From the NCBI GenBank assembly GCA_016182655.1, contig JACPGB010000025.1, forward strand, positions 1 through 64,000: a DNA stretch of 64,000 nucleotides, given 5' to 3'. Source of the DNA: Deltaproteobacteria bacterium. GTDB lineage: Bacteria > Desulfobacterota > GWC2-55-46. Shown piece after piece: positions 1 through 64,000 of this stretch (position 1 is the first letter of the stretch; the number at the start of each line of letters is the position of its first letter). Made by a program: the position numbers and the translations under genes. The notes beneath the pieces were generated by a model. It was given only the letters and a program-made list of their open reading frames with translations. It did not search any database and was not told the DNA's origin.

Positions 1-22
1 GGGGGCTTTTTTCCCCATCAAT

Positions 23-65
23 GCCTGTGGCGGATTGCCGCAGGCCGAGGGGCGGATTGCCGCAG
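23..65. repeat. REP-like palindrome with a half-copy beside it
   Basis: Positions 23-31 (GCCTGTGGC) pair with 37-45 (GCCGCAGGC) around a GGATT loop, with one G-T pair. The core GGCGGATTGCCGCAG recurs at 51-65. The window also opens with GGGGGC followed by a T run, which looks like the tail of a terminator of a gene outside the window. Nothing coding is supported in 1-278. Confidence 0.5.
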
Positions 66-278
66 TTTTTAGAAAAAATCCTTGCGATGCATTTCGGGAA
101 GGGCCGAGCTGTCGCTCGAGTGAGAAAAAACGGCGCAGGAAAAAACAGCTCCCGTCCGCTTGAAATAAGAAAAAAAGAGTGGATTGACGGGTTTGCCCAA
201 GCTATAATCTATTATCCTGAAAAACGATTTTTTCAAAAATTGCGGCAAACTTTCCTGCCGTCCCGTTGAATTCCGTTT

Positions 279-2006
279 ATGCGGATCAAGGTAAAAATAG
301 TCATCCTCATAGTGACGACGCTTGCGCTGATCCTCTTCGTCGCCGCCTATTACAATCAAAGGGCGGTGGAGAGGGACCAGGAGGGGGTGCTCCTTGAGGA
401 CGCCGACAAGATAGTCAGGGAAATCGAGTTTACTATCGCGATGGGGGGCGAGGCGGCGCAGAGGCCCGCGAACAGGAGCGTTGAGGAGATGGCCTACCTG
501 AGCTCCTTCCGGATCATGAACGAGGACTCCGCGAAGTCCGTCCCGGACCCGAACCTCAACGACGCCAAGAGGGAGAGGATCACGGCGGCGCTCAGCGAGA
601 GCCTGGAAAAGCTCCTGTATCTCTCCACCCACATAACGAGGATAGACATAGTCCTCTTCGAACAGGACGGCACGCTCGACCCGTTCTTCTCCAAGATAAA
701 GAGGCACGCGACACAAACACAGCTCACGCTCGAATATATAAGCGAGGTCAAGAACGGGAGGCCGGTCGTCGTCCAGGAGTCGCAGGGCGACTCCAAGTAC
801 TTGAGCGTGCTCATGCCCGTAAGATACGGCAAGCTCATTATCGGCATGGCGGGCGTGAAGGCGTCGAGCGAGGCGATGAACACGCTCCTGACCTCGAAAA
901 AACAGACGACGCTCGCCGTGGCGCTCATCGCCGTCGTCGTCATAGCGGCGGTCCTGATACTCTCCATGAACCAGATGGTAAACAGGCCCATACAGAACCT
1001 CTTGTCCGCCATATCCGAGGTCAAGGAGGGCAACTTAAGGGTCGCCGTCGCCTCGGCGGCGAACGACGAGCTCGGGTTGCTCACCGAGCATTTCAACTCG
1101 ATGGTCGACACCATCAGGCGGAGCTCGGAGGAAAGGGAGTTCCTCCTCAAGGAGATAAACAGGCACAACGACGAGCTCCAGACCAGGATCCAGGGCGCGA
1201 CCGAGGAGCTTGTAAAAAGGAACGAGGAATTGTCTCTCGCCAACCAGTCGATATACGACATACAGAAAAAGCTCGGGCACTCGAGGAGGCTCGCGGCCGT
1301 GGGCCAGCTCGCGGCGACCGTCGCGCACGAGCTCGGGACGCCGCTCCACTCGGTCTCCGGCCACCTCCAGCTCCTCATGGAGGAGCCGGGGCTCACAACG
1401 GATTCGACGAGGCGGCTTACCATCATGCAGTCCCAGCTCGAGAGGATCATAACGAGCATACAGAACATACTCGACACCACGAGACAGCCGGAATCAAGGC
1501 CCGACCTCGTGGACTTAAACGAGCTCCTCGAAGACCTCGGCATATTGGTCATGCCCGAGACCATTTCGAAAGGCATAAGGATCACGAAGGCGTTCGGGGC
1601 CGACCTGCCGCTTGTATACGGGTCGAAGTCGAAGCTCGAGGAGGTCTTCCTGAACCTCATCGACAACGCGATAGACGCGCTCCCCGGCGCCGGGGTAGTA
1701 TCGATAGAAACGAAGAGGGCGGCGAGCCCCGAGGGGATGCCGCTTAAGACCGAAGGCCTCGGGAGGGTCCCCTGGGTCGAGGTCACGATCAGGGACAACG
1801 GCAGGGGCATACCTGAAGCGCTCCTCAAGGACATATTCAAGCCATTCTACACGACCAAGGCGCACGGCAAGGGGACCGGGCTCGGGCTCGCCATCTCGCA
1901 GGAGATAGTGACCGGGTATCACGGGTTCCTGACCGTCGAGAGCGAACCACAAAAAGGGAGCGCCTTCAGGGTGCTCCTGCCATCATTGGAGAAGACCAAC
2001 GTATGA
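279..2006 (+). CDS. Membrane sensor histidine kinase (HAMP, HisKA, HATPase)
   Basis: This 575-residue inner-membrane kinase should autophosphorylate and pass phosphate to the regulator encoded next. Seen in the sequence: a transmembrane segment at about residues 5-24, an extracytoplasmic region to about 206, a second membrane segment at about 207-229, HAMP, a coiled-coil stretch (about 283-340), then HisKA with phospho-acceptor H350 in HELGTPLHS. The ATPase domain has an N box (NLIDNAIDAL, about 457), DNGRGI (about 506) and GTGLGLAI (about 532). The stop overlaps the start of the next gene in an ATGA, so the two are translationally coupled. The sensed signal cannot be told; the periplasmic part has no motif I recognise. 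No good ribosome binding site precedes the ATG, so the start is the least certain point. Confidence 0.93.
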   Translation: MRIKVKIVILIVTTLALILFVAAYYNQRAVERDQEGVLLEDADKIVREIEFTIAMGGEAAQRPANRSVEEMAYLSSFRIMNEDSAKSVPDPNLNDAKRERITAALSESLEKLLYLSTHITRIDIVLFEQDGTLDPFFSKIKRHATQTQLTLEYISEVKNGRPVVVQESQGDSKYLSVLMPVRYGKLIIGMAGVKASSEAMNTLLTSKKQTTLAVALIAVVVIAAVLILSMNQMVNRPIQNLLSAISEVKEGNLRVAVASAANDELGLLTEHFNSMVDTIRRSSEEREFLLKEINRHNDELQTRIQGATEELVKRNEELSLANQSIYDIQKKLGHSRRLAAVGQLAATVAHELGTPLHSVSGHLQLLMEEPGLTTDSTRRLTIMQSQLERIITSIQNILDTTRQPESRPDLVDLNELLEDLGILVMPETISKGIRITKAFGADLPLVYGSKSKLEEVFLNLIDNAIDALPGAGVVSIETKRAASPEGMPLKTEGLGRVPWVEVTIRDNGRGIPEALLKDIFKPFYTTKAHGKGTGLGLAISQEIVTGYHGFLTVESEPQKGSAFRVLLPSLEKTNV

Positions 2007-3376
2007 AAGCGCATTCGATCCTTGTAGTAGACGACGACCTTGTGGCGGCGGAGCTCCTCTCCGAGGTGCTCTCCAAGGAAGGCTACCGGGTCGAGCTCGC
2101 CACGAGCGGCGAGGAGGCCGTGAAAAAAGGAGAGGCCATGGGCTTCGACCTCGTCATCACCGACCTCCGGATGCCGGAGTTCGGAGGGCTCGACGTGCTC
2201 GGCGCATTCAAGCGCATGAGCCATGACACGATGACGATAGTCATAACGGCCTTCGGCTCGTTCGAGACCGCGATAGAGGCGATACAGAACGGGGCCTACG
2301 ACTATATAGTCAAGCCCTTCAAGATGGACGACATAAAGCAGAAGGTCGCCAGGTGCCTCGAGCAGAAGGCGCTCCTCAGGAAGAAGTCGACGGCCGTCAC
2401 CTCGACCGAAGGCTTCGCGTTCAAGACGATCATCGGGTCGAGCCCGAAGATGCTCGAGATATACAAGACCGTCGCGCGCGTCGCCGGGAGCGACGTCCCG
2501 GTCCTCATCATGGGAGAGAGCGGCACGGGCAAGGAGCTCATAGCAAAGGCGATACACGACAACAGCCCGCGCTCGAAGGAGCCGTACATCGTCATAAACT
2601 GCGCGGCCTTCCCGGAAAACCTGCTTGAGAGCGAGCTCTTCGGCTATATGAAGGGGGCGTTCACTAACGCCCTTACCGATAAAAAGGGCCTTTTGGAAGA
2701 AGCGAACGGCGGGACGTGTTTTCTGGACGAGATAGGCGACATGCCGCTGAACCTCCAGGTAAAGTTATTGCGCGTCTTGCAGAAGGGCGAAATACGGAGG
2801 ATCGGCGCGAACCAGAACATCCCGGTGAACGTGAGGTTCCTCGCCGCGACGAACAAAGACCTTGGCGCGATGGTCAAGTCCCGGCAGTTCAGGGAGGACC
2901 TCTTCTACAGGCTCCATGTGGTGACGATAACTCTGCCGCCGCTACGCGATCACCCCGAGGATATCCCCCTCCTCGTCGACCACTTCTTCCAGAAGGCGAT
3001 AAACAAGACGAAGAAGGACGTCCACGGCATTTCGAAAGAGGCGATGGACATGCTCGCGAGGTTCAACTGGCCGGGAAACATCCGTCAGCTTGAGAACGTG
3101 ATAGAGAGGGCGCTCGCGCTCACCAGCAACAAGGTCCTCCTATCATCCGACATCCCCTCCGAGCTCCACGACCCGGAAGTCCATTTCGCGGAAGAGAGGC
3201 CCGGGACGCTCCGGACGCTCGAAGAGATAAAGCTCGATTACATCGAGCAGATACTTAAGCACACCGGCGGCAACCAGAACATGGCCGCCGAAATACTCGG
3301 CATCGACAGGAAGACGCTCTACCGGATACTCAAGAGGACCAAGGAAGACAGGGTCGAAGGAGAAGAGGATGAGTAG
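2003..3376 (+). CDS. Sigma-54-dependent response regulator, NtrC family
   Basis: The 457-residue protein has three domains: an N-terminal receiver with phospho-acceptor D54 (VITDLRMPE), a central AAA+ ATPase with Walker A GESGTGKE and Walker B FLDEIGD, and a C-terminal Fis-type helix-turn-helix (NMAAEILGIDRKTLYRILKR). It should activate sigma-54 RNA polymerase at promoters of the -24/-12 class once phosphorylated by the upstream kinase. The sigma-54 contact loop reads GAFTNA (residues 218-223) rather than the canonical GAFTGA; the fifth position is Asn. Start and stop are firm because it overlaps the kinase by 4 bp. Targets are unknown, but a strong sigma-54 promoter is present at 25260 in this window. 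Confidence 0.95.
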   Translation: MKAHSILVVDDDLVAAELLSEVLSKEGYRVELATSGEEAVKKGEAMGFDLVITDLRMPEFGGLDVLGAFKRMSHDTMTIVITAFGSFETAIEAIQNGAYDYIVKPFKMDDIKQKVARCLEQKALLRKKSTAVTSTEGFAFKTIIGSSPKMLEIYKTVARVAGSDVPVLIMGESGTGKELIAKAIHDNSPRSKEPYIVINCAAFPENLLESELFGYMKGAFTNALTDKKGLLEEANGGTCFLDEIGDMPLNLQVKLLRVLQKGEIRRIGANQNIPVNVRFLAATNKDLGAMVKSRQFREDLFYRLHVVTITLPPLRDHPEDIPLLVDHFFQKAINKTKKDVHGISKEAMDMLARFNWPGNIRQLENVIERALALTSNKVLLSSDIPSELHDPEVHFAEERPGTLRTLEEIKLDYIEQILKHTGGNQNMAAEILGIDRKTLYRILKRTKEDRVEGEEDE

Positions 3377-3393
3377 GGAAAGATATTAATTTC

Positions 3394-3424
3394 AATCGGT
3401 AAAAAAGGCCGATTATTTCGTTTC
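3394..3424 (+). terminator. Weak possible terminator after the two-component pair
   Basis: AATCGG (3394-3399) pairs with CCGATT (3409-3414) around an A-rich loop, followed by ATTTCGTTTC. The stem is only 6 bp and the T-tract is broken, so this is tentative. The rest of 3377-3636 holds a TATAAT-like hexamer at 3480 and the leader of the next gene. Confidence 0.3.
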
Positions 3425-3636
3425 TGAGCGCCCTGGCGGGAGGCTTGAAAAGTGGCCTTCAAATTTGCCGGGTTTTGTGTATAATATAGGCAGGATCAAC
3501 CCTTCAAAAAGAGACCTTCAGGAACAGCAGAAATGCTGCTTGAAGGTCCTCTGCGGATTTTTCAACTCTTCTAGGACCACTCATCTGGACCCCATAAAAA
3601 ACGAAGTTACCCTTTCTTTCGCAAGGAGGAGCCGTA

Positions 3637-6111
3637 GTGCGCATGAGAACAGGCGTAGGCATCCTTTCGTTGCTACTCGTTTTTATTCTGATGTCATGCG
3701 GGATCGGCAACGAGACTTCGTCGGATAAAACACTCTCCGCGGTCTCGGTTTCGCCGAACGGGTCGAGTATCGCACAGAGCGCCACAAGGCAGTTCGCGGC
3801 CTCCGGTACCTTCTCTGACGGGACCACGGAGGACCTGAGCCTGCGGGTCTCATGGACCTCGTCGGACGAATCCGTTGCGACCATAGACGCAAGCGGGCTT
3901 GCCACGGCAGTAGCCGAAGGCACGGCGACGATAACTGCCGAGTACGGGGGCGTCTCCGGGCCTGCGACGCTTACGGTCACCACCGCAACCATTTTATCAA
4001 TAGCCGTAACCCCGGCGGACCCTTCGATCGCAAAGGGCACCGCAAGGCAGTTCACGGCGACCGGGGCCTTCTCCGACGGGACGACGCAGGACCTGAGCGA
4101 GATGGTCTCATGGACCTCGTCGGACGAATCCGTTGCGACCATGGACGCAAGCGGGCTTGCCACAGGCGTAGCCGAAGGCGCGGCAACGATAACCGCGTCC
4201 TACGTCGGCCTCTCAGGCTCCACGACGCTTACGGTTACCTCCGCGACCATCTCTTCTATCGCTGTAACCCCGGCGGACCCGACGATCGCAGAGGGCATTG
4301 CAAGGCAATTTACGGCCACCGGTACCTTCTCTGACGGGACCACGCAGGACTTGAGCCTTCAGGCGGCATGGAATTCGTCGAACGAATCCGTTGCGACCAT
4401 GGACGCAAGCGGGCTTGCCACAGGCGTAGCCGAAGGCGCGGCAACGATAACCGCGTCCTACGGCGGCCTCTCAGGCTCCACGACGCTTACGGTTACCTTG
4501 GCCCATGGGGCTTCCTGGACATTACGGTCAACCCCTCATCTCTATGCGATTGCCTGGTCAGGCTCGTTGTTCGTTGCCGTGGGCAAGAACGGAGTGATCC
4601 TTACCTCGCCTGACGGTAATGTCTGGACCGAGCGCTCTTCGGGAACTACCAATGGCTTGTACGGCGTCACCTGGTCAGGCAGTCAGTTGGTTGCCGTAGG
4701 AGGGAGCGGTACAATCCTTACCTCTCCCGACGGCGTCACATGGACCGACCGCTCTTTAAGCTCTTCTAATTCTATAGAGGGGGTCGCATGGTCGGGTACT
4801 CAATTTGCCGCGGTGAGCATGAGCGGGGTCGTCTATACCTCGCCCGACGGCATCGACTGGACATGGAACTCTACGGGATATACAAATAAGAACCTGGAAG
4901 GCGTCGCCTCGTCAGGCTCTCAATGGGCGGCGGTGGGCGAGGGGGGCGAGATATTCACCTCGTCCGACGGCGTCACATGGACATGGCGCAATTCAGGGAC
5001 TAACGACTGGTTTTTTGGGATTACCTGGACCGGGTCCAAGTTCATTGCAGTAGGTGAAAACGGCGCGATAGTCACCTCTCCGGACGGGGTGACATGGACC
5101 GGTGAATCTTCAGGGACGGCTTCCACGCTGAGAGGGGTGGTTTCTGGCGAGCTTATAGTTGCTGTGGGCAATGTTGTAGTGACCTCTCCTGGGGACTGGA
5201 CAAAACGGCTGGATGGCTATTATCTATTCGGGGTAGCCTGGTCGGGCACCCGGTACGTCGCCGTTGGCCAGGGCGCGATACTTACCTCCGAGGACGGCAT
5301 TACATGGAATCCGGTCTCGGCAGGGATAGGCGACGACATAAACGATGTCTCCTGGTCAGGCGCAGGGTATGCCGCGGTAGGAAGCTCAGGTGCGGTCTTT
5401 ACCTCAGTTGACGGCTACATATGGACACCGCAGGATTCAGCGACGAGCTCAACCCTTGAAGGTATAGCCTGGTCAGGCTCTGAGTTCGTTGCCGCAGGAT
5501 GGTCTGGCGCGATCATTAACTCTCCGGATGGGGTTTTATGGACAGACCGGTCTAATTCGAATTACGGTAACCTGCGTGACATCGTCTGGTCTGGCACTCA
5601 GTTCGTGGCCGCGGAAAGCAGTAGTAATTTCTACATCTCCCCTGACGGGGTCACATGGACGCAGGTATCCTTAACGGCGAGCATCTACCCGCAAAGCATC
5701 ACCTGGTCAGGCTCTCAATTCGCGGCCGCAGGCTACACCGAGGTTGCCATTTCGCCTGACGGCATAACCTGGACGATCCACGATATGAGCACTTCCGGCT
5801 TTATTTACGGGATAACATCGTCAGGTTCTCTGTTTGTTGCCGTAGGCGACGGGGGCGCGATATTTACCTCTCCCGACGGGTCCGCATGGACACAGCAGGT
5901 CTCAGGGACCTCATCCAACCTGAAAGATGTAACCTGGTCGGGCGACCTTTTCGTATCGGTTGGGAGCGGCGGCACGGTCCTTACCTCCCCGGACGGTGTC
6001 GCATGGACGGTGCAGAGCTCGGGGACTACGGAAGACCTCAATTGCGTAAACTGGTCGGGCTCGCAGTTCGTGGTCATGGGCGCTAACGGAGTAGCGCTCA
6101 CCTCGCCTTGA
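3637..6111 (+). CDS. Surface lipoprotein: three Big_2 Ig-like domains plus 14 propeller repeats
   Basis: The 824-residue protein begins with a lipoprotein signal; the lipobox LMSC puts the lipidated Cys at residue 21. Residues 33-288 are three Ig-like (Big_2) domains of exactly 86 residues. From about 289 to the end there are 14 repeats of roughly 39 residues built on WSGSxFVAVGxxGxIxTSPDGVTWT, as in BNR/YCF48-like beta-propellers; 14 would make two seven-bladed propellers. Repeat 6 (about residues 507-538) is degenerate. GTG at 3637 is chosen because AAGGAGGA (3623-3630) sits 6 bp upstream; ATG at 3643 is the alternative. Binding or adhesion at the cell surface is inferred from domain types; no enzyme motif is visible. 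Confidence 0.88.
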   Translation: MRMRTGVGILSLLLVFILMSCGIGNETSSDKTLSAVSVSPNGSSIAQSATRQFAASGTFSDGTTEDLSLRVSWTSSDESVATIDASGLATAVAEGTATITAEYGGVSGPATLTVTTATILSIAVTPADPSIAKGTARQFTATGAFSDGTTQDLSEMVSWTSSDESVATMDASGLATGVAEGAATITASYVGLSGSTTLTVTSATISSIAVTPADPTIAEGIARQFTATGTFSDGTTQDLSLQAAWNSSNESVATMDASGLATGVAEGAATITASYGGLSGSTTLTVTLAHGASWTLRSTPHLYAIAWSGSLFVAVGKNGVILTSPDGNVWTERSSGTTNGLYGVTWSGSQLVAVGGSGTILTSPDGVTWTDRSLSSSNSIEGVAWSGTQFAAVSMSGVVYTSPDGIDWTWNSTGYTNKNLEGVASSGSQWAAVGEGGEIFTSSDGVTWTWRNSGTNDWFFGITWTGSKFIAVGENGAIVTSPDGVTWTGESSGTASTLRGVVSGELIVAVGNVVVTSPGDWTKRLDGYYLFGVAWSGTRYVAVGQGAILTSEDGITWNPVSAGIGDDINDVSWSGAGYAAVGSSGAVFTSVDGYIWTPQDSATSSTLEGIAWSGSEFVAAGWSGAIINSPDGVLWTDRSNSNYGNLRDIVWSGTQFVAAESSSNFYISPDGVTWTQVSLTASIYPQSITWSGSQFAAAGYTEVAISPDGITWTIHDMSTSGFIYGITSSGSLFVAVGDGGAIFTSPDGSAWTQQVSGTSSNLKDVTWSGDLFVSVGSGGTVLTSPDGVAWTVQSSGTTEDLNCVNWSGSQFVVMGANGVALTSP
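3739..4512 (+). repeat. Three tandem 258-bp units coding for Big_2 domains
   Basis: The same landmark (TGG followed by ACCTCG or AATTCG) falls at 3853, 4111 and 4369, an exact 258-bp period (86 codons). Units 2 and 3 are nearly identical over about 115 bp from 4126 and 4384, while unit 1 is more diverged. This points to recent duplication or gene conversion inside the lipoprotein gene. Confidence 0.85.
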
Positions 6112-6209
6112 TGGACAAATACGCCATAGACCGGCCCGGAAAAAACGACTAAATCTTGAGTTCGCGTTTTAACCGCGCATCATCCATTTAGCGCGGGCTC
6201 GGCCTTGGT

Positions 6210-6236
6210 GGTTGGGCTACGCTTTTTAGCCCAACC
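6210..6236. repeat. Short palindrome, REP-like
   Basis: GGTTGGGCTA (6210-6219) pairs perfectly with TAGCCCAACC (6227-6236) over a CGCTTTT loop. It lies between the lipoprotein gene and the tRNA-linked repeat. A related but distinct palindrome is at 7237-7253. The 6112-6412 gap otherwise holds the direct repeat and one further palindrome listed below. Confidence 0.55.
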
Positions 6237-6244
6237 AACGTTAC

Positions 6245-6308
6245 TCAAGTCCCGTCAATAAAAAAGCCAGCCTCTTCAGGCTGGCTTTAGTGCCGAAAGG
6301 GGGACTCG
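6245..6308. repeat. Direct repeat copy 1 resembling terminator plus tRNA-Leu 3' end
   Basis: About 60 bp here match 7501-7566: a CCCGTCAA lead, a 10-bp hairpin (AAAGCCAGCC / GGCTGGCTTT), then AGTGCCGAAAGGGGGACTC. That last piece mirrors the reverse-strand 3' end of tRNA-Leu at 7740-7760 (GTGCCGAAG then GGGGGACTC). Similarity continues to a GCTCCGACCCG at about 6337, also found at about 7602. The two copies flank an AT-rich gene, so they look like attachment-site or duplication scars. Confidence 0.6.
6263..6288. terminator. Hairpin terminator inside repeat copy 1
   Basis: AAAGCCAGCC (6263-6272) and GGCTGGCTTT (6279-6288) form a 10-bp stem with a TCTTCA loop, preceded by an A run. On the minus strand that A run becomes the T-tract, so the hairpin could end transcripts coming leftward from the SEC-C gene. 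Confidence 0.5.
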
Positions 6309-6359
6309 GTCTCCGCTTGAGGCTCCCGCCTCTGTGCTCCGACCCGCAGGTTTTTAGAA

Positions 6360-6391
6360 CTGGATTCCCGAGGTTGAATGCGGGAATCCAG
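6360..6391. repeat. Dispersed palindrome with CTGGATTCCCG arms, copy 1
   Basis: CTGGATTCCCG (6360-6370) and CGGGAATCCAG (6381-6391) form an 11-bp perfect inverted repeat. Related copies with ATTCCCGC/GCGGGAAT arms occur at 38492-38517 and 48347-48370. All three lie just outside coding sequence. Confidence 0.6.
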
Positions 6392-6412
6392 GCGCGGTTT
6401 TCCAACCGCGCC

Positions 6413-7194
6413 TTATTTTCCATGGCATCGTTTGTATTTTAATCCACTCCCGCAGGGGCATTGATCATTTCTGCCAATTTTTTTCTTTAGTGGTGGGATA
6501 GAATATTCAACTATTGGAGGATGTAGTCCTTCGATAGTAGACACCTCTTTAGTTTCTTTTGGTTGTTCTTGTTGAAGTTTTTTCGAATATCCTGGCTTCA
6601 AAGTTTTTAATACTTCGTGCGCAATCTGTCGGATAGCAACACGTGCAGCTCCCTGTAAAGGTCTTTTGTCTCCCCCCTCATTTATCATCCAGCCTAAAGA
6701 ATTATCTTTAGAAATCGCAGCATAATCTTCATCCAGATCAGGGTCTACATGTCCACCTCCGTCTTGATTGCAGGCAGCCAAGATGAGTTGTTTTCTTGTT
6801 AGAGTTCTGCGCTGATTATCAATAAATGCGATTTTATTCCACCACTCCTCAAAATTTACATGTTTTGCTTGAGTTAGTTTGTCATCGAGCATTGCTATAT
6901 ATCGTGTTTCTAGCGGGCCACAGTAAAAACTGACAAGGCCTCCGTGTGACAATAAATTACTCGGATCGTAATCTGATGCTGAATCTATAAACTTGCAATT
7001 CTTTTTATCAAGCTGACCTAACAATGATTTAGAATTTTTTGTGTCGTGAACCAATATTCGAATCGCCAAAGCAAGACGCTTGGCTTCGCTTTCGAAGCCA
7101 GCGTCAAAGAATCGGCGGAAGACTCCATAAAGGAGATTTGTTCTTTTAGATGCGTTTCAAGATCTTCTTGGGTGAGTTTTCTCTTCGGATTCAT
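6413..7194 (-). pseudogene. SEC-C motif protein, frameshifted
   Basis: The C-terminus carries a zinc-binding SEC-C motif (CPCGSGLKYKRCHG). The uninterrupted reading frame runs 7069-6413 from a TTG, but coding sense continues upstream in two frames. From ATG 7194 the first frame reads MNPKRKLTQEDL... to SSADS; the other frame then continues FDAGFESEAKRLA and on through IRILVHDT. The jump falls at the three A of 7106-7108; one extra T on the minus strand would restore a single protein of about 260 residues. It is therefore either a decayed gene or a sequencing indel. The gene is clearly richer in A+T than its neighbours and lies between direct repeats, which suggests transfer. The central region (ACNQDGGGHVDPDLDEDY) is conserved-looking, but I cannot assign it a function. 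Confidence 0.75.
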
Positions 7195-7236
7195 AAATTT
7201 TATCTATCGAATTACTGAGTTTTGTAGTTTTGTAGG

Positions 7237-7253
7237 GTGGGCTCAGCCCACCA
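7237..7253. repeat. Short palindrome, REP-like
   Basis: GGTGGGC (7237-7243) pairs with GCCCACC (7247-7253) across TCA. The TGTAGGGTGGGCT context is of the kind seen in dispersed palindromic units. It sits between the SEC-C gene and the small helical gene. Confidence 0.45.
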
Positions 7254-7274
7254 TCTGAATAGTCCTGCACAGGC

Positions 7275-7478
7275 TCAAGGCGTTTCGCTGAACCTCTTGC
7301 GCTTAGCTTCCCTTAGTACGCTTACGAGCTCTTTGAATTCTTTTTCCATGCGCTTCATGCCTCGTTTCAGTCCGAGGACGAACTCCGAGAGCTCTATGGC
7401 GAGCTCTATCTTTTTACCGCGCGACATCTTGCGGTAGGCCTCCATCTGCCTCGCTTTCAATTCCTCGCGTATGCACAT
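7275..7478 (-). CDS. Small helical protein, unknown function
   Basis: The 67-residue product is highly charged and predicted mostly helical, with a KKIELAIELSEFVLGLKR segment typical of short helical proteins encoded next to nucleotidyltransferase- or toxin-type genes. I start it at ATG 7478; a TTG nine codons upstream (7505) would run into the direct repeat. Neither start has a strong ribosome binding site. It lies inside the repeat-bounded island with the SEC-C gene and has no visible partner toxin. The family link is a resemblance only. Confidence 0.5.
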   Translation of the reverse strand: MCIREELKARQMEAYRKMSRGKKIELAIELSEFVLGLKRGMKRMEKEFKELVSVLREAKRKRFSETP

Positions 7479-7500
7479 ATTTTTGACTCTATCACTGGAG

Positions 7501-7566
7501 CTCAAGGCCCGTCAAATAAAAAAGCCAGCCTGTTCAGGCTGGCTTTAGTGCCTAAAGGGGGGACTC
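7501..7566. repeat. Direct repeat copy 2 resembling terminator plus tRNA-Leu 3' end
   Basis: This matches 6245-6308: AAAGCCAGCC hairpin (7521-7545) followed by AGTGCCTAAAGGGGGGACTC, close to the reverse-strand 3' end of the real tRNA-Leu at 7740. The stretch up to about 7690 has no gene; it contains GCTCCGACCCG again and a CCTCATCCTGAGG palindrome (about 7630). Confidence 0.6.
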
Positions 7567-7703
7567 TGAGGTCTACGCTCATCGACATCCCTGTCTCTTC
7601 GCTCCGACCCGGACTTTCTCGCTTCCGGCCTCATCCTGAGGCCTTTTCCTCGCACTTGCTCGGCGCTCGAAAGTTGTTCGAGTCCTCATTGGCATAAAAA
7701 AAT

Positions 7704-7732
7704 AAAAAGGGTCAGGAAAACCTGACCCTTTT
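7704..7732 (-). terminator. Strong terminator for tRNA-Leu
   Basis: GGGTCAGG (7709-7716) pairs with CCTGACCC (7721-7728) over AAAA, extended by A/T runs on both sides, so it can work in either direction. It begins just 8 bp beyond the tRNA CCA end. Confidence 0.85.
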
Positions 7733-7739
7733 ATTTTTT

Positions 7740-7824
<85 letters not shown>

Positions 7825-7860
7825 GTTTTGCAACGAGGGATTGTAACCTTTGAGAAATCA

Positions 7861-7882
7861 AATGCCGCGGGGAGGCGGCATT
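7861..7882 (-). terminator. Hairpin after secG, possible terminator or processing site
   Basis: AATGCCGC (7861-7868) pairs with GCGGCATT (7875-7882) over GGGGAG. On the minus strand it is followed by TGATTTCTC, a weak T-tract. It lies between secG and tRNA-Leu, so it may terminate the glycolytic operon or help release the tRNA. Confidence 0.4.
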
Positions 7883-7967
7883 CGTATTAAACTATCATGA
7901 GCCTTCGATTCAAGTCAAGCGGTATTGAATGGATTTTCTGACGATCCGGCCCGTTTTTTTGAATCCC

Positions 7968-8297
7968 TTACTTCTGCGCCGGGAGCCCAGCCGGGGGCGT
8001 CGTGGCCGGTGCTTCAGCCGGAGCCGTGGTAACAGGCACGTCGCTCATAATCGACTTCGTCCTCGACTTCCCGGATGTGTAGGTGAGGAAGAGCGAGGTG
8101 AGCATGAATATCGCGACACAGATGTAAGTTATCTTCGTGAGTATCGTCGCGGGGCCCGCGCTGCCGAAGAGAGTCTGGCTTGACGCGCCTCCGAAGGAAG
8201 AGCCTATAGAGGCCCCCTTGCCCACTTGCAGGAGCACGGCGATGATGATAATGATGCTAACTATTACATGGATGACGGTCGTGATCGTAGCCAGCAT
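7968..8297 (-). CDS. secG: Preprotein translocase subunit SecG
   Basis: This 109-residue inner-membrane protein is part of the SecYEG channel. Two hydrophobic segments (about residues 4-22 and 50-70) flank the conserved GKGASIGSSFGGASSQTLFGS loop region, the hallmark of SecG. The C-terminal tail is rich in Ala, Pro and Thr and poorly conserved. ATG at 8297 is preceded by GAGGAG with suitable spacing. It lies downstream of tpiA on the same strand and before tRNA-Leu, the classic tpiA-secG-tRNA-Leu order. Confidence 0.95.
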   Translation of the reverse strand: MLATITTVIHVIVSIIIIIAVLLQVGKGASIGSSFGGASSQTLFGSAGPATILTKITYICVAIFMLTSLFLTYTSGKSRTKSIMSDVPVTTAPAEAPATTPPAGLPAQK

Positions 8298-8507
8298 GGC
8301 ACTCCTCGATATATAAAGAAATAATTATTCAAAAATAAATAACGCGGGGGCGTCAGGCCCCTCATTAAGCGAAGGCCTGCCTTTGGTAAAATAGTAATTT
8401 TACCCTTTTGAAGGAGAAATGCAAGAGGAAACTGCGGCTGCATCATGAAGCGGGGTTTCGGCTGACCGGCCCCGGAGATTGATACGGAATTGCCCGTCCG
8501 GCAGGAC

Positions 8508-9266
8508 CTACTTCGGCAGGAACTTTACTATGCGGGCGAAGTCCTCGGCCTTGAGGCTTGCGCCTCCGACTAGCGCGCCGTCTATGTTGGGTTGACTCAT
8601 GAGGTGGTCGATGTTGTCGGCCTTGACCGACCCGCCGTAGATGATGCGGGTGTGTTTGAGAGACTCCTTCTCGTAGAGCTCGAAGAGGAGCTCACGGAGG
8701 GCATTATGCACCTCCTCGGCCTCCTGAGGGGTCGCAACCTTGCCGGTTCCTATGGCCCAGATAGGCTCATAGGCGATAGTTATGTCGCGTAGCGCCCCGC
8801 CGCCGAGCCCGTAGAGCGCCTTTTTGACCTGGAGCTTTACCTTTGAGATGGTCTTGCCCTTTTCCCGCTCATCAAGCGTCTCCCCGACGCAAACGATAGG
8901 CTTTAGCCCGTCACGGAGGGCCGCGATGACCTTTTTGTTGATCATCTCGTCGGTCTCCTTGAAGTGCTCCCTCCTCTCGGAGTGGCCGATTATAACATGG
9001 TAGCACCCGGCGGATTTGAGCATTTCACCGGAAATTTCGCCGGTATACGCCCCGCTCTTTTCCCAGAAGAGGTTCTGGGCGCAAAGCCTCATCGGGCTGT
9101 CGGCTATAAGGGGGCTCAAGTGGTAGATGTGCGTGAACGGCGGGGCGATAAGGATCTCGGCGTTGTCAGCGCCCTTAAGAAGCTCCCGAAGCTTGAGCAC
9201 CAGGTCCACGCCCTCGTGGATGGTGGTGTTCATCTTCCAGTTTCCGGCTATAAGAGGTCTCAGCAT
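8508..9266 (-). CDS. tpiA: Triose-phosphate isomerase
   Basis: The 252-residue (beta/alpha)8 enzyme interconverts dihydroxyacetone phosphate and glyceraldehyde 3-phosphate. Visible motifs are the N-terminal GNWKMN with catalytic Lys, IIGHSERR with catalytic His, AYEPIWAIGTGKVATP with the catalytic Glu and flexible loop 6, and GGSVKADN phosphate binding. Length is standard. It sits 65 bp downstream of pgk in the same direction, so it belongs to the gap-pgk-tpiA-secG run. Confidence 0.98.
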   Translation of the reverse strand: MLRPLIAGNWKMNTTIHEGVDLVLKLRELLKGADNAEILIAPPFTHIYHLSPLIADSPMRLCAQNLFWEKSGAYTGEISGEMLKSAGCYHVIIGHSERREHFKETDEMINKKVIAALRDGLKPIVCVGETLDEREKGKTISKVKLQVKKALYGLGGGALRDITIAYEPIWAIGTGKVATPQEAEEVHNALRELLFELYEKESLKHTRIIYGGSVKADNIDHLMSQPNIDGALVGGASLKAEDFARIVKFLPK

Positions 9267-9331
9267 TCGCGTAAGTTGGTGGAGAGCAAGTTTTTTTTGC
9301 CTCGCCCCGAGGGCTTGAAGCCTTGAGTCGA

Positions 9332-10546
9332 TTAATTTGCCGCCGCGGCCTGCGCCTTCTGCCGAAGGGCGGTAATGCCCGGGAGCTCTACGCCCTTGAG
9401 TATCTCAAGAAACGCGCCGCCTCCGGTCGAGATATAGCTCATCTTTGCGAACTCTCCGGCGCGGTGTACCGCGACGTCGGTGTCCCCGCCTCCGACAATG
9501 GTCATGGCGTAGGTGTTGGCCACACTCGTCACCATGGCGAAGGTCCCGCGGCTGAAGGCGTCAATCTCGAATACGCCCATAGGGCCGTTCCAGATGATAG
9601 TCTTCGCGTTTTGTATCGCCTCGGTAAAGAGCGTGACGGTTGCCGGGCCTATGTCGAGCGCCATCCAGTCCTTGGGTATCTCCTGGTAGGTGACGACCTT
9701 TGTCTCGGCTGAGGCGCTGAACTTGTCCGCCACCACGAAGTCGACTGGCATGTAGAGCTTTATGTGCTTTTCTCTCGCTTTTTCAATGACTTGTTTCGAG
9801 GTCTCGAGGGCGTCGTTCTCGCAGAACGAGTTGCCGACCTCGTAACCCAGGGCCTTGAAGAAGGTAAGGGCCATGCCGCCGCCTATTACAAGCTTATCGA
9901 CCTTTTCGCAAAGGCTCAAGAGCACGCCGACCTTGTCCGAGACCTTCTTGCCGCCTATCAAGGCGACAAGCGGCCTTGTCGGCTTCTCCATGGCCATAGA
10001 AAAGTAGGTGAGCTCCTTTTTCATCAGGAACCCGGCCCCTACCTCTTTCACGTACCTGGTGATTGCGACGTTGGAGGCGTGCGCCCTGTGCGCCATGGCA
10101 AAGGCGTCGTTTATGTAGACGTCAGCCAACTCCCCGAGTTTCCTGCCGAATTCCTCGTTGTTTTTCTCTTCCTCGGGATGGAACCTCAGGTTCTCAAGGA
10201 GGACGACGTCCCCGGGCTTCATTGCGTCGACGACCTTCTTCGTATCTTCCCCTATGCAGTCGGGCGCGATCGTCACCTCTTTTTCAAGGAGCCTCCCGAG
10301 CCTCTTGGCGACGGGAGAGAGGCTCATCTCCGGGACCCTCTTGCCCTTGGGGCGGCCGAGGTGCGAGGCGAGTATGACCTTCGCGTTCTCGTCGAGCGCG
10401 TAGTTTATGGTGGGGAGCACGCCCCTTATGCGGGTGTCGTCGGTTATGTTGCCGTTCTCATCGAGCGGCACATTGAAGTCCACTCTGATGAATACGCGCT
10501 TTCCGCGCAGGTTTATCTCGTCCATGTATTTAAGGCCGTGGTTCAA
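9332..10546 (-). CDS. pgk: Phosphoglycerate kinase
   Basis: The 404-residue enzyme moves phosphate between 1,3-bisphosphoglycerate and ADP. It shows the N-terminal [12 protein letters not shown] substrate motif, the [10 protein letters not shown] motif and the C-terminal nucleotide site around GGGDTDVAV and [10 protein letters not shown] keep TTG 10546 because GGAGG stands 8 bp upstream; ATG at 10525 is the alternative and would remove seven residues. It lies 21 bp downstream of gap, clearly the same transcript. Confidence 0.97.
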
Positions 10547-10567
10547 GTCCCTGACCTCCTGTTTTTG

Positions 10568-11596
<1,029 letters not shown>

Positions 11597-11621
11597 TTAT
11601 TTTTCAAGACGATACGGCTGA

Positions 11622-11650
11622 ATAAGTCTCGACCGTGTCTCTATTGTCAA
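11622..11650 (-). promoter_or_regulatory. Candidate sigma-70 promoter for gap-pgk-tpiA-secG
   Basis: On the minus strand TTGACA (11650-11645) is followed after 17 bp by ACTTAT (11627-11622). The -35 is perfect and the -10 is weak. It lies over the stop codon of aroD and 50 bp before the gap ribosome binding site (GGAGGAGAG). Confidence 0.45.
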
Positions 11651-12348
11651 GCCGCCCCGTACTTTTTGAACTCTTTCTTTATTTCCTTCAGGGTCATTTG
11701 CCCGGGGGCGGTCGACCCGGTGATCGAACCGTATGTTATAAGCGAGCCTATCATGGGGAAAAAGACCCTTGAGGCGGCGCCTGTCGAGCCCATCGCTATT
11801 ATTATAAGGTCGTCTGCGCCGAGCAATACCCCGGCAAGCCTTTTCAGGTCTTTAAATGTGCTCGCGCTAGCCGCCACTTTTACGATGTCCGCGCCTTTTC
11901 CCCTCGATTTTTCAATAATTTTTCTGAGAGCGCCGTCCCCGGGGGTGGATTTGAAATCATGGTGGGAAATGATAACTTTTTTCCCTCTTCTCTTTGCAGA
12001 GTCTACCACATTTTCTATTATCCCGCTTGAGCTGAGCTCGATATCTATTATATCGGAATAGGGTATAAGCGCGTCGAATAGGGCGGCCCTCGTCCTGTCG
12101 CTCAAGGGCTTGATGCCGCCCTCCTTTTTTGACCTGACTGTAAGGATTATCGGAAGACCGGAGATTTTCTTGAGCTTTTTGAGGTTCTCCGCGAGAGACG
12201 CGGGGTCGAGGTCGGAAAATGAGTCGACCCGCACCTCAAGGAGGTCCGCCCCGACAGAGACGGCCTTTTTTACGGCGCCTATATCTATCTTTTCTACGAT
12301 TACCCCGGCGGCCTTCGGGCCGTTTGCCGGGAGTGCGCCCTTCCTCAA
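11647..12348 (-). CDS. aroD: 3-dehydroquinate dehydratase, type I
   Basis: The 233-residue Schiff-base enzyme converts 3-dehydroquinate to 3-dehydroshikimate in the shikimate pathway. It has GADLLEVRVDSF at the substrate site, the catalytic His in ISHHDFKSTP and the Schiff-base Lys in DIVKVAASAS, plus a C-terminal GQMTLKEI. The start is uncertain: TTG 12348 gives a ten-residue leader before the conserved domain, and no strong ribosome binding site is seen. It stands upstream of gap on the same strand but probably in a separate transcript. Confidence 0.93.
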   Translation of the reverse strand: MRKGALPANGPKAAGVIVEKIDIGAVKKAVSVGADLLEVRVDSFSDLDPASLAENLKKLKKISGLPIILTVRSKKEGGIKPLSDRTRAALFDALIPYSDIIDIELSSSGIIENVVDSAKRRGKKVIISHHDFKSTPGDGALRKIIEKSRGKGADIVKVAASASTFKDLKRLAGVLLGADDLIIIAMGSTGAASRVFFPMIGSLITYGSITGSTAPGQMTLKEIKKEFKKYGAA

Positions 12349-12734
12349 TCGGCCCCCAAAAGAATATCAGGATTCCACGCAAAGACCGTAACGCCAAGGG
12401 ATGAAGTTAACCAATTGAAAATAAAGCTAAAAAACAGCAGTTGGCGCGGGAGCCCTTTTTTTAAACCAATATACCAATACTGAAAAGGCTGGAAAAAGTC
12501 AAGAAAAATCAGGCTGGATGTGCCGTGGTCTTGAATCGAGTCAGTGTGTTATGATTTTTTCAGGAGAGTTCTTCAATTTTAATGTCGCGGATGTCTTTTT
12601 TTTAATCTTTACAAAAGATAATCGATTGTTGAAAAAGCCCCGGTGGGACAGGTGTCTCCCGGGGGTCGGGAGAACCCGCCGCAGTCTCTTTATACCTGAT
12701 AAAAAACGAGGGGAAAAAGAGCCGCTGATCGGGC
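12349..12734. other. Gene-free region with a nested stem-loop
   Basis: No gene is supported between the divergent aroD and coiled-coil genes. The clearest structure is GGTGGG (12642-12647) pairing with CCCGCC (12675-12680), enclosing a second stem TCTCCCG (12655-12661) / CGGGAGA (12667-12673). It sits upstream of the promoter at 12735, so it does not belong to the leader of the next gene. I do not recognise a riboswitch class. Confidence 0.4.
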
Positions 12735-12764
12735 TTGAAATTAGTATGTTCCCCGGGTTATAAT
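12735..12764 (+). promoter_or_regulatory. Sigma-70 promoter for the coiled-coil LysM gene
   Basis: TTGAAA (12735-12740), an 18-bp spacer and a perfect TATAAT (12759-12764). The gene's GGAG ribosome binding site and ATG 12790 follow directly, which makes the leader very short, about 20 nt. Confidence 0.7.
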
Positions 12765-12789
12765 TTTAGTACTTTCTTTCGGAGTCTTT

Positions 12790-15648
12790 ATGGGTGGAAT
12801 CGGCGCAATAGTAGGTTTGTTCCTTATGTTCTCTCTCGCGGTCTCATGGGTCGCCGGCGACAAGGAGAAGGCCCGTCTCGAAGACAAGGTCAAGGAGACG
12901 AAGACCGCCGAGAGGTCGCTTGAGAATGACCTCAACATGGCGAAGAACGAGCACACGAAGACGATGGAGTCTCTCAGGGAGGCCGAGAAGAGGCTTAAGG
13001 ACGAGATATCCGAGAAGAAGAAGTTGGAGAGGGCGCTCGCCTTCGAGGAGAGGCAGAGGAGGCTCGCCGAGAAGGAAGGCGTCGACTTCGATGCCGAAAA
13101 GGAGAGGGAGAGGATAAAGGCCGAGATCGAGGCCAAGGCCCAGCAGGAGATAACCGAGCTCGAGGCGAAGCTCCTCGCGGTCGAGGAGGCTAAGAAGCGC
13201 TTCGAGGTCGAGATGCGACTTAAGGTCGAGGAGGAGGCGAGGAAGCGCGCCGAGGAGGCCTGGACCCAGGCCGAGCTCGCCAGGTCCCAGGCCCAGGAGG
13301 CCCTTCTCAAGAACACCTCTCTCGAAGGCAAGCTTAAGGAGATGGACAAGGCCAGGGTAGCGATGGAAAAGTCGCTTAAGGCCCAGGAGACGGCGCGGAA
13401 AGACGCCGAGACACGGCTCGCCAAGGAAAAAGACGCGCGGAATACTCTCGAGGCCCGGCTTAAGGACGTCGAGAAATCCGTCTCCATTGCCAAGTCTCTC
13501 GGCGGCGTTGCCAAGGACGCCGTCGTAGCCGCCGCGACGGTTTCGCAGGGGACCGAGGCCGCGATGCTTGAGAAGGCCGCCGAGGCCTCGGCATTGCTCG
13601 TCGCCGAGCTTGAAAGGTCGAAGTCCGACGCCGATAAAAAGGTAAAGGAGAGCCAGGAGTCTATCTCGGCCCTCCAGAAGGAAATAGCGAAGATAAACGA
13701 GGAGAAGGCCGTTATCAAGGCAGAGGCCGAGGCGAACGCCAAGAGCCTCTCGCTCATAAGGCAGGAGCTTGAAACGGCCAGGCAGGAAGAGGACTCTCTC
13801 CGGAAGGCCCTCGAGGCGAGGCCGGTAGTGCTCGCCCCGGAGACCGTCGCGGCAGGGGAGGCCTCCCGTGAAGAGCTCTCGAAGAAGGTGGCTTCGCTCG
13901 AAGCGAAGCTTGCAGAGGCCGAGGATGCCAAGAGAAAGTCCGAGGATGCGTCCCGCCTCGAGTTCGAGACGCTCCGTGTCCGCTCCGAGGATATGCTCGC
14001 CAGGAACAGGGAGCTTGAGAACCAGCTCGGAGACCTTAAAACAACGCTTGCAAAGTCCGAGGCCGCGGGCGACATGGCCCGGGACCTTATAGCCAGGAAC
14101 GCCGAGCTTGAGACAAGGCTAAAAGAGGCGGGGCTCGTCTCCCTCCAGGGCAAGGCCGCCACATTCGTAGCCCAGAAGCTCATCGAAAAGAACTCCGAGC
14201 TCGAGATGAAGCTCAAGGACGCGCAACTCGCGCTCGCGCAGTCCGAGGCCGCAAGAGGCGACGCCCAATCCGCGATCAGAGAGAACCGGGATCTCGCCTC
14301 AAAGCTCAAGGACGCCGAAATAACGCTCGCAAAGAGCCAGACATCGTCCGCCCTGCTTGAGAGCCTGAACGCGAGGAACGGCGAGCTCGAGACGAGGATA
14401 AAACAGGCCGGCGAGGCGATAGCCCAGGCCGATGCCGCAAGGTACATGGCGGAAGAGCTCCGCTCCAAGAACAAGGACCTCGAGGAGCGTCTCAGCAAAA
14501 ACTCTGGCGTCGATCCCAAGGAATTAGAGGGGCTCCGGGCCTCAAGGAAGGAAATGGAGGAAAACCTTCTCCAGGAAGCCGAGCTCAAAAAGACCCTTGA
14601 GGCGAGCCTCAAGGACGCAGAGGCCGCAAAGGCCGCGGGCGAGCTCGCGATAAAGGAGATTGCGGCATCCAGGGAGCAGTCCGAGTTGAAGCTCCTTCAG
14701 GAGGCTGACGCAAGAAAGGCCCTTGAGGCGAAGCTCGTCGAGTTCGAGGCCGCGAAGGCCGCAAATGAGCTTGCAATAAGGGACGCCGAGGCGGCGAAGA
14801 AGAGGCTGGAGCTTCAGGTCGCGCAGGAGATCGGCGCGCGGACCGCTCTTGAATCGAAGCTCAAGGAGACGGACTACCTGAAGAAAGTCGCCGAGAACGC
14901 CATAGACATGGCCGAGACCTCGAAGAAGAGCGCCGAGGCCCGGATGTTGCTCGAGCTTGAATCCAGGAAGGCGTTTGAGGCGAAGCTCGAAAGCGAGCTC
15001 GGGGCGAGAAAGGGCGTAGAGGCGAGGCTCGTCCAGGAGGTAGAGTCCAGGCGTATTATCGAAGCGAAGCTCCGGGAGACCGAAGAGGCGAAGGCCGCCG
15101 AGATGGATGCGATAAAGACCCTGGAGAAGGCGTTGAAGGACGCCGAGGAGAGGCTCGGAAAAGAGAATCAGGCCAGGAAAGACCTCGAGCTCCAGATACA
15201 GAGGATAAGCAGGGAGGCCGAGGCGTGGAAGTCCGAGGGTGCTGTTCCGACTGACGTCGTTGCCCTGCAAAAGGAGTTCGCTAACCTCAAGGCAAAGATA
15301 ATCGAGAAGCTCAAATCCGGCGAGGTCAGGGCAGAGGACGTGGCGAAGTTCATGCGGATAGACGACGTCCTCGGCTTCTACATAGTAAAGAAGGGCGACA
15401 CGCTCTGGAAGATAGCGAAGAACAAGGACGTTTTCGGGAACCCCTACATGTGGCCGCTCCTCTACAGGTACAACGTCTCGAAGCTCAAGGGGCCCGACAT
15501 CGTAAAGGTAGACCAGGTGCTCATCATCTACAAATCGATCTCCAATACCGAGGCCAAGGACGCCGTTAAAAAGGCGAAGCTCAGAGGCGACTGGCGCAGA
15601 TGGACCGACGCCCAGAAGCGTGGCTGGGTGGAGGAGTGGACGAGGTAG
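12790..15648 (+). CDS. Membrane-anchored long coiled-coil protein with C-terminal LysM
   Basis: The 952-residue protein has one N-terminal hydrophobic segment (about residues 3-21), then some 800 residues of charged heptad-rich coiled coil dominated by Ala, Glu, Lys and Leu, and a C-terminal LysM domain (about 862-912: YIVKKGDTLWKIAKN). A basic, Trp-rich tail (GDWRRWTDAQKRGW) ends it. The coil is broken by Gly or Pro near residues 238, 345, 572 and 817. If the signal anchor is right, LysM is outside the cytoplasm and binds peptidoglycan. GGAG 5 bp before ATG 12790 fixes the start. The gene stands alone between a good promoter and a strong terminator. A structural role is inferred; I know no named homologue. 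Confidence 0.85.
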   Translation: MGGIGAIVGLFLMFSLAVSWVAGDKEKARLEDKVKETKTAERSLENDLNMAKNEHTKTMESLREAEKRLKDEISEKKKLERALAFEERQRRLAEKEGVDFDAEKERERIKAEIEAKAQQEITELEAKLLAVEEAKKRFEVEMRLKVEEEARKRAEEAWTQAELARSQAQEALLKNTSLEGKLKEMDKARVAMEKSLKAQETARKDAETRLAKEKDARNTLEARLKDVEKSVSIAKSLGGVAKDAVVAAATVSQGTEAAMLEKAAEASALLVAELERSKSDADKKVKESQESISALQKEIAKINEEKAVIKAEAEANAKSLSLIRQELETARQEEDSLRKALEARPVVLAPETVAAGEASREELSKKVASLEAKLAEAEDAKRKSEDASRLEFETLRVRSEDMLARNRELENQLGDLKTTLAKSEAAGDMARDLIARNAELETRLKEAGLVSLQGKAATFVAQKLIEKNSELEMKLKDAQLALAQSEAARGDAQSAIRENRDLASKLKDAEITLAKSQTSSALLESLNARNGELETRIKQAGEAIAQADAARYMAEELRSKNKDLEERLSKNSGVDPKELEGLRASRKEMEENLLQEAELKKTLEASLKDAEAAKAAGELAIKEIAASREQSELKLLQEADARKALEAKLVEFEAAKAANELAIRDAEAAKKRLELQVAQEIGARTALESKLKETDYLKKVAENAIDMAETSKKSAEARMLLELESRKAFEAKLESELGARKGVEARLVQEVESRRIIEAKLRETEEAKAAEMDAIKTLEKALKDAEERLGKENQARKDLELQIQRISREAEAWKSEGAVPTDVVALQKEFANLKAKIIEKLKSGEVRAEDVAKFMRIDDVLGFYIVKKGDTLWKIAKNKDVFGNPYMWPLLYRYNVSKLKGPDIVKVDQVLIIYKSISNTEAKDAVKKAKLRGDWRRWTDAQKRGWVEEWTR

Positions 15649-15809
15649 AAGGGCGCTATATCGGGAAGACTTCGGGCATGAAGGGCAGTCAGGTTGTAAG
15701 ACGCTTCGGACGCGATTACCGGCATGGGCCTGCGCCGGAAGACCACTTGGAAGGGTTTAGGCTGTAAGCGTCAACAGTACAAGCAGTTAAAAAGGTATTT
15801 GATAAAGTG

Positions 15810-15845
15810 AAAGGGAGGGGCAGAAAGCCCCTCCCTTTTTTTATT
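15810..15845 (+). terminator. Strong terminator after the coiled-coil gene
   Basis: AAAGGGAGGGGC (15810-15821) and GCCCCTCCCTTT (15827-15838) form a 12-bp stem over AGAAA, followed by a run of T. The rest of 15649-15902 shows nothing I can support. Confidence 0.9.
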
Positions 15846-15902
15846 TCCCTCAGGGGGGTGGGGGTTAAAAAATAAGCCCCTTTACCCCTGAATCAATAAG
15901 TA

Positions 15903-15931
15903 TTGAGAAATCAAATGAAATTGCCTATAAT
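15903..15931 (+). promoter_or_regulatory. Sigma-70 promoter for the exopolysaccharide locus
   Basis: TTGAGA (15903-15908), exactly 17 bp, then TATAAT (15926-15931). It lies 38 bp before the first gene of the HEAT-GT2-barrel cluster. Confidence 0.75.
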
Positions 15932-15969
15932 CCCCAGAAGATACTCACCTTTTAACGGGATATCCAGAT

Positions 15970-17304
15970 TTGGCTTATCTATTAGTATATATTACCATCT
16001 GGACCACGGTCACGCTAATAATCGGTACATTTCTGGCCGTTCTCGTTAGAAGGTCCTTAATGGGGCGCAAGTACGAGAGGCTGGACCTGGAGAGGGAGAG
16101 ATACTCCACCCTGCTCGCGACCATAGAGCGCGGCAACACCATACCGGACCTCCGCCCTTTTCAAAAAAAGCCCGGCTCCGCGTCCTGGATCGCGATAGAG
16201 GAGAACCTCTTCAGGGCCCTCGGCACTGCGGGGAGGCAGGAGGCTCTCCGGCTCTTCAATGCGCTCGGGTACGCGGACAGGTACATGGAAACGCTCTCCT
16301 CAAAGCGCAAATGGGAGCAGGCGCTCTCGGCCGAGAAGCTCGGGCGCATCAATTGCCGGGGGGCTGTCCAGCACTTGATAGACGCCCTCAAAAGCCCTAA
16401 CAGGGACCTCCAGCTCATGGCCGTACACTCTCTCGGCGCCATAGGGGACGAGACGGCGATGCCCCACCTGATAGCGCTCCTCAAGCAATCCATCTCCGCG
16501 GAGGAGGAGATATCGCTCACGATACTCAAGTCCTCGATACTCGCATTCGGGCTTAACGCCGTGATGTGGCTCGTGCCCTGTCTCGACGACTCTGACTGGC
16601 GCCTGCGCTCAACGGCACTCGATGTCCTCGGAGAGATTGGGGATAAGGGGCTCACGGGCGAGTTCATGAGGCTGCTGAAGGACCCTGAGCAGGATGTGAG
16701 GGCAAAGGCGGCCAAGGGCCTGGGAAAGCTCAGGGGCCCGGAGGCGGTCCCCATGCTGATGGAGGCGCTCTCCGACCCTTTTTGGGTCGTCCGGCTCCAC
16801 AGCGCGAGGTCGCTCGGGCTCATGAAGGAGCACGTTGCCATCGCGCCCCTTAAGGAGATGCTCGGGGACAAGAACTGGCAGGTGAGGAGCGTCGTTGCCG
16901 CGGCCTTGAGCTCGATAGGCGGAAGGGCCTTCGTCGAGATGCTTAACGTCTTCATAGACTCGACGGACAGGTACGCGAGGGACCAGGCGCTCGATGAGCT
17001 CGGGAGAAAGGGCGTGTACGCGAAGATGATGGCGCGGCTTTACGCCGGTGACGGCCCGGAACCCCGTTTAAAACTTAATGAATCTCCAAAACCGGACGAT
17101 AAGGCGGATATAGGCCGGGAGATACTCGATGAGATGCTCTCGATCCTCTCGACCCTGAACGAGTTCAGGCTCTATGAGGTACTGGACGCGCTCTCGGGTG
17201 GGGAGCCCGGGCATGATAATGAAGAGGCGGCCAGGGCCGTCTCGGAGTTAAAAGGCCGCGAGCGCCCGCCAGGGCCGGAAGGGCTTGCGGAGAGATATCT
17301 TTAA
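15970..17304 (+). CDS. Membrane-anchored HEAT-repeat protein
   Basis: The 444-residue protein has an N-terminal membrane helix (about residues 2-25) and then HEAT-like repeats of the PBS-lyase type (for example HLIDALKSPNRDLQLMAVHSLGAIGDE, split over residues 130-160, and PMLMEALSDPFWVVRLHSARSLG). Such repeats form a curved alpha-solenoid used for protein binding. The start is TTG 15970 by frame; no clear ribosome binding site is seen. Its 3' end overlaps the next gene by 20 bp, tying it to the polysaccharide synthase. A scaffold role for the synthase is inferred from that coupling. Confidence 0.85.
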   Translation: MAYLLVYITIWTTVTLIIGTFLAVLVRRSLMGRKYERLDLERERYSTLLATIERGNTIPDLRPFQKKPGSASWIAIEENLFRALGTAGRQEALRLFNALGYADRYMETLSSKRKWEQALSAEKLGRINCRGAVQHLIDALKSPNRDLQLMAVHSLGAIGDETAMPHLIALLKQSISAEEEISLTILKSSILAFGLNAVMWLVPCLDDSDWRLRSTALDVLGEIGDKGLTGEFMRLLKDPEQDVRAKAAKGLGKLRGPEAVPMLMEALSDPFWVVRLHSARSLGLMKEHVAIAPLKEMLGDKNWQVRSVVAAALSSIGGRAFVEMLNVFIDSTDRYARDQALDELGRKGVYAKMMARLYAGDGPEPRLKLNESPKPDDKADIGREILDEMLSILSTLNEFRLYEVLDALSGGEPGHDNEEAARAVSELKGRERPPGPEGLAERYL

Positions 17305-18736
17305 ATTGGGACCCTCTCTCATAAAATTCATTTTTTTCTTCAACTATGTCGTCCTCGGTTACTACTTTGCCGCGAACGGCGTTTATCTGGTCCTCCTCGT
17401 GCTCGCCTCCGGCATGATCATAAACCATCTTTCAAGGCTCGAGTACGGGAGGTATCAGACGGCCATTCACCCGCTCGTAGCGCCTCCCATAAGCATCATC
17501 ATTGCCGCGTACAACGAGGAGTCGAACATAGTCGACTCGATAAGGTCGCTACTACACCTCAATTACCCCGACTACGAGGTCATAGTCGTGAACGACGGCT
17601 CGACCGACGGTACTCTAAAGAGGCTCATCGAGGGATATAAGCTCTCACGGACAAACGTCATCTACCGGGAGACTATACACACGGCTCGGGTATTCGGTTT
17701 CTACCTGAACCCGGAGAACCCCAAGCTCATCGTGATAGACAAGGGGCACGCGGGAAAGGCCGACTCGTTGAACGTGGGCATAAATGTTTCGAGGGCCCCG
17801 TACTTCTGCTCGGTCGACGCGGACTCCATCCTCGAGGACAGCGCGCTTATGCGCCTCATGAGGCCGATCGTCGAGGCCCCGGATCTCGTGCGTGCGACCG
17901 GCGGGATAGTGAGGATAGTAAACGGCTCGACGATAGTCGGAGGCAGGCTCAAAAACATACAGCTCCCCTCGGATTCGTTATCCAGACTCCAGGTCGTCGA
18001 ATACATAAGGAGCTTCCTCTTCGGCAGGGCGGGGCTCTCAAAGCTCAACTCGCTCCTCGTCATCTCCGGGACGTTCTCGATGTTCCATAAGAGGTCGGTG
18101 CAGGAGGCGGGAGGGTATCTCACCAACACTGTCACCGAGGACATGGAGCTTGTCGTCAGGCTCCACAAGCACCTTCGCGAAAAGGGCGTGAAGTACAACA
18201 TCAACTTCGTCCCGGACCCGATATGCTGGACAGAGGCGCCGAAGGACCTCAAAATGCTCAAGAGGCAGAGGAGGCGGTGGCACCTCGGGCTCGCGGAATC
18301 GATCTACACGTACAGAAAGATGCTCTTCAACCCGCGCTACGGCAGGGTCGGTTTCTTCGCGCTCCCTTATCAGCTCTTTGTGGAGCTCCTTGGGCCGGTA
18401 ATAGAAATAGTCGGCTATTTCGTCGTGACGGCCTCCTTTTTCCTCGGCATTGTGAACAAAAACTTTTTCATGCTCTTTCTCTTCATGGCCCTCCTCGTCG
18501 GCATATTCTTCTCGACCGCCGCGGTCCTCCTTGAAGAGATATCCTACAGGAGATACCCGAGGCTCAAGGACCTCCTGATACTCCTCGGGTACGGGATACT
18601 CGAAAACTTCGGCTACAGGCAACTGCTCGCTCTCTGGAGGACCCAGGCTGTCTTGCGGTTCCTTTTGAAAAAGGAGAGGAAGTGGGAGGTCGTCAAAAAA
18701 CAGGGGTTCAATACACCGGCGGAAGGGGCGAAGTAG
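17285..18736 (+). CDS. Processive family 2 glycosyltransferase, polysaccharide synthase
   Basis: The 483-residue inner-membrane enzyme has the plan of BcsA/PgaC/hyaluronan synthases: two N-terminal membrane helices (to about residue 50), a GT2 domain with D104 (VNDGST), DAD at 178-180, TED at 284-286 and QRRRW at 328-332, then C-terminal membrane helices. The QxxRW motif marks processive enzymes that polymerise and extrude a polysaccharide. No PilZ domain is visible. Start TTG 17285 overlaps the HEAT gene by 20 bp. The product sugar cannot be read from the sequence; glucose or N-acetylglucosamine are both possible. Confidence 0.92.
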   Translation: MRRDIFKLGPSLIKFIFFFNYVVLGYYFAANGVYLVLLVLASGMIINHLSRLEYGRYQTAIHPLVAPPISIIIAAYNEESNIVDSIRSLLHLNYPDYEVIVVNDGSTDGTLKRLIEGYKLSRTNVIYRETIHTARVFGFYLNPENPKLIVIDKGHAGKADSLNVGINVSRAPYFCSVDADSILEDSALMRLMRPIVEAPDLVRATGGIVRIVNGSTIVGGRLKNIQLPSDSLSRLQVVEYIRSFLFGRAGLSKLNSLLVISGTFSMFHKRSVQEAGGYLTNTVTEDMELVVRLHKHLREKGVKYNINFVPDPICWTEAPKDLKMLKRQRRRWHLGLAESIYTYRKMLFNPRYGRVGFFALPYQLFVELLGPVIEIVGYFVVTASFFLGIVNKNFFMLFLFMALLVGIFFSTAAVLLEEISYRRYPRLKDLLILLGYGILENFGYRQLLALWRTQAVLRFLLKKERKWEVVKKQGFNTPAEGAK

Positions 18737-18740
18737 TCCT

Positions 18741-20231
18741 ATGGCTGATCACGGTTTGAAAGTTAGATGGATGAGGCGGTCGTTGCCTGCGCTATGCGCC
18801 ATTCTTCTTTTGTTGCCGGCAAGCGCCAGCGGCGAAGAGGGTGCGATACAGGTCCCCTTGGTGGAGACCGTTACGGATAATGGCGCGGAGACAGAGGCCG
18901 CGCCATTATCCGTCCTCTCCAAAGACGAGCGCCTTGAAAGAGCGGACTCCATCGCAAGGGACGGAGAGCCCGAAAGGGCGGTCACCCTGCTTGAAGACCT
19001 TGCTGCCGAGTACCCATCTGACTTTGAAGTCAGGATGTCCCTTGCACGCGCCCTCTCATGGGCAGGAGACTACGAAGGGTCTGTGGCCGAATACAATAAG
19101 GCGCTTGAGCTTAGCCCCGGAAACCCGGAGGCGCTCTCCGGGCTCGGAAGGGTCTTATCCTGGGGCGGAGAGTACGAGCGGTCCGTCGAGGCGTACAGAA
19201 AATCGATAGATGCCGCCCCGAAGGATGTGGATGCCAGAAAGGGGCTCGCCAGGACGCTCTGGTGGAAGGGGGACCTGGACGCGGCGCTGAAAGAGGTCCG
19301 CGAGGTATTGTCCTTTGCGCCAAAGGACGCAGAGGCGCTCGATATCGAGGAGAGGCTCCGGGATGAAAAAGGCCCGCGCATAAGGGGCCATTATTCAAGA
19401 TCAGCCGACTCGGACTCGAACGATTTGAAAATCTACGGCCTTTCAGGCTATTATTTTACAGGGAGGCCCGGCAGGCTCACATTCGACCTGAATTTCTACG
19501 AGGCTTCAAAGCCCGGGCCCGACGCCAAAGCTACGACTATAGGGGTAAAGGACTCCATCGACTTGACCGACAGGCTCATTGTGACGCCGGGGCTCTCTTT
19601 GGTCATGCTCGAACCGGAAAACGACGATACGGTATTCATGGCGGGAGGACTGAACGGCAGATACGAGCTTTCTTCAAAGACGAGGCTCTCGGCGGGCTAC
19701 AACTACTCGCCGATGCTCGATACCGTGGCGCTCATCGAGAACCATGTGAGGACAGGCGAGTACCACGCCGCGCTCTCGCACGATTGGCGCGAAATGACAT
19801 TTACGGCCTTGACCGCCTATTCCGGCTACTCCGACAAGAACTCAAGCTATGACGTGACCGGGACGGTCTCTTACCGGCTCTCTGAAAGACACGGGGTATA
19901 TGTCGGCGCCGTCTCCGAGTACAAGGCTTTCTCGGACCAGACTACGAGCGGGTACTTCAACCCTCCGCATATATTCTCGAACAGCATCTTCCTGACAGTC
20001 GAAGACGACATACCCGGCACGCGTCTTTCGTACAACGCGGACATAGAGGTCGGCGTACAGAGCTTCAACGGCAAGACGGAGTCCACGTCCGCTATCGAAG
20101 TCGGCCTCGAATGGCGCCTTACAAGGGAGATATCCCTTGACGCGGGATACAAGTACAGCAGGTCGGCGCTGGAATCATCCTCGGGCTTCAGGTTCGAGGA
20201 GGTAAAGGCGGGAGTAACTTACCTCTACTAA
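18741..20231 (+). CDS. TPR protein with YaiO-type outer-membrane beta-barrel
   Basis: The 496-residue protein has a signal peptide (hydrophobic core LPALCAILLLLPASA), then TPR repeats (about residues 65-210, e.g. EALSGLGRVLSWGGEYERSVEAYRKSI), then a C-terminal barrel of alternating aromatic strands ending in VKAGVTYLY, typical of outer-membrane proteins. This is the layout of YaiO and resembles PgaA, which exports poly-GlcNAc. It follows the synthase by 4 bp. I infer that it conducts the polysaccharide across the outer membrane. An internal ATG at 18771 would give a tighter signal peptide. Confidence 0.87.
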   Translation: MADHGLKVRWMRRSLPALCAILLLLPASASGEEGAIQVPLVETVTDNGAETEAAPLSVLSKDERLERADSIARDGEPERAVTLLEDLAAEYPSDFEVRMSLARALSWAGDYEGSVAEYNKALELSPGNPEALSGLGRVLSWGGEYERSVEAYRKSIDAAPKDVDARKGLARTLWWKGDLDAALKEVREVLSFAPKDAEALDIEERLRDEKGPRIRGHYSRSADSDSNDLKIYGLSGYYFTGRPGRLTFDLNFYEASKPGPDAKATTIGVKDSIDLTDRLIVTPGLSLVMLEPENDDTVFMAGGLNGRYELSSKTRLSAGYNYSPMLDTVALIENHVRTGEYHAALSHDWREMTFTALTAYSGYSDKNSSYDVTGTVSYRLSERHGVYVGAVSEYKAFSDQTTSGYFNPPHIFSNSIFLTVEDDIPGTRLSYNADIEVGVQSFNGKTESTSAIEVGLEWRLTREISLDAGYKYSRSALESSSGFRFEEVKAGVTYLY

Positions 20232-20239
20232 AAAAAGCG

Positions 20240-20806
20240 ATGTCTACCGAGAAAAAAATCTGGCTCGTCATGGCCGTCTTTATCGGCCTCTTCGCCTACG
20301 GCGTCTGGAACCTCTTCAGCCCCGACGCCTTTCCCATAAGCTTTGTCCGGGGCGAGGTGCGGGAGGTCTCTCCAGGCGTGCTCGCGGGCCCCTACCCCTC
20401 AAAAGACGAACTGAAACTCCTCTCCGATAAGGGGGTCTCCGAAGTGGTCTGCCTCATGGACCCCAGGCTCGCGATAGAGAAGCCCCTCGTCGAAGAGGAA
20501 AAAAGGATGGCCTCGGAACTCAATATCGTTTTCTCTAACTACCCGATGGATTTTTCAGACATGGAGGGGAAAGATGCTGAAGAAGAACTCGGAAAGGCGG
20601 TCAAATACCTGGTCGGAAAAAATGGAGCCTCAAGGGTCTATGTCCATTGCTATTTAGGCAGGCACAGGGTAGGTCTTTTCGTGGAGGCCTACAAAAAGGC
20701 CGCCTCGCTTAAGTCCGTCAGCCCATCTCCTCTTCAATCCGCGCCACAGCCTTCTTCGACTGAACGAGCGCCCGTCCGAGACTCCCACGCCCGCCAAGCG
20801 CCGTAA
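20240..20806 (+). CDS. Membrane-anchored dual-specificity-type phosphatase
   Basis: The 188-residue protein has an N-terminal membrane helix (about residues 7-24) and a cysteine-phosphatase signature HCYLGRHRVG (Cys-X5-Arg) near residue 135. It resembles the tyrosine/dual-specificity phosphatase fold, so a phosphoprotein, phosphoinositide-like or sugar phosphate could be the substrate. It follows the barrel gene by 8 bp and probably closes the operon. The last 30 or so residues (rich in Ser, Pro, Gln, Ala) overlap the opposing roadblock gene and look like unstructured tail read through antisense coding. Confidence 0.85.
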   Translation: MSTEKKIWLVMAVFIGLFAYGVWNLFSPDAFPISFVRGEVREVSPGVLAGPYPSKDELKLLSDKGVSEVVCLMDPRLAIEKPLVEEEKRMASELNIVFSNYPMDFSDMEGKDAEEELGKAVKYLVGKNGASRVYVHCYLGRHRVGLFVEAYKKAASLKSVSPSPLQSAPQPSSTERAPVRDSHARQAP

Positions 20807-21074
20807 CGAGACAGTAGCCTTCCTTGATCGACGAGATCACAAGCCTCGAAGACCCGGTCGTTATCGCCACGGACTCCACGGCAGATCCCCCGTAACGCGA
20901 AGAGACGTCCTTCACAATGTTGAATATCACGCCAAAATGCGCGCCGATAAGGTCCATCTCTATCGAATCCCTTGATGCGTAAAAATCCACCAACTCCCCG
21001 TCATGGGCGAGCATCACCGCCCCCTCGGCCCCAAGGGACTCGACCAACCCCCTCAATATCTCACGGAACGACAT
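20718..21074 (-). CDS. Roadblock/LC7 domain protein
   Basis: The 118-residue protein is a single roadblock/LC7 fold like MglB: GAEGAVMLAHDGELVDFYAS and a later SSRLVISSIKEGYCLVTALGG sheet strand. Such proteins regulate small Ras-like GTPases or act as dimeric scaffolds; no GTPase gene is adjacent here. ATG 21074 has GGGGTG upstream; a TTG two codons earlier is possible. Its 3' end overlaps the phosphatase gene tail-to-tail by 89 bp. Confidence 0.87.
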   Translation of the reverse strand: MSFREILRGLVESLGAEGAVMLAHDGELVDFYASRDSIEMDLIGAHFGVIFNIVKDVSSRYGGSAVESVAITTGSSRLVISSIKEGYCLVTALGGRGSLGRALVQSKKAVARIEEEMG

Positions 21075-21256
21075 CTCCAATCACCCCGGCATGGTTTAAA
21101 TACGAAAATACTTGAGAGAACCTTTTTGTAAAAAGGGTGCTTGCGCACGGCAAATTCGAAAATCGGAATTTTAGGGCGACAAAGTTATTAGAAAATCGAT
21201 GTGATTTTGCCAGTCCGGCCAGGACCTCTCAAACTCTCTCCAAAAACTTTCAGTTC

Positions 21257-21408
21257 TTCCCGAACAGACCCCCATACAGTGGATAATAGATGTATAAAGC
21301 TATTTTTAACCTATGAGCTTATTTAAGTTTATTTATGGGGGTCTGTTCGGGAACTAAAAATCTTTGAAGGGGGTCTGGGGGAAACTTTCTACAGAAAGTT
21401 TCCCCCAG
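21257..21408 (-). repeat. Two-hairpin element after smc (copy 1)
   Basis: Read on the minus strand, hairpin A begins 13 nt after the smc stop: a 15-bp perfect stem (21408-21394 with 21389-21375) capped by TGTA. A 22-nt linker (CCCCCTTCAAAGATTTTTAG + TT) leads to hairpin B, formed by the 20-bp arms 21353-21334 and 21276-21257 around a 57-nt loop. The same order of parts follows glgA at 62880. Hairpin A has no T-tract, so it is not an ordinary terminator. The rest of 21081-21421 holds a second, inverted linker-like stretch at about 21236-21256 and nothing coding. Confidence 0.75.
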
Positions 21409-21421
21409 GTATCTTCCGTAC

Positions 21422-24400
21422 CTAAAACCGTACCGAGATGACTTTGGAGACGCCGGGTTCTTCCATGGTGATGCCGTAGAGGGCGTCGGCCATTTCCATC
21501 GTCTTTTTGTTGTGTGTTATGAGCATGAACTGGCTTATGCGCGACATCTCTTTTACGAAGATATTGAAGCGGTCGATGTTGGCATCGTCGAGCGGCGCGT
21601 CGACTTCGTCGAGCAGGCAGAACGGGCTCGGCTTTATGAGGAATATGGAGAATATGAGGGCCGTTGCCGTGAGCGCTTTTTCTCCGCCGGAGAGGAGCGA
21701 TATGGACTGGAGCCTTTTCCCCGGGGGCTGGGCGACTATATCGACGCCCGCTTCGAGTATGTCGGAGTCTTCGGTCAGACGGAGCTCGGCCCTGCCGCCG
21801 CTAAAGAACCTCGGGAAGGTCTCCTGGAACTTCGCGTTTATCTCGTCGAACGCGGTCTTGAATTTTTCGCGCGTGGTCCTGTTTATGCGGGTGATGGCCG
21901 TGTGGAGGGCATCGACCGATTTCGTGAGGTCTGCCTGCTGGTCGAGGAGGAACTGGTGCCTGCGTTCGAGCTCGGCGTATTCCTCGAGGGCCGATAAGCT
22001 CACCTCTCCGAGCTCGGATATCTTTTCGCGGAGCTCGTCTCTCCGGGACTCTTCGGCGGTGGTATCCGGGATGTGTCCGCCTTCGGGGACGACATAGGGG
22101 GAGAGGGCGACCGAGTATTTCTCTGAGACCTTGTCCCTGAGGTTCGCGATGGAGAGCTCGAATTCCATGGAGTCGATGGACAGCTCGCCCTTGAGTTCCT
22201 GAAGCTCGGAGTAGGCCGATTTAAGGCCTTTGATCTCGTGCTCGGCTTCCTTTAAGCGGTTGGCGAGCGTGTTCATCTCCTCTGTCCGCTGGACCTCTTC
22301 GTTTTTTGCGGCGTCGAGTTCGGCAATGAGGCCTTCGAGCCTTGTCTTGAGCTCGTCGAGGGACTTAAGCTTCTCTTCGGATTCAACGGCCCCGCGTTCT
22401 ATCTCGGCGGACCTCGTTTCGATCTTCCTTGAGGTATCGGATATGGCCGACTCCTTGGAGGCTATCTCCCTCTTTATCGATCCATGACGCTCATTCGAAT
22501 GGGCGAGGCTCACGCGTATCTCGGTAAGTATCCCTGAGAGGCGGTCCTTTTCGGAGGCGAGGGAGTGTATCTCCTCGGATAGCGCGGCGATGGCCCGTTC
22601 CTTTTCGACGAGGGCTTGCTCGGCCGCTTCCCTCTCGGAGTTGATAGAGGTCTTTTTGGAGGCTATATCGCGCCCCTTTGCCTCGGCGTCGAGTATTTCG
22701 GCCTCCGCGGTGTCGCGGACCCTGGAGAGTCTTGCGTACTCGGCGTTCGAGCGCTTGAGCTCGCTTTCGGCGTTTACGCGCTCGATGTCGATCGAGTGCA
22801 TGCGCTCCCGGCATTCGTCAAGGAGCGCCTTGGTGCTCGATATTTCGGTCTCGATATTTTTAAGGGCCGCCTCGCACGAGGCGGAGTCAACGGAGAGTCT
22901 TTCGGTCGTCTGTCTGAGGGACTTTATCTCGCCCCTCTTCTGGAGTATGCCGTCGGTCGACAGCGACGAGCCGCCGGTGATGACCCCTTGCGCGTCTATG
23001 ACGTCGCCGTCGAGGGTGACAATGGCGCGGTAGATGTCATTCTGGTTCCAGAGCTCGAGTGCGGCCTGCAATGTGTCGGCTACGAGCGTGTCGCCAAGGA
23101 GGTATCCGGCGACGGATTCGTACCCGTCTTTTATGCGGACTTCGCTTATGAGCTCGCGGGCCCCGTTGAGGTCGGCGTTCCCCTGCGCCGGGACCGGCGA
23201 GGAGGAGCGGATGTTTTGGACGGGGACGAAACTCCCCCTGCCCGAGCTCGTGGTTTTAAGGAATTCTATCGCGTCGATGCCTTCCTTCTGGCTCTCGACG
23301 ATTATGAACTGGAGCCTGTCGCCGAGTACGGCCTCGACGGCCTTTTCAAACCCGGGGTTCGTCTCGATGACGTCGGCAAGGAGGCCGCGGATGCCCGAGA
23401 GGGCCCCTTTCTTCATTATGGCCTTTGCACCGCCCTTTAGCCCTTCGAAGTTCCTCTCCATCTCTTCGAGGGTTGAGAGCCTTGCAGAGGCCTTTGAGGA
23501 CTCGTCCTTGAGCGCCTTGGCGTCGGATAGCTTCTTAGCCCTGTCGGCGTCGAGCGAGTCGAGCCGTGCCCTGATGGATTTGAGCTCGCCTTCCTTTGCT
23601 TCCTTGTCGGCGGCCTTTCTCGCGAGCGTATCCTGAAGCGCCTTCAGGGGGGTCTCCAGCGATGAGACGAGCCTTAAGGCCTCTTCTTTTTCGGATGAGG
23701 CCCGAGCGCTCCTCACCCGGAGGTTGTCTTCGTCCCGGAGGAGGTTCTGGGCCGCGTGCTTAAGGTCGTTAAGCCTTGTCGAGGTCTTGAGCGCCTCTGC
23801 CTTCACTACTCTCTGGGCGTCTTCTTTTTCCCTTAGTTGCGAGGCGACGGCGTCGAAGGAGGCGGAGGTCTCGGCGCGCCTTGCGGATTCCGACGCGATG
23901 GCAGAGGCGGCCGCCTCAAGGGCTTCGCCAAGGGAGGCGATCTCGCTTGTCGCGCGCTCTGAAGCGGATCTGAGCTCGTCTATTTCCCTGGCGAGCCGTT
24001 CCTTGTTCCTGTCGAGCTCCTCTATGCGCATCTTCGATAGGGCGCTCTTTCTCTCCTCGTCCTGGATGAGCTTCTCGACGCCGAAGACACGCTCGCGGAT
24101 ATTCCTGTAGACCGCCTCGACGGATTCGTATCCTGTCTTGAGCTCGTCCATGAGGTTTTCTTTGGAGGATATGGAGGTGGAGAGAGAAAGCTCCTCGTCC
24201 TTTATGGATTCGAGCCGTTTCATCGCGCTATCGAGCCCGTCCTTGAGCTTCTTGAGCTCAAGGGAGGAGAGGAGGATGTCCACGCCGCGCAGGTCCTCGC
24301 GCAGGGCCTTGTACCTCTCGGCCTTCTTCGCCTGCCTGTTGAGCGAGTTGAGCTGTCTTTTGACCTCGCTTATGATGTCGCTTACGCGCGTGAGGTTTTC

Positions 24401-24967
24401 TCTTGTGGCCTCGAGCCTCCGGAGGGCCGCTTCCTTCTTGTGCTTGAACTTGTTAATACCCGCGGCCTCTTCGAATATGACGCGCCTTTCCTCGGGCTTG
24501 GCGCTTATGAGCCAGCCGACCTGCCCCTGCTCGATGATGGAGTACGCGCGCGTGGCGATGCCTGTGTCGGTAAAGAGGTCGACGATGTCGCGGAGCCGCG
24601 ACTGGACCCTGTTTATGTAGTATTCGCTCTCGCCTGAGCGGTAGAGCCTGCGGGATATTTCGATCTCGGTAAAGTTCGAGAACCTGCCGCCAGCCGCGGC
24701 GCCGCCTTCGTTCGAGAAGGTCAGGACGACCTCTGCCATGCCCAGCGGTTTCCGAGCTTCGGACCCGTTGAAGATGATATCTTCCATGTGCTTTCCGCGC
24801 AGGTGCCTTGCGTTCTGCTCGCCCAATACCCAGCGGATGGCGTCCACGATATTTGATTTTCCGCACCCGTTAGGCCCGATGATGCCGGAGGTGCCGAGCG
24901 GGAAGTTCAAGGTGACCTTGTCTACAAAAGACTTGAACCCGTGGATTGTAAGCTTTTTTATCTTCAA
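21422..24967 (-). CDS. smc: Chromosome segregation protein SMC
   Basis: The 1181-residue ATPase has an N-terminal Walker A (GPNGCGKSNIVDA), long coiled coils broken by a hinge (about residues 500-660, with GRGSFVPVQNI and DAQGVITGGS), and a C-terminal ABC signature LSGGEKALTA with Walker B FCLLDEVDAPLDD. It is the core of the condensin-like complex with ScpA and ScpB, neither of which is in this window. TTG 24967 is used; AAGGGG lies 7 bp upstream. A sigma-70 promoter is at 25016-25044. Confidence 0.98.
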   Translation of the reverse strand: MKIKKLTIHGFKSFVDKVTLNFPLGTSGIIGPNGCGKSNIVDAIRWVLGEQNARHLRGKHMEDIIFNGSEARKPLGMAEVVLTFSNEGGAAAGGRFSNFTEIEISRRLYRSGESEYYINRVQSRLRDIVDLFTDTGIATRAYSIIEQGQVGWLISAKPEERRVIFEEAAGINKFKHKKEAALRRLEATRENLTRVSDIISEVKRQLNSLNRQAKKAERYKALREDLRGVDILLSSLELKKLKDGLDSAMKRLESIKDEELSLSTSISSKENLMDELKTGYESVEAVYRNIRERVFGVEKLIQDEERKSALSKMRIEELDRNKERLAREIDELRSASERATSEIASLGEALEAAASAIASESARRAETSASFDAVASQLREKEDAQRVVKAEALKTSTRLNDLKHAAQNLLRDEDNLRVRSARASSEKEEALRLVSSLETPLKALQDTLARKAADKEAKEGELKSIRARLDSLDADRAKKLSDAKALKDESSKASARLSTLEEMERNFEGLKGGAKAIMKKGALSGIRGLLADVIETNPGFEKAVEAVLGDRLQFIIVESQKEGIDAIEFLKTTSSGRGSFVPVQNIRSSSPVPAQGNADLNGARELISEVRIKDGYESVAGYLLGDTLVADTLQAALELWNQNDIYRAIVTLDGDVIDAQGVITGGSSLSTDGILQKRGEIKSLRQTTERLSVDSASCEAALKNIETEISSTKALLDECRERMHSIDIERVNAESELKRSNAEYARLSRVRDTAEAEILDAEAKGRDIASKKTSINSEREAAEQALVEKERAIAALSEEIHSLASEKDRLSGILTEIRVSLAHSNERHGSIKREIASKESAISDTSRKIETRSAEIERGAVESEEKLKSLDELKTRLEGLIAELDAAKNEEVQRTEEMNTLANRLKEAEHEIKGLKSAYSELQELKGELSIDSMEFELSIANLRDKVSEKYSVALSPYVVPEGGHIPDTTAEESRRDELREKISELGEVSLSALEEYAELERRHQFLLDQQADLTKSVDALHTAITRINRTTREKFKTAFDEINAKFQETFPRFFSGGRAELRLTEDSDILEAGVDIVAQPPGKRLQSISLLSGGEKALTATALIFSIFLIKPSPFCLLDEVDAPLDDANIDRFNIFVKEMSRISQFMLITHNKKTMEMADALYGITMEEPGVSKVISVRF

Positions 24968-25015
24968 CTATATGCCCCTTAAGCTGTTTGATCGGGATTG
25001 TCGGATTGGTGATGA

Positions 25016-25044
25016 ATCGTAGCAAAGTTTCATCTTTTTGTAAA
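25016..25044 (-). promoter_or_regulatory. Sigma-70 promoter for smc
   Basis: On the minus strand TTTACA (25044-25039), a 17-bp spacer and TACGAT (25021-25016). It lies about 50 bp before the smc start. Between this and 25237 the sequence is AT-rich with nothing further I can support. Confidence 0.6.
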
Positions 25045-25237
25045 GCAAAAAAAACCTTTTAAATACAACAGAGAGTATAAAAAAATCATTAAAACACAAT
25101 ATATGGGGGCGTGATAAACTTTTGGTCCCTGAAGCCAAAAAAGGCGCAAGACCCCGGAATGTTATGACGAAATGAGCGGTAGTACGGCGCACGCACTCTT
25201 TCCTGTTCTGGAAGCCCATGTTATTCCAATAAAAAAC

Positions 25238-25253
25238 AGCCCTTGGAAGGGCT
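25238..25253. other. Palindrome next to the sigma-54 promoter
   Basis: AGCCCTT (25238-25244) pairs with AAGGGCT (25247-25253), 7 bp upstream of the -24 element. On the minus strand it is followed by a T run, so it could end leftward transcripts; it could also be a protein-binding palindrome. Confidence 0.4.
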
Positions 25254-25259
25254 ATCCCC

Positions 25260-25275
25260 TGGCACGGCTGTTGCA
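25260..25275 (+). promoter_or_regulatory. Sigma-54 (-24/-12) promoter
   Basis: TGGCACG (25260-25266), four bases, then TTGCA (25271-25275) matches the sigma-54 consensus at every fixed position with exact spacing. A start about 12 bp downstream would give a 35-nt leader to the secreted-protein gene at 25322. Confidence 0.88.
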
Positions 25276-25321
25276 GATTAAATAAATGGGTATATATTTA
25301 TATTAGAAGGAGGTGTTAGCG

Positions 25322-25816
25322 ATGAAGTTCTTGAAAATCGTTGCCCTTGTGCCGATGATCGTCGCCCTTCTTTCAACGGGCGCTTTTGCCAAGGGATACG
25401 GGAAAAGCGGAGCGGCCCCTTACGGGGGAGCTCAATCAGGCCAGTCGATGATCACGCCTGGAGCGCGGTTGACCCCTGAGCAGATGCAATCGATGGGGAA
25501 TATCGAGGTCTTCCAGGGCAGTCTCTCGTCCATAGACACTGAAAGCGGACAGCTCATGGTTAAGACGCAGGTCCCTGGTCTTCTGGGCCCGCAGGAGCGG
25601 GATGTCCCGTTCAGGATAGACCGTGACACGACCATCAATATCTGCTTCCGGTCGATTGACAGGTGCGACAGTCACGCGATAGGCACATTGGGCTTTGAGA
25701 AGCTCGCGCAGTTGAACGAGTTCGAGAGCCTCGCCTCTGTCGATAAGAACGTCACTATCGTTGGCGACCCTGAGGCCAACAGGGTAGTACACGTTCAGGT
25801 CGAGTACGGGTTATAA
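25322..25816 (+). CDS. Secreted periplasmic protein of unknown function
   Basis: The 164-residue product has a clear signal peptide (MKFLKIVALVPMIVALLSTG, cleavage likely after AFA) and a mature part with a Gly/Gln-rich start, then a compact region containing VEVFQGSLSS-like strands and two close Cys (NICFRSIDRC). The second half reads like a small beta-barrel or OB-type fold that sets a property over time (NVTIVGDPEANRVVHVQVEY), but I do not recognise the family. AGAAGGAGG 8 bp upstream fixes ATG 25322. It stands alone behind a sigma-54 promoter and before a terminator, so it should be inducible by an NtrC-type activator. Confidence 0.8.
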   Translation: MKFLKIVALVPMIVALLSTGAFAKGYGKSGAAPYGGAQSGQSMITPGARLTPEQMQSMGNIEVFQGSLSSIDTESGQLMVKTQVPGLLGPQERDVPFRIDRDTTINICFRSIDRCDSHAIGTLGFEKLAQLNEFESLASVDKNVTIVGDPEANRVVHVQVEYGL

Positions 25817-25875
25817 GAGGCTCCAAACGGGTTGGGTCTTTCCAGGGTAAGACCTGAAGAGGCCCAATAACAGAG

Positions 25876-25910
25876 AAGCCCCTTCCAGTAATGGAAGGGG
25901 CTTTCCTGTT
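25876..25910 (+). terminator. Terminator after the secreted-protein gene
   Basis: AAGCCCCTTCCA (25876-25887) and TGGAAGGGGCTT (25892-25903) form a 12-bp stem over GTAA, followed by TCCTGTTT. Confidence 0.8.
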
Positions 25911-26090
25911 TAATGCTAACTTTTCTTAGCAGATTACCAATCATCGTTGCGATAAAAGATGCCGGAACCGCAAGAATAAAACCCAGAGCAAGTTTCCAAT
26001 AACGCACGTTAAGACAGTCATATTATTAAAAAGCTTGCCTGAGCCAGGTTGATTGTTATACTCTTTTCGTAACCAAACGGAGGTGCTGTT

Positions 26091-26387
26091 TTGAATACCG
26101 TGCTTAAAGATATAAGAAAAAAGCTTGTTGAATATAAGCCCGCATTGAAATGCCATTACAAGGTCAGGGAGATCGGGGTATTTGGTTCCTATGTCCGGGG
26201 CGAACAGAAGAAGAAAAGCGACCTCGACATACTTGTTGATTTTTATGAACCCATAAGCCTTATTAACTTCATCCGTCTTGAAAATCATCTCACCGTATAT
26301 CTGGGGGTCAAGGTCGATCTTGTCATGAAGGATTCCCTGAAGCCGAGGATTGGAAGCAATATCCTTAAAGAAGTAGTCAATATATGA
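26091..26387 (+). CDS. mntA: MntA-type minimal nucleotidyltransferase (antitoxin)
   Basis: The 98-residue protein has the polymerase-beta-like signature GSYVRGEQKKKSDLDILVDF. In the HEPN/MNT family the partner adds AMP to the HEPN toxin and neutralises it. TTG 26091 is preceded by GGAGG at 7 bp. It overlaps the HEPN gene by 4 bp (ATGA), the usual coupling for this toxin-antitoxin pair. Confidence 0.9.
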   Translation: MNTVLKDIRKKLVEYKPALKCHYKVREIGVFGSYVRGEQKKKSDLDILVDFYEPISLINFIRLENHLTVYLGVKVDLVMKDSLKPRIGSNILKEVVNI

Positions 26388-26758
26388 AAAGGGAATTTCT
26401 GGACTATGTTGACGATGTCATAGACGCGATGTCCAAGGCCCAGGAATTCACCGCCGGAATGGACTTCAGGAAGTTTTCCAGGGACGGCAAGACTGTTTTT
26501 GCGGTAACAAGGGCCAAAGAAATCATCGGGGAGGCGGTTAAAAAGATACCTTCGCCGGTGAAAAAGCACTACCCCCAGGTGCCGTGGAAGGAAATGGCAG
26601 GCATGAGGGACAAGCTTATACATGAATATTTCGGCGTGAATCTCAGGGCCGTATGGGATACCATAAAAAAGGACTTTACCTGCAATAAAGCCTACTTTCG
26701 AAAAGATCAAAGAGGATTATCAGTGAAAAACAACACCATAAATTCCTTTATTTTTTAG
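26384..26758 (+). CDS. hepT: HepT-like HEPN ribonuclease toxin, C-terminus frameshifted
   Basis: The 124-residue frame carries the HEPN catalytic motif RDKLIHEYF (Arg-X4-His-X-Tyr) near residue 77. After KKD the annotated frame reads FTCNKAYFRKD and ends at 26758, which is unlike the family. Dropping one T from the TTT at 26675-26677 gives DLPAIKPTFEKIKEDYQ and a stop at 26726, a normal HepT tail. So either the toxin gene carries a single-base insertion or the assembly does. The catalytic region lies before the change, so partial activity cannot be excluded. Confidence 0.85.
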   Translation: MKREFLDYVDDVIDAMSKAQEFTAGMDFRKFSRDGKTVFAVTRAKEIIGEAVKKIPSPVKKHYPQVPWKEMAGMRDKLIHEYFGVNLRAVWDTIKKDFTCNKAYFRKDQRGLSVKNNTINSFIF

Positions 26759-26781
26759 AGAGCGAGGCAGGAGATATAGAA

Positions 26782-26817
26782 AAAAGAAGGCGAGCGTTAT
26801 AGCGCTCGCCTTCTTTT
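26782..26817. terminator. Strong bidirectional terminator between hepT and ppdK
   Basis: AGAAGGCGAGCG (26785-26796) and CGCTCGCCTTCT (26803-26814) form a stem over TTATAG, with A runs on the left and T runs on the right, so it serves both the rightward hepT and the leftward ppdK transcripts. Confidence 0.92.
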
Positions 26818-26838
26818 TTTTGATAAGAATGGTGAAAC

Positions 26839-29523
26839 CTATTTTTTGGATTTCAGCGCGGCCTGCGCCGCGGCGAGCCTTGCTATAGGCACCCTGAAGG
26901 GCGAGCATGAGACATAGTTGAATTTGTTCTCGTGGCAGAACTCGACCGAGGCCGGGTCGCCGCCGTGCTCGCCGCAGATGCCGATCTTAAGGTCCTTCTT
27001 GGTCTTTCTTCCCTTCTCTATCGCCATCTTTATAAGCAAGCCGACCCCGTCCTGGTCGAGCGACTGGAACGGGTCGTTCTTCAGCACCCCGGCCTTTTTC
27101 TCGTCCACATAGTCCGGGAGGAACCTCCCGGCGTCGTCCCTCGACATGCCGAGCGTCATCTGCGTAAGATCGTTCGTGCCGAAGGAGAAAAACTCGGCTA
27201 CTCCGGCTATCTGGTCGGCCAGAAGCGCCGCCCTCGGCACCTCTATCATGGTGCCGACGAGGTATTTTATCTTCTCGTTCTCCTCCCTCATGACCGTCTC
27301 GGCGACCACTTTCGTCCTGTCGGCGAGGATCTTCAATTCCCTGGCGTCGATGATGAGGGGGAGCATTATCTCGGGGAATACCTTTATGTTTTTCTTGCGG
27401 CACTCGCAGGCGGCCTCCATTATGGCCCTTACCTGCATGTCGAGTATCTCAGGGTAGGTGATGCAGAGCCTGCTTCCCCTGTGGCCGAGCATGGGGTTGG
27501 CCTCGTGGAGCCTGTCTATCCTCCTCTTTACCTGATGGAACGGGATTGCGAGCCTCTGCGCGAGCTGTTTCTGGTCTGCTTCGGTGTGCGGTACGAACTC
27601 GTGAAGGGGTGGGTCTATGAGCCTGATGGTGACGGGTTTGCCGTCCATGGCCCTGAATATGCCGACGAAGTCCTTTTTCTGGAAGGGGAGGAGCTCGTCA
27701 AGGGACCTCTTCCGGGTCTCCTCGTCCTCGGCGATGATCATCCTCTGGATGGCGATCCTGCGGACGTCGGTGTCGAAGAACATGTGCTCTGTCCTGCATA
27801 GGCCGATGCCCTCGGCCCCGAGCCTTATGGCGTTCTCCGCGTCGTATGGGGTGTCCACGTTGGTGCGCACCTTGAGCTTCCTTACGTCGTCGGCCCAGGT
27901 CATAAGAGAGCTGTAGGCCTCGGGGAACTCAGGCTTTATTAGGGGAAGAGCGGACTTGAATACCTCGCCCGTCGAGCCGTTTATGGTTACTTCGTCGCCT
28001 TCCTTTATTACCGTGTTGCCGACCGAGACGGTCTTGGCGTCGTAGTCGATAAGCAAGTCCTCGCATCCTACTACACAGCACTTGCCCCAGCCGCGGGCAA
28101 CGACCGCGGCGTGGGAGGTCTTGCCGCCCGTGGCGGTGAGTATACCCTTGGCCGCGTGCATGCCGCCGACGTCTTCTGGGCTCGTCTCTTTCCTTACGAG
28201 TATTACCTTTTTGCCCTGCGCGGTCGCGTTTTCGGCGTCCCTCGCGGTAAATACGACGGTGCCCGAGGCCGCGCCCGGGACCGCCGCGATGCCTGTGGCA
28301 AAGAGATGGCGCTGGAGCTCGTCCATCGGAATCTTCGGGTCTATGACCGGGTAGAAGAGCCCCTCGATATCCTTATCCGTTATCCTCATGATGGCGTCTT
28401 TTCTGGTGATGAGCCGCTCCTTGACCATGTCTACGGCTATCCTGAACGCGGCCATGGGGGAGCGCTTGCCGGACCTGCACTGGAGGATGTAGAGTTTCCC
28501 CTCTTCTATGGTGAACTCTATGTCCTGCATGTCCTTGTAATGGCGCTCGAGCCTGGACCTGACCTTGGTAAGCTGTGTGTATATCTCCGGCATTATGCGC
28601 TCGAGGTCGCTCAAGTGTATCGGCGTCCTTATGCCCGCCACGACGTCCTCGCCCTGCGCGTTCATGAGCAGGTCGCCGTAGAATGTGTCCTCTCCGGTAT
28701 TCGGGTCGCGGGTGAAGCAGACGCCGGTGCCGGAGGTGTCGCCCTTGTTGCCGAATACCATCTGGACTATGTTGACGGCCGTTCCGAGGAGGCCGGTTAT
28801 CTTTTCGACCCTCCTGTATGTCACGGCCTTTTCAGCCATCCATGAGCCAATGACCGCGTCGACCGAGCCCAATAGTTGCTCCGCGGGGTCCTGGGGGAAG
28901 TCTTTTTTGGTCGCGTCCTTGTAGACGGCCTTGAACCTCGTTATCAGTTCCTCGAGCTCGGCTTCGTTTACGTCGGTGTCGAGGACGTGCCCCTTCCTGA
29001 TGTTGAGCCTGACCTTGGTCCGTCTCTCTTTTATGTCGTCGAACTCGTCATCGAACTTCTTCCTCGGCACGCCCATGGCGGTAGAGCCGTACATTACGAT
29101 GAAGCGCCTGTAGGCGTCGAGAGCGAACCGTCTGTTCGCGGTCTTTCTCGCGAGCCCTTCGACCGACCTGTCATTCAGGCCGAGGTTGAGTATCGTCTCC
29201 ATCATGCCGGGCATGGAGCGCGCCGCCCCCGAGCGGACCGAGACGAGGAGCGGGTCTTCGGGGTCTCCGAGCTTCTTTCCGACGAGCTTTTCAAGCCTCG
29301 CGAGGTTCTTCTTCATCTCAACGGCAAAGCCCTGGGGATACTTCTTGCCGGATTTATAATAAAAGTCGCAGACCTCGGCCGTTATGGTGAAACCGGCGGG
29401 GACAGGGAGCCCTATGTTCGTCATCTCCGCCAGCCCCGCGCCCTTGCCGCCGAGTATCTCCTTCATCGTCCCTTTGCCTTCGGCCTTTCCGCCGCCGAAG
29501 AAATAAACGAATTTCTTTGCCAT
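26839..29523 (-). CDS. ppdK: Pyruvate, phosphate dikinase
   Basis: The 894-residue enzyme interconverts pyruvate, ATP and phosphate with phosphoenolpyruvate, AMP and pyrophosphate. It has the N-terminal ATP-grasp domain (GGKGAGLAEM), the central swivelling phosphohistidine domain (GGKTSHAAVVARGWGK, near residue 470) and a C-terminal PEP-utilising barrel ending in GICGEHGGDP with the catalytic Cys. GGAGG at 7 bp precedes ATG 29523. With gap, pgk, tpiA and the aldolase in the same window it fits a pyrophosphate-linked glycolytic/gluconeogenic route. Confidence 0.98.
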   Translation of the reverse strand: MAKKFVYFFGGGKAEGKGTMKEILGGKGAGLAEMTNIGLPVPAGFTITAEVCDFYYKSGKKYPQGFAVEMKKNLARLEKLVGKKLGDPEDPLLVSVRSGAARSMPGMMETILNLGLNDRSVEGLARKTANRRFALDAYRRFIVMYGSTAMGVPRKKFDDEFDDIKERRTKVRLNIRKGHVLDTDVNEAELEELITRFKAVYKDATKKDFPQDPAEQLLGSVDAVIGSWMAEKAVTYRRVEKITGLLGTAVNIVQMVFGNKGDTSGTGVCFTRDPNTGEDTFYGDLLMNAQGEDVVAGIRTPIHLSDLERIMPEIYTQLTKVRSRLERHYKDMQDIEFTIEEGKLYILQCRSGKRSPMAAFRIAVDMVKERLITRKDAIMRITDKDIEGLFYPVIDPKIPMDELQRHLFATGIAAVPGAASGTVVFTARDAENATAQGKKVILVRKETSPEDVGGMHAAKGILTATGGKTSHAAVVARGWGKCCVVGCEDLLIDYDAKTVSVGNTVIKEGDEVTINGSTGEVFKSALPLIKPEFPEAYSSLMTWADDVRKLKVRTNVDTPYDAENAIRLGAEGIGLCRTEHMFFDTDVRRIAIQRMIIAEDEETRKRSLDELLPFQKKDFVGIFRAMDGKPVTIRLIDPPLHEFVPHTEADQKQLAQRLAIPFHQVKRRIDRLHEANPMLGHRGSRLCITYPEILDMQVRAIMEAACECRKKNIKVFPEIMLPLIIDARELKILADRTKVVAETVMREENEKIKYLVGTMIEVPRAALLADQIAGVAEFFSFGTNDLTQMTLGMSRDDAGRFLPDYVDEKKAGVLKNDPFQSLDQDGVGLLIKMAIEKGRKTKKDLKIGICGEHGGDPASVEFCHENKFNYVSCSPFRVPIARLAAAQAALKSKK

Positions 29524-29733
29524 AAATCATCCTCCGAAGATTATATATGATCTTTAATTCAGGTCTTGTGCGGGGTGCTTGCGAAAGGGCGGGGGAGTCA
29601 TGCCGCCCGTTTAAGACAAAGTTTAAAGGAAGAAGCTTAGCAAAATCCCGCGAGAAAGTCCAATACCGAAATTCGGGGCCTTTAACGGCGGCTTGCAAGC
29701 GCGTGCGAGCCCTCTCCGTGGCGTTTAATACTC

Positions 29734-29762
29734 TTGACATGCCCGCTAAAGCTTCATATTAT
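29734..29762 (+). promoter_or_regulatory. Sigma-70 promoter for gyrA
   Basis: A perfect TTGACA (29734-29739), a 17-bp spacer and TATTAT (29757-29762). The leader to gyrA would be about 130 nt. The rest of the 29524-29903 gap shows an AT-rich ppdK upstream region and no gene. Confidence 0.8.
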
Positions 29763-29903
29763 AAAATCTTATGTAAAGGACCCAGGGAAAGGCCGCGCCG
29801 AGAGCGGGACGGGCTTATCCGCTCCAGATTAAATAATACATTATATACGCGTTTTACCGTGGTTGGGAGGTAAAACGGCCTTAAATCGTTTCCAAGGGGA
29901 GAG

Positions 29904-32348
29904 ATGGCACAGGAACAGATACCGGTCTATATAGAAGACCAGATGAAAAAGTCGTACCTCGACTATGCGATGTCCGTCATCGTGGGAAGGGCTCTGCCGG
30001 ACGTCCGGGACGGGTTGAAGCCCGTCCACCGGAGGGTCCTCTTCGCCATGCACGAGATGGGGGTCGAGTGGAACAAGCCGTATAAAAAGTCGGCGAGGGT
30101 AGTCGGCGACGTCATAGGTAAATACCACCCGCACGGCGACATGGCCGTATACGACGCCATAACGAGGATGGTACAGCCGTTTTCGCTCCGCTACCCGCTC
30201 ATAGACGGCCAGGGCAACTTCGGCTCCATAGACGGCGACCCGCCGGCCGCGATGCGTTACACGGAAGTGAGGATGGCGCGCCTGGCGAGCGAGCTTCTGA
30301 AGGACCTTGAGAAGGAGACGGTCGACTTTACACCGAACTACGACGAGTCCTTGAAGGAGCCGGCGGTGATGCCGGCGGCGATACCGAACCTCCTTGTGAA
30401 CGGCTCCTCGGGCATAGCCGTCGGCATGGCCACGAACATGCCGCCGCACAACTTGTCAGAGGTCATAGACGCTCTCATCCTCATCATAAAGAACCCCGAG
30501 GCCGGGCTTAAGGACATCATGAAGCTCATCCCCGGCCCGGACTTTCCGACCAGCGGCTTCATAAACGGGAGGCAGGGGATAAGGGACGCCTACTCGACCG
30601 GCAGGGGCGTAATACAGCTCCGCGCCAAGGCCTCCATCGAGAAGAACCCGAGGACGAACCGCCAGTCCATAGTCATAACCGAAATCCCCTACATGGTGAA
30701 CAAGTCCCGGCTCATCGAGTCGATCGCCGAGCTCGTAAGGGACAAGCGCATCGAAGGCATATCGGACGTAAGGGACGAGTCCGACCGCGAGGGCATGAGG
30801 ATAGTCGTTGAGCTCAAGCGCGACGAGGTCGCGGAGGTGATACTCAACAACCTCTACCTCCACACCCAGATGAAGACCTCCTTCGGCATCATAAACCTCG
30901 CAATCGTCGACGGCCAGCCGAGGGTATTGCCGATCCACCAGTTGTTGAAAGAGTTCGTCAAGTTCAGGCGCGAGGTCGTCACGAGGAGGACGATCTACGA
31001 CCTTAAAAAGGCGCGGGAGCGCGCCCACATATTGGAAGGGTTGAAGATCGCCCTCGACAACCTCGACGCCGTTATAAAGCTCATCCGCGCCTCCAAGAGC
31101 CCGCAGGAAGCCAAGGCCGGGCTGATGAAGAATTTCAACCTGTCCGAGGTACAGTCGCAGGCGATCCTTGAGATGAGGCTCCAGAGACTTACGGCGCTCG
31201 AGAGGGACAAGATAATCGAGGAGTACAAAGAGGTACTTAAGGTCATAAGATCGCTCGAAGAGATACTCGCGAGCGAGAAGCTCCTCATGGACGTCATCGT
31301 CGACGAGCTCAAGGAAATAAAGGAGAGGTTCGGAGACGAAAGAAGGACCCAGATAGTCGAGGAGGCGGGGGAGATAACGCTCGAGGACATCATCGCCGAA
31401 GAGGACATGGTCGTCACAATCACGAGCGGCGGCTACATAAAGCGCAATCCGACGAGCTTGTTCAAGATCCAGAGGAGGGGCGGCAAGGGCAAGACCGGCA
31501 TGACGACCAAGGAAGAGGACTTCGTCTCGAACCTCTTCATCGCCTCGACCCACAGCTACATACTCTTCTTCACCGACAAGGGCAAGGCGTATGCGTTGAA
31601 GGTCTACGACATCCCGCAGGCCGGGCGCGCCGCGAAGGGCAAGGCGATAGTCAATATCCTGAACGTCGCGCAGGACGAGCATATAACGGCGTACCTCCCT
31701 GTCCGCGAGTTCGTCGAGAGCAACTACATAGTCATGGCGACGGCGCACGGGGTCATAAAGAAGTCCGACCTCATGTCGTTCGCGAACATCCGCTCGGGCG
31801 GTTTGATCGCCGTCAGTCTGGATGAAGGCGATAGCTTGATCGCCGCCCGCCTCACTGACGGCAAACAGGACATATTCCTCGGCACACGGCTCGGCCAGGC
31901 GATACGTTTCCACGAGGACGAGGTCCGGGAGATGGGGAGACAGGCCAGAGGGGTGCGCGCCATAAAGCTCGACGAAGCCGACAGGGTCGTCTCGATGGAG
32001 ATGGTCGAGGAGAACGCGACCGTCCTTACCGTCACCGAGCGCGGCTACGGCAAGAGGACGGACTTTAACGAGTACAGGGGGCAGGGCAGGGGCGGGTCCG
32101 GCCTCATAAACATCAAGATAACCGATAAGAACGGCCCGGTCTGCGGCATGACCAAGGTGAGAGACTCCGACGAGCTCATGATATCGACCTCGGTCGGAAA
32201 GATCATACGCATAGCAATGAAGGACGTCGCCGTCATAGGCAGGAACACCCAGGGCGTAAAGCTCATGGACATAGAGAAGGACGAGCAGATAACGGGCATC
32301 GCGCCCATCGCGGAAAAGGAAGAGGATTCCGACGAAGCGGAGGCTTAA
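29904..32348 (+). CDS. gyrA: DNA gyrase subunit A
   Basis: The 814-residue type II topoisomerase subunit breaks and rejoins DNA using Y119 ([10 protein letters not shown]). The C-terminal pinwheel begins with the GyrA box QRRGGKG, which marks gyrase rather than topoisomerase IV. The quinolone region reads [12 protein letters not shown]: the residue equivalent to E. coli Ser83 is Met80, while the Asp equivalent of Asp87 is kept. The C-terminus ends in an acidic tail. gyrB is not in the window. gpsA follows in the same direction. Confidence 0.97.
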
Positions 32349-32425
32349 AGCCCCCTTCCGGTCCGACGGATAATGCACCTTACAGAGACTGCTGGAGCAC
32401 CTTTTCAGCCGGAGAAGCCGTAGAG

Positions 32426-33424
32426 ATGGAGCGTCTGACCGTCCTCGGAGCAGGCAGCTGGGGCACGACCCTTGCCGACATCCTCGCCCAGAAGGGTTTT
32501 GAAGTGACGTTGTGGGCGAGGGACCCGTTGCTCGCGTCCGCCATAAAGCGCGAGCGCGAGAACGTCCCCTATCTCCCCGGGGTGAAGCTCTCCCCTGATT
32601 TGATACCCACGGCCTCTCTCGAAGAGGCCCTTTCCGGCTCGTCGTTCATCGTGAGCGCCGTGCCCTCGCACGGCCTCAGGTCAGTATTTTCCAACGCCCG
32701 CCCCTTCATAAGCAAAGACGCGATAATCGTATCCGCCTCCAAGGGCATCGAGGAAGGGACACTCCTTACCGCCCGCACCATTGTAGAGGATGTACTCAAG
32801 GGCACGCCCCACGGGGACATCTCCGTCCTCTCGGGCCCGACTTTCGCAAAAGAGGTGTCCGTAAAGCTCCCGGCGGCGGTCTGCGCCGCCTCCCGCTCTC
32901 TGGAAGCCGCCGAAAGGGTCCAGCGGGCCTTCTCAACGCAATACTTCAGGGTCTATACCAATTCAGATATCATAGGGGTCGAGCTCGGCGGGGCATTGAA
33001 GAACGTCATCGCCATAGCGGCGGGTATCTGCGACGGGCTCGCTCTCGGCTCTAACGCGAGAGCCGCGCTCATTACAAGGGGGCTCGCCGAGATATCGAGG
33101 CTTGGGGTGAGGATGGGCGCGAGTCCAATGACCTTTTCGGGCCTCTCCGGCCTCGGGGACCTGATCCTTACCTCCACCGCTCATTTGAGCAGGAACTACA
33201 TGGTCGGCCACGAGATAGGTCTCGGACGGAAGCTCCCTGAAATTACAGGTAAAATGAAGATGGTGGCCGAAGGCGTAAAGACCTCGCGCGCCTCCCGCGC
33301 TCTTGCCGAGAGGCACGGGGTAGAGATGCCTATAGCGTCTGAGGTCTGCAGGGTCCTTTACGAAGGCAAGGACCCGAGGGACGCCGTTCTCGAGCTCATG
33401 ATGAGGGGGCTTAAGGGGGAGTGA
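32426..33424 (+). CDS. gpsA: Glycerol-3-phosphate dehydrogenase [NAD(P)+]
   Basis: The 332-residue enzyme makes sn-glycerol 3-phosphate from dihydroxyacetone phosphate for phospholipid synthesis. Seen: Rossmann start VLGAGSWGTTLA, SASKGIEEGT, the SGPTFAKEV motif, ELGGALKNVIAIAAGICDGL with the catalytic Lys, and TFSGLSGLGDLILT. It lies 77 bp after gyrA with no terminator between, so co-transcription is likely. It consumes the product of tpiA and the aldolase. Confidence 0.97.
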   Translation: MERLTVLGAGSWGTTLADILAQKGFEVTLWARDPLLASAIKRERENVPYLPGVKLSPDLIPTASLEEALSGSSFIVSAVPSHGLRSVFSNARPFISKDAIIVSASKGIEEGTLLTARTIVEDVLKGTPHGDISVLSGPTFAKEVSVKLPAAVCAASRSLEAAERVQRAFSTQYFRVYTNSDIIGVELGGALKNVIAIAAGICDGLALGSNARAALITRGLAEISRLGVRMGASPMTFSGLSGLGDLILTSTAHLSRNYMVGHEIGLGRKLPEITGKMKMVAEGVKTSRASRALAERHGVEMPIASEVCRVLYEGKDPRDAVLELMMRGLKGE

Positions 33425-33550
33425 GGCGGCCTTAAAAAGAAAGGAGGAGGCCAAAAAACTCAAAAATTACTCAATTGTCAGGCCGATTCGTCCGATATTC
33501 AAGAAATACCAGTTAAGGAATAGCGGCAAAAGGCGTGGCGCCATCGGCGC

Positions 33551-36004
33551 ATGCTCCCCGTAAAATTCAATAAAAACGGCGGGTTGCGCCTCCAGGCTTT
33601 CAGAAAGGCCCGTTCAAGTACTTTTATGCTCAAAAGAAGCCTTCATTCGAGAATCCTGGTCCTGATCGTCGGGCTCATATCAGTCGGTGTCATAATTTCC
33701 ATTTACTGGGAGCTCAAGAACAGGGAAAAGGAACTCCTCGAAGAGAAGCTCCGGGCCAGCCGCTTCATGGCCCAGCCGATCTTGAGCGCCATATACGAGG
33801 ACATGCTCGAGGAGAGGGCCGATATGGCGCGGCACCTCATAAACTCCTTGAGCAAGGGGGAAGGGATAGATTCCCTTTATATAGTTAGAAGCAACGGTGT
33901 CGAGGAGGCGTTCAAGGACCTAAAGACCATAGAAGAGGTGAAAAAGGAGTTCGGGGAGGTCAAGCCCGAGTGGCTGACCGACCACATGGATGAGCCCGAG
34001 AACGTCGCAAGGGGGGTCAATACCCAGGAGTTCAAGAGCGCTCTGGAGTCCTTCAGAAAGGACTGGAAGCGCGGCGCGGTCAACTACATAGACAAGACCG
34101 ACCCGGAGAACCCGGTCTTCACCTATCTCCAGCCGATCGAGAAGAAGTCCAAGTGCAACACCTGCCACGCAACCGAAGGCGCGCGCGGCATACTCGTCAT
34201 AAGGACCTCTCTCGCGGACATGTACCACATACTCGCGAAGGGCCGGAACGAATGGGTCATCTCCGGCATACTCGCGATATCCGTAGGCGCGGTACTGCTT
34301 TCGCTCCTCATCAAGAGGTCCATAACCGGGCCGATCCGGAAGAACGTGGAAGTGATCAAAAGAATAGCCGAAGGAAGGGGGAATATGAGCGAGAGGGTAG
34401 AGGTCACGGCCGAGCACGAGGTCGGCTATCTCGCCTCAGCTTTCAATAATATGCTTGACACCCTTGAGAAGCGGGCCGATGAGAACGAAAAGCTCTTCGA
34501 GCTCGTCACGAAGAGCAAAGAGGAATGGGTCGCCACTTTCGACGCGATACAGGATCTCATTTCCATCCACGACAAGGACTACAGGATACTCAAGATAAAC
34601 AAGGCGCTGGCGAGGAAGTTCAACTCCCAGCCCGAGGACCTCATAGGCTCCAGGTGCTTCGAGCTCCTCTACAACTGCACCGCGCCCAAGTGCAACTGCC
34701 CGCATTCGAGGACTTTGAAGACCGGGGCCATAGCCGACGCCGAGGTCGACGACATGGTCTTCGAAGGCGCTTACAAGGTGACCACCTTCCCGGTCTACAA
34801 CGACGCAGGGGAGGTCTGGGCCTCTGTCCATGTGGCAAGGGACATCACCCAGGAGAAGATGCTCAGGGAACAGCTCCTCCACGCCGAGAAGCTCTCGAGC
34901 GTCGGAAAGCTCGTGGCAGGCATCGCGCATGAGCTCAACAACCCGCTCATGGGTATCATGGGCTTCAGCCAGATACTCATGGACACGCCGGGGGACAAGA
35001 AGCTCGACGACATCAAGGACAAGCTCCGCAAAATTTACCACGAGTCGCTCCGCACGGCCAAGATAGTCCAGAACCTCCTCACCTTCGCGCGGGCGAAGAA
35101 GACCGAGAGGGAGTACCACAACATAAACGACATCCTGAAGCACACCGTCGAGCTCCGGGAGTATTCGCTCAAGGCCAACAACATCCAGGTAGCCCTCGAT
35201 TTCGAGGAGGGGCTCCCGAAGACGATGGTCGACCTCTTCCAGCTCCAGCAGGTCTTCATCAACATCATGAACAACGCCGAGGACGCGATGGTGGCGAGGA
35301 AGGGCAAGGGCCGGCTCGAGATACGCACCCGGAGGAACAGGCGGAAGATCGAGATAGCCTTCTGCGACGACGGCCCCGGCATACCCAAGGAGATAATCCA
35401 CAAGGTGTTCGACCCGTTCTTCACGACAAAGGACGTCGGCAAGGGGACCGGGCTCGGGCTCTCGATCACCCACGGCATAATAACCGAGCACGGCGGCACC
35501 ATAGACATCGCGACCGCCGAGGAGGGCGGCGCCGTCGTCACCATAGAGCTCCCGGTGGTGGAGAAGGAGCAGTGGGCCGAAGTAAAGAAGGCCGTCGACC
35601 ACGGGGCGACATACAGCGATCTTACCGGCAAGAAGGTCCTCGTCGTCGACGACGAGAAGTCCATCCGGGAGGCGCTATATTCGATACTCTCCGCGGAGGG
35701 GTTCAAGGTCGAGACCGCGCGGGACGGGAGAGAGGCGCTCGAGATACTGGAGCGGACCAAGATAACGCTCCTCATCACCGACATCAAGATGCCGGGGTAC
35801 AGCGGCATGGACCTTTATGAATCCGTCCTGCAGAAGCACGAGTACCTCAAAAACCGGATGATAATAGTTACCGGCGACGTCTTCAGCCAGGACGTCAAGG
35901 ACTTCCTCGCCAAGTGCGGTTGTCCCCACATATTGAAGCCCTTCGAGCCGAAGAAGCTAACCGGGCTCATACAGGAGGTCCTTTCCGAGGAGGCAAAGAT
36001 CTGA
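33551..36004 (+). CDS. Hybrid histidine kinase with periplasmic c-type heme sensor
   Basis: The 817-residue protein has a membrane helix at about residues 31-52, a periplasmic domain containing a heme c motif CNTCH (Cys202, His206), a second membrane helix (about 236-257), HAMP, a PAS domain with four close Cys (369, 376, 381, 383), HisKA with H460 (AHELNNPLMGI), HATPase (DDGPGIPK, GTGLGLSI) and a C-terminal receiver with D744 (ITDIKMPG). The heme site suggests redox or gas sensing outside the cytoplasm, as in DUF3365/Tll0287-like sensors. ATG 33551 is the longest start; ATG 33626, just before the first membrane helix, is equally plausible. No separate output regulator is adjacent. Confidence 0.9.
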   Translation: MLPVKFNKNGGLRLQAFRKARSSTFMLKRSLHSRILVLIVGLISVGVIISIYWELKNREKELLEEKLRASRFMAQPILSAIYEDMLEERADMARHLINSLSKGEGIDSLYIVRSNGVEEAFKDLKTIEEVKKEFGEVKPEWLTDHMDEPENVARGVNTQEFKSALESFRKDWKRGAVNYIDKTDPENPVFTYLQPIEKKSKCNTCHATEGARGILVIRTSLADMYHILAKGRNEWVISGILAISVGAVLLSLLIKRSITGPIRKNVEVIKRIAEGRGNMSERVEVTAEHEVGYLASAFNNMLDTLEKRADENEKLFELVTKSKEEWVATFDAIQDLISIHDKDYRILKINKALARKFNSQPEDLIGSRCFELLYNCTAPKCNCPHSRTLKTGAIADAEVDDMVFEGAYKVTTFPVYNDAGEVWASVHVARDITQEKMLREQLLHAEKLSSVGKLVAGIAHELNNPLMGIMGFSQILMDTPGDKKLDDIKDKLRKIYHESLRTAKIVQNLLTFARAKKTEREYHNINDILKHTVELREYSLKANNIQVALDFEEGLPKTMVDLFQLQQVFINIMNNAEDAMVARKGKGRLEIRTRRNRRKIEIAFCDDGPGIPKEIIHKVFDPFFTTKDVGKGTGLGLSITHGIITEHGGTIDIATAEEGGAVVTIELPVVEKEQWAEVKKAVDHGATYSDLTGKKVLVVDDEKSIREALYSILSAEGFKVETARDGREALEILERTKITLLITDIKMPGYSGMDLYESVLQKHEYLKNRMIIVTGDVFSQDVKDFLAKCGCPHILKPFEPKKLTGLIQEVLSEEAKI

Positions 36005-36029
36005 GGGGCTCCCGGTTTTACCTGATCAG

Positions 36030-36053
36030 AGGGGCCGGAGGGCCCCTTTTTTA
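36030..36053 (+). terminator. Terminator after the hybrid kinase
   Basis: AGGGGCC (36030-36036) pairs with GGCCCCT (36041-36047) over GGAG, followed by six T. Confidence 0.8.
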
Positions 36054-36057
36054 TTAA

Positions 36058-36182
36058 TAAAAATTGTTCTTTTTCCTGATCTCTGCGTCAGGGCGGAAAT
36101 AAAAATGCTCACATATTCCCCATATATGCTGCGCTTTTTATTCCCGCCCTTCCTTGACCTCAGAAAAAATTCTTAATTTTTA
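36058..36182. repeat. MITE-like element, short copy
   Basis: Ends TAAAAATT (36058-36065) and AATTTTTA (36175-36182) are inverted, with further pairing inward (TTTTTCCTGA against TCAGAAAAAA). Inside, GGGCGGAAATAAAAA mirrors a TTTTTATTCCCGCCC. About 100 bp match the element at 56684-56889, which has an extra ~80 bp in its left half. Confidence 0.7.
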
Positions 36183-36231
36183 AGAGGTAGCCTTATGCCC
36201 ATTTGGACATCCCTTCTGCTATACTAACCGG

Positions 36232-36897
36232 GTGAAACTCACGGTAATAATCCCGACGCTGAACGAAGCCGCCGACATAGGTGGGGCGATCCAGGGCATC
36301 AAGGGGGCCGAGGTCATAGTCGTGGACGGCGGCTCGACAGACTCTACGAGGATGATAGCGAGGGGCCTTGGCGCGACCGTCATGGAGACGAAGAGGGGCA
36401 GGGGCCTCCAGATGGACGAGGCCGCAAAGAGGGCGACAGGCGATGTACTCCTCTTTCTGCACGCCGACACTATACTCCCCGAGGGCTGGAAAGAGGAGAT
36501 AGAGAGCGCTCTCGTCGACCCCGGGACGATCGCCGGGGCCTTCGGGCTCAAGATAGGTTCTGACCATCCGTGGTTCAGGATAATAGAGGCGGTTGTGAGG
36601 CTCCGTTACAGGGCGTTCGGAGTCATCTACGGCGACCAGGCGATCTTCGCGCGAAAAGACGCCTTCCATAAGGCGGGCGGCTTCAGGAAACTGCCCTTGA
36701 TGGAAGATGTCGATTGTGTTAAGAGGTTAAGGGGGCTGGGCCGGGTAAGGTTGCTCTGCGGAAGGGTGGTTACCTCGCCCCGGAGGTGGGAGGCCGGCGG
36801 CAGGGTCAGGAATACGCTAAAAAACGGGGTCGTCCTCGCGTTGTACCTCTCCGGGGTCTCTCCCGAGAGGCTCTATCATATATATTACGGCCGTTAA
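36232..36897 (+). CDS. Family 2 glycosyltransferase, TIGR04283-like
   Basis: The 221-residue protein starts VIIPTLNEAADI with VVDGGSTDST and FLHADTIL (the metal-binding region), as in small GT2 enzymes of the TIGR04283 type. GTG 36232 opens the conserved domain directly; no strong ribosome binding site is seen. Unlike the 17285 synthase it lacks membrane helices and a QxxRW motif, so it should add single sugars in the cytoplasm. The acceptor is unknown. The family is often found beside radical SAM proteins, but none is here. Confidence 0.88.
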   Translation: MKLTVIIPTLNEAADIGGAIQGIKGAEVIVVDGGSTDSTRMIARGLGATVMETKRGRGLQMDEAAKRATGDVLLFLHADTILPEGWKEEIESALVDPGTIAGAFGLKIGSDHPWFRIIEAVVRLRYRAFGVIYGDQAIFARKDAFHKAGGFRKLPLMEDVDCVKRLRGLGRVRLLCGRVVTSPRRWEAGGRVRNTLKNGVVLALYLSGVSPERLYHIYYGR

Positions 36898-36940
36898 AGC
36901 CGAAGAAAAGCCGATAAATATTATCCTCAAAGGAGGGTTT

Positions 36941-38281
36941 ATGGAGTGGAAGACAGTAGGGGAGATCTTCGACGCGCTCAAGGGGGCCGTCAGGGAGAAA
37001 GGCAACTCGGTCGAGGTGCTCGATGAGAAGAAACTGCGCGGAGAGGCGATAGACTCGCTCATCTACAATGCGGTCTTTAACGGGAACAAAGAGGTGCTGT
37101 CGGAGTCGAGGCGGCTCATAAAGGCGATAGCCGCGTCCCTCGGCACGAGGTCCGCCTCGATCCACGACCTGTATGAAGCGATGGGCAGGGGCGAGGTCAA
37201 GGGCTTTACGGTCCCGGCGGTGAACATCAGGGGGCTCACCTACGACACGGCCCGCGCGTTCTTCAGGTCGGCCCTGAGAAATAAGTCGGGCGCGTTCATA
37301 TTCGAGATAGCCAAGAGCGAGATAGGGTATACCGAACAGCGGCCCGCCGAGTATACGGCCTGTTGCCTCGCCGCGGCCATAAAGGAAGGGTACAGGGGCC
37401 CGGTATTTATTCAGGGAGACCACTTCCAGATAAACGCGAAGAAGTTCACACAGGACAAGAACGCCGAGATAGCCGACCTCAAAAAGCTCATCAAGGAGGC
37501 GCTTGACGCCGAATTCTACAATATAGACATAGATTCCTCGACCGTAGTCGACCTCACCAAGCCTTCCGTCATCGAACAGCAGAGGCCGAACTTCGAGACG
37601 ACCGCGCTTCTTACTGAATACATCCGCCAGAACGAGCCCTCGGGCGTGACGGTCTCGGTGGGGGGCGAGATCGGCGAGGTCGGCGGAAAGAACTCGACCG
37701 AAGAGGAGCTACGCGCCTTCATGGACGGTTTCGCTTCCGCGCTACCCAAGGGCAGGAAGGGCATAAGCAAGATAAGCATACAGACCGGGACCTCCCACGG
37801 AGGAGTGGTGCTCCCGGACGGGACGATAGCAAAGGTGAAGGTCGACTTCGACACCATCGAGAAGCTCTCGAAGGTGGCGCGCGAGTACGGCATGGCAGGC
37901 GTCGTCCAGCACGGGGCTTCGACGCTACCCGACGACGCCTTCCACATGTTCGTCACAAGGGAGGCGGCCGAGGTCCATCTGGCGACAGGCTTCCAGAACA
38001 TGGTCTACGACAGTGCGGCCTTCCCGGCTGACCTCAAGGGCGAAATAAACAGGCACCTTATCGAGAAGCATTCGGACGAGAGGAAGCCGACGGACACCGA
38101 AGAGCAGTTCCTGTATAAGACGCGGAAGAAGGGCTTCGGGCCGTTCAAGGAGAGGATCTGGACGCTGGATGCGAAGCGGAGGGAGAAGATAGGCGCGGAG
38201 CTGGAAGCCCGGTTCGACCTCTATTTCGAGCAGTTGAACGCGAAGGACACGATGAAGCATGTGAAAAAAATCGTAGGATGA
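36941..38281 (+). CDS. Class II fructose-bisphosphate aldolase family protein with N-terminal extension
   Basis: The 446-residue protein carries a class II aldolase barrel: the zinc ligands are visible in FIQGDHFQIN, GTSHGGVV and VQHGAST, and EIGEVGGKN matches the active-site loop. About 85 residues precede the barrel and a basic tail follows it, so it is longer than Fba of E. coli (about 359). It may be the working aldolase of the pathway or act on a related ketose or tagatose bisphosphate. AAAGGAGGG 4 bp before ATG 36941 fixes the start. Confidence 0.85.
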   Translation: MEWKTVGEIFDALKGAVREKGNSVEVLDEKKLRGEAIDSLIYNAVFNGNKEVLSESRRLIKAIAASLGTRSASIHDLYEAMGRGEVKGFTVPAVNIRGLTYDTARAFFRSALRNKSGAFIFEIAKSEIGYTEQRPAEYTACCLAAAIKEGYRGPVFIQGDHFQINAKKFTQDKNAEIADLKKLIKEALDAEFYNIDIDSSTVVDLTKPSVIEQQRPNFETTALLTEYIRQNEPSGVTVSVGGEIGEVGGKNSTEEELRAFMDGFASALPKGRKGISKISIQTGTSHGGVVLPDGTIAKVKVDFDTIEKLSKVAREYGMAGVVQHGASTLPDDAFHMFVTREAAEVHLATGFQNMVYDSAAFPADLKGEINRHLIEKHSDERKPTDTEEQFLYKTRKKGFGPFKERIWTLDAKRREKIGAELEARFDLYFEQLNAKDTMKHVKKIVG

Positions 38282-38285
38282 TGTG

Positions 38286-38403
38286 CGGAGCATCATAACT
38301 TTACATACCTGCGTTGCTCCTCGCCCCGTCGCTGTGGCGTACACAAAAGTACGCCTCGCGCGGGCCATCGTCGCGCCTTGGTCTGTTTTGTTCTGATGCT
38401 CCG
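38286..38403. repeat. Palindromic element abutting the aldolase stop
   Basis: Outer arms CGGAGCATCA (38286-38295) and TGATGCTCCG (38394-38403) pair perfectly; inside is GGCGTAC (38336-38342) / GTACGCC (38349-38355). The element begins 4 bp after the aldolase stop. A relative with the same inner hairpin but different ends lies at 45992-46117. Confidence 0.65.
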
Positions 38404-38448
38404 TAGTATGTATATGGCTTAGGTTATTTTGTATGGAATAATTATTCG

Positions 38449-38480
38449 GGCGGCGCGGCGAAAGCCGCGCCGCCTTTTTT
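38449..38480 (+). terminator. Strong terminator after the aldolase gene
   Basis: GGCGGCGCGGC (38449-38459) and GCCGCGCCGCC (38464-38474) form an 11-bp stem with a GAAA tetraloop and six T. Confidence 0.93.
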
Positions 38481-38491
38481 ATTCTTTAGTC

Positions 38492-38517
38492 ATTCCCGCA
38501 ATCCCTTGAGCGGGAAT
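38492..38517. repeat. Dispersed ATTCCCGC palindrome, copy 2
   Basis: ATTCCCGC (38492-38499) pairs with GCGGGAAT (38510-38517); TCCAGG follows, as in copy 1 at 6360. The rest of 38282-38656 holds the element and terminator above and the efp promoter. Confidence 0.6.
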
Positions 38518-38614
38518 CCAGGGTCTTTCAGCGGTTATATTCCCCATCGGTCCCCCTCTTGGAAAGGGGTGAGGCCGCCCATCTCATTTCCCTGATGAAA
38601 AGCCTTTCTGGTTG

Positions 38615-38623
38615 TGGTATAAT
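38615..38623 (+). promoter_or_regulatory. Extended -10 promoter for efp
   Basis: TGG followed by TATAAT (38618-38623) fits an extended -10 element; the -35 position (ATGAAA at 38595) is weak. It lies 34 bp before the efp start. Confidence 0.55.
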
Positions 38624-38656
38624 CCCATAAATATTTTCCGGAAAGGACGTACTTAG

Positions 38657-39220
38657 ATGATAGCCGCAACACAGCTCAGGGTCGGAATGACCATCCTGTT
38701 CAATAACGAACCTTACAGGGTAATGACGGTACAGCACATCACGCCGGGCAACTGGCGCGGAATGGTGCAGACTAAGCTCAAGCACCTTAAGACCGGCTCG
38801 ACGGTCGAGAACAGGTTCCGCTCCGAGGACAAGCTCGAGAAGGCGCACCTCGAACAGCACGAGATGGAGTACCTCTACAACGACGGCACGGACTACCACT
38901 TCATGAACAGCGAGTCCTACGAGCAGGTGGCGCTCTCGTCCGAAATACTCGGGGACAACGTCTACTACCTCATCCCGAACATAAAGCTTATGGTCGAGTA
39001 CTATAACGGGGTCGCGGTCGGCATCGACCCACCGAAGGTCGTGGAGCTTAAGGTCGTGGACACGGCCCCGAACATGAGGGGCGCGACGGTCACCGCCTCG
39101 CAGAAGCCCGCTACCCTTGAGACCGGTCTTGTCGTCAACGTGCCCCCGTTCATCGGGGTCGGCGAGGTCATCAGGGTGGATACGGCCGAGGGCAAATATC
39201 TGGAGAGGGCGAAGGCGTAA
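38657..39220 (+). CDS. efp: Elongation factor P, variant without the modified lysine
   Basis: The 187-residue protein has the three-domain EF-P length and landmarks (NNEPYRVM, TKLKHLKTGSTVENRF, MEYLYNDGTDYHFMN). It rescues ribosomes stalled at polyproline. The loop that normally reads PGKG, with the lysine modified by EpmA, reads PGNWRGM here, with Asn32 in place of that lysine and an Arg two residues on. It must work unmodified or by another modification. AAAGGA lies 9 bp before ATG 38657. Confidence 0.93.
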   Translation: MIAATQLRVGMTILFNNEPYRVMTVQHITPGNWRGMVQTKLKHLKTGSTVENRFRSEDKLEKAHLEQHEMEYLYNDGTDYHFMNSESYEQVALSSEILGDNVYYLIPNIKLMVEYYNGVAVGIDPPKVVELKVVDTAPNMRGATVTASQKPATLETGLVVNVPPFIGVGEVIRVDTAEGKYLERAKA

Positions 39221-39242
39221 GGCCCCGTCAAAGAACATTCAG

Positions 39243-39275
39243 AGGCCCTGCTCGAAAGAGCAGGGCCTTTTTTGT
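39243..39275 (+). terminator. Strong terminator after efp
   Basis: AGGCCCTGCTC (39243-39253) and GAGCAGGGCCT (39258-39268) pair over GAAA, followed by seven T. Confidence 0.92.
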
Positions 39276-39457
39276 TTATAGCCACTTTCATTGCGCGGGG
39301 CGTGGGTTTCTTTTTGCGGGGCAGGTTTACAAGCCTATTCCACAAAATGGGTTCAGCAAATGCCTTTTCCCACACGGGCCCGTTAGTCCCGCCTATCATA
39401 TCTCACAGGCTTACCCCCCCGTTGTAATCCCTCCCTTTTATGTGCAATAATTATTTA

Positions 39458-41314
39458 ATGGACTTCGAGGAGAAATTAAAGGCCCTGCCCGCCGGACCCG
39501 GCGTCTACATCATGAGGGGGAAGGACGGGGCCGCGCTCTACATAGGCAAGGCGAAGAGCCTCCGCTCGAGGGTGAGGTCTTATTTCAGGGAGACCGGGGA
39601 CGGGAGGTACGCGGTAAAGTTCCTCGCCCGGATGGTCTCGGACATAGACTACATCGTCACAACGAATGAGAAGGAGGCGCTCCTCCTCGAAGACACCCTC
39701 ATAAAACAGCACAAGCCCAAGTACAACATAAGCCTCAAGGACTCGAAGACCTACGTCTCCATCAAGATAACGACGGCCGAGAAGTTCCCGCGCATCCTTG
39801 TGACGCGACAGATAAAGAAGGACGGTTCGAGGTACTTCGGCCCTTATCCGTCGGCCCGCGCCGTAAGGGAGACGGTCAAGTTCATAAGGAGGCTATTTCC
39901 GCTCTGCGTCTGCAGTTCGTCGGTCTTCAGAAATCGCGTTAGACCCTGTCTCGACTATCAGTTGCACCTCTGTAGCGCGCCCGCTGTCGGACTTATCACG
40001 GAAGAGGCCTACCAGGAGCTCGTGGACGGCGCGATAATGTTCCTCGAAGGCAAGAACAAGGAACTCGTGAAGGTCCTCAAGGCCCGGATGAACGAGGCGT
40101 CGGCCAACCTCGACTTCGAGAAAGCCGCCGAGTTCCGCGACAGGCTCTCCGCTATAGAGGAGATGCTCGAGGAGCAGAAGGTCGTGACGCACAGGGCGAC
40201 GGACCAGGACGTCTTTGCCTTCCTCCGCGCGGACGACGCCATAATCATGCAGACCCTGACCGTCCGCTCCGGGAGGCTCGTCGGGAGCCAGGACTTTTTC
40301 TTCAAGGATACCGGCCTGCCCGACGACGAGGTCCTCTCGTCCTTTGTCACGCAGTTTTACAGGGGGGATAAATACATACCTGACGAGGTCATAATCCCGA
40401 TCAAGCTTGAGGATTCCGAAGTCATAGGCGAGTGGCTGACTGAAAAGAAGGGGAGGAAGGCCGCGCTTTCGGTCCCCGAGAGGGGCGATAAACTCAAGCT
40501 CCTCAAGATGGCCTCGTCAAACGCCAATGAGGCCTTGAAACGCAGGCTCGAGTCCCAGAGGGCGAAGGAAGACCTCCTCGACGAGCTGAAAACGCGCCTG
40601 CATCTTTCGAACACCCCACGCCGCATAGAGGCCTTTGACATCTCGAACATAGGCGGGGAAAAGGCAGTTGGCGCGATGGTCACATTCAAAAACGGCGCGC
40701 CTGATAAAAATTTCTACAGGCTCTTCAGGATAAGGGATATAGAAGGGCCCGACGACTACGCGATGATGGAACAGGTGCTATCCCGGAGATATGGAAAGAA
40801 AGCGGGAGAGGGAGAAAAAGAAGCCCTCCCCGCGCCGGATCTCATCCTCGTAGACGGAGGCAAGGGCCAGCTCAATATCGCGGTAAAGGTCGCGGAAGCG
40901 CTCGGGCTTAGATCCGAGCTCGCCGCGCTCGCAAAGGACAGGGACGAGCCGTCGGGCCCAATGGACAGGTTCATAAAATCAAAGGGTGAGAGGGTCTTCC
41001 TCCCGCATGTAAAGGACCCGGTTGTGCTGAAGGAAGGGTCGAGACCCGACCTCCTTTTGAGGAGGATAAGGGACGAGGTCCACAGGTTCGCTATCTCGTA
41101 CCACAGGAAGCTCCGCTCGAAGATAACCTCCGTCCTCGACGACATACCGGGAGTTGGTGACAAGAGGAGGCGGGGGCTCCTCAAGAGGTTCGGGGACCTG
41201 GACGGGATATTATCGGCCGGTATCGAAGAGCTCAAGACCATCCCCGGCATAACCGATGAATTGGCATTGAGGATAAAGGAGGAGGCGGGTAGAGTCAGGG
41301 GAGACGAGGCTTAA
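39458..41314 (+). CDS. uvrC: Excinuclease ABC subunit C
   Basis: The nuclease of UvrABC repair, about 618 residues. It has the N-terminal GIY-YIG domain (PGVYIMRGKDGAALYIGKAKSL), a Cys-containing region (PLCVCSSSVFRNRVRPCLDYQLHLCSAP in the middle third), a UVR motif (LDFEKAAEFRDRL), the RNase H-like second nuclease (EAFDISNIGGEKAVG, LILVDGGKGQLN) and C-terminal helix-hairpin-helix repeats (DIPGVGDKRRRGLL, IPGITDELALRI). I use ATG 39458, which leaves a normal distance to PGVY; ATG 39440 is six codons upstream. It ends 4 bp from the opposing DUF1499 gene. Confidence 0.96.
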   Translation: MDFEEKLKALPAGPGVYIMRGKDGAALYIGKAKSLRSRVRSYFRETGDGRYAVKFLARMVSDIDYIVTTNEKEALLLEDTLIKQHKPKYNISLKDSKTYVSIKITTAEKFPRILVTRQIKKDGSRYFGPYPSARAVRETVKFIRRLFPLCVCSSSVFRNRVRPCLDYQLHLCSAPAVGLITEEAYQELVDGAIMFLEGKNKELVKVLKARMNEASANLDFEKAAEFRDRLSAIEEMLEEQKVVTHRATDQDVFAFLRADDAIIMQTLTVRSGRLVGSQDFFFKDTGLPDDEVLSSFVTQFYRGDKYIPDEVIIPIKLEDSEVIGEWLTEKKGRKAALSVPERGDKLKLLKMASSNANEALKRRLESQRAKEDLLDELKTRLHLSNTPRRIEAFDISNIGGEKAVGAMVTFKNGAPDKNFYRLFRIRDIEGPDDYAMMEQVLSRRYGKKAGEGEKEALPAPDLILVDGGKGQLNIAVKVAEALGLRSELAALAKDRDEPSGPMDRFIKSKGERVFLPHVKDPVVLKEGSRPDLLLRRIRDEVHRFAISYHRKLRSKITSVLDDIPGVGDKRRRGLLKRFGDLDGILSAGIEELKTIPGITDELALRIKEEAGRVRGDEA

Positions 41315-41318
41315 GCTG

Positions 41319-42056
41319 CTACGCTTCAAGCATTGCCGTATACTCCCTTATCCTCCTCGCGTTTGTCCCCACGTCGCTTTTCCCTACCCGTGAGACCGAC
41401 CTTACGTCGACCCTCGTCTCCTTCTCTGAAATATTCCTAAGACGCACTGCCACGTCGTCCTTGAACCCGTACCAGAAGGTCGTATCCGTCGCCTCGATGC
41501 GCCCCGCCTCCTTGTCTGCCGCCACTATCTCCCAGCCCATCCTTTTTGCCGAATCGAGCGCCCTGTCAAAGGCCTTATTGAAAGGGAGCGGGAGGACAAC
41601 CGGAGTTATATCCGGGTACGCCTGCCTCTGTTGCTCCGCTATGTCTTTTCCTCCATACTCTGTGGGGTTCGGGGCGCCATCCCTCAGCTTGAGAACGGAT
41701 GTGAACGCGGGCGGGTCAACGGGGTCCGTCGTTATGTCGTGGATGGGAGGGAGTGCGCGCGCGGCCCTCTGCCAGCTCCAGGGTATGTAGAATACCGTAA
41801 GCCCGATGACGAGGGCGACGAGGGAGAGAAGATACGCGATACGGTCGCCTCTGACCTTGATAAGCGCCGCAATGGCGATCGCGCCAGAGACGAGCCCTCC
41901 TATGGACGCGGCCCTGAGTATCAAAAAGCCTGTCCTGAAACCCCAGAGCCCGGCCCTTGAGCCGAGCCCCGAGGCGGCCGCCCCGAGCGCCGATAAGAAG
42001 GCCGCTACAAGAGCGGCTATTGAGATCCAGAAGAATACCCTGTCGTCTCGTCCCAT
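41319..42056 (-). CDS. DUF1499 family membrane protein
   Basis: The 245-residue protein starts with three or four membrane helices (within about residues 8-95) and ends in a DUF1499 domain, recognisable from PPIHDITTDPVDPPAF and a beta-rich DVRSVSRVGKSDVGTNARRI end. Its function is unknown in general. It is divergent from comEC and convergent with uvrC. No operon partner is visible. Confidence 0.82.
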   Translation of the reverse strand: MGRDDRVFFWISIAALVAAFLSALGAAASGLGSRAGLWGFRTGFLILRAASIGGLVSGAIAIAALIKVRGDRIAYLLSLVALVIGLTVFYIPWSWQRAARALPPIHDITTDPVDPPAFTSVLKLRDGAPNPTEYGGKDIAEQQRQAYPDITPVVLPLPFNKAFDRALDSAKRMGWEIVAADKEAGRIEATDTTFWYGFKDDVAVRLRNISEKETRVDVRSVSRVGKSDVGTNARRIREYTAMLEA

Positions 42057-42193
42057 AACATAAGGCTATCGAAATATGGAGACCTGTCAAGGAGGGCAAG
42101 GAAAGCAAGTCTTTAAGCCTGTCAATTTAATATTTAAACCGGGCTCCTCGCGTGATATATTCGGTTAAGAAAGGCAGGCCGGATCCATCAGAG

Positions 42194-44611
42194 ATGCGCC
42201 CACTTGTCCCGGTCTTCATATCACTCATACTCGGAACCCTCCTTGCGCAGTATGTCGAGCTTAAGGACAGCGCGGGGTATTTCCTTTTTGCCGTCTCCCT
42301 CGTCCCTCTCTTGATTTCTCTCGCAAGGCCCCTGCGGCGGCTCGTGTGGATAACGGTCGCGCCGCCCTTCTTCGTCATAGGCGTACTCCTCATAACCCCG
42401 TACATAAGGCCCGAGCTTCCCGCAAATCACATAAAGAACTTCATCGAACAACCGGCGGACCGCGACTCTCCGGGTATTGCCTTCGAGGGGCGCGTCCTTC
42501 AGGGGCCGGAGTATTCGAACGAGAGGACGCGTTTCGAGATAGAGGCCGGCAGGGTGTTGACGGAAGGGGGCTGGAAAGATGCCTCGGGCAGGGCGCTTGT
42601 GACGATCGAGGGGCGCGTGGATTCCGTCACTAAAGGCGACTACGCCGGGTTTATCGGGCGCGTCAATGAGCCCTTCAGCTTCGGGAACCCGGGCGAGTTC
42701 GACTACGCCTCCATGCTCAAGCGAAAGGGCATCTACGCGACGGCCTATGTAAAGGACGGCCTGCTCGTCAGTAAGATCGAGGAGGGCGGCGGCCCGTCAA
42801 GATGGATCGAGAATTTCAGGGCGCGGATAAGGGGTTTCATAGACGCAAGCAACACGAGGCACAAAGAGCCATTGAAGGCCCTCATCATAGGCGAGCAGAG
42901 GGGCATAGAGAAGGGTTTGAGGGATGCCTTTGCCAGGACAGGCACCGCGCACATCCTTTCCATATCGGGGCTCCACGCCGGTATCGTGGCGTTCTTCTTC
43001 TACAGGCTGTTTTTTTCGTTTATTAGGCTGTCCGAGCGCGCTCTACTTGTCTTTAACGCGAGAAAGCTCTCTCTTGCGCTTGCGCTCGGCCCGGTCGTGG
43101 TCTACGGGCTTCTCTCCGGCTTTCCCGTGCCCGCCGAGAGGGCGGTCATAATGGTCGCGGCGTTCGTTGCAACCTTTATGCTGAACAGGGGGAGGGACTA
43201 CTTCAACATACTTGCGCTCGCCGGCGTGATCATGGTGCTCGTCTATCCATATAGCGCCTGGGACATCTCCTTCCAGCTTTCGTTCGCCTCGGTCGCCGGG
43301 ATAATCTACCTTGTCCCGAGGCTCGGCAAGTACCTTGAGATCTCAGACGACGGGCCGAAGGGTAAGAGGGAGGCGGTCTTCATAAGGAGGTGGAATTCAA
43401 GTATCGCCCCGGCCCTCCTTGTGACGGTATCGGCGAGCCTTGCCACGGCCCCGCTCGTGGCATGGCACTTCAATATGGTGTCGCTCGCGGGCCTTGCCGC
43501 GAACATGATAGCAGTGCCGATATCGGGGCTTATCATCCCGCTCCTCTTCATCTCTTCGTTCCTCTCGTTCATCTGGCAATGGCCGGCGGAGGCGCTGCTT
43601 ACGCTCTCCGGTCTCCTGTTCGAGATGATGGCCCGGGTAATAGGGTTTTTCTCATCCCTCCCGTTCTCGTTCATAAGGGTGACTACGCCGACCCTCCTTG
43701 AGATAGCCCTCCTCTACGCGCTTCTGATAGCGCTCGTAAACATCAGGCGGTCTCGCCTTTTTGCCTATATCGCGGTCTGCGTTTTTGTAGCCATCCTTGC
43801 GGACTTCGGTTACTGGAAGTACAAGGCCTCGGGTGACGGGTCTTTAAGGGCGACTTTTATAAGTGTCGGCCAGGGCGAGTCTACCCTGATAGAGTTCCCG
43901 GACGGCAAGCGGATGCTCATAGACGGCGGGGGAGGATTTAATCCTGAGTTCGACGCGGGCGAGAGGATAGTCGCGCCGTTCCTCTGGTCGAGGAAGATAG
44001 ACTCGATCGACTACATGGTCGCGAGCCACGCACAGCTCGACCATATCGGAGGGCTTAAGTTCATCGCGGATAACTTCGGTGTCAACGAGTTCTGGTGGAA
44101 CGGCGTCGGGGGGCTTAAGAGTCTCGGGGAGAGCCTCTCGAAAAAAGGCGTACCGATACGGACGATAGGGCGGGGCCAAAGCCCCCCGGTCAGCGAGATA
44201 GGCGCCGTCAAGGTAGAGGCGCTCCACCCGCTCAAGGACTATGGTTATGATATAAATAACATGTCGCTTGTATTGAGGTTCACATATGGGGGAGAGAGCA
44301 TCCTCTTTACCGGCGACATAGGCGAGGAAGGCGAAAGGGAGCTCGTGAAAACCGCTCCCGGGGCCACGGTATTGAAGGCCCCGCACCACGGCTCAAAGGG
44401 CTCGTCAGGGCTGAAATTCCTCGAAAAGGTAGGCCCCTCGGTGGTGGTAGTATCGGCCGGGAGGAACAACAGGTTCGGTTTCCCGAATAAAGATACGCTT
44501 GAGAGGTACTCGGCGATCAAGGCCCGGGTAGTCAGGACCGATAATGACGGCGCGATCACGATCGAGACAAACGGCAAGGGGCTTCAAGTCCGCGGCTATT
44601 TGACCCAATAA
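42194..44611 (+). CDS. comEC: DNA internalization-related competence protein ComEC/Rec2
   Basis: About 805 residues. N-terminal membrane segments and a DUF4131/OB-type region lead to the competence domain (GLRDAFARTGTAHILSISGLH) with many helices, and a C-terminal metallo-beta-lactamase-like domain (SVGQGESTLIEFPDGKRMLI, SHAQLDHIGG, APHHGSKGSS). It forms the inner-membrane channel for single-stranded DNA uptake. In the metal motif the middle position is Gln (HAQLDH) instead of the more usual His or Asp. GTG 42152 would add 14 residues; ATG 42194 starts directly before the first membrane helix. Confidence 0.93.
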   Translation: MRPLVPVFISLILGTLLAQYVELKDSAGYFLFAVSLVPLLISLARPLRRLVWITVAPPFFVIGVLLITPYIRPELPANHIKNFIEQPADRDSPGIAFEGRVLQGPEYSNERTRFEIEAGRVLTEGGWKDASGRALVTIEGRVDSVTKGDYAGFIGRVNEPFSFGNPGEFDYASMLKRKGIYATAYVKDGLLVSKIEEGGGPSRWIENFRARIRGFIDASNTRHKEPLKALIIGEQRGIEKGLRDAFARTGTAHILSISGLHAGIVAFFFYRLFFSFIRLSERALLVFNARKLSLALALGPVVVYGLLSGFPVPAERAVIMVAAFVATFMLNRGRDYFNILALAGVIMVLVYPYSAWDISFQLSFASVAGIIYLVPRLGKYLEISDDGPKGKREAVFIRRWNSSIAPALLVTVSASLATAPLVAWHFNMVSLAGLAANMIAVPISGLIIPLLFISSFLSFIWQWPAEALLTLSGLLFEMMARVIGFFSSLPFSFIRVTTPTLLEIALLYALLIALVNIRRSRLFAYIAVCVFVAILADFGYWKYKASGDGSLRATFISVGQGESTLIEFPDGKRMLIDGGGGFNPEFDAGERIVAPFLWSRKIDSIDYMVASHAQLDHIGGLKFIADNFGVNEFWWNGVGGLKSLGESLSKKGVPIRTIGRGQSPPVSEIGAVKVEALHPLKDYGYDINNMSLVLRFTYGGESILFTGDIGEEGERELVKTAPGATVLKAPHHGSKGSSGLKFLEKVGPSVVVVSAGRNNRFGFPNKDTLERYSAIKARVVRTDNDGAITIETNGKGLQVRGYLTQ

Positions 44612-44628
44612 GACCCCTGGAGTATAAT
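44600..44628 (+). promoter_or_regulatory. Sigma-70 promoter for the DUF4124 gene
   Basis: TTGACC (44600-44605), exactly 17 bp, and a perfect TATAAT (44623-44628). The -35 lies over the end of comEC, so the next gene has its own start of transcription. Confidence 0.78.
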
Positions 44629-44667
44629 CTGTAATGCGTTAATTCACACGAAGCGCAAGGAGCCGCC

Positions 44668-45201
44668 ATGAAGCCATTGACAGCCGTCTTGATCGCGCTT
44701 ATCGTCTTCTCCGCGTCCCCCGCCCTTGCCAAGCTCTACCAGTGGAAGGACAGCGAGGGTATCGTCCACATAACCGACAGGCCCGAGAACATCCCGGACA
44801 GGTACAGGGACCGGGTGCAGGTCATGGAAGAGAGCGCGCCTCCGCCGCCTAAGGAGGAGAAGGAGATAATCCTTCGCATCGAGCCTCCGAGGGAGGGTAG
44901 GGCCGAGGAGCTCTACGGCGAACACCCGCTCGAGTGGTGGAGACAGTCCTTTGCCAAAAGGTTTGAGGAGAGGCGGAACCTTGAGAGCGGCATCGCGGCC
45001 AAACAGCAGTACATAGACGTCTACGAGGGCGGCAGGCGTTTTGGCCAGATATATGCCTCTGACGACGTCGAGACCTACACAAGGAACAAGAAGGAACTGC
45101 CTGAGGACAGGGAGCGGCTCTCGAAACTCGTCGATGAAATAGACGAGCTCAGGCGCAAGGCCGCTATCGCCGGGGTGCCGAAGGATATAAGGGGGGAATA
45201 A
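44668..45201 (+). CDS. DUF4124 domain secreted protein
   Basis: The 177-residue product has a signal peptide (AVLIALIVFSASPALA) followed directly by the DUF4124 signature KLYQWKDSEGIVHITDRPENIP. The remainder is charged and helical (about residues 60-177), possibly coiled coil. DUF4124 proteins are envelope proteins without known enzymatic role. AAGGAG 5 bp before ATG 44668 supports the start. Confidence 0.85.
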   Translation: MKPLTAVLIALIVFSASPALAKLYQWKDSEGIVHITDRPENIPDRYRDRVQVMEESAPPPPKEEKEIILRIEPPREGRAEELYGEHPLEWWRQSFAKRFEERRNLESGIAAKQQYIDVYEGGRRFGQIYASDDVETYTRNKKELPEDRERLSKLVDEIDELRRKAAIAGVPKDIRGE

Positions 45202-45280
45202 GGGAGCGCTCCACTTCCAAGATCTTTTTATTTCGTGGCTACAAATACATTTTCTGACCTTATTTCGAATCATCCAACTA

Positions 45281-45845
45281 AAGCACTTTTGCGCGCTTAT
45301 TTCCCGGTTGTTTGCGCGCCGAGCGCAAGCGCCTAATCTACCCCGGCGCGCTCGCATCAATCTCCCTTGTGTGTTTGTAAAACAAAAAGCACGCTCTTTT
45401 AACTTCCCCTCCCTTGATGGGAGGGGACTGAGGGGAGGGTGAACTTCGGATAGGGGCAATTTCAAATCGTGCGGGCTGGGGTGCATTACGCAATACCGCT
45501 CGTTGTGATCTTGCCTGCCCGGCGGGGGCACCCCTCACCCCAACCCTCTCCCACAAGGGGAGAGGGGGAACTTCTTGCGGGTTTTTTAGTTTTTCAAAAC
45601 CCCCCTGGCATGGGGTGAGCGACCTTAAGGGAGGAAGCAATGTGAGCGAGCCGAGGAAGTAAAAAGGCGCGACAGCGCCCTAAGGGGCGAGCGGTCCTCG
45701 CCGGACTGGCAAGGTTCGTATCGAAGGCGATTCGTACCCTACCCTCAATAGCTTCCGAAGAACTCTGGCCCCGCGCCGAGCGGGGAGGGGGAGGGCGGAG
45801 GGAGCGAAGCCCCATGCCGAAAAAAAGCCCGGCAGGGCGCAAAAA
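45281..45845. repeat. Large inverted structured element, copy 1
   Basis: The right arm (45607-45838) is closed by a perfect 9-bp stem GGCATGGGG (45607-45615) with CCCCATGCC (45810-45818). Inside lies GGCGC-GACA-GCGCC, and a GCCC-GGCA-GGGC hairpin follows. A diverged inverted arm lies at 45281-45372 (GCGCGCCGAGCGC...), followed by TGTGTTTGTAAAACAAAA. Between the arms are other repeats (a CCCCTCCCTTGATGGGAGGGG palindrome near 45405 and a CTCTCCCACAAGGGGAGAG hairpin near 45545). Compared with 60840-61215 this copy has about 80 bp more in the right arm. The gap 45202-46118 holds no supported gene. Confidence 0.7.
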
Positions 45846-45991
45846 GAAAAAAACTAAATGTGCCGGAATTAAAAAGTGGTCGTACAGAAAATTTTTTCAA
45901 ACATGTATTTTTGTGACGAAGAGGTCTGATTGGAAAATACTGCGGGATTTATCGCGGATTAATTGTTTGATGAAAACTCTGCGCTGATTTA

Positions 45992-46117
45992 GGCTGCTCA
46001 AAAAGCTCCAGATGCGAGGCGTCGAGGAGCGAGGAGGGAGGAGGGAGGCGTACTCTGTTTGTACGCCGCAGTGATGAGAGACGAAGACAACGAAGCAGAT
46101 GGACTTTTTCAGCAGCC
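45992..46117. repeat. Palindromic element abutting the MBL gene stop
   Basis: Ends GGCTGCTCAAAAAG (45992-46005) and CTTTTTCAGCAGCC (46104-46117) are inverted with one mismatch and extend inward. Inside, GGCGTAC (46047-46053) pairs with GTACGCC (46061-46067). It ends 1 bp before the MBL stop codon (minus strand). It resembles dispersed elements seen in other deltaproteobacterial genomes (recollection, not a search). Confidence 0.7.
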
Positions 46118-46118
46118 G

Positions 46119-46958
46119 TTAAAGCTTTATCTCCATCCCGGTCGCCACCGCAAACACCCTCATCTTCGAGCCCTTCTCCGCCGCAATCCTCTGGCACTCG
46201 GCCTCTATCTTTTCGACCTCGGCGTCGGTCCTCTCCTGGTTGTGGTGGAAAAGCCCGAGGGCCTTGACGTTCGCGTCGAGCGCGAGGTTCAGGGTGTCGA
46301 GATAGACAGAGTGGCCCCAGCCGACGGTCTCCTTGTATTCCTCCCTGCTGTACTCCGCGTCGTGGAACATCAGGTCCGCGTCTTTTGCGAACTTCACGTA
46401 AGCTTCGTAGAGCAAGCCTATCGGGTGGTGGTAGCTTAGCTCGTTGTCGGTGAGGAATACGAACGACTTCCCGTCCTCCTCGAGCCTGTAGCCCACGCCC
46501 TGATTGGGGTGGCTAAGCGGGATGGTGCTTATCTTGACCCCGCCTATCGAATAGTTGTTGTGCCCCATGCCGAGGAAGGATATCTTCGCGTTTATGTCCT
46601 CGAGCTCGATCGGGAAGTACGGCGAAGTCATGGTCTTTGATATGATGGACTTGAGGGAGTCCTGCGTGGACTGGGGGCCGAAAATCTTTATCTCGGTATC
46701 GTTCCTGTATATGGGCTTGAAGAACGGGAAGCCGGAGAGGTGGTCCCAGTGCGCGTGCGTCAAGAGGAGGTTTATGTTTTTCGCCCCCTCGCGCATGAGC
46801 TTGTTGCCGAGGCCCCGGATGCCGGTGCCTGCGTCGATGACGATGATGTCTCCGGCGTTCGAGCGCACCTCGATGCAGGCAGTGTCGCCGCCGAACTTGT
46901 TGAACTCCTTGCCCGATACGGCTATGGACCCCCTCGCGCCCCAGCAACGAACGATCAT
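46119..46958 (-). CDS. MBL-fold metal-dependent hydrolase
   Basis: The 279-residue protein has VRCWGARGSIAVSG at its start, the metal motif LLTHAHWDHLSG (His-X-His-X-Asp-His), a later SHP strand and a HDAEYS metal site, with a final FHHNQERTD. These are the marks of beta-lactamase-fold phosphodiesterase-type hydrolases of the RNase Z/PhnP group. The substrate is unknown. ATG 46958 is chosen over an upstream frame start at 47027 because it directly opens the conserved domain and follows AAGGGA. Confidence 0.87.
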   Translation of the reverse strand: MIVRCWGARGSIAVSGKEFNKFGGDTACIEVRSNAGDIIVIDAGTGIRGLGNKLMREGAKNINLLLTHAHWDHLSGFPFFKPIYRNDTEIKIFGPQSTQDSLKSIISKTMTSPYFPIELEDINAKISFLGMGHNNYSIGGVKISTIPLSHPNQGVGYRLEEDGKSFVFLTDNELSYHHPIGLLYEAYVKFAKDADLMFHDAEYSREEYKETVGWGHSVYLDTLNLALDANVKALGLFHHNQERTDAEVEKIEAECQRIAAEKGSKMRVFAVATGMEIKL

Positions 46959-47103
46959 TGGAGTCCCTTTTTGTCTATTTCTCTCTTCATCCGGACTGCT
47001 CGGCCTTTTATGAAAGATTTCCCGCACTTATGCCGGTATTATACGCCGGGTATTATAAAGAGTTAAGTGACTTTAGTCAACCGCAGATTGATTATATCGC
47101 TTT

Positions 47104-48291
47104 TCAACCTTTCTTGCCCGAAAGCGCGGCGCGGGCGGCATCCAGCACCTCTTTCAAAGGCGCGCCTTTTTTCTCCGCAAGTGCCTTCGCGTCCTCGTAC
47201 TCGGGTTGCGCGTTCACGGCCTCGCCGTTTTTGTACGAGACCTTCGCCCGCATTGTCCCGTACCTGGTCTTCACATTGACGGTCTTTCTCGGAAGACAGT
47301 GCCGCTCGACAGGGTAGGATCTGACGCCAATGGAGGTGGACTCCCGGAATATGATGTCGAGGAGCGCGTGTTTAAGGGATTCATCCGTAAGCACCGTAAG
47401 TAGTATGCCCGGGCGGGTCTTCTTCATGACTACGGGCGTAAAGAAGCAGTCGAGCGCGCCAGACTTCAAGAGCTTATCCAGCAGATATCCTGCTATCTGC
47501 GGACTCATGTCGTCTATGTTCGTTTCCAGCACGATAAGACGCTCGGCCTCTTCCGACTTTTTAGCTGAACCCTCCGCGCTTGTGCCGAGGAAGGCTCGGA
47601 GCATGTTTGCGGACTCCCTGAAGTCTTTTTTGCCTGCGCCGTAGCCGGTCGCCTCTATGACCATGGCAGGCATGGGGCCGAAGGAAGAAGCAAGGGTCTT
47701 TACTATCGCCGCGCCGGTCGGGGTCGTGAGTTCGAAGGGAATATCGGAAGCCGCGAGAGTCGCGCCCTTCAATATCTCGACGGTCGCGGGCGCGGGTATC
47801 GGGATTCGCCCGTGCATGGTGTCCGCGATGCCGGAGCCGAGCGGTACAGGCGAGCAGACGACCTTGTCGACCTTAAGGGATGTAACCGCGAGCGCCGCAC
47901 CGACTATGTCGATGATAGAGTCCATGGCGCCGACCTCGTGGAAGTGGACCTTGTCAGAGGGGATGCCGTGGACCTTGCCCTCGGCCTCGGCGATAAGCTT
48001 GAATATCGCGACGCTTAAGTCTTTAACTTCTTTTGAGAGCCTGGACCCGGTGATTATTTTTTTTATGTCCCTGAACGTCCTGTGGTGGTGGGACTCATGC
48101 ATCTTGACCCTGAAGGTCGTGCCGGTTATCGAATGGCGGACTTCTTTCCGGATGTCGACTTCGATCTTATCGACTGGGAGCTTCCGGAGCTCTTTAAGGA
48201 TGGCTTTATAGTCGACGCCGAAGTCGATGAGGGAAGCGAGAAACATGTCCCCGCTAACGCCGGTGGGGCAGTCGAGGTAGAGGATGCGCAT
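47104..48291 (-). CDS. larC: Nickel pincer cofactor biosynthesis protein LarC
   Basis: The 395-residue protein matches LarC, which uses CTP to insert nickel into the pincer nucleotide of lactate racemase. Visible: YLDCPTGVSGDMFLASLID at the start, a His-rich ESHHHRTFRDI, HFHEVGAMDSIIDIVG, TTPTGAAI and the ETNIDDMSPQ segment beginning the second domain. The whole protein is in one frame, unlike some LarC genes that need a frameshift. ATG 48291 has AGGA 6 bp upstream. larB is upstream; larA and larE are not in the window. Confidence 0.93.
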   Translation of the reverse strand: MRILYLDCPTGVSGDMFLASLIDFGVDYKAILKELRKLPVDKIEVDIRKEVRHSITGTTFRVKMHESHHHRTFRDIKKIITGSRLSKEVKDLSVAIFKLIAEAEGKVHGIPSDKVHFHEVGAMDSIIDIVGAALAVTSLKVDKVVCSPVPLGSGIADTMHGRIPIPAPATVEILKGATLAASDIPFELTTPTGAAIVKTLASSFGPMPAMVIEATGYGAGKKDFRESANMLRAFLGTSAEGSAKKSEEAERLIVLETNIDDMSPQIAGYLLDKLLKSGALDCFFTPVVMKKTRPGILLTVLTDESLKHALLDIIFRESTSIGVRSYPVERHCLPRKTVNVKTRYGTMRAKVSYKNGEAVNAQPEYEDAKALAEKKGAPLKEVLDAARAALSGKKG

Positions 48292-48346
48292 CAAATATCC
48301 TTTGCTTTTATGGAATCCGCAAATCCAAGTGAGACTAAAAGACTGG

Positions 48347-48370
48347 ATTCCCGCTTAAAGCCGCGGGAAT
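48347..48370. repeat. Dispersed ATTCCCGC palindrome, copy 3
   Basis: ATTCCCGC (48347-48354) pairs with GCGGGAAT (48363-48370), between larB and larC. CTGG precedes it as in copy 1. Confidence 0.6.
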
Positions 48371-48426
48371 GACGGCTAAAGTGAATAAAAAAAAGACTAA
48401 AAATGGCTTCGCCCTGCTCGCGACGC

Positions 48427-49176
48427 CTACTCCCTGTTTATCAAACTCGCAGCCACGCCCGCGCCAAATCCGTTGTCGATGTTAACGACCGACACCCCGG
48501 CCGCGCAGGAATTCAACATGGCGAGGAGCGTCGTGATGCCGCCGAGGTTCGCGCCGTACCCGACGCTCGTCGGCACCGCTATCACGGGCCTACTTACGAG
48601 CCCGGCGACTACGCTTGGGAGCGCCCCTTCCATCCCGGCCACGACCACGAGGACATTGGCGGCCCAGAGGTCTTTCTTCCTGTGGAGGATCCTGTGGAGC
48701 CCGGCGACCCCGACGTCGTAGAGCCGCTCGACCCTGTTACCCATGCACTCGGCGGTTATGGCCGCCTCTTCGGCAACGGGCACGTCGGAGGTCCCGGCGC
48801 ATACGACGAGGACGGTCCCGCGCCCGGCCTCTATTATCTCATGCGATTTTATGAATATGGTCCGCGCGGTTGCGTTGTACGAGGCCCTGGGGAAGGCCTT
48901 CTTCAACGCCTTTCCCTTTTCGGGGTCGCACCTCGTGATAAGGACGTTTTCCTTCCGCGTGAGCATGGATCTGGTTATCGCCTTTATCTGGGGAAAAGTC
49001 TTGCCCTGGCCGAAGATGACCTCGGGGAAGCCCTGGCGGAGAGCCCTGTGCGTGTCGAGGGTGGCGAACTCCAAGTCCTCGAACGGCAGGGCCTTGAGCT
49101 CGTGGAGCGCCTCGTCTATCCCGGTCTTTTTGTCCCGGACGCCTTCGAGAAGCTTTTTTAAAGCGGCTACATTCAT
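48427..49176 (-). CDS. larB: Nickel pincer cofactor biosynthesis protein LarB
   Basis: The 249-residue protein resembles PurE-type mutases: KTFPQIKAI near the start, VVCAGTSDVPVAEEAAITAE, YDVGVAGLHRIL and VVAGMEGALPSVVAGLV. LarB carboxylates and hydrolyses nicotinic acid adenine dinucleotide, the first step toward the nickel pincer cofactor. It lies 135 bp upstream of larC, separated by a palindromic repeat, and would be co-transcribed unless that repeat acts as a terminator. Confidence 0.93.
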   Translation of the reverse strand: MNVAALKKLLEGVRDKKTGIDEALHELKALPFEDLEFATLDTHRALRQGFPEVIFGQGKTFPQIKAITRSMLTRKENVLITRCDPEKGKALKKAFPRASYNATARTIFIKSHEIIEAGRGTVLVVCAGTSDVPVAEEAAITAECMGNRVERLYDVGVAGLHRILHRKKDLWAANVLVVVAGMEGALPSVVAGLVSRPVIAVPTSVGYGANLGGITTLLAMLNSCAAGVSVVNIDNGFGAGVAASLINRE

Positions 49177-49245
49177 CTCTTTAAATACCGTTTCATGTTT
49201 GGGTATTTAAGGATATCAGAAAACAGATGCCTTTGAAATGGCGAA

Positions 49246-50862
49246 TTAAGAGGAGGAGCGGGATGAGGCCCTGGATAATATCTGCGGAATGTCGAGGAGG
49301 AATACGGGCCTGCCGTCGCCCATGATCGTTATGCCTGAGACGCCCCAGAGCCTCGACATCGGCGGCAGGAGCGGCTTTATGTACGCGTCGAGCTCGACTC
49401 CGAAGTCGTCGACCTTGAAACCTATAAAGCCCTTGTGTTCGGCCTCCGGCTCCAGCTCGACTATGACGATGGTCGACGACGGCCTTGCCTCAGAGGGGAG
49501 CCCTATGAGGCTCGCGAGGTCGACTATCGGCACTTCATGCCCGGCGTACTCGATTGTGGACAACGCCGCCCCGCCCCGCTCTATTACTTTTTCTATCTTT
49601 GTTATGGGGAAGAGGAACTGCTCGGACCCGGCTGTAACGAGGAGCGTTTTGGCAATAGAGGTCGTCCTCGGGAGCTCCATGCGTATCTTCGTACCTTTGC
49701 CGGGCTCGGACTCTATCTCAAGCGCCCCGCCGAGCCCTTCCACCACGGCCTTCACGATGTCCATGCCCACACCCCTGCCCGAGGTCTCGGTGACCGTCTC
49801 GGCGCTTGTGAGCCCCGGCAGGCAGACGAGGAGGAGCGCCTCCTTCCTCGCCATCGCCGCTATCTTCCTCGGGTCGGCACCCTTCTCCACGGCCTTCATC
49901 CTGATCTTCTCGGAGTCTATGCCGCGCCCGTCATCCGATATCTCGATCACGGCGCGGTCCTTCCTCGCGTGAGCGCGGAAGGTTATGGTCCCTGCGCGCG
50001 GCTTTCCTTCGGATTCCCTGACAACGGGGGTCTCTATGCCGTGGTCCACGGCGTTTCTTATGATGTGCACGAGCGGGGAGCCGAGGTCTTCGAGTATGGA
50101 GCGGTCGAGGCTTATCTCCGTGCCCTCGACTCTGAGGCTGACTTCCTTCCCAGCCTTGTTCGCGATGTCGCGGACTATCCTCGGGAGCGATTCCGTCAAA
50201 TCCCTTATCGGGAGCATACGCGCCGAGAGTATGTTCTGGTGGAGCGTGTTGATCGATTTCCCGAGGAGGTGGACGCCGTCCTTGAGCTCTATGGAGCGGG
50301 AGTGCTGGGACAATTCCTTGAAAGAAGAGAGGGCCATGAAGAGGTCCCCGACGGTCGTAAGGAGCTCGTCAAAAACCCTGCCCTCGACCTTCATGACGTT
50401 CGATATCTTGAGCTCCGCGCCGCCCCCGCCGGCGGCCGGTTGAACGGCGACGGTCGGGTCAAAGACAGGCTGAGGGGCAGGGGAGGGTTTTCCTTCCGAG
50501 AGCGCCTTGAGCCTGGTTAAAAAAGCGGAGATATCGAGGTCGAGCGGCTCGTCCGCTTCGACCCTGCCCACAAGGGCCTTCAACGCGTCGAGGCACTCGA
50601 AGAGCGTCGTGATCATCTCCGGGGCCGGGGAGAGGCTCTTGGACCTGATCTTTTCGAGGAGGTCTTCCTCGGCGTGGGAGAGGACCTTCAACGGCTCGTA
50701 GCCCATCGACGCGGACATGCCCTTTATCGAATGGTAGTGTCTGAAGAGGTTGTCGACCTCCGCGAGAGACCCCTTCTCGAGCTCCAGCAGGCCGGCCTCT
50801 ATGCCGGAGAGATGGGAGTTCGTCTCCTGGAGGTAAAGGGCCTTGTATTTGGATGTGTCCAT
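49246..50862 (-). CDS. cheA: Chemotaxis histidine kinase CheA
   Basis: The 538-residue protein has an N-terminal HPt domain (H44 in HYHSIKG), a Pro-rich linker, then the dimerisation, ATPase (DDGRGIDSEK, SGRGVGMDIV) and CheW-like domains. A P2 domain, which normally docks CheY, is not evident between HPt and dimerisation. It closes the mcp-cheW-cheY-cheA run. ATG 50862 is chosen because an upstream start (50904) would overlap cheY. No terminator is visible at its end. Confidence 0.95.
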   Translation of the reverse strand: MDTSKYKALYLQETNSHLSGIEAGLLELEKGSLAEVDNLFRHYHSIKGMSASMGYEPLKVLSHAEEDLLEKIRSKSLSPAPEMITTLFECLDALKALVGRVEADEPLDLDISAFLTRLKALSEGKPSPAPQPVFDPTVAVQPAAGGGGAELKISNVMKVEGRVFDELLTTVGDLFMALSSFKELSQHSRSIELKDGVHLLGKSINTLHQNILSARMLPIRDLTESLPRIVRDIANKAGKEVSLRVEGTEISLDRSILEDLGSPLVHIIRNAVDHGIETPVVRESEGKPRAGTITFRAHARKDRAVIEISDDGRGIDSEKIRMKAVEKGADPRKIAAMARKEALLLVCLPGLTSAETVTETSGRGVGMDIVKAVVEGLGGALEIESEPGKGTKIRMELPRTTSIAKTLLVTAGSEQFLFPITKIEKVIERGGAALSTIEYAGHEVPIVDLASLIGLPSEARPSSTIVIVELEPEAEHKGFIGFKVDDFGVELDAYIKPLLPPMSRLWGVSGITIMGDGRPVFLLDIPQILSRASSRSSS

Positions 50863-50875
50863 AAGGGGGACGCCT

Positions 50876-51238
50876 TTAGTCCTTGAGGGCCGCGAGCACG
50901 GCAAGGACCTTCTTCTCGGAGAGGGGTTTCACTATGTAGGCGCAGGCGCCGGATTTGAGCGCCTCCTCGACGATCGGCTCGTACCCGAGCGAGGTGCACA
51001 TGATTATTTTTACCGGCGGCTCGATGAGCCTTATTTCTCTGGCCGCCTCTATCCCGTTCATAAGCGGCATGACTATGTCGAGTATGACCATGTCGGGCTT
51101 CAGGGCCCTTGCGCGGGAGAGCGCCTCTTCCCCGTTTACGGCCTCGGCCACTACGTCGAAGCCGCCCCTCGTGAGTATGTCTTTCAGCACCATCCTGTGA
51201 AAATCCGCGTCGTCCGCGATAACAACCCTTTTAGCCAC
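50876..51238 (-). CDS. cheY: CheY-like response regulator
   Basis: The 120-residue protein is a single receiver domain with D9/D10, phospho-acceptor D54 (VILDIVMP) and the Lys of IVKPL. GTG 51238 is preceded by GGAAGG at 5 bp and overlaps the cheW stop by 8 bp. With no output domain it should signal by protein contact, to a motor or to another partner. Confidence 0.92.
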   Translation of the reverse strand: MAKRVVIADDADFHRMVLKDILTRGGFDVVAEAVNGEEALSRARALKPDMVILDIVMPLMNGIEAAREIRLIEPPVKIIMCTSLGYEPIVEEALKSGACAYIVKPLSEKKVLAVLAALKD

Positions 51239-51674
51239 GAGTACCTTCCAGGTGCAGTATTCTTGATGTCTCTTCAAAAAGCGTCTTCCAGTCGAGGAGA
51301 GAGAGAGGCCCGTCGTCGGTGTCGAACTCGCCCCTTATGTAGCCCGAGCCCTTTCTGAAGGGGCAGGTCCTCAACTCCTCCGCCCAGAAAAACAATATCG
51401 GAGCCTCCCCGGCGTCGAGCCCGAGTAGCGTCGCCTTGTCGCGGACGACTATCACCCTGTGCGGGCCCTTTGTCGGAGTCGGCCACGCGCTGAAGGCCAT
51501 CTTGAGGTCGATCACGGTCACGGGCTCGTTACGGAGCGATATGACGCCCGAGACGAACCCGGTCCTGCCCGGCAGGAACGGCATCCCGTCGACCTCGACT
51601 ATGCCGGCGACCGCGGAGGTGTCGACCGCGAGGCGCGCGCCCTCAAGCTGTATGACGAGCTTGTCGCCGAACAT
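51231..51674 (-). CDS. cheW: CheW-like adaptor protein
   Basis: The 147-residue protein has the CheW fold signatures (VSGVISLRNEPVTVIDLK, GLDAGE). It joins receptors to CheA. Its ATG overlaps the mcp stop by one base, and it overlaps cheY at the other end, so the four genes are translated as a coupled unit. Confidence 0.92.
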   Translation of the reverse strand: MFGDKLVIQLEGARLAVDTSAVAGIVEVDGMPFLPGRTGFVSGVISLRNEPVTVIDLKMAFSAWPTPTKGPHRVIVVRDKATLLGLDAGEAPILFFWAEELRTCPFRKGSGYIRGEFDTDDGPLSLLDWKTLFEETSRILHLEGTRG

Positions 51675-52939
51675 TATGTGGTGAACCTCGCGACGACCGA
51701 TTTGAGCTCCTTTGAAAGCACGGAGAGCTTCTCGGAGGCCGCGATGGTCTCGTTTATCGACGTGCCGTGCCTCTCGACAGCCGCTTCCACCTCTTCGGTA
51801 GTCGAGAGGTTCTCGCGCGCTATCTTGGCCACGGCCTCGACTATCTCGACGGTCTTTTCCGCCTTCTCCTTCTGCTTGTGCGTGAGGCCGAGGATGAGGG
51901 TAGCCTTCTCGGCGACGTCGGAGGTGTAATTGGTTATGTCGACGAGTATCTCCCTGATCTTCCGGAGGTCGTCTCTCCCCCCTTTGAGGTTGGAAGTGCC
52001 CTCGCTCGCGGATGAAACTACGCTTTCGACCTCCATCCGGAGTTCCTTCACGATGAGGGATACGTCCTGGACCGAGTTGTTGGTGTTGTCCGCGAAGCGC
52101 CGGACCTCTTCGGCGACCATGGCAAAGCCCCTTCCGTGCTCGCCGGCCTTCGAGGCCTCGATCGTCGCGTTCAGCGCGAGAAGGTCGGTCTGGCGGGAGA
52201 TGTGCGTTATGACGTCGAGTATCTTCGGTATGTCGTTGAGTTTTTCCTTGAGCCTTTTCGCCGCGCTCTCGGTGTTCTCTATGCCGCTGAATATCGTCTC
52301 CATCTTCTCCATGGCGGAAGTGGCGGTAGTCGCGCCCCTCTGCACCATTGAGTTGACCTTTTGCGATGCGTTCACGCTTTCAGTCACCTTGTTCGCGACG
52401 TCGTCGGCGAGCTCGGCCATCGACTTTATGGTGGATGAGGCGTCCCCTATGTGGTTCGCCTGTTCGAGCGCGCCGTCGAAGATCGACGACGTCCCGGAGA
52501 TGACCTCCTTCGAGGTGTCGTGCCCCTTGGACACCACGGCCGAGAGCGTCTCCTGCGCTTCAGTCAGATTATCGCAGGTCTCCCTTATGTGTCCGACGAG
52601 GGTCTTCAGATTCCTGGACATGAGCGAGAGAGATTCCTCGAGGTCGCTCGTCTCGTCCCTGAAGACCATGTCCCCGAGCCCCTCGGCCTCCCTTAGGTCC
52701 CCCTGGCTTATCCTCTGCGCGGCGCTCGTAAGGAGGCTGAAGTTCCTCGTGAAGTTCCTCGTAAACATGGAGCCGAGGATGAGCCCTATTATCATCGCCG
52801 TCAGGAAACTCAGGGGTTGCATCATCCACTCGGCGACCCCGGTCTTCTCTATTATGTCCGGGACGAACGCCGCGGCCGCTACGACGATGATGAAGCCGAT
52901 TATGAATTTGTAGCCTATCGGAATACGCATACTGTTCAC
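51674..52939 (-). CDS. mcp: Methyl-accepting chemotaxis protein without a large sensor domain
   Basis: The 421-residue receptor has two N-terminal membrane segments (about residues 8-25 and 42-57) separated by a short loop, a HAMP-like region, and a cytoplasmic signalling domain with the conserved tip AGEHGRGFAMVAEEVRRFAD. It lacks a periplasmic ligand domain, so it may sense through the membrane or by a partner. GTG 52939 has GGCGG 5 bp upstream; ATG 52930 is possible. No CheR, CheB or CheD genes are near. Confidence 0.92.
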   Translation of the reverse strand: MNSMRIPIGYKFIIGFIIVVAAAAFVPDIIEKTGVAEWMMQPLSFLTAMIIGLILGSMFTRNFTRNFSLLTSAAQRISQGDLREAEGLGDMVFRDETSDLEESLSLMSRNLKTLVGHIRETCDNLTEAQETLSAVVSKGHDTSKEVISGTSSIFDGALEQANHIGDASSTIKSMAELADDVANKVTESVNASQKVNSMVQRGATTATSAMEKMETIFSGIENTESAAKRLKEKLNDIPKILDVITHISRQTDLLALNATIEASKAGEHGRGFAMVAEEVRRFADNTNNSVQDVSLIVKELRMEVESVVSSASEGTSNLKGGRDDLRKIREILVDITNYTSDVAEKATLILGLTHKQKEKAEKTVEIVEAVAKIARENLSTTEEVEAAVERHGTSINETIAASEKLSVLSKELKSVVARFTT

Positions 52940-53090
52940 TTTTACCGCCTTTTTAAGGGTCGAACCAGCCCTCGATCCGGGTAAGTATTATAAGTCCGCG
53001 TGAAAGGTGAAGTCAACGGCATGCGTCACACGGCCGCCAATTCGCATGCCTTTAATATCTCGACTGATTTCAGGTGAAACTTTAATGGTT

Positions 53091-53115
53091 AAAGGCCCTT
53101 TTCGGGCCCCTTTTG
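53091..53115 (-). terminator. Possible terminator after thiL
   Basis: On the minus strand GGCCC and GGGCC pair over GAAAA directly after the thiL stop, followed by TTTAACC. Short stem and weak tail. Confidence 0.4.
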
Positions 53116-53117
53116 GC

Positions 53118-54200
53118 TTAGAAGTGCACGAACCCGAGGCGCTGGGGTTTAACGGATCTTCCGTCCGCGCCGATGATATTGAGGCCCTTGTCGGTTATGC
53201 GGCCTATGGAGGTAATATCGAGGCCGAGCGAGCGGCTTAAGTCTTTAACTTTTTTTTCATCCTTTGGACGCACGGTAAAAAGGAGCTCGTAGTCCTCCCC
53301 GCCCGAGAGCGCGAGCTCTCCCCAGGGAGATCCAGTGGATTCGGAGTAGTTCTTGAGCTCTCTCGATATCGGGAAACCCTGAAGGCTTATATCAGCTCCG
53401 ACGCCGCTCGCCTCCGTGAGTCTTTTAAGGTCGAGAGCGACGCCGTCGCTTACGTCTATCATGGAGGTAGCGAGCCTCTGCTTAGAGAGCGCTTGACCTG
53501 TCGACAACCTCGGCGTGGGATCGAGGTGCCTCGATACCGCCCTCTTGAAGCGGCCCTTGAGGGCCTTCAGCCCGTGGTTCCGCAAGACCTTAAGGCCTAA
53601 GGCGGAATCGCCGGGCGTGCCGGTCACGAATATGGCGTCTCCTGCCCTTGCCCCGTTTCTTAAGACCTCGCGGCCTTTTTTTACTTCGCCCAAAACGGTC
53701 GTCGATATAGTGATAATCGGGGCGCGTGCGGTGTTCCCGCCTATAAGGGGGGGGCCGAATTCGTCGGAGCAGGACTTGAGCCCGTCGTAGATGCCGTCTA
53801 TGTATTTTTTGTCGATGCCGACGGGGAAGGTGATGGAAACGAGGAAAAAGAGCGGAACTCCGCCCATCGCGGCGATGTCCGATAGCGAGACCGAGAGCGC
53901 CTTTCTGCCGAGGAGACGGGCCGGAGTGTACGAGCGTTCGAAGTGGGTGGATTCTACGAGGGTGTCCGTGGTCGTCAAGAGGACGGAGCCGGGGGATTGG
54001 AGCGTTACGCTCGTGTCGTCGCCGATCGCTTTTATCACGCGGCGCCAGGCGGGAGCTACGGTATGCGCGTCCGAGGCGGCGCGCCCCCCCCGCCCCTTCG
54101 CCGGCCTGTTAGAGGTTTGCCTCCCCCCGAGAGGGGAGGCAAACCTCTTTGCGAGCTCTTTCACGAAGGCGTCTTCGCCTTTTATCTTCGTCCTCGACAA
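53118..54200 (-). CDS. thiL: Thiamine-monophosphate kinase with internal palindromic insert
   Basis: The 360-residue enzyme makes thiamine diphosphate from thiamine monophosphate. Seen: AIGDDTSV with metal-binding Asp pair, TTDTLVESTHF, GRKALSVSLSDIAAMGG, MIDVSDGVALDLKRL and LSGGEDYELLFTV. TTG 54200 is used; AAGG lies 6 bp upstream. Between the N-terminal FVKELAKRF and the conserved KAIGDD there are about 34 extra residues (ASPLGGRQTSNRPAKGRGG...) encoded by a palindrome and a C8 tract, unlike normal ThiL. It follows lon by 20 bp. Confidence 0.92.
   Translation of the reverse strand: MSRTKIKGEDAFVKELAKRFASPLGGRQTSNRPAKGRGGRAASDAHTVAPAWRRVIKAIGDDTSVTLQSPGSVLLTTTDTLVESTHFERSYTPARLLGRKALSVSLSDIAAMGGVPLFFLVSITFPVGIDKKYIDGIYDGLKSCSDEFGPPLIGGNTARAPIITISTTVLGEVKKGREVLRNGARAGDAIFVTGTPGDSALGLKVLRNHGLKALKGRFKRAVSRHLDPTPRLSTGQALSKQRLATSMIDVSDGVALDLKRLTEASGVGADISLQGFPISRELKNYSESTGSPWGELALSGGEDYELLFTVRPKDEKKVKDLSRSLGLDITSIGRITDKGLNIIGADGRSVKPQRLGFVHF
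54111..54148. repeat. 16-bp perfect palindrome inside thiL
   Basis: AGAGGTTTGCCTCCCC (54111-54126) and GGGGAGGCAAACCTCT (54133-54148) pair over CCGAGA within coding sequence. A run of eight C lies nearby at 54084-54091. Together they encode the extra residues in ThiL. Confidence 0.85.
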
Positions 54201-54220
54201 TTGCGGCCTTTTGGAAAGGG

Positions 54221-56653
54221 TCAGGGCCTTGCGGCCTTGTGCCGCGCGTTCTTGACCTTCTTTATCTTCGAAGGCGCGGGTCTGCCGGGGGCCGCCTTCT
54301 TCGGCATGCCCTTGAAGACGATCTTCAATACCTCGTCCATGTGCTTGACCGGTATGAAGGTGAGCTTCTTCCTGATGTCCTTCGGTATCTCCTCGAGGTC
54401 TTTCTTGTTCCTCTCGGGGATGATTATCGTCGTTATCTTGGCGCGGAGCGCCGCGAGACACTTTTCCTTTACGCCGCCTATGGGAAGGACCCTTCCGCGA
54501 AGCGTTATCTCGCCGGTCATGGCGATGTCCTTGTTAACGGGCTTCTGCGTTATGGCGGAGATGAGGGCTGTCGCCATGGTGATGCCCGCAGACGGGCCGT
54601 CTTTCGGAATCGCGCCCGAGGGGACATGTATGTGGAGGTCGAGGTCCTTGTAGAAATCGGGCTGGAGGTTGAACTCCTTTGCCCTCGACCTCGTGTAGCT
54701 CAAGGCCGCGTGCGCCGACTCCTTCATGACGTCGCCCAGGTGCCCGGTAAGAGTCAACTGCCCCTTGCCGTTCATTATCGTCGCCTCGATGTGGAGTATC
54801 TCGCCTCCGACCGGGGTCCAGGCAAGGCCTGTAGCCACGCCTATCTCATCCGTCTCCTGCTCTGCCTCGGGGAGGTACTTGGGAATGCCGAGGAACTCCT
54901 GAAGGAGCTTCGGCGTTATGGCCGTAAGCCCTGTCTTGCCGGACGCGACCCTCTTGGCGACCTTCCTGCAAAGGGAGGCTATCTCCCTCTCCAGATTACG
55001 GAGCCCGGCTTCCCGCGTGTACCCGGAGATGACCCGCTTTAAGGTCTCATCCTGAATGGTCAGGAGCTTTTTCGTAAGGCCGTGCTCCTTCAACTGTCTC
55101 GGGATGATGAACTTCTTAGCTATCTCGAGCTTCTCTTCCTCGGTGTAGCCGGGGAGGTTGATAAGCTCCATCCTGTCGAGGAGCGGCTCGGGTATTGGGT
55201 CGGCCATGTTGGCCGTCGTTATGAACATCACTTTCGACAAGTCAAAGGGAAGGTTCAGGTAATGGTCGCTGAAGGCGTAGTTCTGCTCCGGGTCGAGCAC
55301 CTCAAGAAGCGCCGAGGACGGGTCGCCCCTGAAGTCCATGCCGATCTTGTCGATCTCGTCCATCATGAATACGGGGTTGTGGGTTCCCGCCTGCTTTATG
55401 CCCTGTATGATGCGTCCGGGAAGCGCCCCGACGTAGGTCCGCCTGTGTCCCCTTATCTCGGCCTCGTCCTTTATGCCGCCCAATGAGATGCGCACGAAAC
55501 TCCGGCCCATGGCCTTGGCGATGGAGCGGCCGAGCGAGGTCTTGCCCACGCCCGGGGGGCCGACGAAGCAGAGGATAGGCCCCTTGGTCTTGGCCTGGAG
55601 TTTCCTGACCGCGAGGTATTCGAGTATCCTCTCTTTTATCTTTTCAAGGTTGTAGTGGTCGGTGTCGAGCACCTTCTTGGCCTTGTCTATGTCTATCGTG
55701 TCCTTTGTCTGCTTCGACCAGGGCAGGTCCACGAGCCATTCGAGGTAGGTGCGTATGAGCGCGGCCTCGGCGGCGTCCGGGTGCATCATCTCAAGCCTGT
55801 CCGCCTGCTTGTACGCCTCTTTTTCGACCTCGGTGGGCATCTTCGCCTTCCGGATCTTCTCCCTGAACTCCTCCATGTCCTCGGAGGACTCTTCGATGTC
55901 GCCGAGCTCGTTCTTTATGGCGCGCATCTGTTCGCGGAGATAATACTCGCGCTGGGTCTTGTCCATCTCCTCCTTGGCCTGGGACTGGATCTTGACCTGC
56001 ATCTGCGCCACCTGGAGCTCTTTTACGAGGAAGTCGTTGACCTTCTCGAGCCTCTTTATCGGGTCGAGGGTCTCAAGCACCGCCTGGGCCTCTTCGATTT
56101 TAAGGCCGAGATTGGCGGCGACGAGGTCGGCCATCCTGCCGGGGTCGGTGATGTTGTCGAGCACCATCATCACTTCCTGGAAGATGACCTTGCCGAGCGT
56201 CGAGAGCTTCTCGAGCTGTTCCTTGACGTTCCTCATGAGCGCCTCGACCTCGAGGGTCGGCGCGGGCGCGGGCGCTTCCTTTGTCTTCGTGATGTTGACC
56301 TGGTAAGAAGGCTTTGTCTGTGCGAAGCTCGTGACCTGGGCGCGCGTAAGCCCCTGGACGAGGATCTTCACGCGGCCGTCCGGGAGCTTGAGCATCCGCA
56401 TGATCATGCAGACGGTCCCCGAGGTGTAGAGGTCCTCGGGCTCCGGGTCTTCCTTGGAGATGTCCTTCTGGGTCGCCGTGAAGATGAGCCTGTCCTTCGT
56501 GAGCGCGGCGTCGACGGCGTTTACCGAGCGTTCCCTGCCTACGAAGAGAGGCACTATCATGAAGGGGAATATCACGACATCCCGTACCGGCAGGAGCGGC
56601 AGCACCTCGGGTATGACGAGCTGTTCTTCTTCTCTCTTTTCCTCTTCAGCCAT
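54221..56653 (-). CDS. lon: ATP-dependent protease Lon
   Basis: The 810-residue cytoplasmic protease has an N-terminal substrate domain ([15 protein letters not shown]), Walker [12 protein letters not shown], Walker [11 protein letters not shown] and a C-terminal serine-lysine catalytic domain: [13 protein letters not shown] (Ser near residue 687) and [10 protein letters not shown] (Lys near 730). It degrades misfolded and regulatory proteins. A basic tail ([13 protein letters not shown]) ends it. A MITE-like element occupies the region just upstream, so its promoter may lie within the element. Confidence 0.97.
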
Positions 56654-56672
56654 TAAGGGTATCCTCTCTTTT

Positions 56673-56896
56673 AGGCAACTCTCTAAAAATTGTTATTTTT
56701 CCTGACTGCTTGGCGCAGGGCCAAAGTCTCAACGGAACCTTGGTGCATCAAATCTCCAGCCGTTCGATACGGATTTGCCCGTCCGGCAGGACTGCGTCAG
56801 GGCGAAAATAAAACTGCTCACATATTAGCATATATGCTCCGCTTTTTATTTCCGCCCTTCCTTGCCTCAGAAAAAACCCCTAATTTTTAGCAGTTG
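56673..56896. repeat. MITE-like element, long copy, upstream of lon
   Basis: GGCAACT (56674-56680) and AGTTGCC (56892-56898) stand outside inverted TAAAAATT (56684-56691) and AATTTTTA (56882-56889). The right half matches 36090-36182. The left half has an extra stretch containing GATACGGATTTGCCCGTCC, also found in near-identical form at 8481-8500 before tpiA. Confidence 0.7.
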
Positions 56897-56901
56897 CCTC
56901 T

Positions 56902-57357
56902 TTATATGGAATCTATCGGTACTTTTTTAGAGTTCGAGCGTTTGTCCTCTATCCTCGGGAGCGATATCTTCAAAACGCCTTCCTTGTAGGTGGCCTTCAC
57001 GCGCCCTGAGTCTACGGGGAAGGGGAGCTCTATCGCCCTGAATATCCTCCCGAATGACCTCTCCATGCAGACGTAGTTTACCTTGTCCTCCTCGAAGCAC
57101 TCGAACTTCAAGGCCTTTATCGTAAGCGTCTGCTTGTGGAGCATGATCTCTATTTCGTCTTTTCTGACACCCGGTATCTCGGCCTCGATTATCACCTCGC
57201 GGGGGTTGGAGTAGACGTCGACGTTCGGTATCTGCGTGATAGGCTCGGGGTGGTTCAAAAGCCCCGTTTCATCAATGCCCTCGAATATGAACTGGTTGAT
57301 GTTGTCTATTTCGACGGCAGGGCCGCCGGACGGCTTCTTCGATGAGATCTTCGCCAT
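56902..57357 (-). CDS. Hsp20/alpha-crystallin family small heat-shock protein
   Basis: The 151-residue protein has the alpha-crystallin beta sandwich: DVYSNPREVIIEAEIPGV, ERSFGRIFRAIELPFPVD and the C-terminal YKEGVLKISLPR. Such proteins hold unfolded proteins until refolding. It lies upstream of lon on the same strand, a sensible proteostasis pair, but a 248-bp gap with the MITE separates them. Confidence 0.92.
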   Translation of the reverse strand: MAKISSKKPSGGPAVEIDNINQFIFEGIDETGLLNHPEPITQIPNVDVYSNPREVIIEAEIPGVRKDEIEIMLHKQTLTIKALKFECFEEDKVNYVCMERSFGRIFRAIELPFPVDSGRVKATYKEGVLKISLPRIEDKRSNSKKVPIDSI

Positions 57358-57495
57358 AGCGTCGCTTCTTTACCTCGCGTCTTGGTGAAATACTGGCGGC
57401 CCGGAAGGCCGGATCAGGGGAGGATCTAATACTGCAAAGGGACTTCCGTCTCCCGCTCGCCCCCTTATTCAGCCGCGCCCGTCCTGAACAGACGC

Positions 57496-58356
57496 TCAGA
57501 TGTCGAGGCCCTTCAGGAACCTTTTGAAGTCGGCCTTGAGCTCGGGCCGTTTAAGGGCAAAGGAGACGTTGGCCTTCAAGAACCCGAGCTTGTCCCCGGC
57601 GTCGTATCGTTTGCCCTCGAACTCGTATGCGTATATGTCTTCGGTCTCGAGGAGGTGCTTGAGGGCGTCGGTAAGCTGTATCTCCCCGCCCTTTCCCGGA
57701 GCCGTCTTTTCAAGCGCCTTGAATATGCCGGGGCTCAAGATGTACCTCCCGATGATGGCGAGGTTCGAGGGCGCGTTCTCCCTGGGCTTTTCCACGAGGT
57801 CCGTGACCCTCCAGACGCCTGGGGACACCTTTTCGCCTTTTATGATGCCGTAGAGGTGGGCGTCTTTCTTGCTCACCTTCTGGACCGCAAGGATGGAGGT
57901 GCCGTACTTCTCGAAGACCCCGGCCATCTGCTTCATCGCGGGGGTCTTCGAATCTATTATATCATCTCCGAGAAAAACGGCAAACGCCTCGTCGTTTATG
58001 AGGTTTTTTGTGATAGAGATCGCGTGGCCGAGGCCTAAGGGCTTTTTCTGGCGCGTGTAAGCGAAGTGGACGAGTCCCGAGACGTTCTCTATCATATTGA
58101 GGAGGTCGAGCTTGCCCCTCTCCTTCAGGAGTATCTCGAGCTCGAAAGAGGTGTCGAAGTGATCCTCTATCGCGGTCTTGCCCATGCCCGTTACTATTAT
58201 CATCTCCTCGAGGCCCGAGGCCTTCGCCTCCTCGACCGCGTACTGGATGAGGGGCTTATCGACCAGAGGGAGCATCTCCTTGGGGATGGCCTTTGTCGCC
58301 GGCAGGAACCTCGTGCCGAAACCGGCGGCCGGAAAGACTGCCTTTTTTAGTCTCAT
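57496..58356 (-). CDS. galU: UTP-glucose-1-phosphate uridylyltransferase
   Basis: The 286-residue enzyme makes UDP-glucose. Motifs: AVFPAAGFGTRFLPATKAIPKEML (nucleotide binding, start region), VDKPLIQYAVEEA, LGHAI, VFLGDDII and LVEKPRENA. It supplies sugar nucleotide for glycogen (glgA may instead use ADP-glucose) and for cell-surface polysaccharide, so it may serve the synthase at 17285. Confidence 0.97.
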   Translation of the reverse strand: MRLKKAVFPAAGFGTRFLPATKAIPKEMLPLVDKPLIQYAVEEAKASGLEEMIIVTGMGKTAIEDHFDTSFELEILLKERGKLDLLNMIENVSGLVHFAYTRQKKPLGLGHAISITKNLINDEAFAVFLGDDIIDSKTPAMKQMAGVFEKYGTSILAVQKVSKKDAHLYGIIKGEKVSPGVWRVTDLVEKPRENAPSNLAIIGRYILSPGIFKALEKTAPGKGGEIQLTDALKHLLETEDIYAYEFEGKRYDAGDKLGFLKANVSFALKRPELKADFKRFLKGLDI

Positions 58357-58522
58357 TCTTGTTCCCGATGCGGGTTTTTTTGTAAGCGCCGGTGAAGGGT
58401 CGAGTTTGTTCGAGCCCTCCGGCGCGACTCTGTTTTCAGGTGCTGATAATAATAAGTTTTCGCGGATAAGTCAATAAGAAGGGGATAGATTTTTAAGGTT
58501 TTACGGAGACTTTTAAGATTTG

Positions 58523-60697
58523 TCAAGCGGGGGTAAGCGACGCGAATCTCACCGCGAGTTTCTTTACGCCATAGTCCTTGAAGTTGACGGTCACCTTTGT
58601 CTCATCCCCCCTGCCGATCCTGTCTTTTATTATGCCTATGCCGAAGGACGGGTGGACGACCTTGGCCCCTATCTTCCACGGGTCAGGGGACTCTCCGGAG
58701 TCATAAGAGGGGCCGTGCTCGACCTGGCTGTCCTCGCTGGTGTAGTAGACCTCGCTCGACCGGGTCCTCGGGTTCTCTGAGGGTAACGTCGCGTGGGTGA
58801 TGAACTCGGGCGCTATCTCGTCTATGAAGCGGGAGCGCATCTGGTAGCGGGTCTCGCCGTAGACGCTACGCGCCTTCGCTGAAAAGAGATAGAGCTCTTC
58901 CCGCGCCCTCGTCATGCCGACGTAGCAGAGGCGCCTTTCCTCTTCCATGGACTCCGGGTCGTTTATCGACCTTGAATGCGGGAAAAGCCCCTCCTCCATG
59001 CCCGCGAGGAAGACCAGTTTGAATTCGAGCCCCTTTGCCGAATGGAGGGTCATGAGGGTAAGCCTGTCGGAGTCCTCCTTGTAGGCGTCTATGTCACTTA
59101 TGAGCGCGACATGATCGAGGAAGTCCGAGAGGTTCGAGGACTGGTACGCGGATTCGAAGTCCTTTATGGCCGAGATGAACTCGAAGAGGTTCTCTATCCT
59201 CTCCTGGGCCTCCTCCGAGTTCTCCTCCTGCCACATGAGCATGTAGCCTGAGTCTTCGAGGAGTCGTAGCGCCGCTTCATTCAGGGCGGTCTTGCCGAGG
59301 TTTTTTCTAAAGTCTTCGCATGCCGCGAAGAAGGCTGAGGCGCGGGTCTTGCCGAGCGCGCCTTTGGCGGACGAGGCGCTCCCGGCGGCGTACAGGGATA
59401 TCCCCGACTCCCGCGCAAGGGCCTGCACCCGCTCCATCGTCGCCTTGCCTATGCCGCGGGGCGGCGTGTTTATGACGCGCTGGAGGCTAAGATCGTCGTC
59501 GGTGTTGTTCATGAGGCGTAAGTACGCGAGCGCGTCCTTTATCTCTTTCCTGTCGTAGAACCTGACGCCCCCGACTATCGTGTACGGGATGCCCTCCCTT
59601 ATAAGCTCCTCTTCAAATACCCTGGACTGGGCGTTCGTCCTGTAGAAGACGGCCGCGTCCTTATAAGATATGGACTTTGTCGAAAGCGAGGTCTTGAGCC
59701 TCTTTATGATGGACCGCGCCTCGTCGTACTCGTCCCGCGCCTCCTCGAATGTCAGGGGCTCTCCGGCGTGGTTCTCGGTCCAGAGGGTCTTTTTCAAGCG
59801 TTGCTGGTTCCGCTCAATAACTGAATTGGCGGCGGAGAGGATGTTTTTGGTGGAGCGGTAGTTCTGTTCGAGCCGGAGGACCGTCGCGTCCGCGTAGTCT
59901 TTCTCGAACTCAAGGATGTTGGATATGTCCGCGCCCCTCCACGCGTATATCGACTGGTCGGGGTCGCCGACGGCGAGGAGGTTCCGGGAGCCTCCGGCAA
60001 GGAGGTTCGTGAATATGTACTGCGCCTTGTTCGTGTCCTGGTACTCATCGACCAGTATGTACGAGAACCTCTCCTGATAATTCCTTAAGAGGGCTGGGTT
60101 CTGGCGGAGCAGGTTCACCGGCTCGCAGATGAGGTCGCCGAAGTCCATGCAACCCATGTCGCGGAGCTTTTTCTGGTAGAGGGAATAGACCTTGGCGACC
60201 CGCTCGGAGAGGAAGTCCCGCGCGTGCTCCTTGAATTCCGTTGGCGTGATGTTTTCGTTCTTAGCCCCGTTTATGCGCGCGAGTATCGCCTTCGGAGCGA
60301 AGGCCTTGTCGCTTATGTTTAGCTCCTTCATCGTCTCTTTTATGAGCGAGAGCTGGTCGTCTTCGCTGTAGACGGTGAGAGCGTCCTTAAGGCCGAAGGC
60401 CTTTGACTCGCGCCTGAGTATCCGTAGCCCGAGCGAATGGAACGTCCCGAGCCAGAGACTCCGGGCCTCATTGCCGATAAGTCGGCCGAGCCTTTCCCGC
60501 ATCTCTCCGGCGGCCTTGTTCGTGAAGGTGACGGCGAGGATGGATTCCGGCGCTATGCCTTTGTGCAGGACGAGGTAGGCGATGCGCGCGGTAAGGACGC
60601 GCGTCTTGCCGCTACCCGCGCCGGCGAGTATAAGGAGGGGGCCCTCGCCGAAAGTGACCGCCTCGGCCTGGGTCGGGTTCAGGTTTTTAAGGAACAT
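58523..60697 (-). CDS. pcrA: UvrD/PcrA-type ATP-dependent DNA helicase
   Basis: The 724-residue superfamily 1 helicase has the Q motif (LNPTQAEAV), Walker A AGAGSGKTRVL, VTFTNKAAGEM, DEYQDTNKAQY (motif II), GDPDQSIYAWRGAD (motif III), LEQNYRS (IV), LMTLHSAKGLEF (V) and YVGMTRARE (VI). The end is the tudor-like VVHPSFGIGIIKDRIG, typical of PcrA/UvrD rather than Rep. It unwinds DNA 3' to 5' in repair and replication restart. Confidence 0.96.
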   Translation of the reverse strand: MFLKNLNPTQAEAVTFGEGPLLILAGAGSGKTRVLTARIAYLVLHKGIAPESILAVTFTNKAAGEMRERLGRLIGNEARSLWLGTFHSLGLRILRRESKAFGLKDALTVYSEDDQLSLIKETMKELNISDKAFAPKAILARINGAKNENITPTEFKEHARDFLSERVAKVYSLYQKKLRDMGCMDFGDLICEPVNLLRQNPALLRNYQERFSYILVDEYQDTNKAQYIFTNLLAGGSRNLLAVGDPDQSIYAWRGADISNILEFEKDYADATVLRLEQNYRSTKNILSAANSVIERNQQRLKKTLWTENHAGEPLTFEEARDEYDEARSIIKRLKTSLSTKSISYKDAAVFYRTNAQSRVFEEELIREGIPYTIVGGVRFYDRKEIKDALAYLRLMNNTDDDLSLQRVINTPPRGIGKATMERVQALARESGISLYAAGSASSAKGALGKTRASAFFAACEDFRKNLGKTALNEAALRLLEDSGYMLMWQEENSEEAQERIENLFEFISAIKDFESAYQSSNLSDFLDHVALISDIDAYKEDSDRLTLMTLHSAKGLEFKLVFLAGMEEGLFPHSRSINDPESMEEERRLCYVGMTRAREELYLFSAKARSVYGETRYQMRSRFIDEIAPEFITHATLPSENPRTRSSEVYYTSEDSQVEHGPSYDSGESPDPWKIGAKVVHPSFGIGIIKDRIGRGDETKVTVNFKDYGVKKLAVRFASLTPA

Positions 60698-60839
60698 ATG
60701 GGAGCCTGTGGAGACAAGAGGTCTGTAATACGCTACCCCTAATTTTTAACATAAAGGGGAGGGGGGAGGCAATCTGTTTAGAGCGGATGCAATTCTAATT
60801 TTATTTGTAACTCGAATAGCGCTTGTTGGCTATTCGAAT

Positions 60840-61215
60840 CTTTTGCCAAGGCTTTTTTGCGCGCTCCGCGCGCTTTTGGCGATGGCTCCAAGCGCTTTCT
60901 TCCTCCCCTGCCCGCTCGCGCGCCCCTTAGAGCGCTTCGCGTCTAATCTCCTCGGCGCGCTCACCTCTTCCTCCCTAAGGCGCTCTCCGCCATGCGCCCG
61001 TGTGTTTGTAAAGACAGAACAAAACAAAATTCATTTTTGTTTTTCAAAACTCCCCAGGCATGGGGTGAGCGACCTTAAGGGAGGAAGCCTTATGAGTGAG
61101 CCGAGGAAGTAAAAAGGCCGCGACAGCGGCCCTAAGGGGCGAGCGAATGGGAGGGGGAGGGTGCAGGAAGCGAAGCCCCATGCCGAAAAAAAGCCCGGCA
61201 GGGCGGTAAAGGCTT
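60840..61215. repeat. Large inverted structured element, copy 2
   Basis: The right arm is closed by GGCATGGGG (61057-61065) with CCCCATGCC (61176-61184), contains GGCCGC-GACA-GCGGCC (copy 1 has GGCGC-GACA-GCGCC), and is followed by a GCCC-GGCA-GGGC hairpin. The left arm (60878-60998) is a diverged reverse copy whose closing stem is GGCGATGGC with GCCATGCGCC, so the sequence changed but pairing survived. A TGTGTTTGTAAAGACA spacer follows the left arm as in copy 1. The 60698-61377 gap between pcrA and glgA holds no gene. Confidence 0.72.
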
Positions 61216-61377
61216 TTAGCAAAAAATGGGAATTGCCCATTAAGCGTATATCGGATCACGAATTAATGGGTTCAGGTTGCAAGCCTGGACCCGCAACAGC
61301 CTATAAAAAACAATAATGATCGTAATTTCCCCCTCTTCTCCTTGAATCCCCCCCGCTTTTCTGTTAAGTTCTGCCGT

Positions 61378-62874
61378 ATGGGTTTGAAGGTCGCGTTCAT
61401 AGCGCCGGAGGCCGCGCCGTTCTCCAAGACGGGCGGGCTCGCAGACGTCGCCGGGTCGCTCCCCAAGGCATTGAAACGCCTCGGGGCCGATGTCTCGCTC
61501 TTCGTCCCTTTCCACAGGGAGACCGCTGAGAGCAAATTGGAGTTCGAGACCACTGGAATCGAGATAACGGTCCCGCTCTGGAGACGGAAGATCAGGGCAG
61601 AGGTCCTCTCATACTCCGGAGGCGAGGTCCCGGTCTATTTCATAAAAAAGGACGAGCTCTTTGACAGGGGTTTCCTCTACGGCACGCCCGAGGGCGACTA
61701 CTACGACAATTTGGAGAGGTTCGCCTTCTTCTCAAGGGCCGTGCTTGAAGCGCTCAAGGAGGGCGGCTTCTCGCCGGATATCGTCCACTGCAACGACTGG
61801 CAGACAGGGCTCGTGCCTGCGTACCTGAAAGACGCGTACAGGGGAGACCCGTACTTCGCGAAGACCGCCACCGTCTTTACGGTCCATAATATCGCCTACC
61901 AGGGGCTCTTCGACTGGAAGCTCTACGAGGCCATGAACCTGGGGCCGCACCTCTTTAACCCCGAAGGGCTCGAGTTCTGGGGCAAAATAAACCTCCTTAA
62001 AGCCGGACTCGCATACTCGGAGCTTATAACGACCGTCAGCGAGGCCTACTCCAGGGAAATACAGACCGAGGAGTACGGCTACGGTCTCGATGGGTTCCTC
62101 ATGGCAAGAAAGGACACCCTCCACGGCGTCCTGAACGGCATCGACTACAGCGAATGGGACCCCGAAACAGACCCGCTCATCCCTTCGCGTTACTCGGCCG
62201 ACGACCTTAACGGAAAAAAGGAATGCAGGCGGGCGCTCCTTAAGGAGTTCGGGCTTAAACTCAAGCCCCGGACACCGGTCATAGGCATCATAACGAGGCT
62301 TGCCGCCCAGAAGGGGGTCGATATACTGGCAGAGGCGATCCCGGCGCTCATGGAGCTCGACCTTGGGCTCGTCGTCCTGGGCTCCGGGGATAAAAAGTAC
62401 CGCGACCTCATCGAAGGGCTCGCCGAAAGATACCCCGGTAAGCTCTCGGTAAAGATAGCCTTCAACCACGGACTCTCCCACCTCGTCGAGGCGGGTAGCG
62501 ACATCTTCCTCATGCCCTCCAGGTACGAGCCTTGCGGCCTGAACCAGATATACAGCCTCAAATACGGGACAGTCCCGGTGGTGCGCGCGACCGGCGGCCT
62601 CGACGACACCGTCCGCGACTACGCCGGAGGCGTCGGCACCGGCTTCAAGTTCAGGGAATACTCGGCAGAGGCGCTCGTCGATAAGGTAAAGAAGGCGCTC
62701 TCGGTATACGCCGACAGGGCCGCGTGGAAAGAGATACAGGTACGCGGCATGAGTGAGGACTTCTCGTGGGAGAGGTCGGCGCGGAGATACATCGAGCTCT
62801 ACAGCGTCGCCCAGAGGTGCCTAAAAGTTAATCACCTGAGCCCCAAAAACGCGCACCAGACCGGCAGGCGATGA
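61378..62874 (+). CDS. glgA: Glycogen synthase
   Basis: The 498-residue GT5 enzyme extends alpha-1,4-glucan. It starts KVAFIAPEAAPFSKTGGLADV with the KTGGL motif, HCNDWQT, HNIAYQG, and ends with the GT-B signature SRYEPCGLNQIYSLKYGTVPV split here over residues 383-403 and RATGGLDDTV. ATG 61378 opens the conserved domain; TTG 61342 upstream would add 12 odd residues. Donor sugar (ADP- or UDP-glucose) cannot be decided. It is followed directly by the two-hairpin element. Confidence 0.96.
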   Translation: MGLKVAFIAPEAAPFSKTGGLADVAGSLPKALKRLGADVSLFVPFHRETAESKLEFETTGIEITVPLWRRKIRAEVLSYSGGEVPVYFIKKDELFDRGFLYGTPEGDYYDNLERFAFFSRAVLEALKEGGFSPDIVHCNDWQTGLVPAYLKDAYRGDPYFAKTATVFTVHNIAYQGLFDWKLYEAMNLGPHLFNPEGLEFWGKINLLKAGLAYSELITTVSEAYSREIQTEEYGYGLDGFLMARKDTLHGVLNGIDYSEWDPETDPLIPSRYSADDLNGKKECRRALLKEFGLKLKPRTPVIGIITRLAAQKGVDILAEAIPALMELDLGLVVLGSGDKKYRDLIEGLAERYPGKLSVKIAFNHGLSHLVEAGSDIFLMPSRYEPCGLNQIYSLKYGTVPVVRATGGLDDTVRDYAGGVGTGFKFREYSAEALVDKVKKALSVYADRAAWKEIQVRGMSEDFSWERSARRYIELYSVAQRCLKVNHLSPKNAHQTGRR

Positions 62875-62879
62875 GAGAC

Positions 62880-62978
62880 CCGTGGGAAACTTTCTGTAGA
62901 AAGTTTCCCACGGCCCCCTTCAAAGACTTTCAGTTACGGACAAAACCCCCGTGAAAAAAAAGGAGGGTTTTGTCCGTA
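62880..62978 (+). repeat. Two-hairpin element after glgA (copy 2)
   Basis: Hairpin A starts 5 nt after the glgA stop: a 15-bp perfect stem (62880-62894 with 62899-62913) capped by TGTA. A 22-nt linker (62914-62935) is 20/22 identical to copy 1. Hairpin B pairs ACGGACAAAACCC (62936-62948) with GGGTTTTGTCCGT (62965-62977) over an A-rich loop. Outer base pairs of both stems differ from copy 1 but keep pairing. Confidence 0.75.
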
Positions 62979-63097
62979 AAACCCTGAAATCCCCTGAAAG
63001 GGAACGAGGGATGCTTTCTTAAGAAATATCTCCTTCGAGTACGCTCGCAAGTCTGGCGATGCCGGGGTGGCATTAATCTTGCTTTTCTAACTACGGC

Positions 63098-63673
63098 ATG
63101 AGAAAGATAGCCATAGTAGACGACGACGCATCTGAAAGGATCGTATTAAGGGGTATGCTCCTTGAGAACGGCCTTTCTGTTGTGGCCGAGGGGAAAAGCG
63201 GCCTTGAGGCCCTCGACATCTGCAGGTCGAGCTCCCCGGATCTCGTTATAATGGATGTCAAGATGCCGGGAAAAGACGGCATCTCGGCGGCCGCCGAGAT
63301 CAGCAAGATCTATCCGACGCCGGTGGTGCTGCTCACCGCGAGCGACGATGAGGAGACTATACGCCGCGCCGCCGAGGCCGGCGTCATGGGGTATCTCCTG
63401 AAACCCGTCCGGGAAGAGGAGCTCGTCCCGGCTATAGAGCTCGCCATATCGCGCTTCGGGGAGTTTGTGATGCTCCGTAAAGAGAACGCGGAGTTGAAGG
63501 ACGCGCTCAAGGCGAGAAAGGCCATCGAAAAGGCGAAGGGGCTCCTTATGGAGAGGGAGAAGCTCTCCGAATCCGACGCCTTCGCGAGGATAAGAAAGAT
63601 CGCGATGGACAAGAGAAAGTCGATGACCGAGATAGCGGAAGTGATAATACTCGCGTTCGAAAAGGAAGCCTGA
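63098..63673 (+). CDS. Response regulator with ANTAR RNA-binding domain
   Basis: The 191-residue protein has a receiver (IVDDDASE, D53 in IMDVKMPG, LLKPV) and a C-terminal ANTAR domain (about residues 124-185: ALKARKAIEKAKGLLMER, AFARIRKIAMDKRKSM). ANTAR regulators such as NasT and AmiR bind paired RNA hairpins and prevent termination. No cognate kinase is adjacent. It is followed at 1 bp by a glutamine amidotransferase gene, which may be a target or partner, for example in nitrogen metabolism. Confidence 0.93.
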   Translation: MRKIAIVDDDASERIVLRGMLLENGLSVVAEGKSGLEALDICRSSSPDLVIMDVKMPGKDGISAAAEISKIYPTPVVLLTASDDEETIRRAAEAGVMGYLLKPVREEELVPAIELAISRFGEFVMLRKENAELKDALKARKAIEKAKGLLMEREKLSESDAFARIRKIAMDKRKSMTEIAEVIILAFEKEA

Positions 63674-63674
63674 T

Positions 63675-64000
63675 ATGTCGAAGATACTTGTAGTAGAGCA
63701 TGTGCCGCACGAGGGGCTTGGGATAATCGGCCAGGCATTGTCCGGCTTCGACCTCGAATACATGCGGGTATACGAGACCGGTGAGGCGGAAGCCTCGCCC
63801 GAAGGCTACTCGGCCCTCATCGTCATGGGCGGGCCCATGGGAGTGTATGAGTCCGACATTTACCCGTTCATAAACGGCGAGATAAACCTTATAAAAGAGG
63901 CTATAAAAACGGATGTCCCGGTGCTCGGGGTATGCCTCGGCTCCCAGCTCCTTGCCGCCTCCGCCGGAGCGCGGGTCTATAAGGGCAAAAAAAAGGAGAT
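63675..64000 (+). CDS. Class I glutamine amidotransferase (truncated by window end)
   Basis: The visible 108 residues begin MSKILVVEHVPHEGLGII and contain VMGGPMGVYESD and the nucleophile elbow GVCLGSQLLAAA with catalytic Cys. This is the GMP-synthase-type GATase fold used to cleave ammonia from glutamine; stand-alone forms also act as gamma-glutamyl hydrolases. The start lies 1 bp after the ANTAR gene's stop, so they are coupled. The His-Glu part of the triad would be beyond the window. Confidence 0.88.
   Translation, partial: MSKILVVEHVPHEGLGIIGQALSGFDLEYMRVYETGEAEASPEGYSALIVMGGPMGVYESDIYPFINGEINLIKEAIKTDVPVLGVCLGSQLLAASAGARVYKGKKKE

Follow-up and report, generated by a model that had tools for sequence, protein, structure and literature searches.

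Directly behind smc, whose identity is backed by the Pfam SMC domains PF02463 and PF06470, the minus strand of the window (the whole stretch of 64,000 nucleotides that was analysed) carries a large nested palindrome. An earlier note had described a two-hairpin element here; all of its parts are real, but they make up just the left half of a unit with the order P0 - A - L - B - L' - A' - P0', in which the outer arms P0 and P0' pair across the entire unit, L' complements L, and A' is a second small hairpin. Read along the minus strand, the 5' outer arm P0 (21409-21422, GGTACGGAAGATAC), a diverged terminal inverted repeat that pairs with 21093-21111 in the full-element fold, is followed by hairpin A (21375-21408, CTGGGGGAAACTTTC-TGTA-GAAAGTTTCCCCCAG), which has 15 bp and starts 13 nt past the smc stop, and then by linker L (21352-21374, ACCCCCTTCAAAGATTTTTAGTT). 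Since L' is imperfectly complementary to L, the two lengthen stem B, and L counts as the outer section of the long central stem. Hairpin B consists of a 5' arm (21334-21351, CCCGAACAGACCCCCATA), an AT-rich loop (21277-21333) and a 3' arm (21259-21276, TATGGGGGTCTGTTCGGG); at the orthologous smc site of genome G007 the same arms are found with one paired difference, and the loop is inverted. Past hairpin B, the copy reaches to about 21093 through L' (21229-21258, AAGAACTGAAAGTTTTTGGAGAGAGTTTGA), A' with a module X inside its stem (about 21111-21230, GAGAGG..CTTTTTACAAAAAGGTTCTCTC; X is GTCCTGGCCGGAC ... GCCGTGCGCAAGCAC) and the 3' outer arm P0' (21093-21111, GTATTTTCGTATTTAAACC), the pairing of the P0 arms at this locus (L003) amounting to -28.3 kcal/mol. 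The general form of A' is GAGAGAAC CTTTTT-RYA-AAAAAG GTTCTCTC, and the relaxed core pattern is matched also at 21120-21137, inside the A' of the smc copy. The 334 nt of this copy are predicted to fold at -125.7 kcal/mol into a cloverleaf, with A, L-B-L' and A' as its leaves and P0 as the closing stem. Over 57 elements, the two P0 arms of a unit pair with a mean of -21.4 kcal/mol, versus -11.5 when arms are combined across elements (p about 4e-21). The element is short and non-coding; from the end of A to that of A' it spans about 130-390 bp.

The second copy lies on the plus strand behind glgA, the identity of which is backed by the Pfam starch/glycogen synthase family PF08323. It comprises hairpin A (62880-62913; 15 bp, 5 nt past the glgA stop), linker L (62914-62935; 20 of 22 positions identical to the linker of the smc copy), hairpin B (62936-62977; arms complementary), and a decayed L' and A' (62978-63030) that were compared with the orthologues in G005 and G006. 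The comparison of the two copies in the earlier note was accurate: the order of parts is the same, including the TGTA loop, the outer pairs of stem A differ and still pair, the arms of B are largely different yet complementary, and both copies are in the sense orientation of their gene. It was likewise correct that A lacks a T-tract in either copy. An intrinsic terminator at A was rejected, as A is followed by AGACCCCC behind smc or by CCCCC behind glgA; a T-rich stretch is reached only in P0', where the unit ends.

Module X is found in the A or A' stem of some further copies too, and it looks like an independent small mobile module, since a filled and an empty X site occur within one window. 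These sites belong to a second dispersed repeat, whose copies at 45584-45844 and 61034-61210 share 92% identity over stretches of 85 and 62 nt; the one at 45584 has approximately 100 nt extra with X-like ends (GGTCCTCGCCGGACTGGC ... CGCGCCGAGC) and CGAGC on both flanks, and the copy at 61034 is without the extra sequence. Elsewhere in the window, a 33-bp inverted repeat (7684-7753) has an arm overlapping the 3' end of a tRNA-Leu gene (7740-7824, minus strand), and the ORF at 3637-6111, which encodes a repeat protein, contains direct repeats of two lengths, three of 258 nt and about ten of 117 nt (3769-6081).

When the window was shuffled, the core and linker patterns never or almost never occurred, and none of 100 shuffles reached the observed count of either. 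Further copies, whose absence would have counted against the earlier note, are present in the genome and its relatives, mostly just past stop codons. The genome itself has 31 places that match the relaxed core, with none for the reversed-pattern control, and in the family survey the core was present in 19 of 30 genomes at 0-28 per genome, the control again giving 0. The distribution is patchy, the complete genome of a congener, G008, having no core at all. Across the phylum, the A-L pattern was found in 15 of 395 genomes, and a genome of the same order, G268, holds about 190 near-identical copies. The single contig of G029 has 32 cores, so the copy number is not an effect of draft assembly. 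Carriers with names include the Deltaproteobacteria MAGs GWA2_55_10, the NC_groundwater series and UBA5799; BACT1 also matches. Near-identical hairpin A and linker L, without the right half, were seen in Oscillospiraceae MAGs of another phylum (HAN071-073; loci L046, L048, L050, L062, L066, L070, L074 and L083), and the plasmid and phage records searched with A+L gave no match. At locus L010 (approximately 1490-1720) a simple hairpin A lies directly upstream of a putative RNase P RNA gene, as judged by eye.

In the family set, the neighboring genes are tandem for 28 elements, convergent for 14 and divergent for 2, and another 14 have a flank without a gene call; the corresponding figures for G268 are 21, 2 and 6 (i.e., 6 of 29 callable copies divergent), with 26 having one side uncalled. 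In most copies the core begins 14-37 nt from the stop. Stop codons as the main target were considered and rejected, TAA and TAG together not being enriched (p=0.38); only stops in YTAR context are modestly enriched next to elements (40/117 vs 65/300, p=0.012). Since this enrichment is modest, overlap between target and stop codon may contribute to the placement yet would leave most of it unexplained; the rest may be due to insertions being tolerated behind genes, or conceivably to copies having been exapted as terminators. An apparent extension of P0 into coding sequence (41 of 58 gene ends) was set aside, as the alignment is prone to overshooting and orthologues were part of the control.

The history of individual sites was read from the 3' ends of the genes upstream of 12 copies in the genome under study, after these genes had been located in four congeners. 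The orthologous gene ends occur in five states: empty, A only, A plus X, full, and full inverted. G008 is empty at every site, and G005 and G006 are empty at one; G005 has a single hairpin at smc and argDC, and the hairpin with X is found at the ubiB and frr gene ends. Inverted full elements occur in G007 at smc and glgA, and in both G006 and G007 at a third site. The 63-nt B loop at the smc site of G007 matches that of G000 only as the reverse complement (score 50, versus 22 in the same orientation and a shuffle maximum of 39), and the loop at the third site does likewise (34 versus a shuffle maximum of 27-29). In both cases the whole element has been inverted while its site stayed fixed. In G008, the congener without the element, another palindromic repeat (AGCAGGCTGCTGAAAAAG...CTTTTTCAGCAGCCTG, enclosing a smaller palindrome around GTACGCCGCAGTGACGAGCGAC) occupies some of these gene ends; it was seen at loci L220 and L226 of G008 and at L028 of the genome under study.

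The ends of the unit are best read in G268, where the outer arms form a conserved terminal inverted repeat, GGAARCTCTGATTAATTACCCTG. Of the 26 copies with both terminal repeats, 10 have a perfect 4-bp flanking duplication, against an expectation of 1.5; none of 2000 shuffles gave more than 6, and duplicates of other lengths match near background. The duplicated 4-mers are TTAG, ATAG, TTAA, CGAG, AGAG, TTAT, TAAA and TTTT. In the family of the window, some copies have CAGGCTGCTGAAAAA-type ends flanked by TTAA/TTAA and CTAG/CTAG duplications, in a sample of 8 with p=0.04 only; within the genus P0 has diverged, and a target duplication is not readable. Given the GGAARCTCTGATTAATTACCCTG repeat in G268 and the CAGGCTGCTGAAAAA-like arms in the family, one inner core is apparently enclosed by two or more kinds of outer repeat. 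At three loci of G268 (L323, L361 and L364) the A-L...L'-A' frame is retained and a non-palindromic insert (TGGGCTAAAGAACCTCGTTTCC...GGAGCAAACAA) replaces hairpin B. A partner transposase was also sought. PF05598, an IS5-type transposase domain, was absent from the carriers tested, as was PF01609 apart from one match in G012, and an IS5-type partner defined by these two domains was rejected because it is missing from nearly all carriers. Overall, searches with PF05598, PF01609 and PF01797 did not account for the carriers and tied no transposase to the element, and the occurrence of Y1_Tnp in the family genomes does not track copy number.

We consider the element to be a non-autonomous, MITE-like miniature transposable element built of nested inverted repeats, and assign this reading a probability of roughly 80%; what makes it MITE-like is the terminal inverted repeat of G268 with its flanking 4-bp target duplication. 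The unit is short, non-coding and multicopy, and has terminal inverted repeats, a target-site duplication, and both occupied and empty orthologous sites; one of the two alternatives raised in the earlier note, a mobile palindrome at 3' ends, is thereby borne out by many copies with a patchy distribution, mostly just past stops. Against this reading stand the lack of a partner transposase among the domains searched, the diverged P0 of the genus with no readable duplication, the modest size of the YTAR enrichment, the dependence of the G-U count described below on codon-usage gene calls and a small tRNA control, and the presence of the core in at least two outer repeats, which is unexpected for a single simple MITE. 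In the mechanism that we propose, a transposase supplied in trans would move the element, and copies would survive mainly just past stop codons, since insertions there do little harm; the 4-bp target would often be TTAA, TTAG or ATAG, which can overlap a stop codon. After insertion, template switching between the arms during replication would keep the palindrome arms complementary, and a single such event would copy one arm from the other and flip the spacer as well, thus yielding paired changes without selection on an RNA.

The other alternative in the earlier note, namely that the paired changes reflect a functional RNA, was not supported by the young copies. In G268, A and L hardly vary, with changes in 77 of 4165 cells, and the variation in B is overwhelmingly paired in one family (i), with both arms changed together in 44 cells as opposed to 2 unpaired. 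In B family ii the numbers are 12 paired and 4 unpaired, a part of this being due to one copy whose two arms have matching deletions. Several of the paired B changes in G268 are restricted to a single copy, and on identical arm haplotypes the B loop is seen as either AA or TT, which are reverse complements. Had the arms mutated independently and been compensated afterwards, many stems should be caught in a half-changed state, yet paired changes are far more numerous than these. As an RNA under selection should show mostly G-U and rarely A-C mismatches on its transcribed strand, the two classes were also counted on the sense strand, with the arms aligned under equal scores for all transitions and the orientation taken from the adjacent gene, genes being called by a codon-usage score. 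No excess of G-U was seen in P0 (91 G-U vs 120 A-C) or in L-B (94 vs 109); the positive control was small, three tRNAs giving 4 G-U and 0 A-C. Template switching is known to homogenise the arms of inverted repeats and to invert their spacers (PMC8604942), and it makes compensatory changes in hairpins; it has also been put forward as a process by which RNA hairpins arise and are maintained (PMC8794818). From this pattern we infer that template switching between the arms is the cause. The compensating changes most likely arose at the DNA level, one arm having been copied from the other, so that they are no evidence for a working RNA.

A structured RNA at the mRNA 3' end, acting as a terminator, processing or stability element with its pairing held by selection, would nonetheless fit several features: the core lies within about 14-37 nt of the stop, the gene pairs of the family set are mostly tandem or convergent (42 vs 2 divergent), the predicted fold is very stable, and the site is kept in related species. 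We regard it as unlikely, because the sense strand has no G-U excess over A-C and is not even fixed, the element being inverted at orthologous sites; moreover, paired changes occur without half-changed intermediates, the complete congener lacks the element at the same genes, A is not followed by a T-tract, and 6 of the 29 callable G268 copies are divergent. Rfam gave no family at gathering score either, and its sub-threshold miRNA matches were taken as chance. A possible, if rather doubtful, alternative is a MITE of which many copies were exapted to terminate transcription in both directions, so that termination would explain why they are kept at 3' ends. In many copies the outer arm is A-rich at the 5' side and T-rich at the 3' side, the placement is convergent and tandem, and other MITEs have been discussed as terminators (PMC10969869), but purifying selection against insertions elsewhere predicts the same placement equally well.

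Two further explanations concern how the copies came about. That this is a REP/BIME-type repeat moved by a RAYT (Y1 HUH) transposase is suggested by the extragenic palindromes near 3' ends in composite arrays and by the Y1 transposases of some carrier genomes. It is very improbable, since G004, G006, G012 and G028 are rich in cores without a Y1 match, and the unit has long terminal inverted repeats and a 4-bp duplication and lacks the 5' GTAG tag. The duplication already contradicts this explanation; HUH transposition of the IS200/IS605 type is not known to leave one. The other explanation is that the assembler folded, flipped or homogenised the palindromes; in its favor, MAGs make up most of the genomes read, and contig ends are where many of the G268 copies are found. 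An artefact of this kind is hardly credible in view of the 32 cores of the single-contig genome, the inversion at one site common to two independent genomes (G006 and G007), and the B stems of G268, which at about 50 nt fit within single short reads. Lastly, by analogy with the flip/flop ends of hairpin-replicating DNAs, the element may be copied via a dedicated hairpin intermediate, a scheme that we hold to be quite unlikely; if true, arm copying and flipping would be part of its own life cycle rather than accidents of host replication.

Compensating stem changes are widely held to be the best evidence of a functional RNA. A mobile DNA palindrome appears here to yield textbook-looking compensation with the signatures of arm copying, i.e., paired changes in single copies, spacer flips, and no G-U bias. 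The roughly 190 young copies in one genome, together with the inversions at fixed sites, offer a natural data set in which template switching and RNA selection can be weighed as sources of covariation, and the G-U versus A-C asymmetry and the flip test may serve as simple filters in RNA discovery.

Among known systems, insertion sequences of the IS5 type have 4-bp YTAR targets, and they offer a lead in that they share with the element 4-bp duplications such as TTAG, TTAA and ATAG and terminal inverted repeats starting with GGAA; the difference lies in the carriers tested, which lack PF05598 and PF01609, with the one exception in G012. REP, REPIN and BIME repeats with their RAYTs are similar in that extragenic palindromes are combined into composites near gene ends, whereas the present element has terminal inverted repeats with a 4-bp duplication and no dependence on Y1 in the family. 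Bacterial MITEs and mosaic repeats are short, non-coding imperfect palindromes that are intergenic and often located 3' of genes, with patchy high copy numbers and with nested insertions such as the RUP/BOX/SPRITE clusters (PMC10969869; PMC2229807). The element shares its form, gene-end position, patchy copies and nesting with these repeats (ERIC, RUP, BOX, Correia, RPE, QMITE), and the searches made gave no sequence match to a named family. It differs from them in its three nested hairpins arranged as a cloverleaf, in having one core within different outer repeats, in a flipping central hairpin of changing sequence, and in the inversion of the whole element at fixed sites. Finally, the template-switch mutations described at quasi-palindromes are alike in combining arm homogenisation and spacer inversion in a single event (PMC8604942; PMC8794818); what differs here is that a single bacterial element shows the changes in dozens of its young copies, which makes the recurrence of switching countable.
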